NCBI GenBank assembly: GCA_017962445.1
Contig: JAGCVI010000026.1
Location: forward strand, 1 to 39,008
DNA: 39,008 nt
Reading direction: 5' to 3'
Source: Bacteroidales bacterium
GTDB taxonomy: Bacteria > Bacteroidota > Bacteroidia > Bacteroidales > P3
Part shown: positions 1 through 39,008 of the stretch, piece by piece
Layout of the letters: each line of letters starts with the position of its first letter
How positions within the stretch are numbered: position 1 is the first letter of the stretch
The notes under the pieces: generated by a model
The model's input: only the letters and a program-made list of their open reading frames with translations
Told to the model about the DNA's origin: nothing
The model's database searches: none
Program-made: the position numbers and the translations under genes

Positions 1-115
1 CGGCCCCAAGATGAGACTTCGTCACAGGGTGGTCGAAGACTACGACCTTGATAGGCCGCAGGTGTAAAGGCAGCGATGTCAAAGCCGAGCGGTACTAATT
101 ACCCGAAGACTTTCC
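1..115 (+). rRNA. 23S ribosomal RNA, 3' end (partial)
   Basis: The first ~115 bases match the conserved 3' end of bacterial 23S rRNA: the stretch around 20-60 (GGTGGTCGAAGACTACGACC, then TTGATAGG and the CGGTACTAATTACCCG-type end near 90-110) is the domain VI end of large-subunit rRNA. The gene runs off the left edge, so only the terminal helices are present. The exact 3' end is estimated, because the closing 5' strand of the last helix lies outside the window. It is followed after about 50 nt by 5S rRNA, as in a normal rrn operon. Confidence 0.93.
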
Positions 116-163
116 GTTATGGTTTTCCCTTATATGTCTTGAGCCAATGTGCCAAAACATTAT

Positions 164-274
<111 letters not shown>

Positions 275-284
275 CTTTTATAAG

Positions 285-312
285 GGAATCACGAAAGTGG
301 TTCCTTTTTTTT
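285..312 (+). terminator. Intrinsic terminator of the rrn operon
   Basis: GGAATCAC (285-292), a GAAA tetraloop and GTGGTTCC (297-304) form an 8-bp stem (one G·U pair) followed directly by eight T residues (305-312). It lies 10 nt after 5S rRNA. Confidence 0.9.
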
Positions 313-356
313 GTAATATATCCAGGCGATAAAAAACTGAGGAATATTTCTCATAA

Positions 357-389
357 CCCCACACTGACCATGGTGAGTGCAGTGTGGGG
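357..389. repeat. Perfect inverted repeat (10-bp stem) in the convergent intergenic region
   Basis: CCCCACACTG (357-366) pairs perfectly with CAGTGTGGGG (380-389) around a 13-nt loop. It lies between the rrn terminator and the end of the minus-strand OmpA-family gene. Neither side has a convincing T-run, so it may be a weak bidirectional terminator or an RNA 3'-end stabiliser of the OmpA-gene transcript. Its function is an inference. Confidence 0.6.
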
Positions 390-408
390 TATTCGTGTTT
401 AATCACTG

Positions 409-467
409 CGTGTCGGAGACACGCAAACATCATTGATAGCTGCTATTGTAACGTGTCTTCGACACGT
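409..467. repeat. Two short hairpins with the same CGTGTC/GACACG stem
   Basis: CGTGTC-GGA-GACACG (409-423) and ACGTGTC-TTC-GACACGT (451-467) are two hairpins with nearly the same stem, 27 nt apart. The halves could also cross-pair. They lie 13-70 nt beyond the stop codon of the OmpA-family gene on its 3' side, so they would be in its 3' untranslated region. Confidence 0.5.
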
Positions 468-479
468 CGTCAAGAAAAC

Positions 480-1877
480 TTACTTCTTAACAAACTCCAC
501 GCGGCGGTTCTTGGCGCGGCCTTCGTCGGTGCTGTTGTCGGCGATGGGGGAGTGCGAGCCCTTGCCCACGGCGGTGAGGCGTGAGGCCTCGATGCCCTGC
601 TTCACGAGCTCAGCCACGATGGACTCGGCGCGTTTCTGGCTCAGCGGGTCGTTCACCCTGTCGGAACCGGTGTTGTCGCAGTGGCCTTGAACCTCGAATT
701 TAATGTCCTTCTTTTCCTTCATCAACTTGGCTATACGGTTGATTTCCACCATCGATTCAGGCTTGAGGTCAGCCTTGCCGGTCTCGAATGTAATGGCGTA
801 GGTCACAATCTTGCCTTCGCTGGTCAGGCGGTCGTAGAGCGGCACGGCACCCTTGGCGACACGGATATTCTTGAGGTAGAAGTTAGGATTATCCTCGGCG
901 GATACGGAGCGGATGTTGAACTTCACAGGGCGTTTGGCGTTGGGGATATTGATCATGCGAACACCGTTCACATAGTATTTGAATGCACGTTTGTTGAACG
1001 AAGCCGACACATGGAGCCAGTTGTTGGGCTGAATGAGCGGCACCAGAGCTTCGCCTTTTGCTTCGGCTTGGCGGATATCCCCCGTGGGCGTTTGGTAGTT
1101 GCAGCCGACACCGGCGTGCACACTATTGTCTGCATCGTTGAAATCCGGGTTCAGTCCCGTGACAATCGCTTCGCCACCATCTTCGTCGAGCATCACCAGG
1201 TCAATCCAGTTGTTGCCGCTGTCGCCGTTCTTGTCCTTGGACCACACGTCGAACTCGACGGTGAAGTCTTCCGGCAGATAGTTGGCCTCTTTCATCAGCG
1301 GAGTAATGGAGGTGTGCCAGCCCGAAATCTTGATGACCTGCTCTCCGTTCAAGGTAATGATTTCGCATTCCTCGCCGCCGATAAAATCCCAGTGCGAGGG
1401 ATACTCTCCAATCTTCTCGTTCTCAACAGGATCGTCGAAGAATATTTCGTCGCCAGGAACAAAGTCGCTCTTTGCGTAGGCCATAGTGGTCTGCTTCTTG
1501 GCGGCTGTCTCAGAACCGGACTTCTTGGCACCGCAGTCCGAGCAGAACTTGCCGCTGTTTCCATCCTTGCCGCAATCCGGGCACTTCCAGCCGGCATCAT
1601 TTTCTGGTTTCTTGGCGCCGCAGTTCGAGCAGAACTTGCCGTTGTTGCCCTCTTTGCCGCAATCCGGACATGTCCAGCCTGCTGCAGCCTCTTCCTGGGC
1701 ATCCTGTTCTGTCACATCGTTCTCCTCTTGGTTATTCTGGTTGCCGTTGAGCACGTCGTTCACTTTTTTCTCAACTTTTTCCTTGGCCTTCTGTCCGAGG
1801 CGTTCGAGAACGTTTTGTGCGTTGGCAGCGCTGCCGGCAAGCATTAGGGCAGATACAAACAGTACAAGTCTTTTCAT
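480..1877 (-). CDS. OmpA-family peptidoglycan-binding protein with two tandem zinc ribbons
   Basis: A 465-aa exported protein. Residues 1-20 form a signal peptide ending SAANA-Q. A charged segment follows (22-65). Two near-identical zinc ribbons come next, each CPDCG...FCSxCG (Cys 70, 73, 83, 86 and Cys 99, 102, 112, 115). A central region (about 135-340) of beta-strand character resembles a LamG/concanavalin-like fold. The C-terminal ~110 residues are an OmpA domain, with a TFETGKADL start, the GHCDNTG segment, and QKRAES...NRRVEF residues that contact peptidoglycan in this family. It probably anchors to the cell wall in the periplasm. The ATG start is preceded by an A/T-rich leader with no Shine-Dalgarno. 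Zinc ribbons in an exported protein are unusual, and their role is unknown. Confident in the OmpA domain and ribbons; less so in the central fold. Confidence 0.9.
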   Translation of the reverse strand: MKRLVLFVSALMLAGSAANAQNVLERLGQKAKEKVEKKVNDVLNGNQNNQEENDVTEQDAQEEAAAGWTCPDCGKEGNNGKFCSNCGAKKPENDAGWKCPDCGKDGNSGKFCSDCGAKKSGSETAAKKQTTMAYAKSDFVPGDEIFFDDPVENEKIGEYPSHWDFIGGEECEIITLNGEQVIKISGWHTSITPLMKEANYLPEDFTVEFDVWSKDKNGDSGNNWIDLVMLDEDGGEAIVTGLNPDFNDADNSVHAGVGCNYQTPTGDIRQAEAKGEALVPLIQPNNWLHVSASFNKRAFKYYVNGVRMINIPNAKRPVKFNIRSVSAEDNPNFYLKNIRVAKGAVPLYDRLTSEGKIVTYAITFETGKADLKPESMVEINRIAKLMKEKKDIKFEVQGHCDNTGSDRVNDPLSQKRAESIVAELVKQGIEASRLTAVGKGSHSPIADNSTDEGRAKNRRVEFVKK

Positions 1878-1899
1878 AATTGTTTATTTTTTTTAGTTT

Positions 1900-2050
1900 T
1901 TATTCAGTTCGCAGAAACTGGCGGTTTTCGTCGAAAACGTCAACCCACCCGTCTTTGCACGTCAATTTGAAGAAATCTCCAATGTGATAACGTTGAATGT
2001 CAATCAGGTCTAATTAGAAAGCACAGCAAGAAGCCGAATAGCGCAACCCG
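1900..2050 (-). pseudogene. Possible decayed gene remnant between the M6 protease and OmpA-family genes
   Basis: On the minus strand, positions 2013-1900 encode 37 sense codons and a stop, with no start codon. The product has coding-like composition (includes HIGDFFKL, KDGWVDVFDENRQF). In another frame just upstream (about 2035-2005) there is a hydrophobic stretch (LFGFLLCFLI) that would join it after a frameshift. This could be a broken small membrane-anchored protein, or chance. The GTTTTC-GTC-GAAAAC hairpin at 1924-1938 lies inside it. Low confidence; a protein search with the two peptides would decide. Confidence 0.3.
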
Positions 2051-2054
2051 TTGG

Positions 2055-4832
2055 CTACTTCTTTATCACCTTGAAAATCTCGTTTCCGCAACGCAGCAAA
2101 TAAAGTCCGCTCCTTAATCCGCCGAGGTCGATTCTCCTGTCTCTGGTCACCAGCAGCACCCTGCCCATGGCATCATACAGCGTCACTTTCTCTCCTTCAG
2201 GAGCTACCACCGTCACCATTCCGTCGGTCGGGTTCGGGAACACCGCTATGCTTTCTCCTTCGGCGCTCCTAATTGATGTTTTGACTACATAGTTGGCATA
2301 CAGTCTGTTCATTCCGCTCATCTCGACCCATGTTGCCGTCGTTACACCGTTTGTGTCCGTTGTCATCAGTTGTGGGTCCACTGTCGTGCCGTTCAGCGTC
2401 AGGCTTCCCAGTTCGTATCCCGGTAGCGCCCTTAGCGTAACCTCAAACCCCTCACCCTCAGCTACTATGCTGTATCCGTATGGTGCTATGTCTCCGTTCT
2501 CGTCGCATTCCGCCAACACCAGCGCACCGCGTCTCAACTCCACGTCGTCGATGGCTGCAAAATTTATGCTGTCACCTGATATTGTGAATCTTATGCGGCT
2601 ATAATCACCTGCTTCCGGCAAGAACACATAAGCATCGTTCCATGTTGCCATGCCATAGTGCCAGTCAAAACCAATAACGCTGTCCCAGCTCTCGGTAGGT
2701 GTGCGTCTGAAGTCTACTCTCAGCCTGCTGTTTTCGTTAAGCATGTAACTGAATTTCAGTACTGCGCCATGCGTTGTGTCACTATATCTCAATGGCGCTG
2801 TGAATGCTTCCGTGCCGCCAATGCCTCTCAGCACTTGGCGTTCAGCCACGCTGTCCACCGTCCATTCGCCGTTCCAGCATAAAGGCATGTCACCAATCTC
2901 AGTGTTGTCGAAATTTTCTGTAGTCCAGTCTGTTCCCTCGCAGGTAAGTGTTGTTCCATCTGTCTCCACGCCAGCCGAATAATGCAACCCGTTCCAGCGC
3001 GAGAACAACTTGAAATAATACTTGCTGCCAGCCTGCAGGCTGTCCACTATCACTCTGGTTCCATTGCCGTTATATACTACAATGCCACCGCCTGTCAGCG
3101 TGTCGCCAACCGTGAGGTGTCCTTCTGGCACACCGAAAACAGCCTCTTCGCTGTTCATCACCACCAATGTCGAGTAGTTTCCATAAGGATTCCAGCGTAC
3201 CTCTATGTGGCTCATGCTCACGCCTTCTGCCGTTACCTCAGAGGGGTCTGGCTCTCCGTTGTTCAATATGAAATATAATTCCTTGGTGCTCTCTTTTTCG
3301 GATATATTCTTGATTTTAACGTTGTTCTCCACGCCCGACCAAGGTCTGATCCATGGCACGCTATTGTCCGTCAGCGAGTCCTTGAATCCGTTCAACGAAG
3401 GGTAGGGGGTCATATCGTTGTTCAACGACCCATAGCTTGCCGGCGTTCCATCAGGATAGGAATAGATGGTTGTATGTGCCAGGATATAAATCTGTTGCGG
3501 GTGTTTTCTGTTCGAAACACTTGCTCCGTGTGCGCTCGGATGTACATGATATACCAGCATTCCATGCCCTGGTATGCCGCTGTCCCAGCTCTCTTTCTGA
3601 CGGTTTTCAATCAGGAAGAAGTCGCCTGCAGTGCTGGTGTTCAGTCTGTAGAAATCACTGTTCGAGCGTGTTGCAGGCAACATTACATGTTTGCCGTCCA
3701 GGTTGTTCAGTGTGTCGCACGTCGCCCAGTTGTATATGTACAGTTTCGTGTATGGGTTATGGTTTGCAGGCACAATCCCGCCTCTGTTCCAGCTGCCGCT
3801 CGACATGATGTCCCATTGGCCAAGTCCTGGAAACTCGCCGCCGCTCTGGCCGTAGTCTGTGTCGTAGTAGTCCGGAGCTCCGAACACATGACCCAGTTCA
3901 TGGCATATAACACCTATGGCTGTCAGTATGTTACCGTCGGTGCCTTTGCACTCTGGCGAGCACGAATAAACGTCCACCACCGTGTTGTTGTATGTCGGAG
4001 GATTGAAAATGTTCCATTTGTGCGACCAGATGCAGTCTGCCGGAGCGCCTGCCTCTTCGCCGTATCCGGCAAAGATGATGTGCAGTCCGTCAATATATCC
4101 GTCGCCGTCGTTGTCATAATTTGAGAAATCAACATACTGCGCTGCCGAGTCTACTGCCTCGTGGGCGAAATCCTGATATCCGTTATCCGTGTTGCCATAA
4201 TGCGCTGTATTGTAAATGCCTGTAAATGGTCCCACAACGTCAACCTTCAGCGAAAACAGTCCGCCGCTTACCGCATAGTAATAGTCGTGCACGCTGCCGT
4301 GTGCACCGTTGGCTGTGTAGTTCACCTGGTTGAACAGATTCTTGAATGCTCTGGCTCCATGGCCGAACGGCTTGTCCTGGAATGCAAACAGGATAACCAG
4401 GAATCTCTTCTCTCCCAACACGTTGGTCATGGTTTTTGGTCCGCTTTTTGCATCCTCGACCTGATTCCATATTCTTAACAGCTCGTCTATTTGTTCTTGG
4501 CTGAACCTCAGTCCTTTGGGTGTCTTCTTAAGAAATGCTTGCACCTCAGCACTCCTCTCTTCCTGTTCCGTTGCCAGCAGTCCCGATGCCGTCATGCCTC
4601 CTTTTCCGTCGGGCATGGCGTATTCAAGTGCACCATTGTCGTTGTGTACCAGGCTGTAACCATCCATGCTCTCTGCCCAATGCACCTTTTCGTCGCCCTT
4701 AAGCCATATCCATACCTGCGTCCTTCCGTCAGGCTGTCTGAATTGGATTTTCTCTGGATATGCTGGTACCGCCTTTGACATTCCCCACGGCATCATGGCT
4801 ATGAGAATCAGTATAAAATGAAATCTCTTCAT
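2055..4832 (-). CDS. Secreted M6-type metalloprotease with T9SS type A sorting domain
   Basis: A 925-aa exported zinc protease. The ATG at 4832 starts a clear signal peptide (MKRFHFILILIAMM...); a TTG at 4853 is in frame but would spoil it. The catalytic motif HELGHVFGAPDYYD begins near residue 311: HExxH plus a downstream Asp, as in the immune-inhibitor-A (M6) family. After the catalytic domain (~125-480) come a fibronectin-III-like domain (~530-620), a cleaved-adhesin / jelly-roll type module (~635-770), and a C-terminal T9SS type A domain (FPNPTDG ... LYDAMGRV ... GLYLLRC). The protein is therefore likely exported across the outer membrane and attached to the surface or released. A -7 element (TAGTTTTG, 4851-4858, minus) lies just upstream. 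Function as an extracellular protease is secure; substrate unknown. Confidence 0.92.
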   Translation of the reverse strand: MKRFHFILILIAMMPWGMSKAVPAYPEKIQFRQPDGRTQVWIWLKGDEKVHWAESMDGYSLVHNDNGALEYAMPDGKGGMTASGLLATEQEERSAEVQAFLKKTPKGLRFSQEQIDELLRIWNQVEDAKSGPKTMTNVLGEKRFLVILFAFQDKPFGHGARAFKNLFNQVNYTANGAHGSVHDYYYAVSGGLFSLKVDVVGPFTGIYNTAHYGNTDNGYQDFAHEAVDSAAQYVDFSNYDNDGDGYIDGLHIIFAGYGEEAGAPADCIWSHKWNIFNPPTYNNTVVDVYSCSPECKGTDGNILTAIGVICHELGHVFGAPDYYDTDYGQSGGEFPGLGQWDIMSSGSWNRGGIVPANHNPYTKLYIYNWATCDTLNNLDGKHVMLPATRSNSDFYRLNTSTAGDFFLIENRQKESWDSGIPGHGMLVYHVHPSAHGASVSNRKHPQQIYILAHTTIYSYPDGTPASYGSLNNDMTPYPSLNGFKDSLTDNSVPWIRPWSGVENNVKIKNISEKESTKELYFILNNGEPDPSEVTAEGVSMSHIEVRWNPYGNYSTLVVMNSEEAVFGVPEGHLTVGDTLTGGGIVVYNGNGTRVIVDSLQAGSKYYFKLFSRWNGLHYSAGVETDGTTLTCEGTDWTTENFDNTEIGDMPLCWNGEWTVDSVAERQVLRGIGGTEAFTAPLRYSDTTHGAVLKFSYMLNENSRLRVDFRRTPTESWDSVIGFDWHYGMATWNDAYVFLPEAGDYSRIRFTISGDSINFAAIDDVELRRGALVLAECDENGDIAPYGYSIVAEGEGFEVTLRALPGYELGSLTLNGTTVDPQLMTTDTNGVTTATWVEMSGMNRLYANYVVKTSIRSAEGESIAVFPNPTDGMVTVVAPEGEKVTLYDAMGRVLLVTRDRRIDLGGLRSGLYLLRCGNEIFKVIKK

Positions 4833-4850
4833 ATATTTCAATTGTTGTTT

Positions 4851-4858
4851 CAAAACTA
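4851..4858 (-). promoter_or_regulatory. Bacteroidetes -7 promoter element, M6 protease gene
   Basis: The minus strand reads TAGTTTTG, an exact match to TAnnTTTG. It would place transcription start about 10-14 nt before the ATG at 4832. No clear -33 TTTG was found, so this is a moderate call. Confidence 0.4.
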
Positions 4859-4911
4859 TTAAAAACTACTTTCGGACTTTGGAAGCTGAATCTTCTTGTT
4901 ACGAGGAAACT

Positions 4912-5700
4912 CTACAGAAATGCTTTCTCTTCGTACTCCTCCACGCTGCATTTTCCCACATCCGCGCCGCCGTCTTCGCTCCAGGTGTATTTTATGTATG
5001 TGGAGTTTGCGCTTTTGTACAGGTCTTTCTCAAATTGTCTCAGCGAGTTGCTTATCGGAAGGTCTCGCAGCACGTAGTCGTTCACCTTCTCCACCAAAAA
5101 AGCCCTTTGGGCCGTTCCGTTGTCGAAATCATGTTTTTTTGCGAAGGCTGCGTCACTCTTCATCTTCACTGGGTCGCCTTTCATGTTCTTTGGTACTTCC
5201 TTTGTGGCTAGAACCCAAGTGTGCATCATGTCGTGACCGGTCTTTGTCGAGCGCAGCTGGTATTCAAGGCATGCCGTCCATGTCCCGTTGCCCTCTTTCC
5301 AGCTTTGCAGCGTCACCACAAGCACTGCGTCAACGCCGTAGTCATTGTTCAGCATCGTGATGTCGCCCGATGCCCATTCTTTTTTCGACAGGTTCACGCC
5401 GTCGGCCACGGCTCTTCCCGCCATGGGGCCTATCACGTAGTATCCCTTTTTCAGCAGCGGACTGTCCATCGTTGCACGCAAATATGCCGTCGCGGTGTTC
5501 ACCGCGTTGTTGTATTCTATGTCCGAAGGGTATTTTTCAACCTTGCGTTCGGCGTTGTCTATCACCGGTGCTATCAGTATCGTGGTCGGTTTCTCTTCGT
5601 AAATGTCGCTGTAATAATTGATTTTCTTCTCGCTCTTGCATCCGCATGCCAAGCCCGATGCCACCACCGCTGCAATCAGTATGTATCTTTTCATTTTCAT
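4912..5700 (-). CDS. DUF799 (GNA1162-type) lipoprotein
   Basis: A 262-aa lipoprotein. The N-terminus is a signal peptide with a Cys-containing end (SGLACGCKS) in which Cys near 19-21 would be lipidated. The body (TTILIAPVIDN..., GYYVIGPMAG, YGVDAVLVVTLQSW) matches the DUF799/GNA1162 family as I know it. In other Gram-negatives, DUF799 proteins are encoded with a DUF4810 lipoprotein and a CsgG/HfaB-like protein and are thought to form an envelope complex. Here the DUF4810 partner lies 15 nt upstream and the two are almost certainly co-transcribed. Either the ATG at 5700 or the one at 5694 could start translation. No catalytic function is known. Confidence 0.82.
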   Translation of the reverse strand: MKMKRYILIAAVVASGLACGCKSEKKINYYSDIYEEKPTTILIAPVIDNAERKVEKYPSDIEYNNAVNTATAYLRATMDSPLLKKGYYVIGPMAGRAVADGVNLSKKEWASGDITMLNNDYGVDAVLVVTLQSWKEGNGTWTACLEYQLRSTKTGHDMMHTWVLATKEVPKNMKGDPVKMKSDAAFAKKHDFDNGTAQRAFLVEKVNDYVLRDLPISNSLRQFEKDLYKSANSTYIKYTWSEDGGADVGKCSVEEYEEKAFL

Positions 5701-5715
5701 GGCTGTTCGTTTTTG

Positions 5716-6285
5716 TTATTCTCTAACGTCTTCGTCATCAACACTCTCATGGCTTTCGTCGTCGCTGCCCTCGCCTTCGGATGGCAACTCTTCTTCTGTC
5801 ACCGTCGCGTCTTCGGTCTCCTCTTCGGGCAGACCGTCGTCAATCACACCCGATGCTCTTTCCTCTGCGGCAGCGCGTTTTGCCGGCGGCAGCGCGTTGA
5901 GTTCCTCACTCTCTTCGTCGTATTTCAGGTTTATCTCGTTGTTGTTCTGGTATTCCGGTATCAGGTCTCTCTTCAGCTGCATAACCACGCCTCTCGACAC
6001 TGGAAAAGCCTCCATCTCCTTGTTAAACCAGCTGTTGGCCTCTGCTCTGCGGTCCTGCTTCACCAGCCCAACGGCATAGTCGCTGTAAATGCCAGGCACT
6101 TTCACTCCCTCTTTACGGTTCTTGTTTATTGTGCTTCCGTATGCCTTGGTCAGGTTCTCCGTGGCCGTTGCGTCCTGCCCCTTCTCGTAGGCCAGGCGTA
6201 CCTCGGGGTCTATCATGCCCGCATTGCTGCTGCATCCTGTGCAAATCACAATCGCCACAGCTGCTGCTATAAACAATTTCTTCAT
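5716..6285 (-). CDS. DUF4810-type lipoprotein with acidic tail
   Basis: A 189-aa lipoprotein. I chose the ATG at 6285 because it starts a compact signal peptide with a lipobox-like end (ICTGC, Cys18); the upstream frame extension is rich in unlikely residues and overlaps the promoter region. Residues ~25-130 (RLAYEKGQDAT..., NSWFNKEMEAFPVS) resemble the DUF4810 family: short alpha-helical, TPR-like lipoproteins that accompany DUF799 and CsgG-like proteins. The last ~45 residues are strongly acidic and low complexity (EEETEDATVTEEE..., DDEDVRE). It is the first gene of the pair with the DUF799 gene. The expected CsgG/HfaB-like gene is not next to it: the upstream DNA is non-coding and then rnpB. 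Confidence 0.75.
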   Translation of the reverse strand: MKKLFIAAAVAIVICTGCSSNAGMIDPEVRLAYEKGQDATATENLTKAYGSTINKNRKEGVKVPGIYSDYAVGLVKQDRRAEANSWFNKEMEAFPVSRGVVMQLKRDLIPEYQNNNEINLKYDEESEELNALPPAKRAAAEERASGVIDDGLPEEETEDATVTEEELPSEGEGSDDESHESVDDEDVRE

Positions 6286-6376
6286 ATCTTGTTTTATTAT
6301 AATCTTTTGTTTTTTAGTTTTATAACTTATGGTGTTTCGTGCCGGGCCAAAGCCTCGCGCGCACGAAAACAAATTG

Positions 6377-6384
6377 CAAAAATA
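6377..6384 (-). promoter_or_regulatory. Bacteroidetes -7 promoter element, DUF4810-DUF799 operon
   Basis: The minus strand reads TATTTTTG, matching TAnnTTTG, about 90 nt before the ATG at 6285. No good -33 element is seen at the expected distance. The rest of the 6286-6513 gap is A/T-rich and shows no other feature. Confidence 0.4.
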
Positions 6385-6513
6385 CAAAAAAAAATATAAT
6401 TATTGCCTATTCATCCCAAAAATCTGTTTCTTTTTGCATTGTCACTCCTTGTTGAAACACATGTCGTTCACTATTTTTTTTGGACTTTTTCTCTCCGTCT
6501 CGACAAAAAAACG

Positions 6514-6521
6514 TAACTTTG
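6514..6521 (+). promoter_or_regulatory. Promoter -7 element of rnpB
   Basis: TAACTTTG is an exact TAnnTTTG match, placing transcription start at about 6527-6531, right at the 5' strand of the P1 helix of RNase P RNA. The -33 region is T-rich but has no clear TTTG. Confidence 0.65.
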
Positions 6522-6527
6522 CATCCT

Positions 6528-6947
6528 GAAAACGGCAACCGTTCTATCGCCGGCAGTGTGGAAACCGTCAGTGACATCTCCGTCTCTTTTTGGCCGTTCC
6601 CATTCTGCGGGAGGAAAGTCCGGGCAGCACAGAGTCACCATACTTCCTAACGGGAAGGGACGCAACCCCAAAGGACTGCGCCACAGATAGCGCCACAGAA
6701 AACATACCGCCGCTTTGCGGTAAGGGTGAAAACGCGAGGTAAGAGCTCACGACAGGTCCCGGCAACGGGCCTGATGGCAAGCCTTATGGGCTGAAAAACC
6801 AAGTATATCGGCATTCAAGGGTTGACTCGCCCGCTGCCGAGGGGTGGGTTGATTGAGGCAGTCGGCGACGGCTGTCCTAGATTAATGATAGAACCGGCCG
6901 CTCTGCGGCCGGAACAGAACCCGGCTTACAGGTTGCCGTTTTTTTTT
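6528..6947 (+). ncRNA. rnpB: RNase P RNA (rnpB), type A, with terminator
   Basis: This is the catalytic RNA that trims tRNA 5' ends. The universally conserved GAGGAAAGTCCGGGC lies at about 6610-6624, and the matching 3' conserved segment (ACAGAACCCGGCTTAC) at about 6914-6929. Helix P1 is formed by AACGGCAACC (6531-6540) and GGTTGCCGTT (6931-6940), a perfect 10-bp pairing. P1 is followed at once by T residues (to 6947), so the end helix of the RNA also serves as its terminator. The length (~415 nt) is normal for type A. Open frames on either strand across this region are spurious. Confidence 0.95.
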
Positions 6948-6959
6948 AATTCTTGTGTT

Positions 6960-7682
6960 ATGAAAATAGAACTCACCCTTTCGCCGCCACTCTACTCTCA
7001 TCGTCAGCTCGTCAGTCCCCAAGTCGCTGTCGCTGTCGACGTACTGCGTGCCACTTCGGCTATTCTCGCCGCCTTTTCTGCTGGCGTTTCCGAAGTTGTT
7101 CCGCTCGCCGACCTCAGTCGTGCCGAGGAATACCATTCTAAAGGCTATCTCCTTGCTGCTGAGCGCGAGGGTGTAAAACTCTGCGGGGCTACCTGCGGCA
7201 ATTCTCCGGTCTCATACCTCTCCATGGACCTTCATGGCCGTCGTCTCGCGTGGTCGTCCACCAACGGCACCGTCGCCATAACCACTGCCGAACCTCATGC
7301 CTCGCGGCTCTATGTCGGCGCCTTCGCTAACCTTTCTTCGCTGGCCGCCCGCATCACTGCCGATTTCCCCGACAGCCTGCTGATACTTTGCTCGGGCTGG
7401 AAGGGCGACCCCTCCATCGAGGACACTCTCTTCGCCGGCGCTCTAGTCTCTGCTCTTCAGCGGTCGCTGCCCGATGTCACCCTCCTCAACGATGCTGCCT
7501 CCGCTTCGGTCGACCTGTACAATCTCGCTTCCCACGACCTCTATTCCTATTGTCTTAAGGCCACCCATGTCCAGCGGCTGCTGCGACTCGGCTGCGAGGA
7601 CGATATCCGTTGGGCTCTCCGTACCGATACTGTTCCTCTCGTGCCTTTTTTCAACCCCCAGTCCGACTCTCTGATTCTCTGA
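6960..7682 (+). CDS. comB: ComB-family 2-phosphosulfolactate phosphatase
   Basis: A 240-aa cytosolic protein. The frame is open further upstream but that part overlaps RNase P RNA; the ATG at 6960 gives MKIELTLSP, a normal ComB start. Family features seen: AVDVLRATSAI (~26), the LCGATCGNSP region, and SSTNGTVAI (~98), the phosphatase signature, plus LLILCSGWKGDPSIEDTLFAGAL (split by family-conserved residues) near 145-165. ComB removes phosphate from 2-phosphosulfolactate in coenzyme M synthesis in archaea. Many Bacteroidota carry a homologue without making coenzyme M, so the substrate here is uncertain. It starts only 13 nt after the rnpB terminator, so it may depend on read-through or on a promoter inside rnpB. 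The PAP2 gene follows after 7 nt. Confidence 0.85.
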   Translation: MKIELTLSPPLYSHRQLVSPQVAVAVDVLRATSAILAAFSAGVSEVVPLADLSRAEEYHSKGYLLAAEREGVKLCGATCGNSPVSYLSMDLHGRRLAWSSTNGTVAITTAEPHASRLYVGAFANLSSLAARITADFPDSLLILCSGWKGDPSIEDTLFAGALVSALQRSLPDVTLLNDAASASVDLYNLASHDLYSYCLKATHVQRLLRLGCEDDIRWALRTDTVPLVPFFNPQSDSLIL

Positions 7683-7689
7683 TATTTTT

Positions 7690-8430
7690 ATGCGCCGTCT
7701 GCTGACATATCCGCTCCTCGTTCTCGCCTGCCTCATTGCCTCAGGCCCTTCACGTGCGCAGGACTCCGTAGCCGCTCCGCCGACACCTTACATTTGGAAC
7801 AGCCCCGTATCTGTTTCCACCGTTGGCGCTGTCACTCTTCTCGGTGCCTCAAACTTGATCGACGGCGCATTCAGCAAACCTAACCTCTTCATCCGTGAGG
7901 AGTTCCAACTCTGGCGTCGCAACCACACCGACAACGTCCCGCTCACCTTCGACAACTACATTCAGTACCTGCCGCTCTCGGCACTTCCGCTCCTAAAACT
8001 CACAGGAATTGAATCACCCCATTCTTTCGCCCAGCTCACCATCCGTGCCGGCTGCGGGCTTCTGCTCACCACCTGCATCGTACAGCCCCTCAAGGGCATT
8101 GTCTTCGAGTGGCGACCTGACCGCAGCTCCTCTACCAGCTTCCCGTCAGGCCATACTGCGGCTGCTTTTACTGGTGCCGAGATGCTTCGCCTCGAATACG
8201 GCCGCGTTTCTCCATGGATTCCCGTCGCAGGCTATGCTGTGGCTGCTTTCACAGGCTTCATGCGTGTCTACAACGACCGCCACTGGACCTCCGATGTCCT
8301 TGCCGGTGCTGGCATCGGCATCCTCTCCGCCAACCTGGCCTTCTGGCTCTCCGACCTCCTCTCTCCAAAACTTCAGGATAAATTTCCGCGCCTATACGCG
8401 GATTGTAATAGGTACGTATTGTCCCTCTAA
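7690..8430 (+). CDS. PAP2-superfamily membrane phosphatase
   Basis: A 246-aa protein with an N-terminal signal peptide (ends SRAQ) and several hydrophobic segments. The three phosphatidic-acid-phosphatase motifs are intact: K-x6-RP (KGIVFEWRP, ~135-143), PSGH (~152-155), and R-x5-H-x3-D (RVYNDRHWTSD, ~193-203). The active-site histidines therefore face the periplasm. Family members dephosphorylate lipid phosphates such as undecaprenyl pyrophosphate, lipid A or phosphatidylglycerol phosphate; the exact substrate cannot be read from the sequence. It lies 7 nt after comB and 29 nt before trmO and is probably co-transcribed with them. Confidence 0.9.
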   Translation: MRRLLTYPLLVLACLIASGPSRAQDSVAAPPTPYIWNSPVSVSTVGAVTLLGASNLIDGAFSKPNLFIREEFQLWRRNHTDNVPLTFDNYIQYLPLSALPLLKLTGIESPHSFAQLTIRAGCGLLLTTCIVQPLKGIVFEWRPDRSSSTSFPSGHTAAAFTGAEMLRLEYGRVSPWIPVAGYAVAAFTGFMRVYNDRHWTSDVLAGAGIGILSANLAFWLSDLLSPKLQDKFPRLYADCNRYVLSL

Positions 8431-8459
8431 TTCCATTAACTCCATAGTTCAGAAACCTT

Positions 8460-9134
8460 ATGCAGCTTTCTCCTATAGCCCATATCCATTCCCCGCATAC
8501 CGCCAAATTCGCTATCCCGCGGCAAAGCAACATCGTCCCAGGTCTTACCTCTGTCGTGACTTTCCTGCCGCCCTATCGCGATCCTCAGGCTCTGCGTGGC
8601 ATTGAGCAGTTCGACTACCTTTGGCTCATATGGCTTTTCTCGGCCAACCCCGACGGCCAGTGGTCTCCCACGGTGCGTCCGCCGCGTCTTGGCGGCAATG
8701 CACGCATCGGTGTCTTTGCTTCGCGTTCGCCGTTCCGTCCAAATCCGGTTGGCCTCTCTTCCGTCAGGCTTCTCTCTGTCAATCTCGACACCCCCGACGG
8801 TCCGCAGCTCGTCGTCTCGGGCGCCGATCTCCTCGACGGCACTCCCATTCTCGACATCAAGCCTTATATTCCTTATACCGATGCCCATCCCGACGCAAAC
8901 GCCGGTTATGCTTCACAGCCTCCTCAGCCGTCGCTCACCGTCGATTGCCCTGAACATTTGCTCGCTAAAATACCGGAGTCTCAACGTCAGTCGCTCCTCC
9001 AACTCCTCGCTCTCGATCCTCGTCCTGCTTATCACAACGACCCTGAACGTCTGTATGGTTTTAATTTTCTCAACCTGGAAATCCAATTCAAAGTCCAGGA
9101 AAATAATGCCTTGTGTGTAATTAACATCTTTTAA
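8460..9134 (+). CDS. trmO: tRNA (N6-threonylcarbamoyladenosine(37)-N6)-methyltransferase TrmO
   Basis: A 224-aa protein of the TrmO/TsaA (YaeB) family, which transfers a methyl group from S-adenosylmethionine to t6A at position 37 of tRNA reading ACY codons. Seen: the N-terminal beta-barrel start (IAHIHSPHTAKFAIPRQ), LRGIEQFDYLWLIW, the family hallmark FASRSPFRPNPVGLS (~87-101), DLLDGTPILDIKPYIPY (~123-139), and the C-terminal helical segment with LDPRPAYHNDPERLYGF. The length is normal. It overlaps no neighbour and is probably in an operon with the PAP2 gene. Confidence 0.93.
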   Translation: MQLSPIAHIHSPHTAKFAIPRQSNIVPGLTSVVTFLPPYRDPQALRGIEQFDYLWLIWLFSANPDGQWSPTVRPPRLGGNARIGVFASRSPFRPNPVGLSSVRLLSVNLDTPDGPQLVVSGADLLDGTPILDIKPYIPYTDAHPDANAGYASQPPQPSLTVDCPEHLLAKIPESQRQSLLQLLALDPRPAYHNDPERLYGFNFLNLEIQFKVQENNALCVINIF

Positions 9135-9198
9135 CAATTATACACGCAACATTTTTGTCATCACTTGCGACATACTTTCAAAAACCCGATATAATAAC

Positions 9199-9750
9199 TT
9201 GAAACTATCAACGGAAAAAGCACAACGACTAATTGACGGCTGCTGTCGTGGCGACCAGCGCGCGTGCAAGGAACTCTACGACCTCTTCGCTCCTAAAATG
9301 TACGCCATCTGTCTCCGCTATACCTCCGACACCCACGCCGCCGAGGAAGTGCTCCAAACGGGTTTCATTAAGGTCTTTGAATCGCTTAACCGTCTAAAGG
9401 ATGTCTACGCTCTCGATAAGTTCCTCTGCGGAATCTTCGTCCATACTGCCATCAGCTACTATCGGTCCATGCGGCCTGTCGCCGATGTCGACTCTTATGT
9501 CGAAACTGCCGACGACCTATACGCCGACTCTGAGAAAATCTACTCGCAAATCGACATTCATATCATCCTGGACGCCATTCGCCAACTACCCGAGCGCTAC
9601 CGCTCTGTCTTCAACCTCTGCCAGATAGAGGGCTACTCTTTCGATGACGCTGCTGCCGAACTCGGCATTCAGACATCCTCAGTCCGCTCCGACTTCTTCC
9701 GCGCTCGTGCCATCCTCGCCCAAAAACTTCAAAAATATCGGGAAAAATAA
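9199..9750 (+). CDS. ECF-family RNA polymerase sigma factor
   Basis: A 183-aa sigma-70-family factor of the extracytoplasmic-function type. Region 2 is at about 10-80 (LYDLFAPKMYAICLRY, HAAEEVLQTGFIKVFESL) and region 4 at about 118-178 (LPERYRSVFNLCQIEGYSFDDAAAELG..., helix-turn-helix then RARAILAQKL). There is no region 3. No in-frame ATG exists before residue 33, which lies inside region 2, so TTG at 9199 is the best start. The next gene, 54 nt downstream, encodes a membrane protein with an anti-sigma-like layout, suggesting that this sigma factor is held at the membrane until a signal arrives. The target promoters are unknown. Confidence 0.9.
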   Translation: MKLSTEKAQRLIDGCCRGDQRACKELYDLFAPKMYAICLRYTSDTHAAEEVLQTGFIKVFESLNRLKDVYALDKFLCGIFVHTAISYYRSMRPVADVDSYVETADDLYADSEKIYSQIDIHIILDAIRQLPERYRSVFNLCQIEGYSFDDAAAELGIQTSSVRSDFFRARAILAQKLQKYREK

Positions 9751-9804
9751 ACCAGATTGCTTTAAATAATTGCGAAAATAACTCTGAAATAAAACATAAA
9801 AGAT

Positions 9805-10710
9805 ATGTCATCACTTAAGGAAAGATTCGACAACTTCACACAACAGCCTGACCCTAAGGTATGGGAAAATATTGCTTCATCCATGGCTGCAAATGCCCGC
9901 CGTCGCAATGTACGCCGCGCCGTTGCAGCTGGCACTGCTGTCGCTGTGGTCGCCGCTGCGTTGCTCGTCTATTTCAACACTCGCCCTGATTCCGCCGCCA
10001 ATAGCAGCAAATCTGCTTCCGGTCCTGTTGTTGCCATCAACAATATCGCGGCTCCTTCACAGTCCAATCCTAAGGCCGAGGAAATCACTGTCGTCGACTT
10101 CCAGTCCGATGACGCTGTCCAGCCTGCTGCTGTCCAGCCAGTGGTTGTTGACGGTCAGAAGGTCGATGTCACGACCTCCAACGAGGCCTCTGTCCCTGCA
10201 CAGGTGGCTGCATCTCCCTCTGCCAGCCAGCCTGCAGCCGCTGTTTCCCAGCCCACGGCCCAGAGCCAGCCGGCTTCAAATGCCGTCGCTGAGTCCAAAC
10301 CAGTGGTCAGTCACAACTCCAATAGCGATGCGGTGGCTCAGAACCAGGCTTCTACGTCGAATAAACCGGTCAATTCAAAGGCCTCCGAAGGCACACCATA
10401 CTCTGGCAAAGCTGCCAACGACTCCCTCAGTGTCTGGATTCCCAACGCCTTCTCGCCCAACGACCCCAGCGACGATGTACGCCTCTTCAAGGTTATACCC
10501 AGCAATGATGCCAGCGTCCTCTCCTTCGAGATTTACATCTACAACCGTGGCGGTCGCATGGTCTTCCACAGCCGCGACATCAACCAGGGTTGGGACGGCA
10601 CCTCCAACGGCTACGACCAGCCTATGGGCACATATGTCTACGTCATCGAGCTTCGCGACGCCGTCAAGGGCATCCAGCATAAACGTGGCACCCTCACCCT
10701 CATCAGATAA
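9805..10710 (+). CDS. Anti-sigma-like membrane protein ending in a T9SS type B (gliding-motility) domain
   Basis: A 301-aa protein with three parts. Residues 1-38 are cytosolic and charged (SLKERFDNFTQQPDPKVWENI). Residues 39-57 form one transmembrane helix (AVAAGTAVAVVAAALLVYF). A long Ala/Pro/Ser/Gln/Val-rich linker (58-205) would span the periplasm. Residues ~208-301 form a type B C-terminal domain (WIPNAFSPNDPSDDV, EIYIYNRGGRMVFHS, GWDGTSNG, PMGTYVYVIEL), normally the sorting tag of T9SS cargo. No signal peptidase site is evident after the helix, so the domain may be tethered to the inner membrane rather than secreted. It lies directly behind an ECF sigma gene, and the N-terminal layout resembles Bacteroidetes anti-sigma factors. 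Whether it binds that sigma factor is an inference. Confidence 0.85.
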   Translation: MSSLKERFDNFTQQPDPKVWENIASSMAANARRRNVRRAVAAGTAVAVVAAALLVYFNTRPDSAANSSKSASGPVVAINNIAAPSQSNPKAEEITVVDFQSDDAVQPAAVQPVVVDGQKVDVTTSNEASVPAQVAASPSASQPAAAVSQPTAQSQPASNAVAESKPVVSHNSNSDAVAQNQASTSNKPVNSKASEGTPYSGKAANDSLSVWIPNAFSPNDPSDDVRLFKVIPSNDASVLSFEIYIYNRGGRMVFHSRDINQGWDGTSNGYDQPMGTYVYVIELRDAVKGIQHKRGTLTLIR

Positions 10711-10730
10711 GAAAAGTAATAGACATACAA

Positions 10731-10765
10731 AAAAAAGAGGATATCCTGCGATATCCTCTTTTTTT
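10731..10765. terminator. Bidirectional intrinsic terminator
   Basis: GAGGATATC (10737-10745) and GATATCCTC (10750-10758) form a stem with loop CTGC, flanked by an A-run on the left and a T-run on the right. It can end both the sigma/membrane-protein operon (plus) and the lipoprotein gene at 10798 (minus). An almost identical hairpin lies at 11413-11447. Confidence 0.85.
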
Positions 10766-10797
10766 GATATTAATTAATCTTAGGGATTTCTTGTTTT

Positions 10798-11079
10798 TTA
10801 GAAATCAATGTCCATATCCGACATATCCATGGCATCCATATCCATACCTTCCATATCTCTAGCATCGCCCCAGTCTTCCATGTCGTCACTATTATTCTGC
10901 ATCTGCATCATGCTAGCCATATCCTCTTGAGATATATTGTCGTTGGTCTTTGCAGATTCTTTGTTCTCTTTCTTAGTAGAATCTTTCTTAGTGGTATCGG
11001 TACCTTTTTTGTCGCCGCCACAAGCTGCGAACATAGCTACTACTGCCATAGCGGCAACTGCTACTAATACTTTTTTCAT
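10798..11079 (-). CDS. Small lipoprotein with Met/Asp-rich tail (paralogue 1)
   Basis: A 93-aa lipoprotein. The signal peptide MKKVLVAVAAMAVVAMFAAC has a lipobox ending AAC (Cys20), followed by GGDKKG and a Lys/Thr/Ser/Asp-rich linker. The last ~28 residues are unusual: repeated Asp-Met pairs (DMEGMDMDAMDMSDMD). The first ~40 residues and their DNA (about 10967-11079) are nearly the same as in the gene at 11471-11746, and promoter and terminator are shared too, so the two arose by duplication. No known domain. The Met/Asp tail could bind a metal ion, but this is only suggested by composition. Confidence 0.78.
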   Translation of the reverse strand: MKKVLVAVAAMAVVAMFAACGGDKKGTDTTKKDSTKKENKESAKTNDNISQEDMASMMQMQNNSDDMEDWGDARDMEGMDMDAMDMSDMDIDF

Positions 11080-11126
11080 TTTTGATTTAGTTTTGAAGTT
11101 TAAAAATTGGTTTCTTAATTGAATTG

Positions 11127-11134
11127 CAAAAGTA
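11127..11134 (-). promoter_or_regulatory. -7 promoter element of lipoprotein paralogue 1
   Basis: The minus strand reads TACTTTTG, an exact TAnnTTTG match, about 48 nt before the ATG at 11079. It sits in a 21-nt block (11125-11145) also found exactly upstream of paralogue 2. The -33 region lacks a clear TTTG. The rest of 11150-11410 is A/T-rich DNA in which I see no gene or other feature. Confidence 0.6.
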
Positions 11135-11412
11135 CACCTTTTTCATATCCAGAATGGCATTTTTAATGTTATTATTTCTTAATTATTCTGTAAAATGCTG
11201 AATTTCCTTATTATAAGAAATTATTGTTTGTCTTCAGTATCCATTCTTTTTCCTGCTTTTTTCTGCATTTTTTTTATTATTGTCCGCAAAAACACACATG
11301 ATATTTAAACAAAAATCTTTGGCATCTGATAGGATGTTATACAATCTTTGCTATTTGCGGTCACCAAACTAAGCAACAAAGCATGGAAATAGTAATAAAT
11401 AGTATTAGGCAC

Positions 11413-11447
11413 AAAAAAAGAGGATATCTCAAGATATCCTCTTTTTT
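11413..11447. terminator. Intrinsic terminator of lipoprotein paralogue 2
   Basis: GAGGATATCT and AGATATCCTC (11420-11429 / 11432-11441) form a near-perfect palindrome flanked by A- and T-runs, so it can work in both directions. It lies 24 nt after the stop codon of the gene at 11471. The stem sequence GAGGATATC is the same as in the terminator at 10731-10765. Confidence 0.85.
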
Positions 11448-11470
11448 CTTGATAATAATCTTAGAGATTA

Positions 11471-11746
11471 TTATTTGCTAGCGTCTTTAGCGATATTGAT
11501 GCCTTTTTCAGCGAGATCCAGAACTCTTCCGGCATTGTCAATAGCATCGCCATTGTTTTCGTTAACAGTGGTGGTCTGGGTTGTAGGAGCAGTTTGCTGC
11601 TGAACTGTTTCCTGAGTTTTAGCTTCAGTGTTTTCTTGCTTGGTAGAATCTTTCTTGGTGGTATCGTTACCTTTTTTGTCGCCGCCACAAGCTGCGAACA
11701 TAGCTACTACTGCCAGAGCGGCAACTGCTACTAATACTTTTTTCAT
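11471..11746 (-). CDS. Small lipoprotein (paralogue 2)
   Basis: A 91-aa lipoprotein with signal peptide MKKVLVAVAALAVVAMFAAC (lipid Cys20), then GGDKKG and a Lys/Thr/Ser-rich linker almost identical to paralogue 1. The middle is Gln/Thr-rich (QETVQQQTAPTTQTTT) and the end is a short amphipathic helix (NAGRVLDLAEKGINIAKDASK), so the C-terminal half shares nothing with paralogue 1. The promoter is good (see 11797-11829). Function unknown. The strong own promoter and own terminator suggest an abundant single-gene transcript. Confidence 0.78.
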   Translation of the reverse strand: MKKVLVAVAALAVVAMFAACGGDKKGNDTTKKDSTKQENTEAKTQETVQQQTAPTTQTTTVNENNGDAIDNAGRVLDLAEKGINIAKDASK

Positions 11747-11796
11747 TGTAATTGATTTTTTTTGTTGGTTAATAAAATATTTTCTAAATCAGGTTG

Positions 11797-11829
11797 CAAA
11801 AGTACACCTTTTTCTAATTCTGAAACAAA
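11797..11829 (-). promoter_or_regulatory. Bacteroidetes promoter of lipoprotein paralogue 2
   Basis: On the minus strand TTTG (11829-11826) is followed after 21 nt by TACTTTTG (11804-11797), a good match to the Bacteroidetes -33/-7 consensus. Transcription would start around 11790, giving a leader of about 45 nt. Confidence 0.75.
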
Positions 11830-11966
11830 TATTTAGTGTTATCTTTTCTTAAAATTTTTATAAATACCTGAGTTTTAATAGTATAAAAACTGTATTTTAT
11901 AGCTTGATTACCCTCTTTTTTCTGTTTTTTCTGCCTTTATTTCAAATTATTATCGCAAATAACATT

Positions 11967-11997
11967 AAAAAAGCCACGTCTTTTTATAGACGTGGCT
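11967..11997 (-). terminator. Terminator of the type B surface-protein gene
   Basis: AGCCACGTCT (11972-11981) and AGACGTGGCT (11988-11997) form a perfect 10-bp stem with a 6-nt loop. On the minus strand it is followed by five T residues (11971-11967). It lies 38 nt past the stop codon at 12035. Confidence 0.85.
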
Positions 11998-12034
11998 CTC
12001 TCTTTATGTAAGAAAGTATGTATCCAAATATACT

Positions 12035-15000
12035 TTACTTGATAACCTCCACAGCTCCGTTGCGTTGTATATCGCCAAGGTAGCCCTTGCCGACAAATCG
12101 CCAAAAGTACGTTCCTGCGGGAATGTTGTCTGCTGCAGGATCCCAGAAGTCTTCTTCCGAAGCAATGTTCTCCTTGTAGTATACCCTCTTGCCCCAGCGG
12201 TCGTATATCGCCAGCGAGTTGTTCGGGTATCCAAGGCCATGGACAAGGTTCTTTATCTCAAAGCGGTCATTTATGCCGTCACCGTTAGGTGTCACAGCCG
12301 TCGGGAACTGCAGGAAGTCGTTCACAAGCAGAATGGTGTTCTCGATGGTATCGCGGCATTCTACAACGTTGCCGCTGGGTCCGCGGTTCTCGGTCTTGGC
12401 TATCAGGCGGGCAATGTAGTTGCCAGAAATGTCCTCACCGTCGGTGTACCATTCAAACGACGGGTTCACTTCCTTCATCGTATGGTACGATACATGGTTG
12501 TCCTTGTCGTACTGTATCTCCCAGTAGTATTCGTTGTCGTCCGACTGCGGTACTGTCAGGTTCTTGAATTCTACCGATGGGTGCAGCACTGTCGGGTTCA
12601 TAGGTTCCCATGAGAATTTGGCAACCGGACTCGAGTAGACGGTAATCAGGTCTTCGTATACCAGCGAATCCTTGCATCCGTATTCGCTCGAAATGAAGTA
12701 TTTGAAGTCGTACTGGCCAGTGCCGTAGGTATGTGTCGGGCTTTCAGCTGTCGACGTGTCGCCGTCTCCGAATATCCAGTAGTGGTAGTCGCCGTTTTGC
12801 GACATGTTGTTGAAGTGAACTGTGAACGGTTCGCATCCTTCAAGCGGGTATATTCCGGGGTCGAAGTTAGGCAAAGGTTGAGGATAGATCTCTATTCTCA
12901 CCGAGTCACGCGTTGTACAAGTTACCTTTTCTTGGTTGTTCTCCACTTCCACTGTATACAATGTCGATGTTCCGCGCATAGGAGTGGTGCTTATCGTGTC
13001 GGTAGTCTCGCCGAAAGGTGACCATTTGAAAGTCTGGTTGGTGATTGCGGTGTGACGGTCTTTTCCGTCAAGTAGCAGGGTTTGGATGTCGCAGATAGAT
13101 GTGTCGTTGCGCAGATGCGGCTTAGGTGTCCAGATGGTGGTGATACGTGTGGTGGAATCCCATACACATCCGAATTCGTCGTACAGCGTCACAAGAATCG
13201 GGAATGTTCCAGCTGTATCGGGGGTCATAATCCACGAGTTTACACTGTCAACTTGTTTGATCTGCAAACCTCTGTAGTATCCAAGGTCCCAGTCGCCATA
13301 GGTCGAGTCGGGAACCCATTTGATCGAGTCAAGTCCAACCTGGTATTCGCATCCTACACCCGACGAGATTCCGCAGATGTCAAGTGCCCAGTTGAAAATC
13401 CAGCCATTGTCGACTTTCCAAGTGTCGCACACCTCAATGCTCCAGTTGCCGTTCAGCGGGCATCCTACCAATTGGCTGAAGTCCTCACCAGGTTTGTAAT
13501 AGTCATATTTCTCCTCGTGGTTGCTCGGACGTCTCAAGTTGAATGTCGACGTTCCGCATGTAATACCTGCTTGGTAGAAGGGTGACGGAATGGTCGGGAA
13601 AGTGTATGTCACCTGGTCTACGTAGGTGGATTGGTTGTATGCAATGAATTGGGCTGCATCGTCAACAACAGTGTTTGCGGGGTCGCCGTTGATCAGTGTG
13701 TAGTTTTCGTTGCGCGAGAAGCAGTAGTCCTGACCGATTCCGTACATGTTGGGCAGACTGTCGCAGTACATGCAGTTGGGTTGTGTTGGCGGGCAGCTAT
13801 TACCGTTCATTTTCTCATCATAGCCCGTGTCATTGGATCCGCCATACGGATAGCCGTAGTATGTGCTGCCGCCGCCACCGGCTCCTTCGGGGATACCTGA
13901 ACCGGAACTGTTCTTGAATTTAAGAACTGATTTCTGTCCCGTAGGACATACTATGGAGTACTCAAGGTCGCCAGGGAACGAGTGCTCCATATTGATGCAT
14001 ACCGAGCAGATGTCGGCCTTTGAGGTAACCGTGCGTCCTGCAGGGAACTCGTCAAATAAGATGTCTGCCGTAAAGCAGGGATTGTCGCAGTATAAGCCGT
14101 CAGGGATGAATGTCTTGCAGTCGATTGCCTTCGACTTCATCTTCTCGAAGTTGATATGCTTCAGCGTGATGGTTCCGTTCTCGCCCTCATATCCCACATT
14201 CACGCCCAACGAGTCGCTGTTGCAGATAGTGGCAAGGTCAAACAGTGTCTTGATGGGGTTCTGGGCTACACGCACACGTACCGTCTCCAATATGGTTGAA
14301 TAGCATCCTTGTTCATCCATCAGCTGCAGCGTAACGTCATAGCAGTCCAGGTCTCTGTATCGGCCCATGATAGTGCGTCCGCCTATCAGCGAGTCGGCTT
14401 GTCCGTTACCAAGGTTCCATCTGAACATTGTTGTGGCATCGGTCGGGTAGTAGAAACCATGCTCGTTGGTGTAGGTTCCATGTGAATAGAACATCACATC
14501 CTCGCCCTGGCACAGGTTGATGCCTCTGAAGATGTTCGGCTGCAGCACTGTGTCGGGATTGCCGTTCAGGTCAACATTTATGACTGTGTCGTAGGTGATG
14601 AACGGACGGATATATGCAGTGTCATACGGCACACCGTTGCGGTATTTCACATACATCGAGTCAATATGCGGTGTTGGAACTTCGCATGGCAGCTTGCATA
14701 CTACATAGCACGAAAAGCCCTTGGCCTGATACCAGTTGGTGTCTTCAATGGGTTGAGGGTTGGCCTTAAGTCTGAAGGTAAGGCATCCCGTGGTGTTCAG
14801 CAATGACGGGTACACATTATGGTTCAGCAGCGGGTTCAGGTTGTTGTTGGCCATTGTAAGTACCGGCACTCCTGTTATTCCCACTCCATCATATATATAT
14901 AATGTATCGCCGGGATAAATGTCAAACTGGTTGAATGCAACCGACATCACGTTTGGTGCCTCGCAGCTGGTGCATATCGTTACCCAATAGTCGGTTCCTG

Positions 15001-15184
15001 GTGTGTAAAAATTGTTGTCCACACCGTCGTCGTCGGTAAGGAAGCAACCGTCGTTTGAACTGATATTAAGTGTCGTCCCGCTGAGTGTCGCGTTCAGTTT
15101 GTGAACGGGTGCACCGCCCTGTGCCATGGCGGCCACGCTCGACAGCGTCAGTGCTATTCCTATTATTATTGAACGTATTTTCAT
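12035..15184 (-). CDS. Large T9SS type B surface protein with CUB-like, P-domain-like and PKD domains
   Basis: A 1049-aa exported protein. Signal peptide 1-21 (ends AMAQ). An N-terminal CUB-like module (~30-165; FDIYPGDTLYIYDG) is followed by several immunoglobulin-like regions. A proprotein-convertase P-domain-like segment is near 405-625 (HSFPGDLEYSIVCPTGQ, then CPLNGNWSIEVCDTW). A PKD domain is near 790-860 (FGDGDTSTAESPTHTYG). The C-terminal ~90 residues are a type B gliding-motility domain (FPTAVTPNGDGINDRFEI, AIYDRWGKRVYY, AGTYFWRF). It contains many cysteines, which fits disulfides outside the cell. It is probably a surface adhesin or filament-like cargo of T9SS. It lies 22 nt after the small secreted-protein gene and is likely co-transcribed with it. 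No PorP/SprF-like partner, often found beside type B cargo, is present. Confidence 0.88.
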   Translation of the reverse strand: MKIRSIIIGIALTLSSVAAMAQGGAPVHKLNATLSGTTLNISSNDGCFLTDDDGVDNNFYTPGTDYWVTICTSCEAPNVMSVAFNQFDIYPGDTLYIYDGVGITGVPVLTMANNNLNPLLNHNVYPSLLNTTGCLTFRLKANPQPIEDTNWYQAKGFSCYVVCKLPCEVPTPHIDSMYVKYRNGVPYDTAYIRPFITYDTVINVDLNGNPDTVLQPNIFRGINLCQGEDVMFYSHGTYTNEHGFYYPTDATTMFRWNLGNGQADSLIGGRTIMGRYRDLDCYDVTLQLMDEQGCYSTILETVRVRVAQNPIKTLFDLATICNSDSLGVNVGYEGENGTITLKHINFEKMKSKAIDCKTFIPDGLYCDNPCFTADILFDEFPAGRTVTSKADICSVCINMEHSFPGDLEYSIVCPTGQKSVLKFKNSSGSGIPEGAGGGGSTYYGYPYGGSNDTGYDEKMNGNSCPPTQPNCMYCDSLPNMYGIGQDYCFSRNENYTLINGDPANTVVDDAAQFIAYNQSTYVDQVTYTFPTIPSPFYQAGITCGTSTFNLRRPSNHEEKYDYYKPGEDFSQLVGCPLNGNWSIEVCDTWKVDNGWIFNWALDICGISSGVGCEYQVGLDSIKWVPDSTYGDWDLGYYRGLQIKQVDSVNSWIMTPDTAGTFPILVTLYDEFGCVWDSTTRITTIWTPKPHLRNDTSICDIQTLLLDGKDRHTAITNQTFKWSPFGETTDTISTTPMRGTSTLYTVEVENNQEKVTCTTRDSVRIEIYPQPLPNFDPGIYPLEGCEPFTVHFNNMSQNGDYHYWIFGDGDTSTAESPTHTYGTGQYDFKYFISSEYGCKDSLVYEDLITVYSSPVAKFSWEPMNPTVLHPSVEFKNLTVPQSDDNEYYWEIQYDKDNHVSYHTMKEVNPSFEWYTDGEDISGNYIARLIAKTENRGPSGNVVECRDTIENTILLVNDFLQFPTAVTPNGDGINDRFEIKNLVHGLGYPNNSLAIYDRWGKRVYYKENIASEEDFWDPAADNIPAGTYFWRFVGKGYLGDIQRNGAVEVIK

Positions 15185-15206
15185 ATCTCGTCAGTTTTTT
15201 GGTTAC

Positions 15207-15677
15207 TTATCTATTGCTAGTTCTACTCGGACCCCTGTCGTCAAGTCTTGGGTCTATGTCGCCGGTCATATTCATGACTTCTCCATAAGGACGAACGCCA
15301 AGATAGCGGTGCTCCGACGCAGGTGTCTCGAAGTAAACAGCGTTGCCGTGCAGCGGCTGGTAGTTCGAAAAATCGTACTCGTAGATGCTCAGCACGCTAA
15401 GGTCAACAATAAAACTGCTAGTCAGGTTCTTGCCCGACTTCAGGGATTTAATTACGTTGATGTTCATCACCGTGGCTCCTTCAGGAACCTGGTCGGTGAC
15501 GAAGAAAGTATTGCACGACATACGGCAATAGTGGTCTTTTTTCGCCAAGGGCAACGCCTCCATTATCTCTTCCGACCAGTTGTATTTGGCTCCGACAATG
15601 TAGTCGCAGTTCTGCGCGAAGGCTCCTCCTGCCAGGACTGTCATCATGATTAGTCCTATTAAAGCTTTTCTTTTCAT
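15207..15677 (-). CDS. Small secreted protein of unknown function
   Basis: A 156-aa protein with a signal peptide (MKRKALIGLIMMTVLAGGAFA-Q). The mature part has four Cys candidates near the N-terminus (NCDYIVG, YCRMSCN) and beta-strand-like segments (ATVMNINVI, SSFIVDLSVLSIYEYDF). I recognise no family. It lies between rnfE (98 nt upstream, where rnfA would normally be) and the type B surface-protein gene 22 nt downstream, so it probably belongs with the latter. No promoter was identified. Confidence 0.7.
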   Translation of the reverse strand: MKRKALIGLIMMTVLAGGAFAQNCDYIVGAKYNWSEEIMEALPLAKKDHYCRMSCNTFFVTDQVPEGATVMNINVIKSLKSGKNLTSSFIVDLSVLSIYEYDFSNYQPLHGNAVYFETPASEHRYLGVRPYGEVMNMTGDIDPRLDDRGPSRTSNR

Positions 15678-15775
15678 GGATATATCGTTTTTTTATTTTT
15701 CTTTCCTACTCGGGTAGTGCTTTTTTCCGGAAAAATAGTTTCAGGAAAAAACTTAAAAAATGTTAACAGGGGAAA

Positions 15776-16369
15776 TTATGCTTTCGACTTGCTGCGAATG
15801 TGGTTGATAAGTGCCATCAGCAGGCCCAGGCAGAGGAATCCGCCGGGTGCTAGGATGAACAGCAGCATGCCGTCGGCTCCGCCCATGAAGCTCTTGCCGA
15901 AGAAACTGCCAGAGCCAAGTGCTTCACGCACAATGCCGAGCAATGTCAGTGCCCATGTAAAACCAAGGCCGATGAAGGTGCCGTCAATGAACGAATGCCA
16001 TACATTGTTCTTCGAAGCAAATGCCTCGGCGCGGCCAAGCACGATGCAGTTCACCACAATCAGCGGAATGAACAGGCCCAGCGACGCATAGAGATCGGGG
16101 ATGAAACCCTGCATGACCATCTGCACTATCGTAACAAAGGTGGCGATGACCACGATGAAACAGGGTATTCTGACTTTGTCGGGAATGACGCTCTTCAAAA
16201 GCGAAATAACAATGTTGCTCATCATCAGCACAAAGGTTGTGGCCAAACCCATGCAGAGGCCGTTGATGGCCGATGTTGTCGTTGCAAGGGTAGGGCACAT
16301 GCCGAGTATCAGAACCCAGGTCGGGTTTTCCTTGATAAGTCCGTTTTTTATGATTTCTGATGTTTTCAT
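15776..16369 (-). CDS. rnfE: Electron transport complex subunit RnfE
   Basis: A 197-aa inner-membrane protein with about six hydrophobic helices, the RnfE/NqrD family. Rnf couples electron flow from reduced ferredoxin to NAD with Na+ or H+ pumping. Family features: the start IKNGLIKENPTWVLILGMCPTLA with its conserved Cys (the two half-channel Cys residues of RnfA/RnfE bind an intramembrane iron-sulfur centre), and NCIVLGRAEAFASKN near residues 107-121. It is the last rnf gene here, 18 nt after rnfG; the homologous subunit gene rnfA does not follow it. Confidence 0.95.
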   Translation of the reverse strand: MKTSEIIKNGLIKENPTWVLILGMCPTLATTTSAINGLCMGLATTFVLMMSNIVISLLKSVIPDKVRIPCFIVVIATFVTIVQMVMQGFIPDLYASLGLFIPLIVVNCIVLGRAEAFASKNNVWHSFIDGTFIGLGFTWALTLLGIVREALGSGSFFGKSFMGGADGMLLFILAPGGFLCLGLLMALINHIRSKSKA

Positions 16370-16387
16370 CGTCTTTTTCCTCCTTGG

Positions 16388-16975
16388 TTATTGTTGATTG
16401 TAGGCATCGTATGCGTATGCTATCAGTCGGCAGAATGCTCGCGAGGTTATCGTCGAGCCGGTTATTGCGTCAACTTCGCCGCCGTCTTTCTTGACGGTTA
16501 TCTTGTTATTCTCGGGGTTCAGCCCTATCACTTTGCCTTTGCCGTCGGCTTGGAACCACTTGTCGGCCTTGGCACCCAGACCAGGGGTCTCCGACGATTC
16601 AAGTATCTCATATCCTGTGATGTTTCCCTCGGCATCAAAGCCTACCATGGCGGTGAGCTTTCCACCAAAGCCATTCTTGTCGAACGCCTGCACGGCCTTT
16701 CCAACCAGCACGCCATCCTTTCCGGTGGCGGTGTAGCGTGTCATTTCCTCTTCTCCCTTATCGGTCTTCACCTTGACGATATCGGTCTTCAGGTCGTATT
16801 CTTTGCCCTGAGGCAGCACCTTGGCAACGGCATTCTCTATCTTCTCTTTGTTCACTTTTTCAATAGGCCCTTTTGTTACGTTGTTCACCAAGGCCAGCGA
16901 CAAACTCGCCACCAACGCTATCAGCGTAAGCGACAAAAGCATGTTCTTCAATGTTGATTCTGCTTTCTTTGCCAT
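16388..16975 (-). CDS. rnfG: Electron transport complex subunit RnfG
   Basis: A 195-aa protein with one N-terminal membrane helix (~10-30) and a periplasmic FMN domain. The covalent flavin site is in DAITGSTITSRAF (~170-182), where a threonine carries FMN through a phosphodiester bond. The ETPGLGAKAD segment (~129-138) is also conserved in RnfG/NqrC. It lies 28 nt after rnfD and 18 nt before rnfE in the rnf operon. Confidence 0.95.
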   Translation of the reverse strand: MAKKAESTLKNMLLSLTLIALVASLSLALVNNVTKGPIEKVNKEKIENAVAKVLPQGKEYDLKTDIVKVKTDKGEEEMTRYTATGKDGVLVGKAVQAFDKNGFGGKLTAMVGFDAEGNITGYEILESSETPGLGAKADKWFQADGKGKVIGLNPENNKITVKKDGGEVDAITGSTITSRAFCRLIAYAYDAYNQQ

Positions 16976-17003
16976 AATTATCTCTTTTTCAAAAATTCAA
17001 CAA

Positions 17004-17966
17004 TCAGTTAGCAAAACGTTTGGGTTTGCACCAACGGTTCAGCAGCGGCGTCACCGAGTTCATCAGCAGGATGGCGAAGCTCACACCTTCAGGATACTGG
17101 CCCCATTTGCGGATGATGATGGTCAGCAGGCCGCAGCCGATACCGAATATCAATTGTCCGGTCTTGGTCATGGGCGATGTCACCATGTCTGTTGCCATGA
17201 AGCAGGCTCCCAGCATGATACCGCCGGTTAATATCGTCGACAACGGATCCATGTTGCCGCCCTTGTCGCACAGCCACAGTATTCCTGCAAATACAAACGC
17301 AGTGCCTATAAATGATACTGGAATGTGCCAGCTGATTATTTTTCTCCACATCAGGTAGAGGGCACCTATAAGGATGGCTAACGCCGAAACTTCACCCATC
17401 GAGCCGCCCATATGTCCAATGAAATACTGCATCACGTCGCCGGTGGCGCTGACTCCGCCTTCTTTGAACATGCCAAGCGGTGTGGCTCCCGTGGTTGCAT
17501 CGACTGACATGGAAAACAGGTTATCGCCAGGCTTCGGCCATGTGGTCATCTGCACAGGGAAGGAAATGAGCATGAACACACGTCCCACCAAAGCAGGGTT
17601 GAACGGGTTCTTGCCCAATCCGCCAAAGCTCATTTTGCCGATACCTATCGCCACAAGGGCTCCGATGGCCACCAACCAAATCATCTCGCGCGTGGCCGGT
17701 ACGTTGAAAGCCAGCAGGAGGCCCGTCACTATGGCCGAACCGTCACACACGGCTGACTTTGTCTTCATGATACACTTCTCAATAAGCCACTGGAACAGCA
17801 CGCAGCTTGCCACGGACACCACAGCTATGAGCAGCGCATTGATTCCGAAAAATGCTATGGCTACAATCAGTGACGGCACTAAAGCTAAATTTACGCGCCA
17901 CATGATTCTCTTTGTCGATTCGTCACTGTGCACATGTGGCGATCCCGAAACATTCAGCAATTTCAT
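17004..17966 (-). CDS. rnfD: Electron transport complex subunit RnfD
   Basis: A 320-aa inner-membrane protein of the RnfD/NqrB family with about nine or ten hydrophobic helices. SPHVHSDEST at the N-terminus and the flavin-binding SVDATTGATPLG (~148-159; covalent FMN on Thr in the TGAT motif) identify it. The NPFNPALVGR segment (~120-129) is typical. It lies 54 nt after rnfC and 28 nt before rnfG. Confidence 0.95.
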   Translation of the reverse strand: MKLLNVSGSPHVHSDESTKRIMWRVNLALVPSLIVAIAFFGINALLIAVVSVASCVLFQWLIEKCIMKTKSAVCDGSAIVTGLLLAFNVPATREMIWLVAIGALVAIGIGKMSFGGLGKNPFNPALVGRVFMLISFPVQMTTWPKPGDNLFSMSVDATTGATPLGMFKEGGVSATGDVMQYFIGHMGGSMGEVSALAILIGALYLMWRKIISWHIPVSFIGTAFVFAGILWLCDKGGNMDPLSTILTGGIMLGACFMATDMVTSPMTKTGQLIFGIGCGLLTIIIRKWGQYPEGVSFAILLMNSVTPLLNRWCKPKRFAN

Positions 17967-18020
17967 ATTGTATCTTTTTATTATTTATTCATTATTTATA
18001 TATAGCTCTCCGTCTTCCGT

Positions 18021-19352
18021 TTATTTCTTTTTTGCCATAAGAATTCCTCTGTAGAGGTTCTTTCCAAGACGGATTTCGTCGAGAAGCGGCTTGTTGGCTG
18101 GGCACGAGAAGAAACAGCAGCCGCACTCAATGCAGTCAAGTATGTTGTGGGCTCCGGCTTCCTCAATGCGGCCGTTCTTCACCAGCGACGAGAAAAGGTA
18201 GGGTTCCAATCCCATTGGGCATGCATGCATGCACTTGCCGCAGCGGATGCAGTTGCTCTCCTCGGCACGAGTGGCTTCGCTTTCGTCAATCACCAGGACA
18301 CTCGATGCTCCCTTGGTTGTCGGTGCATCAAGGTTGCTCACGGCTTTGCCCATCATCGGGCCTCCGCTGATGACCTTTCCTGTGGTCTCGGGCAGGCTTC
18401 CCATCGAATGGGCAATGATGTCGTTGTATGTCGTGCCGAAACGGACATGGTAGTTGTGCTGCTTGTCAAGTTTCTTGCCGGTGACGGTCAGGATGTTCTC
18501 CATCAACGGCTTGTTCTTCTGGATGGCCTCGTAGACGGCGTATGCCGTTCCAACATTGCTCACCACACACCCGACGTCGATAGGCAGCTTGCCCGACGGC
18601 ACGCGGCGGCCGGTGATGGCGTTGATAAGCTGTTTCTCGGCACCCTGCGGGTACTTCACCTTCAACGGCTCAACGATGATGCCTTGGAACTTTGCGGCCA
18701 TGGCTTTCATTACGGCTATAGGCTCGGGCTTGTTGTTCTCAATGCCAATGTAGGCGTTCGGCACACCCAGCGCCTTGCGCAGAATGCTTACACCTATGCA
18801 TATCTCCTCGGCATGCTCCATCATTACACGGTGGTCGGATGTCAAGTACGGCTCGCATTCTACAGCGTTTATTATCAGGTACTCGGCCTTCTTGTCGGGC
18901 GCGATGGAATACTTGATATGTGTCGGGAAAGTGGCACCGCCAAGTCCTACGACACCCATTTCCTTCAGCTTGTCGACAATCTGCTTGGGCTCGAGGTCGC
19001 ATTCTCTCTTGATGTCGGGGCTGCGGTCTATGCTCTCTTCCCATTCGTCGCCCTCTACCTTGATATAGATTGCAGGCTTGGCAAGTCCGAAAGCATCTTT
19101 ACAGGTGTCAATCTTCTGCACCGTGCCGCTGAACGGCGAGTGGACATTGGCACACATGAAGGCCTCAGCCTTGCCTATCAGCTGGCCTACCTTCACGGTG
19201 TCGCCCTTGGCAACACACGGCGTGGCGGGTGCACCAAGATGCTGGTTCATCAAAATAACAGCGGTTTCAGGCAACGGGAATTCTTCAATGACAGCCGTTG
19301 TCGATATCTTGTTTTCTTCAGGGTGGACACCACCCATTGCGAATGTCTTCAT
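18021..19352 (-). CDS. rnfC: Electron transport complex subunit RnfC
   Basis: A 443-aa peripheral subunit on the cytosolic side that binds NADH and FMN. GGVHPEENK opens the protein; the glycine-rich GVVGLGGATFPTHIK (~132-146) and AVECEPYLTSDH mark the flavin/NADH site. Two ferredoxin-type 4Fe-4S motifs are near the C-terminus (CIRCGKCMHACP and CIECGCCFFSCP, about 366-415). The length is close to the Bacteroidetes norm and lacks the long C-terminal repeats seen in Proteobacteria. It lies 19 nt after rnfB. Confidence 0.95.
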   Translation of the reverse strand: MKTFAMGGVHPEENKISTTAVIEEFPLPETAVILMNQHLGAPATPCVAKGDTVKVGQLIGKAEAFMCANVHSPFSGTVQKIDTCKDAFGLAKPAIYIKVEGDEWEESIDRSPDIKRECDLEPKQIVDKLKEMGVVGLGGATFPTHIKYSIAPDKKAEYLIINAVECEPYLTSDHRVMMEHAEEICIGVSILRKALGVPNAYIGIENNKPEPIAVMKAMAAKFQGIIVEPLKVKYPQGAEKQLINAITGRRVPSGKLPIDVGCVVSNVGTAYAVYEAIQKNKPLMENILTVTGKKLDKQHNYHVRFGTTYNDIIAHSMGSLPETTGKVISGGPMMGKAVSNLDAPTTKGASSVLVIDESEATRAEESNCIRCGKCMHACPMGLEPYLFSSLVKNGRIEEAGAHNILDCIECGCCFFSCPANKPLLDEIRLGKNLYRGILMAKKK

Positions 19353-19371
19353 TGTCTGTGGAATGGGGATT

Positions 19372-20274
19372 TTATTGGTTGTTGTTGGTTTCAGTTGCTG
19401 GCGTTGTCGCCGTCGGCTCTGCCGTTGCAGCTGCAGGGGGGGGGGCAGGGGCAGGCTTTGGCGGGAAGTTCACGGCGTGGATAGCACCGGTCGGGCACTC
19501 GGCAACACATTTGCGACACAGTTTGCAGACTTTGTAGTCTATGTATGCCACGTTGTTCTCAACGGTGATGGCTCCGAACGGACAGGTCTTGGCACATTTG
19601 CCGCAGCCAATGCATGCTGCCGTGCAGCTCTTGCGGGCGTCGGCTCCTTTTTCTTTGTTGCGGCAGGCTACATATACGCGACGGTTCTTCATGCCTTTGT
19701 TGCGCAATTCTATGATGCCGCGCGGACATGCCTTGACGCAGGCTCCGCAGGCAACGCATTTCTCCTCGTCAACAATAGGCAAACCGGTCTCTTTGTCCAT
19801 GGTCAGCGCGTCGAACTGGCATGCCCTGGTGCAGTTGCCCAGACCAAGGCAGCCGAACATGCAGCCGCTCTCTCCGCTGTAAAGACTGTTGGCAAAAGCG
19901 CAGTCCTGCAATCCGTCATAGTTGCTCTTGGCTTTGGCATTGGAGCAGCTTCCGTTGCAACGCACCACAGCCACCTGCGGCTCGCTCTCCTCGGGCGTGC
20001 AGCCCAGCAGCGCTGCCACCTTTTTGGCTACCTCGTCGCCACCGGCAGGACATTTCAATCCTTCCATGTTGCCTTGCTTTACAAAAGCCTCGGCCATGGC
20101 TCGGCAACCGGCCTTACCGCATCCACCGCAGTTTGCACCGGGAAGGACCTCGGCTATTTCATCGATAAGCGGGTCTTCAACCACCTTAAATTTCTGAGCT
20201 ACAAAGTAGAGCACCAATGCAAATATGGCACCCGTAATGCTTAAGACTAATACTGCAGACCAGATTCCTGTCAT
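19372..20274 (-). CDS. rnfB: Electron transport complex subunit RnfB with several 4Fe-4S clusters
   Basis: A 300-aa protein with one N-terminal membrane helix (~5-27) and a cytosolic iron-sulfur part. The Fe-S domain GANCGGCGKAGC (47-58) plus a later Cys is followed by several CxxCxxC...CP ferredoxin motifs (about 133-270: CVACGACVKACP, CIGCGKCAKTCP, CKLCRKCVAECP). It accepts electrons from ferredoxin. The C-terminal tail (~272-300) is low complexity Pro/Ala/Thr and includes a run of ten C (19436-19445 on the coding strand). It is the first gene of the rnf operon; a -7 element lies at 20323-20330. Confidence 0.95.
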   Translation of the reverse strand: MTGIWSAVLVLSITGAIFALVLYFVAQKFKVVEDPLIDEIAEVLPGANCGGCGKAGCRAMAEAFVKQGNMEGLKCPAGGDEVAKKVAALLGCTPEESEPQVAVVRCNGSCSNAKAKSNYDGLQDCAFANSLYSGESGCMFGCLGLGNCTRACQFDALTMDKETGLPIVDEEKCVACGACVKACPRGIIELRNKGMKNRRVYVACRNKEKGADARKSCTAACIGCGKCAKTCPFGAITVENNVAYIDYKVCKLCRKCVAECPTGAIHAVNFPPKPAPAPPPAAATAEPTATTPATETNNNQ

Positions 20275-20322
20275 AATTGTTGTTATTTAGTTTTTATGGT
20301 ATTGTTCTCTAATTATAAATTG

Positions 20323-20330
20323 CAAATTTA
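20323..20330 (-). promoter_or_regulatory. -7 promoter element of the rnf operon
   Basis: The minus strand reads TAAATTTG (TAnnTTTG), about 50 nt before the rnfB ATG. No clear -33 element is present. The remaining intergenic DNA (20331-20498) is very A/T-rich with no other feature. Confidence 0.5.
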
Positions 20331-20498
20331 CAATTTTTTTTATTTGTGAAAGCATTTTTTTTTGCCTGATACTAATGTGTTTATGTTAATATTCTGTGTT
20401 TTAGATATTTACTAGGTAAAATCTTTCATGATATTCTTTTACAACTACTTCTGAAATCGTCTTTTTTTATCATAAAAAAACAGAAATTTTATTTTTTT

Positions 20499-20529
20499 TT
20501 TGTCAATTGAAAAAATCTGCGTAATTTTG
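20499..20529 (+). promoter_or_regulatory. Promoter of the universal stress protein gene
   Basis: TTTG (20499-20502), a 19-nt spacer, and TAATTTTG (20522-20529) match both elements of the Bacteroidetes promoter at the expected spacing. Transcription would start near 20535, leaving a ~27-nt leader before the ATG at 20562. Confidence 0.8.
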
Positions 20530-20561
20530 TAGTCTCAATATCAACTAAAACAATCGCATTT

Positions 20562-21377
20562 ATGAACAATATTATCGTTGGATTTGACTTCTCTACGGGC
20601 TCGGCCAATGCTGTTGATTTGACTATCGATCTCGCCAATCGGTGGCAATCCGATATCCGTCTTGTTTATGTTAAGGAAAAGTCTGAAGACGAGGCTCCGA
20701 TTCGCGCCGAAATTGAACGCCGCAACGCTGGTGTGGCTCATCTCCTGAAAGGTGTTAAACTTGAATATGTTATCCGTGAGGGCAAGGTCTCTGAACAACT
20801 TGCAGCCCAGGCCGAGGAAGACGAGGCTCTTATGATTGTCGTCGGCACCCATGGTATGTCAGGGTTCGAGAGCAACTGGATTGGTAAAAATACTTACCGT
20901 ACAATCACTGATTCACCTGTGCCCGTTCTCTCTGTACGCGAGGATTTTAACTTCAAAAAGGACCTTGAACGCATTGTCGTCCCGCTCGACAGCACCACCG
21001 ACACTCGACAGAAGGTTCCGTTTGCTGCACGCATGGCCAAGACTTTTGGCTCGGAAATACATCTTCTTGGCTTGAATACGTCTGATTCCAAGGATATTAA
21101 GGCTCTTGTCAAAGGCTATGTAAAACAGGTCGAGACTTTCCTTGACAAATACAACGTCAAGCATGTCACCGAGTTTGTAGACGCACGTAAAAACCTTACT
21201 GTAACTACCCTCGAGTATGCTGACCGCATCAATGCCGACCTCATCGTCATCATGACGGAACAGGAAAAGGCTTTCACAAGCTGGCTCATGGGCAACTACG
21301 CCCAGCAGATGCTTCACCTTTCTAAGCACCCCATCCTCTCCATCCGTCCTGAACAGGTCAGCTCTCAGGCTCGATAA
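20562..21377 (+). CDS. Two-domain universal stress protein (UspA family)
   Basis: A 271-aa cytosolic protein of two fused Usp domains. Domain 1 (1-~142) has the start IIVGFDFSTGSANAV and the ATP-binding loop VVGTHGMSG...G (G-x2-G-x9-G, ~95-110). Domain 2 (~150-265) starts RIVVPLDSTTDTRQK, but its loop (MTEQEKAFTSWLMGN) has lost most of the glycines, so it may not bind nucleotide. Usp proteins support survival under starvation or stress; no specific activity can be assigned. The promoter is good, and the SPOR gene follows 20 nt downstream. Confidence 0.92.
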   Translation: MNNIIVGFDFSTGSANAVDLTIDLANRWQSDIRLVYVKEKSEDEAPIRAEIERRNAGVAHLLKGVKLEYVIREGKVSEQLAAQAEEDEALMIVVGTHGMSGFESNWIGKNTYRTITDSPVPVLSVREDFNFKKDLERIVVPLDSTTDTRQKVPFAARMAKTFGSEIHLLGLNTSDSKDIKALVKGYVKQVETFLDKYNVKHVTEFVDARKNLTVTTLEYADRINADLIVIMTEQEKAFTSWLMGNYAQQMLHLSKHPILSIRPEQVSSQAR

Positions 21378-21397
21378 ACTTATTTATTTTATTGTAG

Positions 21398-21853
21398 ATG
21401 AATTCATCCCTTTCCAAGATTCTTCTTGCGGTCTTGCTTTTTATGCCGCTTGTGCTCTCTGCCCAGAATAAAAAAGGAACGGTGGAGATTACTGGCGACA
21501 CTCAGGTCGGCGATTTGGTGAAAAAACACATCGAATTCAATGAGAAGATGCAGACTGTGCCGGGCTTTCGCATACAGATAGCCTCGCTCTCGGGCCCTAA
21601 TTCACGCAATCAGGCTTTCGACCTCAAACGCCGCTTCAAGGAGGAATACCCCGATGTCGAGGTTTATGTCTTTTTCACCGACCCGAACTTCCGTATCAAA
21701 GTCGGCGACTTTACAAGCAAACTCGATGCTTTCGTCTATATGAAGCTTATCAAGGACCGCTACCCTGGAATGATCGTCGAAGACAATGTCTATCCCATCC
21801 ACCTCGACTGGAGCGACCTTATCCCCGAAACTGACGAGGACGCAGGGAATTAA
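21398..21853 (+). CDS. Exported SPOR-domain protein
   Basis: A 151-aa protein with a signal peptide (MNSSLSKILLAVLLFMPLVLSA-Q). The C-terminal part (~57-135; GFRIQIASLSGPNSRNQAFD, FFTDPNFRIKVGDF, KLDAFVYMKLIKDRYPG) is a SPOR domain, which binds denuded peptidoglycan glycan strands at division or remodelling sites. There is no membrane anchor beyond the signal peptide, so it is a soluble periplasmic protein. It sits after usp and ends at a strong shared terminator. Confidence 0.88.
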   Translation: MNSSLSKILLAVLLFMPLVLSAQNKKGTVEITGDTQVGDLVKKHIEFNEKMQTVPGFRIQIASLSGPNSRNQAFDLKRRFKEEYPDVEVYVFFTDPNFRIKVGDFTSKLDAFVYMKLIKDRYPGMIVEDNVYPIHLDWSDLIPETDEDAGN

Positions 21854-21865
21854 GCAAATAAGCAT

Positions 21866-21903
21866 AAAAAAACAAGCCGCAGAATTCTGCGGCTTGTTTT
21901 TTT
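21866..21903. terminator. Bidirectional terminator between the SPOR gene and rpoD
   Basis: AACAAGCCGCAGA / TCTGCGGCTTGTT is an essentially perfect palindrome centred between 21884 and 21885, with an A-run on the left and a T-run on the right. It serves the converging SPOR gene (plus) and rpoD (minus). Confidence 0.92.
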
Positions 21904-21917
21904 CTATTCAATTGCTC

Positions 21918-22778
21918 TTAGAGATATGCAATAAGATGCTTGCTCTTTGAGCTGGATTTCAGTCGTTTCAGACCTTTTTCCTTGATTTGGCGGACGCGCT
22001 CGCGTGTCAGGCCGAATTTCATGGCTATCTCATCAAGACTCAATGAGTGCGGTATGCCGATTCCGAAATACATCCTGATAACATCGCGCTCAATCTCTGT
22101 GAGTGACGACAAAGCCCGCTCAATCTCCTGCGACAGCGACTCCTGCATCAGCGCCTCGTCGGTGGCAGGGGTGTCCTCGTTGGGCAGCACGTCGACATAG
22201 TTCACGTCGTCGTCGCCACCGAGTGGTGCGTCAATAGAGATATGACGGCTCGATATGTTCAATATGCTCTTGATTTTGTCTTCCGGAATGTCGAGCATTT
22301 CGGCCAACTCTTCTTCCGATGGCGGACGCTCCAGCTTCTGCTCCAGCTTTGATATCTCTTTTTTCAGCTTGTTCAATGCTCCAAGCTGGTTGGACGGCAG
22401 ACGTACAATGCGCGAGTTCTCGGCTATGGCCTGCAGTATCGACTGGCGAATCCACCACACGGCATACGAGATGAATTTGAATCCACGTGTCTCGTCGAAG
22501 CGCTTGGCGGCCTTTATCAGTCCCACATTACCCTCGTTGATGAGGTCGGGCAGGCTGAGACCTTGGTTCTGGTATTGCTTCGCAACCGACACCACAAAAC
22601 GCAGGTTGGCCTTCGTCAAGCGGTCAAGGGCGGCCTGATCGCCTGCCTTGATGCGCTGGGCCAGCTGAACCTCCTCCTCGGGAGTGAGCAGCTCCTCGCT
22701 GCAGATGTCCTGCAGGTACTTGTCAAGCGATTTGATGTCGCGGTTGGTGATGGAATGAGTAATCTTTAGCTGTCTCAT
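21918..22778 (-). CDS. rpoD: Primary RNA polymerase sigma factor RpoD (sigma A, Bacteroidetes type)
   Basis: A 286-aa sigma-70 factor. Region 1.2 at ~14-45 ([20 protein letters not shown]), region 2 at ~55-125 ([34 protein letters not shown]..., with core-binding and -10-reading residues; [15 protein letters not shown]), region 3 at ~130-210, and region 4 at ~222-282 ([15 protein letters not shown]..., helix-turn-helix [26 protein letters not shown]). The short length without the large region 1.1 is typical for the primary sigma of Bacteroidota, which recognises TTTG/TAnnTTTG promoters such as those listed here. It is transcribed divergently from ffh. Confidence 0.95.
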
Positions 22779-22885
22779 ATATTGGTTTTAGTGATTACAT
22801 TTTTTTTTACGCTCTCATTAACGTCGTTTTGTGAAAAAAGTTTCATAAAATAGAAAAAAAACTTTAATAGTCGCCTTTTTTTTCT

Positions 22886-22893
22886 TACTTTTG
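22886..22893 (+). promoter_or_regulatory. -7 promoter element upstream of ffh
   Basis: TACTTTTG is an exact TAnnTTTG match, about 150 nt before the ffh ATG, implying a long leader. On the other strand CAAATATA at 22930-22937 gives TATATTTG, a candidate -7 for rpoD; the two would face away from each other with overlapping leaders. Neither has a clear -33 element. A possible stem (TCAGCA...TGCTGA, about 22970-22992) lies in the leader. Confidence 0.5.
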
Positions 22894-23042
22894 CAAGCTG
22901 TTACTTTGCGCTATATCAGCCGCCGTTGGCAAATATAGTGTCTGTAATTGTTTGAAATCAAGTTTGTTTTCAGCAGGCTTTGTTGTTGCTGAAGACATTT
23001 TTGAGTGTTTTGTTTTTGTAAAAAATAAAAAAATATAATAAT

Positions 23043-24365
23043 ATGTTCGAAAATATCAGCAGCAAGATTGAAAAAGCGTTGCACACTCTCCGTGGCAAAG
23101 GCTCAATCACCGACATCAACGTTGCCGAGACCGTCAAGGAAGTCCGTAAGGCTCTTCTCGATGCGGATGTCAGCTATCCCATAGCAAAGGAATTCACCGA
23201 CCGCGTCAAGCAGGAAGCTATGGGTCGCAACGTCATCCAGTCAATCGAACCGGGTCAGCTGATGGTTAAGATAGTCCATGAGGAACTCACCAAACTTATG
23301 GGTACCGAGGCTGTCGACATCAACATCAAGGGCAGCCCCGCCATCATCCTCATAGCTGGTCTTCAGGGTTCTGGTAAGACAACATTCAGCGCCAAGCTGG
23401 CTTATCACCTTAAAAACAAGAAATCTAAGAATGTCATGATGGTCGCCGGCGACGTCTACCGTCCTGCTGCTATCAACCAGTTGCAGGTACTCGGCGAACA
23501 GATAGGTGTGCCCGTCTATGCAGAACCCGGCGTCAACGACCCGGTGCGCATCGCCAAGGCTGCTCTTCAGGATGCCCGCCTGAAAGGTGTCAACGTACTC
23601 ATTGTCGATACCGCCGGTCGTCTTGCGGTCGACGAGCAGATGATGGACGAGATAGCCAACCTCAAGCAGGCTCTCCAACCGCAGGAGACTCTCTTTGTTG
23701 TCGACTCCATGACCGGTCAGGATGCCGTCAACACCGCCAAGGCATTCAATGAACGTATCGACTACGACGGAGTGGTGCTGACTAAACTCGATGGCGACAC
23801 CCGTGGCGGTGCTGCCCTCACAATCCGTTATACTGTCCAGAAACCTATCAAGTTCATCGGCGTGGGCGAAAAAATGGACGCTCTCGATGTGTTCCACCCC
23901 GACCGTATGGCAAACCGCATACTCGGCATGGGCGATGTGGTTTCACTCGTCGAGCGTGCCCAGGAACAGTACGACGAGGAAGAAGCACGCAAAATCCAGA
24001 AACGCCTTGTCAAGAACGAATACAACTACGAGGATTTCCTGTCGCAGATAGCTCAAATCAAGAAAATGGGTAATATGAAGGACCTCCTCGGCATGATACC
24101 TGGAATGGGCAAGTTGACCAAGGATGTGGAAATTGGCGACGATGCATTCAAGCCCATCGAGTCAATCATCGGCTCAATGACTCCATACGAGCGCCGCAAC
24201 CCATCGTGTATCAACGGAAGTCGCAAGCAGCGTATTGCTGCTGGTAGCGGCCGCACCATTCAGGAGGTCAACCGTCTTGTCAAGCAATTCGAGGACACCC
24301 GCAAAATGATGAAGGCCGTCTCCACTAAGGGCGGCAAAATACCCATGCTCAGAAAAAGAAGATAA
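23043..24365 (+). CDS. ffh: Signal recognition particle protein Ffh (SRP54)
   Basis: A 440-aa GTPase that binds 4.5S RNA and signal sequences and delivers ribosomes to FtsY. N domain 1-~95; G domain ~96-295 with P-loop GLQGSGKTT (106-114), DTAGR (189-193) and TKLDGD (247-252); M domain ~300-435, methionine-rich, with the RNA-binding segment INGSRKQRIAAGSG (family SxxRxxRIAxGSG). The length is normal. It has a ~150-nt leader and opens the long plus-strand run; folD follows 74 nt later. Confidence 0.97.
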   Translation: MFENISSKIEKALHTLRGKGSITDINVAETVKEVRKALLDADVSYPIAKEFTDRVKQEAMGRNVIQSIEPGQLMVKIVHEELTKLMGTEAVDINIKGSPAIILIAGLQGSGKTTFSAKLAYHLKNKKSKNVMMVAGDVYRPAAINQLQVLGEQIGVPVYAEPGVNDPVRIAKAALQDARLKGVNVLIVDTAGRLAVDEQMMDEIANLKQALQPQETLFVVDSMTGQDAVNTAKAFNERIDYDGVVLTKLDGDTRGGAALTIRYTVQKPIKFIGVGEKMDALDVFHPDRMANRILGMGDVVSLVERAQEQYDEEEARKIQKRLVKNEYNYEDFLSQIAQIKKMGNMKDLLGMIPGMGKLTKDVEIGDDAFKPIESIIGSMTPYERRNPSCINGSRKQRIAAGSGRTIQEVNRLVKQFEDTRKMMKAVSTKGGKIPMLRKRR

Positions 24366-24439
24366 GACCTGATCCCAAAGATACATAGGACCTGCAAATT
24401 TTTCCAATGTTTAATCTCTAAAACTTACAAACTCTCTAT

Positions 24440-25324
24440 ATGACAAATATTCTTGACGGAAAACAGACATCGGTTGCTATTAAGGAAAAAATAGCCAATG
24501 AAGTAAGATTACATACCTCCCGCGGCCTTCGTCCGCCTCATCTTGCAGCAATACTCGTCGGTGACGACGGTGCCAGCCAGACCTACGTGGCCAACAAGGA
24601 GAAATCGTCGCATGAAGTCGGATTTACCTCCTCAGTCTATCGCTATTCGGCCAACACATCCGAAGAAGAACTGCTTCGTGCTATTGAGTTTCTCAACAAC
24701 GACGACGACATCGACGGATTCATCGTCCAGCTGCCTCTGCCCAAGCAAATCGACGAACAGAAGGTTATCAACGCGATATCGCCCGACAAGGATGTCGACG
24801 GCTTCACGCCTGTTAACATCGGTCGCATGGTGCTGGGCGAAGATGCATTCCTCCCGGCAACGCCTATGGGTGTCTGCTCGATACTCGAGCACTACAATAT
24901 CGAAACCGAAGGTAAGCATTGTGTTGTCCTTGGACGCAGCAATATCGTTGGAACCCCTGTCGCCAACCTGCTGTCGCGCAACCGCAAGGGTGCCAACTGC
25001 ACTGTCACCCTGTGCCATAGCCGTACAAAAAATCTAAAGGAACTCACACTGCAGGCCGACATTCTCATCGTTGCCATCGGCAAGCCTGAGTTTGTCACCG
25101 CCGATATGGTCAAGCCGGGTGCTGTTCTGGTCGATGTGGGAATACACCGCATACCTGACGACACCAAGAAGAACGGCTACCGCATCATCGGTGATGTCAA
25201 GCATAGTGAGGTCGACCCCATCTGCAGCTGGGTGACACCTGTACCGGGTGGCGTGGGACCGCTGACAATAGTCTCTCTTCTTCAAAATACCATGAAGGCT
25301 TACAAAAACCGCTTCAACCTCTAA
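24440..25324 (+). CDS. folD: Bifunctional methylenetetrahydrofolate dehydrogenase / cyclohydrolase FolD
   Basis: A 294-aa cytosolic enzyme that converts 5,10-methylene-THF to 10-formyl-THF using NADP. The active-site signature SQTYVANKEK carries Tyr49 and Lys53; QLPLPKQI (~97-104) and DVDGFTPVNIGRM (substrate and folate region) follow. The NADP domain has VVLGRSNIVGTPVANLL, and the C-terminus has PVPGGVGPLTI, the family's second signature. The product feeds purine synthesis, in keeping with purL downstream. The next gene starts 3 nt after its stop. Confidence 0.96.
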   Translation: MTNILDGKQTSVAIKEKIANEVRLHTSRGLRPPHLAAILVGDDGASQTYVANKEKSSHEVGFTSSVYRYSANTSEEELLRAIEFLNNDDDIDGFIVQLPLPKQIDEQKVINAISPDKDVDGFTPVNIGRMVLGEDAFLPATPMGVCSILEHYNIETEGKHCVVLGRSNIVGTPVANLLSRNRKGANCTVTLCHSRTKNLKELTLQADILIVAIGKPEFVTADMVKPGAVLVDVGIHRIPDDTKKNGYRIIGDVKHSEVDPICSWVTPVPGGVGPLTIVSLLQNTMKAYKNRFNL

Positions 25325-25327
25325 TGT

Positions 25328-26050
25328 ATGAAAACCATCATTGTTGTACCTTGCTACAATGAGTCACAGCGTCTCCCTCAGGATGCGTTTGTCGACTATG
25401 TTGATAAAAACCCCGATGTGGCTTTTCTTTTTGCTAACGACGGCAGCAAAGACAACACCCTCGAGATGCTGCAGTCTCTGACTTCTCGCCATGAACGTCT
25501 GCTGCTCCTCGACATACAGCCCAACGGCGGCAAGGCCGAGGCTGTGCGTCGCGGCATGATTCACGCTGTCGAGACCTACAAGCCTCAGTATGTGGCTTTC
25601 TGGGACGCCGACCTCGCCACACCTCTCAACGAAATCCAGCCTATGGTTGACTGGGCCGAAAAGGGCTTTGACGTTGTCATGGGCCTTCGTCTGATGCGCC
25701 TCGGCGCAAAGGTGAAACGCAAAACCTTGCGTCACTATTTGGGACGTTGTTTTGCCACCGCAGCCTCCATGATGCTTCACTTGCCGGTATATGACACTCA
25801 GTGCGGCTCCAAACTGTTCCGTGCTGATGTGGTGGAAAACCTCTTCAGCGAGAAGTTCATCACTCGCTGGCTGTTCGATGTGGAGCTGTTGGCTCGCTAT
25901 AAGAAACAGTATGGCGTGGAACGCGCCACAGAAAAGATATACGAATTTCCTTTGTTCCAATGGGAAGACATCGACGGCTCGCAGCTTAAAAGCCGTGATT
26001 TCTTCAAGGCTCCTGTCGAACTTTTGAAAATAAGACGGAAATACAAATAA
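25328..26050 (+). CDS. Glycosyltransferase family 2, polyprenyl-phosphate sugar synthase type
   Basis: A 240-aa GT-A enzyme. It starts IIVVPCYNESQRLP; NDGSKDNT (~37-44) and the metal-binding DAD at 93-95 (FWDADLATP) are intact. TQCGSKLFRADVV (~157) and the WLFDVELLARYKKQYG segment (~183) are typical of the DPM1/Alg5-like subgroup, which moves a sugar from a nucleotide to a polyprenyl phosphate on the inner face of the membrane. It lacks the C-terminal membrane helices of GtrB-type enzymes. The next gene is a GT-C membrane transferase that could use its product. The sugar cannot be told from sequence. Confidence 0.88.
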   Translation: MKTIIVVPCYNESQRLPQDAFVDYVDKNPDVAFLFANDGSKDNTLEMLQSLTSRHERLLLLDIQPNGGKAEAVRRGMIHAVETYKPQYVAFWDADLATPLNEIQPMVDWAEKGFDVVMGLRLMRLGAKVKRKTLRHYLGRCFATAASMMLHLPVYDTQCGSKLFRADVVENLFSEKFITRWLFDVELLARYKKQYGVERATEKIYEFPLFQWEDIDGSQLKSRDFFKAPVELLKIRRKYK

Positions 26051-26083
26051 TCGCATCATCTTGGATATTTAGACCTTATCATC

Positions 26084-28573
26084 ATGAAAAAACTCTTCTC
26101 TGATAACAAAAACAATATCTGGTTCTGGCTCTTCGTAGGTGTCGCTGCCCTGTTGTTCTTCGCTATGCCTCTCTTGAGCCGCTCGGCTGGTAACAGCGGC
26201 GACGAGGACAAATTCCAAATTCCGCAGGGACGCTATGTCATCGACTACTACAAGTCTCACGGAAAGGACACCACATGCCTCATGGACAGTATCGATCGTG
26301 ACCATAACGGAAACATCATAAATTGGAACCTCAAATACTACGGATGCTCCTTCGATGTAGTCACTGAATGGATCAACCAGACCTTCGGTGTCAATGACAT
26401 AGCCAAGACACGCCATATGTGCAACGCTTTCCTCGGCTGGATTATTGTCTTCTTCGGAGGACTCATAGCCTATCGTATGGGCAGCGTCCGCAGACGTCCT
26501 GACGACGAGACTGAATGCAAAGGCTGGCGCGCAGGCGTTTTCGCCATGCTGCTGCTCTTTTTCTCACCGCGTCTGCTTGGCCATTCGTTCAACAATCCCA
26601 AGGATATACCTCTCGCTGCAGGCATCGTCATGACAATTTACTACATGATGATGTTCTTCCGCCAGGTGTCTCCTGAAGGAATGGAGAAAGTCAATGTTAA
26701 GGGCAAGAAATCTCCCGACCGCCCATTGTTTGCCTCGCTGCCGTTCAGTGAACGCACGGTGTTCATCATGGACATTGTTCTCCTGGTCGTTAGTGCAGTC
26801 ATCCTCTTCGTCACTGCTGGATTTGGACTGGGATTCTTGATTCTGCTCATTGCAGTGGCTGCGTTCTATTTCTTCAAGAATGCACCCAAGTTCAACCCGT
26901 TGACTCTGTTCATGCTGGCTCTCTCACTGGCTCTGGCTGTCAGCAACCGTATCGGCGGACTCATCGTCGTCGGCTACATGGGCCTCTGGGGTCTGCTCTG
27001 GCTCGTTCGCTATGGCAAACAGGTCGGTTCATCCACCGTATTCAAGACTATCCTTGTGGCTGTCGCCGTTTGTGCTGTGGGTTTCTTCGCAGGTCTGCTG
27101 CTCTGGCCTTTCGCCATGCAGAGCCCTGTCCACAACAGCATCGAGAGCTTCAAGCTGATGTCGCAGTTCGACGTGTCGCTGTCGCAGCTCTTCGAGGGTG
27201 AGCTTGTGTCGTCAAGCAGCCTGCCGTGGTATTACACGCCTAAGTTCATGCTTATGACCATTCCCATCGTTGTCATGGTGGGTTGGCTGCTATATCCTTT
27301 CTTTGGGGCCTTCAAGAAAGATCGCCGCATCGACAGCATAATGATTTATTTCTGCTTCCTCTTCCCGGTGTTCTGGATTGTCGTCACCAAAGCCAACGTT
27401 TACGGCGGTTGGCGCCACTCCATCTTCACTTATCCACCTATGGCCATTGCCGCTGGTCTCGGCTTCGATGCCTTTGCTGCATGGCTCGGCGCAAAGACAA
27501 AGAAGCGGCTGTGGGAAGGCGTGGCTGTCGCCCTGCCGTTCTTGCTGATGCTTCCTCCGGCTCTCCACACCGTCCGCAACCACCCCTACGAGTACGTCTA
27601 TTTCAACGAACTCTCGGGCGGCGTCAAGAAGGCTTTCGGCAAATATGAACTCGACTACTACTACCACTCCATGCGCGAAGCCACCGAATGGGTCATGGAG
27701 CATGCCGAGCCCAAGGCCGACGGCAGCAAGATTCTCGTTGGCTCGTGGCATATCGAGTCCACCCGTTATTTCCTGCGCACCGACACGGTTCATTTTGCAA
27801 CTCGCTATGCAAACTGGCGCAATCGATATGAATATGAATGGGACTATATGGTCTATCCTATCACGGGCTCTCTGACGAGCGAGTATTTGACAGGACCTGC
27901 ATTCCCACCAAAAGATTGTGTCCACACCATTAAGGTCGACGATGTTCCTATTGCTGTGGTACTCAAACGCCAGACGATGGACGACTACAAGGCTGTGCAA
28001 CTCTTGAAAGGTAAGAATGTCGACAGCGCAACGGTGGCACAGGCAACGGCGATGCTCAACAATGCCCTGAGTCTTAATCCTTACAATGAGACGGCTTTGA
28101 TCTATATGAGTTACGTAAACAACGACCCCGCCGCTAAACTCGACTACGCCAAACGTCTGAACGAGATTGACAGCCGCAATCAGCAATACATACAGATGCT
28201 GGTCGAGGCCTACAACAACAACGGCGACCCGCAGGCAGCGATAAATCTGCTTAACGACATAAAGAAGAAATGGAACGAAGCATACTCATACGTTCTTCTC
28301 GCTCAGCAGTATGCTCTCCAGGGCGACCTCGATAAGGCCCTTTCCGAAATAAATACGATGCTGAAAAGCGGTATTTTGGATTTCAAACGCGACCAGTCGT
28401 TTGGCAATGCAATTAACCTGTATGCTCAGCTCAACGAGCGCATGGGCCGCGACCCGAATATGGCGGTAAACACTTTCTACTCCTCCTACAAGAAAGGTCT
28501 TAAGGAGAACGGCAAGAAGAAACTTGCAGAAGAATTTGAAAAAGAATTGAAAAAAGCTCAGAAAAATAGATAA
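26084..28573 (+). CDS. GT-C (ArnT/PMT-like) membrane glycosyltransferase with C-terminal TPR region
   Basis: An 829-aa polytopic inner-membrane protein. A first helix (~12-31) is followed by the acidic GDED motif (39-42) in the first periplasmic loop, the position of the catalytic acidic residues in ArnT/PMT-type enzymes. About ten further hydrophobic helices run to ~500. SPRLLGHSFNNPKDIPLAAG (~165-184) is typical of this family in Bacteroidota. The final ~190 residues (~640-829) are helical TPR-like repeats (ATAMLNNALSLNPYNETALIY, LAQQYALQGDLDKALSEI). It would take a sugar from polyprenyl phosphate and attach it to a lipid or protein outside. The upstream GT2 enzyme is the likely donor maker. 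Its stop overlaps the next start (TAATG). The substrate is unknown. Confidence 0.85.
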   Translation: MKKLFSDNKNNIWFWLFVGVAALLFFAMPLLSRSAGNSGDEDKFQIPQGRYVIDYYKSHGKDTTCLMDSIDRDHNGNIINWNLKYYGCSFDVVTEWINQTFGVNDIAKTRHMCNAFLGWIIVFFGGLIAYRMGSVRRRPDDETECKGWRAGVFAMLLLFFSPRLLGHSFNNPKDIPLAAGIVMTIYYMMMFFRQVSPEGMEKVNVKGKKSPDRPLFASLPFSERTVFIMDIVLLVVSAVILFVTAGFGLGFLILLIAVAAFYFFKNAPKFNPLTLFMLALSLALAVSNRIGGLIVVGYMGLWGLLWLVRYGKQVGSSTVFKTILVAVAVCAVGFFAGLLLWPFAMQSPVHNSIESFKLMSQFDVSLSQLFEGELVSSSSLPWYYTPKFMLMTIPIVVMVGWLLYPFFGAFKKDRRIDSIMIYFCFLFPVFWIVVTKANVYGGWRHSIFTYPPMAIAAGLGFDAFAAWLGAKTKKRLWEGVAVALPFLLMLPPALHTVRNHPYEYVYFNELSGGVKKAFGKYELDYYYHSMREATEWVMEHAEPKADGSKILVGSWHIESTRYFLRTDTVHFATRYANWRNRYEYEWDYMVYPITGSLTSEYLTGPAFPPKDCVHTIKVDDVPIAVVLKRQTMDDYKAVQLLKGKNVDSATVAQATAMLNNALSLNPYNETALIYMSYVNNDPAAKLDYAKRLNEIDSRNQQYIQMLVEAYNNNGDPQAAINLLNDIKKKWNEAYSYVLLAQQYALQGDLDKALSEINTMLKSGILDFKRDQSFGNAINLYAQLNERMGRDPNMAVNTFYSSYKKGLKENGKKKLAEEFEKELKKAQKNR

Positions 28574-29160
28574 TGAAAAAACTTTGGATTGGCATAGTAC
28601 GCCTCTTTGGCTGGAAGTTCGACCTTCCGCCTGCCGACGACTGGAAACGTCTGCATCATTGTGTCATTATTGAGGCTCCGCATACAAGCATCTACGACTT
28701 CTTGCTTGGCGGTGCCTGTGTGTGGAAACTGGGTCTGAATGGACGTTTCTTCATCAAAAAAGAGTTTTTTGTCTTTCCTCTCCGTCACTTCCTGCGTTGG
28801 AGCGGTGCCGTCTCCATCGATCGCGGCAACAGTAGCAACCACATGGTCGACACCGCCGTCAAGGCTTTGGCTGAGAACAACGACATGACGTTCATCATCA
28901 CACCCGAGGGCACCCGCAAACAGGTGAAACGTTTCAAACGCGGCTTCTATGAAATCGCTACCCAGGCTGGTGTGCCTATAGCACTGAGCTATGTCAACTA
29001 CAAGACACGCCACATGGGAATCGGCCCGGTAATCGAACCTTCGGGTGATTTCGATGCCGACATGATGCGTATCCTCGATTTCTATACCAATGTCTCGCCT
29101 CGCAACGAAAAGGGATGGGACATCAATCTGCTCAAAAAGACTTACAGCAAAGAAAAATAA
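28573..29160 (+). CDS. PlsC-like 1-acyl-glycerol-phosphate acyltransferase family protein
   Basis: A 195-aa acyltransferase. The catalytic HX4D motif is HTSIYD (37-42); EGTRK (112-116) is the third family motif, and GVPIALSYV follows. Members transfer fatty acyl groups to glycerol phosphate or other lipid acceptors. This short form has no large membrane region and is the divergent Bacteroidetes type, so its acceptor may not be lysophosphatidic acid. It overlaps the GT-C gene by one base and is followed after 10 nt by purL. Translational coupling with the GT-C gene suggests an envelope-lipid role, which is an inference. Confidence 0.88.
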   Translation: MKKLWIGIVRLFGWKFDLPPADDWKRLHHCVIIEAPHTSIYDFLLGGACVWKLGLNGRFFIKKEFFVFPLRHFLRWSGAVSIDRGNSSNHMVDTAVKALAENNDMTFIITPEGTRKQVKRFKRGFYEIATQAGVPIALSYVNYKTRHMGIGPVIEPSGDFDADMMRILDFYTNVSPRNEKGWDINLLKKTYSKEK

Positions 29161-29170
29161 AATCCTCAAT

Positions 29171-32100
29171 ATGAAAGTTAGAAGAATTTATGTAGAGAAA
29201 AAACCGGCTTACAACATCAAAGCCAACGAGCTTCAGTCTGAAATGCTCAATTATCTCAACATCAAAGCCGATGGCGTTCGTGTCCTGATACGCTACGACA
29301 TCGAGAACCTCTCTGACGAAACTTATGGCAAGGCTCTCGTCACTGTCTTCTCTGAACCGCCGCTCGATAACGTCTACGAGGAACAGTTTTTTCATGCCGA
29401 CAACGATTTCTGTTTCACTGTCGAATATCTGCCTGGCCAGTTCGACCAGCGCGCCGATAGTGCCGAACAGTGCTGCTGCCTTCTCAACGACGCAGAACAG
29501 CCTATTATTCGCTCGGCTACGACTTATGTCATCAGTGGCAACCTCAGCGACGAACAGCGTCAGGCTATCGTGAAGCACTGCGTCAACCCTGTCGACAGCC
29601 GTGTCACTGACGGACCAAAACCTGACACACTCAAGGAAATCTTCGACGAACCGGCCGATGTGATAGTGTTCGATGGCTTTGCATCAAAAGACCTTAACGA
29701 CCCTGCAGATCTTAAGGACTTTAAGGACCTTTATGACTCTCTCGGTCTCGCCATGACTTTCGCCGACTTCAAACATATACAGCGTTACTTCCACGATGAG
29801 GAACATCGCGATCCAACGATGACCGAAATCCGCGTGCTCGACACTTACTGGAGCGACCACTGCCGCCACACCACCTTCGCCACTGAGCTGAAGGACGTGC
29901 ATTTCGACGATGGCTACTACCGTCCTCTTATCGAAGGCGCTTTCAAACAGTATCTTGCTGACCATAAGGAGCATTATGCGGGCCGTAACGACAAGTTCGT
30001 ATGCCTTATGGATATCGGCACTCTCGCTGCCAAAAGGCTTAAAAAGGCTGGCATCCTCGACGATCAGGAACCTTCCGATGAAATAAATGCTTGCTCCATT
30101 GTGGTGCCTGTCGTCATCGACGGTAACCGCGAGGAGTGGCTAATCAACTTCAAGAATGAGACTCACAACCACCCGACTGAAATTGAACCTTTCGGCGGTG
30201 CTGCAACATGTCTTGGAGGTTGTATCCGCGACCCGCTTTCGGGACGTACCTATGTCTATCAGGCTATGCGTGTCACAGGCGCTGCCGACCCAACTAAACC
30301 TCTCAATGAGACTCTTGCCGGCAAGCTTCCGCAGCGTAAAATCGTCACCACCGCTGCCCATGGATATAGCTCCTATGGCAACCAGATCGGTCTCGCAACG
30401 GGTCTAGTCAACGAAATATACCATCCTAATTATGTGGCCAAGCGTATGGAGATTGGCGCTGTCATCGCTGCTGCTCCGCGTCGTGCCGTGAAGCGTCTCA
30501 CCTCCGACCCCGGTGATGTTATCATCCTGCTTGGAGGACGCACTGGCCGTGACGGTATCGGCGGTGCCACAGGTGCTTCAAAAAGCCACACCACCAAGTC
30601 GCTGACAACATGTGGTGCCGAGGTGCAGAAGGGTAATGCCCCCACCGAACGCAAAATCCAGCGCCTCTTCCGTCGCGAGGAGGTCTCCAGCATCATAAAG
30701 AAATGCAACGACTTTGGTGCTGGCGGTGTCAGCGTCGCTATTGGCGAGCTGGCCGATGGTCTGCAAATCAACCTCGACAAGGTCCCTAAGAAATATGCAG
30801 GTCTCGACGGCACTGAGCTGGCTATCAGCGAAAGCCAGGAACGTATGGCCGTCGTCGTCGATCCAAAGGATGTCGACCTAATGCTTAAGTATGCCGACGA
30901 GGAGAACCTCGAGGCTACTGTCGTGGCTACCGTTACAGAGAACCCTCGTATGGTCATCAACTGGCGAGGCAAGGAGATTGTAAACCTCAGCCGCCGCTTC
31001 ATCGACACTAATGGCGCCCACCAGGAGACGACAGTGAGTGTCACCATGCCGGAAAAGGACCTTAAGGACCTTAAGGACTTTAAGGACATTAAGGAGCTCT
31101 GGCTGTCCACTCTTTCTGACCTCAATGTCTGCTCGCAGAAGGGCCTCGTCGAGATGTTCGACAGCAGTATTGGTGCCGGTAGTGTGGTCATGCCTTTTGG
31201 CGGCAAATATCAACTCACCCCCACACAGAGCATGATTGGTAAACTGCCTCTGCTCGACGGCAAGTGCGATACCGTCACAATCATGTCTTATGGCATGGAT
31301 CCTTACCAAACCTCTTGGAGCCCCTTCCACGGTGCTGTCTATGCTGTCCTTTCGTCGGTGGCCAAGATCGCTGCCGCCGGTGGCGATGCCAGCCGTGTAC
31401 GTCTCACTTTCCAGGAATATTTCAAGAAACTCGGCAACGACCCCTACCGTTGGGGTGAGCCTTTCTCAGCCCTCCTCGGTGCATATCATGCCCAGATGGG
31501 ACTGAAACTGCCTGCCATCGGCGGCAAGGACTCCATGTCGGGTACCTTTAATGATATAGACGTACCGCCGACGCTGTGTTCCTTTGCAGTTGGTATCAGC
31601 GATCTGCAACATGTCGTTACTCCTGAATTGAAAGAATCAGGCAATAAACTCGTCTTGCTCGACATCAATGAAAAAGAATTCGGCATGCCCGACTATGAGG
31701 ACGCTCTTAGCCAGTACGCCGCTCTTCGAAAAGCTATCGAAGCAGGCCAGGTCCGCAGTGCCTATGCTCTTGGCTTTGGCGGCATCGCCGAGGCTGTCAG
31801 CAAGATGGCATTCGGCAATAAACTTGGCGTGAAATTGTCTTCTGCATCTGGCCTTGCCGAAAAACACTATGGCTGGATTGTAGTTGAGGTGAAGTCTGCC
31901 AGTGACCTATCGTTCCGCTGCAAGGAGATTGGCGAGGTTACATCTGAGCCATTCTTTGAGGCCGCAGGAGAAAAGATTTCCATCGAGGAAGCTCTCGCTG
32001 CCTGGCAGAAGACTCTCGAAGGAGTCTTCCCGACCCGCTCCGCTGCTGCCAGCGACCTTAAGGACCTTAAAGATTCTAAGGACCTTAAAGACTTTAAGGA

Positions 32101-32965
32101 CATCCACCTCTGCTCCCACAAGGTGGCGAAGCCGCATGTCTTCATTCCTGCCTTCCCAGGCACCAACTGTGAATACGACTCCGCCCGTGCTTTCAATCGC
32201 GCTGGCGCAGAGAGCGAGATAATTGTCTTCCGCAACCAGAACGGACAGCAAATCCGTGAAAGTGTCGACGCTTACGTCAAAGCTATCAAAAACAGCCAGA
32301 TTATTATGATCCCCGGTGGCTTCAGCGCAGGCGACGAGCCCGAAGGTTCTGCTAAGTTCATCACTAGCGTCTTCCGCAACCCGCGTATCGCCGAGGCCGT
32401 TATGGAACTTCTCAACAAGCGTGACGGACTTATGCTCGGCATCTGTAATGGCTTCCAAGCCTTGGTGAAATTGGGTCTTGTGCCTTATGGCGAGATCCGC
32501 CCGCAGGCTGAGGATGCACCCACATTGACTTTCAACACCATTGGCCGCCACCAGAGCAAAATGGCATATACACGCGTCACCTCTAACCTCAGTCCTTGGC
32601 TGCAGCGTGCTGAACTCGGTGCCACCTACGTCATTCCCATATCGCATGGCGAGGGCCGTTTCGTGGCTCCTCAAGAGTGGATCGACCGTCTCTTCAAGAA
32701 TGGCCAGGTCGCCACGCAGTATTGCGACCTCAATGGCGTGCCGACAATGGATGAGGAGTACAATATGAACGGTTCATATTGTGCTATCGAGGGCATCACC
32801 AGTCCCGATGGCCGTGTATTCGGAAAGATGGGACACAGTGAACGCCGCAGTGTGAACAAGGTGACCGCTTCCGACGGAAGCGAGCGTCTTGTTCGTACGG
32901 CCCTCAACATCTTCGGCAACGACGACCAGCAGATTTTCGAGTCGGGTGTTCAGTACTTCAAGTAG
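29171..32965 (+). CDS. purL: Phosphoribosylformylglycinamidine synthase PurL (large single-chain form)
   Basis: A 1264-aa enzyme of purine synthesis that makes FGAM from FGAR, glutamine and ATP. I chose the ATG at 29171 (MKVRRIYVEKK); the frame is open further upstream, but that part lies in the acyltransferase gene. The N-terminal PurS-like part is ~1-160, a linker ~160-230 (DTYWSDHCRHTTF), two AIRS-type synthase halves ~230-960 (NETHNHPTEIEPFGGA, KDSMSGTF), and a C-terminal glutaminase domain ~985-1264 with the nucleophile Cys in GICNGFQ and the His/Glu of HGEGRF. Odd feature: three blocks of a 9-bp repeat coding Asp-Leu-Lys (around residues 174-188, 629-642 and 961-978) lie at domain boundaries. 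The rest is normal, so the enzyme should be active. Confidence 0.96.
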   Translation: MKVRRIYVEKKPAYNIKANELQSEMLNYLNIKADGVRVLIRYDIENLSDETYGKALVTVFSEPPLDNVYEEQFFHADNDFCFTVEYLPGQFDQRADSAEQCCCLLNDAEQPIIRSATTYVISGNLSDEQRQAIVKHCVNPVDSRVTDGPKPDTLKEIFDEPADVIVFDGFASKDLNDPADLKDFKDLYDSLGLAMTFADFKHIQRYFHDEEHRDPTMTEIRVLDTYWSDHCRHTTFATELKDVHFDDGYYRPLIEGAFKQYLADHKEHYAGRNDKFVCLMDIGTLAAKRLKKAGILDDQEPSDEINACSIVVPVVIDGNREEWLINFKNETHNHPTEIEPFGGAATCLGGCIRDPLSGRTYVYQAMRVTGAADPTKPLNETLAGKLPQRKIVTTAAHGYSSYGNQIGLATGLVNEIYHPNYVAKRMEIGAVIAAAPRRAVKRLTSDPGDVIILLGGRTGRDGIGGATGASKSHTTKSLTTCGAEVQKGNAPTERKIQRLFRREEVSSIIKKCNDFGAGGVSVAIGELADGLQINLDKVPKKYAGLDGTELAISESQERMAVVVDPKDVDLMLKYADEENLEATVVATVTENPRMVINWRGKEIVNLSRRFIDTNGAHQETTVSVTMPEKDLKDLKDFKDIKELWLSTLSDLNVCSQKGLVEMFDSSIGAGSVVMPFGGKYQLTPTQSMIGKLPLLDGKCDTVTIMSYGMDPYQTSWSPFHGAVYAVLSSVAKIAAAGGDASRVRLTFQEYFKKLGNDPYRWGEPFSALLGAYHAQMGLKLPAIGGKDSMSGTFNDIDVPPTLCSFAVGISDLQHVVTPELKESGNKLVLLDINEKEFGMPDYEDALSQYAALRKAIEAGQVRSAYALGFGGIAEAVSKMAFGNKLGVKLSSASGLAEKHYGWIVVEVKSASDLSFRCKEIGEVTSEPFFEAAGEKISIEEALAAWQKTLEGVFPTRSAAASDLKDLKDSKDLKDFKDIHLCSHKVAKPHVFIPAFPGTNCEYDSARAFNRAGAESEIIVFRNQNGQQIRESVDAYVKAIKNSQIIMIPGGFSAGDEPEGSAKFITSVFRNPRIAEAVMELLNKRDGLMLGICNGFQALVKLGLVPYGEIRPQAEDAPTLTFNTIGRHQSKMAYTRVTSNLSPWLQRAELGATYVIPISHGEGRFVAPQEWIDRLFKNGQVATQYCDLNGVPTMDEEYNMNGSYCAIEGITSPDGRVFGKMGHSERRSVNKVTASDGSERLVRTALNIFGNDDQQIFESGVQYFK
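29689..29733 (+). repeat. DLK/DFK repeat block 1 inside purL
   Basis: Imperfect 9-bp units related to GACCTTAAG: GACCTTAAC, then GATCTTAAG-GACTTTAAG-GAC. They encode KDLNDPADLKDFKDLYD, between the N-terminal domain and the linker of PurL. This is the most decayed of the three blocks. Confidence 0.7.
31055..31096 (+). repeat. DLK/DFK repeat block 2 inside purL
   Basis: Four units: GACCTTAAG, GACCTTAAG, GACTTTAAG, GACATTAAG. They encode DLKDLKDFKDIKE, between the first and second synthase halves. Confidence 0.85.
32051..32103 (+). repeat. DLK/DFK repeat block 3 inside purL
   Basis: Units: GACCTTAAG, GACCTTAAA, GATTCTAAG, GACCTTAAA, GACTTTAAG, GACATC. They encode DLKDLKDSKDLKDFKDI, just before the glutaminase domain (preceding residues AAAS are also linker-like). 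Confidence 0.85.
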
Positions 32966-32983
32966 TAAAAAAAAAGACTATCA

Positions 32984-33319
32984 ATGGCAAGCAATCCTGA
33001 TTTTGTGCAATACATCGTCGACCAGTGCGGTGGAGCAGGGCATATAGAAGCGCGGAAGATGTTCGGCGACTATGGTATTTATTGCAATGGTAAGATATTT
33101 GGTCTTATCAGTGATAACGGCTTTTACGTGAAGCCCACCGATTCAGGCCGTAAGATGTTGAAGATTGAGGATATGCGTCCGCCATACGATGGTGCAAAAC
33201 CTCACTTCTACATTGAGGATGTCGACGACCGCGACTACATTTCTTCACTTGTACGTACCACCTGTGCCGCACTGCCCGAACCGAAGCCTAAAAAAACGAG
33301 AAAAAAGGCTACCTTGTAA
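32984..33319 (+). CDS. TfoX N-terminal-domain protein
   Basis: A 111-aa protein that is almost entirely a TfoX/Sxy N-terminal domain: GGAGHIEARKMFGDYGIYCNGKIFGLI (start of the domain, ~16-42), FYVKPTD (~47), and PHFYIEDVDDRDYI. A lysine-rich tail follows (KPKKTRKKATL). The C-terminal TfoX domain of the competence regulator of Haemophilus is missing, as in most single-domain members, whose function is unknown. It is 18 nt after purL; rsmG begins at once after its stop. Confidence 0.88.
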   Translation: MASNPDFVQYIVDQCGGAGHIEARKMFGDYGIYCNGKIFGLISDNGFYVKPTDSGRKMLKIEDMRPPYDGAKPHFYIEDVDDRDYISSLVRTTCAALPEPKPKKTRKKATL

Positions 33320-33325
33320 GTGATT

Positions 33326-33949
33326 ATGGATTTAATACTCAAATACTTCCCTAAACTGACTGAACGGCAGAAGGAACAATTCGCCGCACTGCCAGAGTTG
33401 TATTCCGATTGGAATAGCAAGATAAACGTCATATCGCGCAAGGATATGGACAACTTTGTGGAGCACCATGTATTGCACAGTCTCGCTATTGCCAAGGTTT
33501 TGCAATTCAAGTCTATGGCTGAGATCCTTGATGTCGGCACAGGTGGAGGCTTCCCGGGCATCCCGCTGGCAATTATGTTCCCCGATGCCAAATTCTATCT
33601 TGTCGACTCCATTGGCAAGAAAATCAAGGTGGTCACGGATGTTGCTCAGCAACTGCAGCTGACGAATGTCCGCGCCGAACAGATTCGTGCCGAGCAGGTG
33701 GATGGCGATTTCGACTTCATAGTGTCGCGTGCCGTCACAGAGTTGCCCCAGTTTGTGAAGTGGGTGAGGGGCAAGGTGTCGGACATTCAGTACCATAAGT
33801 TGCACAACGGCATCCTTTACCTCAAAGGCGGCGACCTCACTGAGGAGTTGGCTCCGTTCCGCAAAAAGGCTCATGTATTTGATATCCATGATTATTTCGA
33901 GGAGGAATATTTCGAGACTAAGAAGATAATACATTTACCTATAGGATAA
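33326..33949 (+). CDS. rsmG: 16S rRNA (guanine(527)-N7)-methyltransferase RsmG
   Basis: A 207-aa Rossmann-fold methyltransferase. I chose ATG at 33326 (MDLILKYFPKLTERQ); a GTG at 33320 would add two residues. The SAM site is ILDVGTGGGFPGIPLAI (~70-86) followed by FYLVDSIGKKIKV (~92-104). DFIVSRAVTELP (~133) is the family's active region. RsmG makes m7G527 of 16S rRNA, and loss gives low-level streptomycin resistance. It lies 6 nt after the tfoX-like gene's stop and 6 nt before the next gene. Confidence 0.95.
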   Translation: MDLILKYFPKLTERQKEQFAALPELYSDWNSKINVISRKDMDNFVEHHVLHSLAIAKVLQFKSMAEILDVGTGGGFPGIPLAIMFPDAKFYLVDSIGKKIKVVTDVAQQLQLTNVRAEQIRAEQVDGDFDFIVSRAVTELPQFVKWVRGKVSDIQYHKLHNGILYLKGGDLTEELAPFRKKAHVFDIHDYFEEEYFETKKIIHLPIG

Positions 33950-33955
33950 AAACCT

Positions 33956-35974
33956 ATGAAGCGTGTCCTTATATTCTTCGTTGTCGTTTCAGCCATCCTT
34001 TTGGGTTGCACACACAAGAACTGGCAGTCTTGTGTCGAAAACTGGCAGTTCGAATACAATGGACACTACTATGGTGCCACGGTGCCGGGTTTTGTCCATA
34101 CCGACCTAATCTCCAATGGCATCATTCCCGACCCTTACTATGGTACCAACGAGGATTCTGTTCGTTGGGTGGCAGACAGCGTGTGGCACTATGTTTTGGA
34201 CATCGACCGTTCCTCGCTGCCTCATGGCGACAGCCTCTGGATTGTATTTGAGGGTCTTGCAGGCAGAACGGTGATAGAGGGCATAGGCGACAGTGTCTAT
34301 TATGTCGACAATATGTTCATCGCACGGTCTTTCCCGCTGACAAAGGAATGCAATAGAATACACCTGTTTTTCCTTCCGTTGCGCGATTCTCTGTCAGAAC
34401 GTAACTATGGCATCGCCCTGCCAGACAGGCGTGCCTTCACTCGTATTGCTCCCTACCAGCAAGGTTGGGACTGGGGCCCCAATCTGCCGACCTTCGGTAT
34501 CTGGAAACCTGTGTATATCACCAACCAGCGCCCCTGTACTACGAACAAATCAATTGTTCTGAATAATCAGAATAATCCAGGAATAGAACTTAGGCAGGAG
34601 AATGACTCCATTGGACAGAGTTTTACATTCTACCGTGATGGCAAACCTCTCTTCATGAAAGGCGCTAACTGGATTCCTGTCCATTCATTCCCCATCCTCG
34701 ACGAGGTGCAGAAGGCACGCTACCGTCAAATTCTGACTTCAGCCAAGGAAGCTAATTTCAATATGATTCGCGTATGGGGTGGCGGTATCTACGAGCACGA
34801 CTATTTCTTCGACCTCTGCGACTCGCTCGGTCTTATGGTCTGGATGGACTTCAATTTCAGTACGATGCTTTATCCTGACGCTCCGTGGATGCTTGAAACA
34901 ATCGAAGAAGAGGCCCGTCAGAATGTTACCCGCATAGCACGCCATCCTTGTGTTGTCCTCTGGTGCGGCAACAACGAGGTCAAGAACGGCTGGGAAGACT
35001 GGGGGTGGCAAGAGGTATACCACTGGACTCCCGAACAGCGGGCCCAGCTGCAGCATGGCATCGACACCATATTTGGCGAGAACGGCATCCTTGCTAAGGC
35101 CATCAACGATTGCGACCCGCTGCATAGGCCATATATCACCACATCGCCGCTCTATGGCTGGGGACACCCTGAGTGCGTAACTCACGGCGACAGCCACTAT
35201 TGGGGCGTATGGTGGGGTGAGGAACCTTTCGAGAAGTATGCCGAAAAGACAGGCCGCTTCATGTCGGAATATGGCTTCCAAAGCTACCCGCTCATATCTA
35301 CAATCCGACGTTTCTGCCCTGACGACCAGCTTGATATCGGTTCTCCGACTATTCGTAACCACCAGAAACACAGCCGTGGCCGCGAAATCATCGATAAAGC
35401 CATGAAGCAATACTATGGCTTCGACAGCCATATGCTGAGCCTTGAAGACTATGCCTACGTCAGCCAACTCCTTCAGGCTTGGGGCACAGGCTACGGTATC
35501 TTCCAGCATATCAAGCAGCAACCCCATTGTATGGGCACCCTATACTGGCAGCTTAACGATTGCTGGCCCGTGGCTTCGTGGAGCAGCATCGACTACTATG
35601 GTAACTGGAAAGCCCTCCACTACCGTGCGAAGGCTCTCTTTGCCGACAGTGTAGACCTCGTGGCATGGGGAAAATACTACAGCACATACCCTAAAGATAA
35701 CCCTGATGTCCATATTCCGTCGAACTATTACTATGAATATTGGATTGACGATGATTCTACATTGACAGTGACATTGTTCTCCAAAAACAACCTTTACGAT
35801 GTCTTCATCGACACAGAACCTCACATCGACGGTCATTTTACAACCAATTTCTTCGACCTCCGCGCCGGCGAAATGTTCACGACCCGCTTCGTTCCCGCTG
35901 ACCCTGCAGCCGATGTGAGTAACGTGAAAGTGAAAATTATGACATTGAATGATATATATGAAAAATATAAATAA
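33956..35974 (+). CDS. Beta-mannosidase-like GH2 lipoprotein, shortened
   Basis: A 672-aa lipoprotein. [18 protein letters not shown] has a lipobox with Cys18. The N-terminal sugar-binding fold (~20-190) contains [20 protein letters not shown], a beta-mannosidase hallmark. The TIM-barrel (~235-560) holds [18 protein letters not shown], the acid/base Glu341 in CGNNEV, and the nucleophile Glu438 in [25 protein letters not shown] follows. Only about 40 residues link the N-domain to the barrel, where homologues carry an immunoglobulin-like domain of ~100 residues, and the part after the barrel is also short. Both catalytic Glu are present, so activity is possible. It would hydrolyse terminal beta-mannose, probably outside the inner membrane. 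Confidence 0.88.
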
Positions 35975-36028
35975 GTGAATTGTGACTAGTGAATTGAACT
36001 AAAACCCTATAACCTCTTAAAACCCTCT

Positions 36029-38710
36029 ATGAAACACATACTCATTGCTCTGTCTCTGTTACTTATGGTCCCGATTGCGGCCAACGCTCAGACCTCAACT
36101 CCTGCCGATTCGTTGGCGCTCAATTACCTTTATGGACTCAACGGCGTGAATAAAAATGAGTCGAAAGGAATTAAGATGCTAAAGAAAGCCGTGAAAGACG
36201 GTCTGTATCGCGCTAATTATGAGCTTGCAAAGTATTATTTAGTCAAGGAAGACTATAAAAATGCCCGCACTTATCTTGACGAAGGCGTCCGTCTTTCTGA
36301 GCCGCACAGTTTGTCTCTGACGGCTGAGATGTATTTCTGGGGACAGGGTGTGTCGATTGACGAAGACAAGGCTCGCCAGATTGCCTCGGATGCTGCCAGC
36401 CGCTTCCCTGATGTGAATTATTGTCAACTTGTCGCCGGTACGGTGTATTGTTACGATAACGAAGATATCCTTGGCGACACTGCGAGGGCAATACAATATT
36501 GGAAACATGGCATCGCAAATGGCTCCCAGCATTGCCTTTACGCACTTGCTGATTTCTATAAATACACTGGACAGTGGAGTCTGGCGTATCCGCTCTACTA
36601 TCAACTTGTCACCAATAAATCGCTGGAAATGAAGGGCGAGGCATGCTTTGAACTTGCCCGTATGAACTATCAGGGCTATGGTTGTGAAGAAGATGTGAAT
36701 GCTGCCGTCGAATGGGCCCGCAGAGGTGTCGATGAGTATAATGATAAAAATTGTGCTGCACTCCTCGCTGCTCTTTATGAGGATGACTCGCAACCGATAT
36801 ACGACCTCGCTATGTCGGAAAAGTACTACGAGAAGGCTATTGAACTCGGCTTGGACGATATCAGTTTAGACTTGGCCAGGGTGCGTGAAGCAAGAGGCAA
36901 TATCGAAGGTGCCGTATCAATATATAAAGATCTAATAGACGATGGAAATGTATCTTATTATCAGGATATTGTAAAACTTTATGCTAGTGTTGACGACGAT
37001 GACAATGTAAATAAATATCTTGAAAAAGGTTCCAAGGCTGGCGATGGCTGGTGTTCGTTCATTTTAGGCAGGATGTATGAAGACGGTATTGGAGACAAAG
37101 ATCCAAACTATAAAAAGGCTGCTGAGTGTTATAAGAGGGCGGCAAAATCTAAAAACTTGGAATATCTCTACGGATTGCCGGAATACTATCATGCAATGTT
37201 GTATCTTTATGGTAGAATCGGCAAGATGTCCGACAAGGACATTGCCAAGGGCATAAAACTTATAGAGCGTTCAATAGAGTGCAACAATAGCGATGCCCAC
37301 TTCTTCCTTGCATATTGTTACGAGAATGGTTTGTTTGTCCCTCAGGACATGAACAAAGCCCTGCAAATATATAGTTATTATTTGGATGACGAGAACGAGC
37401 TGGCTGCATACAAGATTGCTCTCTGTCATGAAAGCGGTGAAGGTGGCCTGCAGCCTGACACGGCACAGGCTCTTTATTACATGAACAAGGCTGCTGAGTG
37501 GGGCAGCTCCGATGCTATGTGCTGGCTTGGCGACTGCTACCGCGAAGGCCGTTATGTGGAGAAAGACCAAGGTAAAGCCTTCAGCTATTATAAGATGGCC
37601 GACGATGATGATGGAACAGGAGCATATTATATAGCCCGTTCGTTCCTTGAAGGTTGCGGTGTTCCCATTGATACGGTAGCTGCCATGCCTTATCTGTGGC
37701 GTGCAGTTGATCAAGGCGTTGGCGAGGCAGCCTATAGTCTTGCTGGTATCTATGATAGGGGTACAAGCACCATCCCTGTCGACGGCGATTCGGCATTGGC
37801 ATACTATATCACAGGATATCAATTGGCCAACAGCGATGCCAGCTATGTGCTAGGTGTCGTCTGTCTTCGCTCGGGCATGTATGGTGAAGCTTATCAATAC
37901 TTTATAAAGGCACACCAATGGGGCAACGACGAGGGTACTGTGATGATGGCTCAATGCCGTCAGCAGGGCATTGGAGTTGAAGCCGACCCCGAGGATGCAT
38001 ACAAGATTTTCGAGGAGGCAGCCAAGGACAAACATTCAGCTGGAGCCTATTGCCAGATGGGCTTGGCACGCCTTCAAGGCAGAGGATGCAACGAGGATGA
38101 CGTTCTGGGAAAAATGTACCTCGACACAGCCGTCGCTCTTGGCAGTACGCAAGCCATGTTCTATCTGGGATTATGCTATATCGAAGGCTTAGGATGTGAA
38201 TCGGACAGTGTCACTGCGGTCAAATGGATTTCGCTTTCAGCCGAGGCAGGCAACCTAAATGCCATTTATATGATGGGTAGGATTTTTGAAAGCCAGGAAG
38301 ACTACGCCACCGCCGTTGAATATTACCAACGCGGTGCGGAGCATGGCGATGCCCAGTCGTGTTGCACTCTTGGCCGTTGCTACGAGCAAGGGCATGGTGT
38401 AAAGATAAACTACAAAAAAGCTTACGAACTTTATCTTCAAGCTGCCGAGGCAGGATCGGTGGAAGGCTGCCGTTGTGTGGCTTCGTGTTTCCTCGAGGGA
38501 ATACATGTTGAGAAGAATGCCGTCAAAGCCGTCGAATGGCTCAGCCGTGCAGCAGAAATGGGCGATGCGGAGTCCATGTACGAGATAGGTCACCTCTATG
38601 AGTATGGCCAGGATAATCTGAAATCCGACAAGAAAACAGCAAGGGAGTGGTACAAAAAAGCTGCCGCCGCAGGCTTCGGCCCCGCCCAATCCGCCCTCGG
38701 TAGGATGTAG
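36029..38710 (+). CDS. Secreted protein of many Sel1-like repeats
   Basis: An 893-aa protein with signal peptide MKHILIALSLLLMVPIAANA-Q and, after it, almost only Sel1-like (TPR-related) helical repeats, roughly twenty, up to the C-terminus. Typical units are seen as AMFYLGLCYIEGLGC, QSCCTLGRCYEQGHGV, SMYEIGHLYEYGQ and SEWYKKAA-like ends (AREWYKKAAAAG). Sel1 proteins are scaffolds for protein complexes, here in the periplasm or outside. No enzyme domain is seen. The gap after the GH2 gene is 54 nt; a promoter for its own use is not evident. The partner is unknown. Confidence 0.88.
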   Translation: MKHILIALSLLLMVPIAANAQTSTPADSLALNYLYGLNGVNKNESKGIKMLKKAVKDGLYRANYELAKYYLVKEDYKNARTYLDEGVRLSEPHSLSLTAEMYFWGQGVSIDEDKARQIASDAASRFPDVNYCQLVAGTVYCYDNEDILGDTARAIQYWKHGIANGSQHCLYALADFYKYTGQWSLAYPLYYQLVTNKSLEMKGEACFELARMNYQGYGCEEDVNAAVEWARRGVDEYNDKNCAALLAALYEDDSQPIYDLAMSEKYYEKAIELGLDDISLDLARVREARGNIEGAVSIYKDLIDDGNVSYYQDIVKLYASVDDDDNVNKYLEKGSKAGDGWCSFILGRMYEDGIGDKDPNYKKAAECYKRAAKSKNLEYLYGLPEYYHAMLYLYGRIGKMSDKDIAKGIKLIERSIECNNSDAHFFLAYCYENGLFVPQDMNKALQIYSYYLDDENELAAYKIALCHESGEGGLQPDTAQALYYMNKAAEWGSSDAMCWLGDCYREGRYVEKDQGKAFSYYKMADDDDGTGAYYIARSFLEGCGVPIDTVAAMPYLWRAVDQGVGEAAYSLAGIYDRGTSTIPVDGDSALAYYITGYQLANSDASYVLGVVCLRSGMYGEAYQYFIKAHQWGNDEGTVMMAQCRQQGIGVEADPEDAYKIFEEAAKDKHSAGAYCQMGLARLQGRGCNEDDVLGKMYLDTAVALGSTQAMFYLGLCYIEGLGCESDSVTAVKWISLSAEAGNLNAIYMMGRIFESQEDYATAVEYYQRGAEHGDAQSCCTLGRCYEQGHGVKINYKKAYELYLQAAEAGSVEGCRCVASCFLEGIHVEKNAVKAVEWLSRAAEMGDAESMYEIGHLYEYGQDNLKSDKKTAREWYKKAAAAGFGPAQSALGRM

Positions 38711-38780
38711 ACATCTATAAATAGCGACATTGGGACTTTAATGAGTTACATTGTCCCGACGGAATCTACTTTTCCCGCGT

Positions 38781-38808
38781 TTTGCGCTCAAAGTGTTTTG
38801 TATTTTTG
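38781..38808 (+). promoter_or_regulatory. Possible promoter facing the DUF486 gene
   Basis: TTTG (38781-38784) and TATTTTTG (38801-38808) match both Bacteroidetes elements, but the spacer is 16 nt rather than 19-21. It would give a plus-strand transcript antisense to the DUF486 gene, with no gene of its own in the window. It may be a chance match. Confidence 0.25.
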
Positions 38809-38859
38809 CGCCACAACGGCGTAGTCGAAGTGGTGAGGTGAACTTGGCCCGCCATACTC

Positions 38860-39008
38860 CTATTCATTCTTCCAGAAGGCGAAGGTGACGGCAAGGATGA
38901 TGAAGACAAACGAGACGATATGATTCCATCGTATCGTCTCGCCTTTGAACACCAAGGCGACGATAATGGTGAACACGGTGATTGATATTGCCTCGGTGAT
39001 GATTTTTA
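38860..39008 (-). CDS. DUF486 family small membrane protein, C-terminal part (partial)
   Basis: The minus strand from the right edge to the stop at 38860 codes for 48 residues of hydrophobic helices: ITEAISITVFTIIVALVF, then KGETIRWNHIVSFVFIILAVTFAFW and the end KNE. The ...FKGETIRWNH...F...LAV... end is typical of DUF486 (DMT-superfamily-like) proteins, usually ~110 aa with four helices. The start lies beyond the window. Function unknown. Confidence 0.75.
   Translation of the reverse strand, partial: KIITEAISITVFTIIVALVFKGETIRWNHIVSFVFIILAVTFAFWKNE

Follow-up and report, generated by a model that had tools for sequence, protein, structure and literature searches.

The purL gene and its three tandem arrays

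The window, i.e., the whole 39,008-nucleotide stretch of a Bacteroidales genome that was analysed, contains a purL gene with three tandem arrays of a 9-bp unit, here called the DLK unit, all of which are in frame.

29171..32965, + strand: purL coding sequence, 1264 aa, assigned from its translation, Pfam matches (FGAR-AT_linker, AIRS_C, GATase_5) and PDB matches to PurL/FGAM synthase
29690..29734, + strand: site 1 array, five 9-bp units, aa 174-188; carried by 3 of the 66 PurL sequences that could be read here
31058..31093, + strand: site 2 array of four 9-bp units, aa 630-641; carried by 3 of the 68 PurL sequences that could be read here
32054..32101, + strand: site 3 array of five 9-bp units and a final GAC, aa 962-977; carried by 4 of the 68 PurL sequences that could be read here

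The units of site 1 are, in order, GACCTTAAC GACCCTGCA GATCTTAAG GACTTTAAG GACCTTTAT, two of the five being degenerate, and the five units of site 3 alone occupy 32054-32098 (aa 962-976), the GAC extending the array to 32101. A preliminary description had placed three such blocks at domain boundaries; its positions are confirmed to within a few bases, and Pfam agrees with the boundaries at all three sites. At site 1 the array reaches the N-terminal end of the FGAR-AT linker match (187-233); that of site 2 lies C-terminal of the AIRS_C match (447-598), and that of site 3 directly precedes the GATase_5 match (987-1263). Every block is detected by TRF, with scores of 37 (site 1), 68 (site 2) and 54/72 (site 3). 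A two-unit DLK consensus with ≤3 mismatches has 10 matches in the window, every one in purL, versus 0.03 expected, and 100 shuffles of the window never gave more than one match; a chance origin was thus rejected. An assembly artefact is also unlikely, because separate assemblies have details of the PurL arrays in common, site by site.

Dispersal of the DLK unit and of other repeat families

It had further been proposed that the unit is a genome-wide repeat that spreads into linkers. In the genome from which the window comes (80% complete), the unit was also observed in IleRS and in the spacers at rnr, etfBA, glyA and rho; with these five further places, it is not absent from the rest of the genome, though sparse there. 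Dispersal is far more pronounced in another genome of the genus, G002, with 138 overlapping matches versus 1 for a reversed control. This is the maximum among the 59 genus genomes, 23 of which show the pattern (reversed control 0-6), and same-unit arrays occur at many places and on both strands. In a sample of 148 genomes from across the order, only 5 gave a match to the unit, the window's own genome counted, and the DLK unit is nearly confined to one genus of gut Bacteroidales.

The proposal stands as to dispersal and needs amending in that the genus has many tandem-repeat families with units of 7-11 bp, DLK being one, and their abundance varies by species: CTAG-type arrays are found in 44/59 genus genomes and CCCATTAAA arrays in 43/59. 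Array pairs more than 2 kb apart have the same unit in 5-8% of cases within G000, G002, G034 and G004, versus 0-3% between genomes, while G001 shows no such excess (2.3%). Two arrays of G002 have an identical four-unit word in common, which about 2% of shuffles reproduce; this is a single case, and no donor-recipient copy with flanks was identified.

Unit rule and self-complementarity

The degenerate DLK unit GWCYYTARR is its own reverse complement. Of 37 interior units from spacers, 86% fit it, as do 85% of 40 units from coding arrays; the arrays were admitted at 6/9 matches per unit, a threshold which bounds the variation and not its position. In the spacer units, four positions are strictly or almost strictly conserved (G1 37/37, C3 36/37, T6 37/37, A7 37/37).

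Units of 9 bp are in general more palindromic than shuffled ones (5.36 vs. 4.65, 0/300 shuffles), although about 5% of shuffles reach the value after strict collapse to about seven families. Self-complementarity as a universal property was rejected on pooled lengths, G002 giving 12% versus 9% for a reversed-only control (233 arrays). When the arrays were split by unit length, a division chosen after the pooled test had failed, 7-bp arrays had an inverted partner nearby in 23/131 cases versus a direct partner in 5/131 (p = 0.0005), and 10-bp arrays gave a suggestive 6/23 versus 1/23 (p = 0.10). Neither 8-bp arrays (2/37 each) nor, overall, 11-bp arrays (8/49 each) gave a signal. Arrays that pair with themselves make up 34/53 of the 9-bp class versus 7/131 of the 7-bp class. 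Self-complementarity therefore recurs in some families, and not in the 8-bp families or in the 11-bp families overall.

Placement in spacers, reading frames and domains

In the G000 and G002 samples, 11 of 21 DLK arrays lie inside called genes, including two in weak ORFs; the gene caller is a crude codon-usage script, and some of these coding arrays may lie in false genes. The G000 stretches are three hit-bearing contigs and those of G002 were partly picked for known hits, so that array densities are not genome averages. Ten of the 11 coding arrays are in the sense DLK frame. The expectation that the unit favours positions outside recognised domains is borne out in 17 G002 proteins, hand-picked from the array list, mostly with high gene scores and with repeat families mixed: 9 of 27 arrays lie inside Pfam matches versus 14.6 expected (p = 0.012), with coverage taken as the best stretch per family and the GyrA propeller filled by assumption.

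The spacer arrays raise the possibility that the arrays are selected binding sites or RNA hairpins, acting in regulation or at mRNA ends, with the coding copies being side effects or also used. The strict positional conservation of the spacer units is in line with this explanation, as is the strong folding of DLK spacer copies (z of -8.4, -4.6, -4.6 and -2.6), with a T run after the array, seen by inspection, in the rho and glyA copies and none in the etfA copy. Spacer arrays of G002 also prefer co-directional gaps (104/124 vs. 66% of intergenic bases). However, gaps between convergent genes are not enriched (8/124 vs. 15% of intergenic bases), and a general role as terminators is therefore not supported. 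In addition, the co-directional arrays of G002 lie in mid-spacer, away from start codons, the median distance being 41 bp to the stop codon upstream and 58.5 bp to the start codon downstream, although the own-genome copies at etfA and rnr sit just upstream of starts. Together with the turnover of families between related species described below, these observations leave selected site arrays a rather unlikely explanation.

Array homogeneity and comparison of linkers among relatives

A second alternative is local slippage, in which three-codon (9-bp) duplications grew in place in unconstrained linkers and the likeness between loci reflects convergence through codon and amino-acid bias. Units are barely more alike within arrays than between them (0.787 vs. 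0.761 in G002; 0.778 vs. 0.761 in G000), which argues against pure local slippage. Adjacent units of G002 are slightly more similar than shuffled ones (7/500 shuffles reach the observed value), indicating that some slippage occurs, whereas G000 shows no such excess (68/500). Slippage is also favoured by the PurL sites of species without an array, which are occupied by KD/LKEL/FKD codons near-matching the DLK unit. Yet one unit recurs at many loci including spacers, which are beyond the reach of codon bias, and the family found in PurL tracks its abundance in the genome. Genomes with DLK in PurL have more DLK elsewhere (4 carriers vs. 52, p = 0.0004), and the same holds for CTAG (8 vs. 48, p = 0.003) and CCCATTAAA (9 vs. 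47, p = 0.002), in tests that ignore ancestry and, like those for gene mosaicism, use counts transcribed by hand from genus-wide family counts. Slippage as the sole origin thus seems improbable.

Across the genus, PurL sites 2 and 3 carry differing repeats in differing species. The repeat family of the IleRS linker likewise varies by species, in a comparison from which two of 30 loci, those of G045 and G002, were left out, both of which carry DLK-type arrays there; of the five DLK carriers in IleRS, four (G002, G036, G045, G055) form one group on the PurL tree. The same linkers of PurL and IleRS are occupied by various 7-11 bp families across species.

The PurL comparison showed that the site 2 array is common to the window's own genome, G035 and G002, and the site 3 array to the own genome and G035, with a worn form in G056 and L097. 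The site 1 array is also found in G002 and L097 and is missing from G035, whose PurL is the nearest by protein identity. Since each block is shared with relatives, the three blocks are not three recent seedings in this genome. The residues of all three sites are not common to relatives, as they would be for an ancestral linker. The purL gene looks mosaic, with identity differences of a few percent, and site 1, shared with two other species, may stem from recombination of this gene.

The preliminary description took residues to have been added at every site, which proved wrong. Linker length could be measured at site 2 in 66/71 PurL sequences, 15-18 aa being found in 45/66; the three DLK carriers have 16 aa, the commonest length (21/66). 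Length is thus the same in array carriers, and the array overwrote the linker and did not lengthen it. At site 3 (54/71 measurable), the linker is 30 aa in three DLK carriers, the fourth (L038) having escaped the anchor pattern, versus 27 aa in 26/54, i.e., a gain of 3 aa. Site 1 is about 6 aa longer in DLK carriers.

Comparison with known systems

In ordinary intragenic tandem repeats (VNTRs), a unit specific to the site expands locally, and Rickettsia palindromic elements are roughly 100-150 bp with one long palindrome. The arrays resemble VNTRs in being short tandem units that preserve the reading frame, and differ in that a single family turns up at many loci and is little homogenised locally, units being slightly more alike within their own array in G002 and not in G000. 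As with the Rickettsia elements, in-frame repeats lie in tolerant places of conserved proteins (10/11 in one frame; Pfam avoidance p = 0.012), whereas here the units are tandem, of 7-11 bp and of many families, with no single long palindrome. REP/BIME sequences are likewise dispersed, palindromic and hairpin-forming short repeats, but a REP is a solitary palindrome of 20-40 bp that lies outside genes (PMC3733652); the 9-bp units share the palindromic character, while the tandem short units also lie inside genes (11/21 DLK arrays).

TAACTGA heptamer direct repeats are described from marine Beggiatoaceae, some Cyanobacteria and five Bacteroidetes, as a single 7-bp unit lying, in the main genome, mostly just upstream of start codons (PMC4679880). 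The likeness consists in short tandem units at many places, uneven among related genomes, with no known mover and with at least one set within a gene (PMC4679880). In contrast, the genus has many units of 7-11 bp, in mid-spacer and in core-enzyme linkers, replaced between species, and start-codon proximity is lacking (median 58.5 bp in G002), the etfA and rnr copies excepted. No description of such linker-filling dispersed repeats was found in the open-licence literature, which leaves subscription papers and preprints aside.

Origin of the arrays

We consider it somewhat more probable than its negation (roughly 0.55) that the DLK blocks of PurL are coding members of a dispersed 9-bp tandem array family, spread by copying and tolerated in linkers; the main idea of the preliminary description is partly supported, in modified form. 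The mode of spread, as read from the sequences, would be copying between repeat-bearing places, by template switching or by ectopic gene conversion, where sequences have a short similarity, for instance at the KD/LKEL-type codons that array-less species have at the PurL sites, with some slippage adding to it and recombination of the host gene perhaps carrying arrays between species. In genes, selection would mostly spare arrays that lie in linkers, keep the frame, contain no stops and encode hydrophilic residues, and the PurL copies would therefore be tolerated passengers with no working role in the enzyme.

Some unrecognised machinery of the genus may instead write genome-specific, often self-complementary arrays into transcribed spacers and tolerant linkers, the linkers of essential enzymes being rewritten as families replace each other, an option we hold to be unlikely. 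Telomerase-like bacterial reverse transcriptase systems make tandem cDNA. That the arrays are written or moved by such a reverse transcriptase, or else by a REP-associated Y1 transposase, is very improbable: the occurrence of arrays with one and the same unit at many places and on either strand is compatible with it, as are RVT_1 matches in 24/59 genus genomes (including the own genome, G055 and G051) and Y1_Tnp matches in 40/59 (including G002 and G034), but Y1_Tnp has no match in the own genome (80% complete), and the case for a reverse transcriptase is weakened by the lack of RVT_1 matches in four array-rich genomes, G002, G001 and G004 (98% complete each) and G034 (68% complete), with matches present in others.

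In this genus, one and the same short repeat family can be traced from spacers into linker regions of universal enzymes, and dozens of related species serve as replicates. The findings are relevant to the spread of short dispersed repeats for which no mover is evident, to linker evolution in essential proteins, and to odd repeats of MAG proteins, which could pass for assembly errors.

The three DLK blocks of PurL and DLK elsewhere in the genome

The preliminary description had proposed that PurL contains three blocks of a 9-bp tandem unit coding D-L/F-K (DLK). All three were confirmed, with the reading frame kept, by TRF, a pattern count and translation:

Site 1: 29690-29734, + strand, in-frame DLK block in purL
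Site 2: 31058-31093, + strand, in-frame DLK block in purL
Site 3: 32054-32098, then GAC at its end, + strand, in-frame DLK block in purL

Over the whole window, the two-unit DLK consensus gave 10 matches vs. 0.03 expected, every one within purL. Based on Pfam matches, site 1 abuts the FGAR-AT linker, site 2 lies 3' of AIRS_C, and site 3 is immediately N-terminal to GATase_5.

In the assembly of the own genome, G000 (2.04 Mb, 38 contigs, 80% complete), the two-unit pattern at ≤3 mismatches gave 31 overlapping matches, compared with 5 for the reversed control. These fall in PurL, in IleRS, 5' of RNase R, in the etfB/etfA gap, 3' of glyA and 3' of rho, with further single matches on contig 9 and contig 8; upstream of RNase R, opposed DLK arrays form a long hairpin. 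IleRS and RNase R were named by Pfam, and the genes that we take to be etfA, etfB, glyA and rho by recognising their translations. RNase R itself (locus L032, 4914-7214, contig C18) contains two more 9-bp arrays, QSD and TRQT, with units other than DLK (QSDQSDQSDQSD and QTRQTRQTSPT). A 34-bp unit (~4.5 copies, 94% match) was also observed a few kb 5' of ileS (L183, 5775-5926, contig C16).

Turnover of linker arrays among relatives

PurL was found in 57 of 59 genus genomes, which were drawn from a larger group. The PurL set, i.e., these genus genomes together with named rumen/gut Bacteroidales MAG contigs such as 'bacterium P3' and Candidatus Colimorpha onthohippi, comprised 88 sequences, 71 of them distinct and some partial. 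Among readable sequences, DLK is present at site 1 in 3/66, at site 2 in 3/68 and at site 3 in 4/68. At site 2, other species have, for example, PIKPIQPTKPIK, PEVPEVPETPE, SRISRESRIS, SETSYTSETSYTS or ASQASPASSAS, the related genome G001 has a long SGQWSVASGQWSV array, and most of the more distant members have plain linkers. The DNA of site 2 exhibits a lag-9 self-similarity of 0.412 vs. 0.304 in other PurL windows, and is self-similar at lag 18 too; for site 3 the lag-9 excess is slight (0.318 vs. 0.299), with higher values at lags 14 and 18.

A second linker with such turnover is in IleRS (query aa about 213-231). Among 28 correctly read loci, DLK was found in G000 and G036 and a worn form in G055, while other species have SDLSDLSDLSD, SGVSGFSGISG, SKFNVQNS or PTTHYPLP and the linker of G008 is minimal; TRF also detected DLK-type arrays in this linker of G045 and G002. 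Elsewhere in the genome, DLK is more abundant in the five IleRS-DLK carriers than in the remaining 25 (p = 8e-5). However, four of the five cluster together on the PurL tree, and this association may thus reflect one event. Inverted 11-bp arrays forming hairpin stems were observed ~170-330 bp 5' of ileS in G052 (L239), G055 (L258) and G002 (L261), with units unrelated among the three; the G052 stem is ~48 bp, with its unit variants mirrored. In several other species, the hairpins found here are of the ordinary kind.

In the array-rich G002, arrays occur in the MutL linker (a ten-unit DLK array, L209 16274-16369, which might influence mismatch repair and thereby repeat growth), the GyrA tail, the MacB_PCD/FtsX junction and the C25 propeptide/peptidase junction, and some lie within domains. 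In 17 chosen G002 proteins, 9 of 27 arrays fall within Pfam matches vs. 14.6 expected (p = 0.012).

Abundance across the genus and order

At ≤2 mismatches, the DLK pattern occurs in 23 of 59 genus genomes (138 matches in G002, 44 in G055, 26 in G000 and 19 in G035), and the reversed control gave 0-6 per genome. At ≤1 mismatch, it occurs in 5 of 148 genomes of the order, counting the own genome; only this one and G189, from another family of the order (six matches), have more than two. Other families are also widespread: CCCATTAAA arrays occur in 43/59 genus genomes and period-9 CTAG arrays in 44/59, with a maximum of 332 per strand in G051 and a control of 0 apart from three genomes with 2, 2 and 5. 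In the CTAG arrays of G034, G051, G004 and others, the five bases between CTAGs vary widely, CTAG itself being required by the search pattern.

The family carried in PurL is commoner elsewhere in carrier genomes for DLK (p = 0.0004), CTAG (p = 0.003) and CCCATTAAA (p = 0.002), in tests over 56 genomes that ignore ancestry; the CCCATTAAA carrier G058 has none elsewhere. TRF arrays scoring 45 or more number 10.7 per 100 kb in G000, 68 in G002, 58 in G034, 33 in G001, 28 in G004, 23 in G016 and 13 in G038; samples shuffled with an order-2 Markov model contained 1 to 8 arrays each. Across the named-contig loci, array density per 100 kb is 23 for 30 Bacteroidales loci vs. 6.9 for the other 50, whose titles point mainly to Lachnospiraceae and other Clostridia. 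Array pairs >2 kb apart share the same unit in 5-8% of cases within G000, G002, G034 and G004, 2.3% within G001 and 0 within G038, compared with 0-3.3% between genomes.

Construction of the arrays

Neighbouring DLK units are only slightly more similar than units from separate arrays: 0.778 vs. 0.761 in G000 (6 arrays; 68/500 shuffles reach the observed value) and 0.787 vs. 0.761 in G002 (16 arrays; 7/500). An identical four-unit word recurs in two of the G002 arrays, an outcome also reached in ~2% of shuffles. Among 37 interior spacer units from 10 arrays, G1, T6 and A7 are invariant (37/37) and C3 nearly so (36/37), and variation is mainly A/T at 2, C/T at 4-5 and A/G at 8-9. The resulting rule, GWCYYTARR, is its own reverse complement and fits 86% of interior spacer units and 85% of 40 coding units. 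As spacers follow the rule too, protein sequence alone cannot account for it. The sense DLK frame is used in 10/11 coding arrays; the exception and one other lie in weak ORFs.

Units of 9 bp are more palindromic than shuffled units, less so after strict collapse, and other unit lengths showed no palindromy above shuffled units. Inverted partners are commoner than direct ones for 7-bp arrays, with no overall excess for 8- and 11-bp arrays. Folding is strong for DLK copies in spacers (z = -8.4, -4.6, -4.6 and -2.6) and weak for coding copies (-1.7 at site 2, -1.6 at site 3 and +0.4 at site 1 of PurL; -2.1 in IleRS). The G001 site-2 array, from a family other than DLK, folds strongly (z = -8.6).

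History of the PurL blocks and possible mechanism

The unit order of site 3 is common to the own PurL and G035, with a worn form in G056 and the locus L097. The site 2 array is common to the own PurL, G035 and G002, and the site 1 array to the own PurL, G002 and L097, with G035 lacking it. Over aa 1-150, the own purL DNA is closer to G035 (identity 0.731) than to G002 (0.651) or L097 (0.680); over aa 191-620 the order is flipped (G035 0.812 vs. G002 0.843 and L097 0.847), and over aa 646-945 it flips again (0.767 vs. 0.707 and 0.712). These identities give the own purL a mosaic appearance, and a recombined segment may have brought in site 1. KD/LKEL/FKD-like codons are present at the PurL sites in many species without an array, and are a possible foothold for arrays.

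The reverse transcriptase domain RVT_1 was found in 24/59 genus genomes, including the own genome, G055 and G051, and was not found in G002, G001, G004 or G034. Y1_Tnp is in 40/59, with none in the own genome (80% complete). Convergent-gene gaps in G002 are not enriched for spacer arrays (8/124 vs. 15% of intergenic bases). REP elements and Rickettsia palindromic elements are further comparison systems. Literature searches in an open-licence library turned up no description of this repeat pattern; the nearest case among the sources covered is the TAACTGA arrays of Beggiatoaceae, reported from five Bacteroidetes too (PMC4679880).

The likeliest route by which the arrays would spread is template switching or ectopic conversion wherever short stretches are similar, to which some slippage would add, and gene-level selection would retain in-frame, hydrophilic arrays in linkers.
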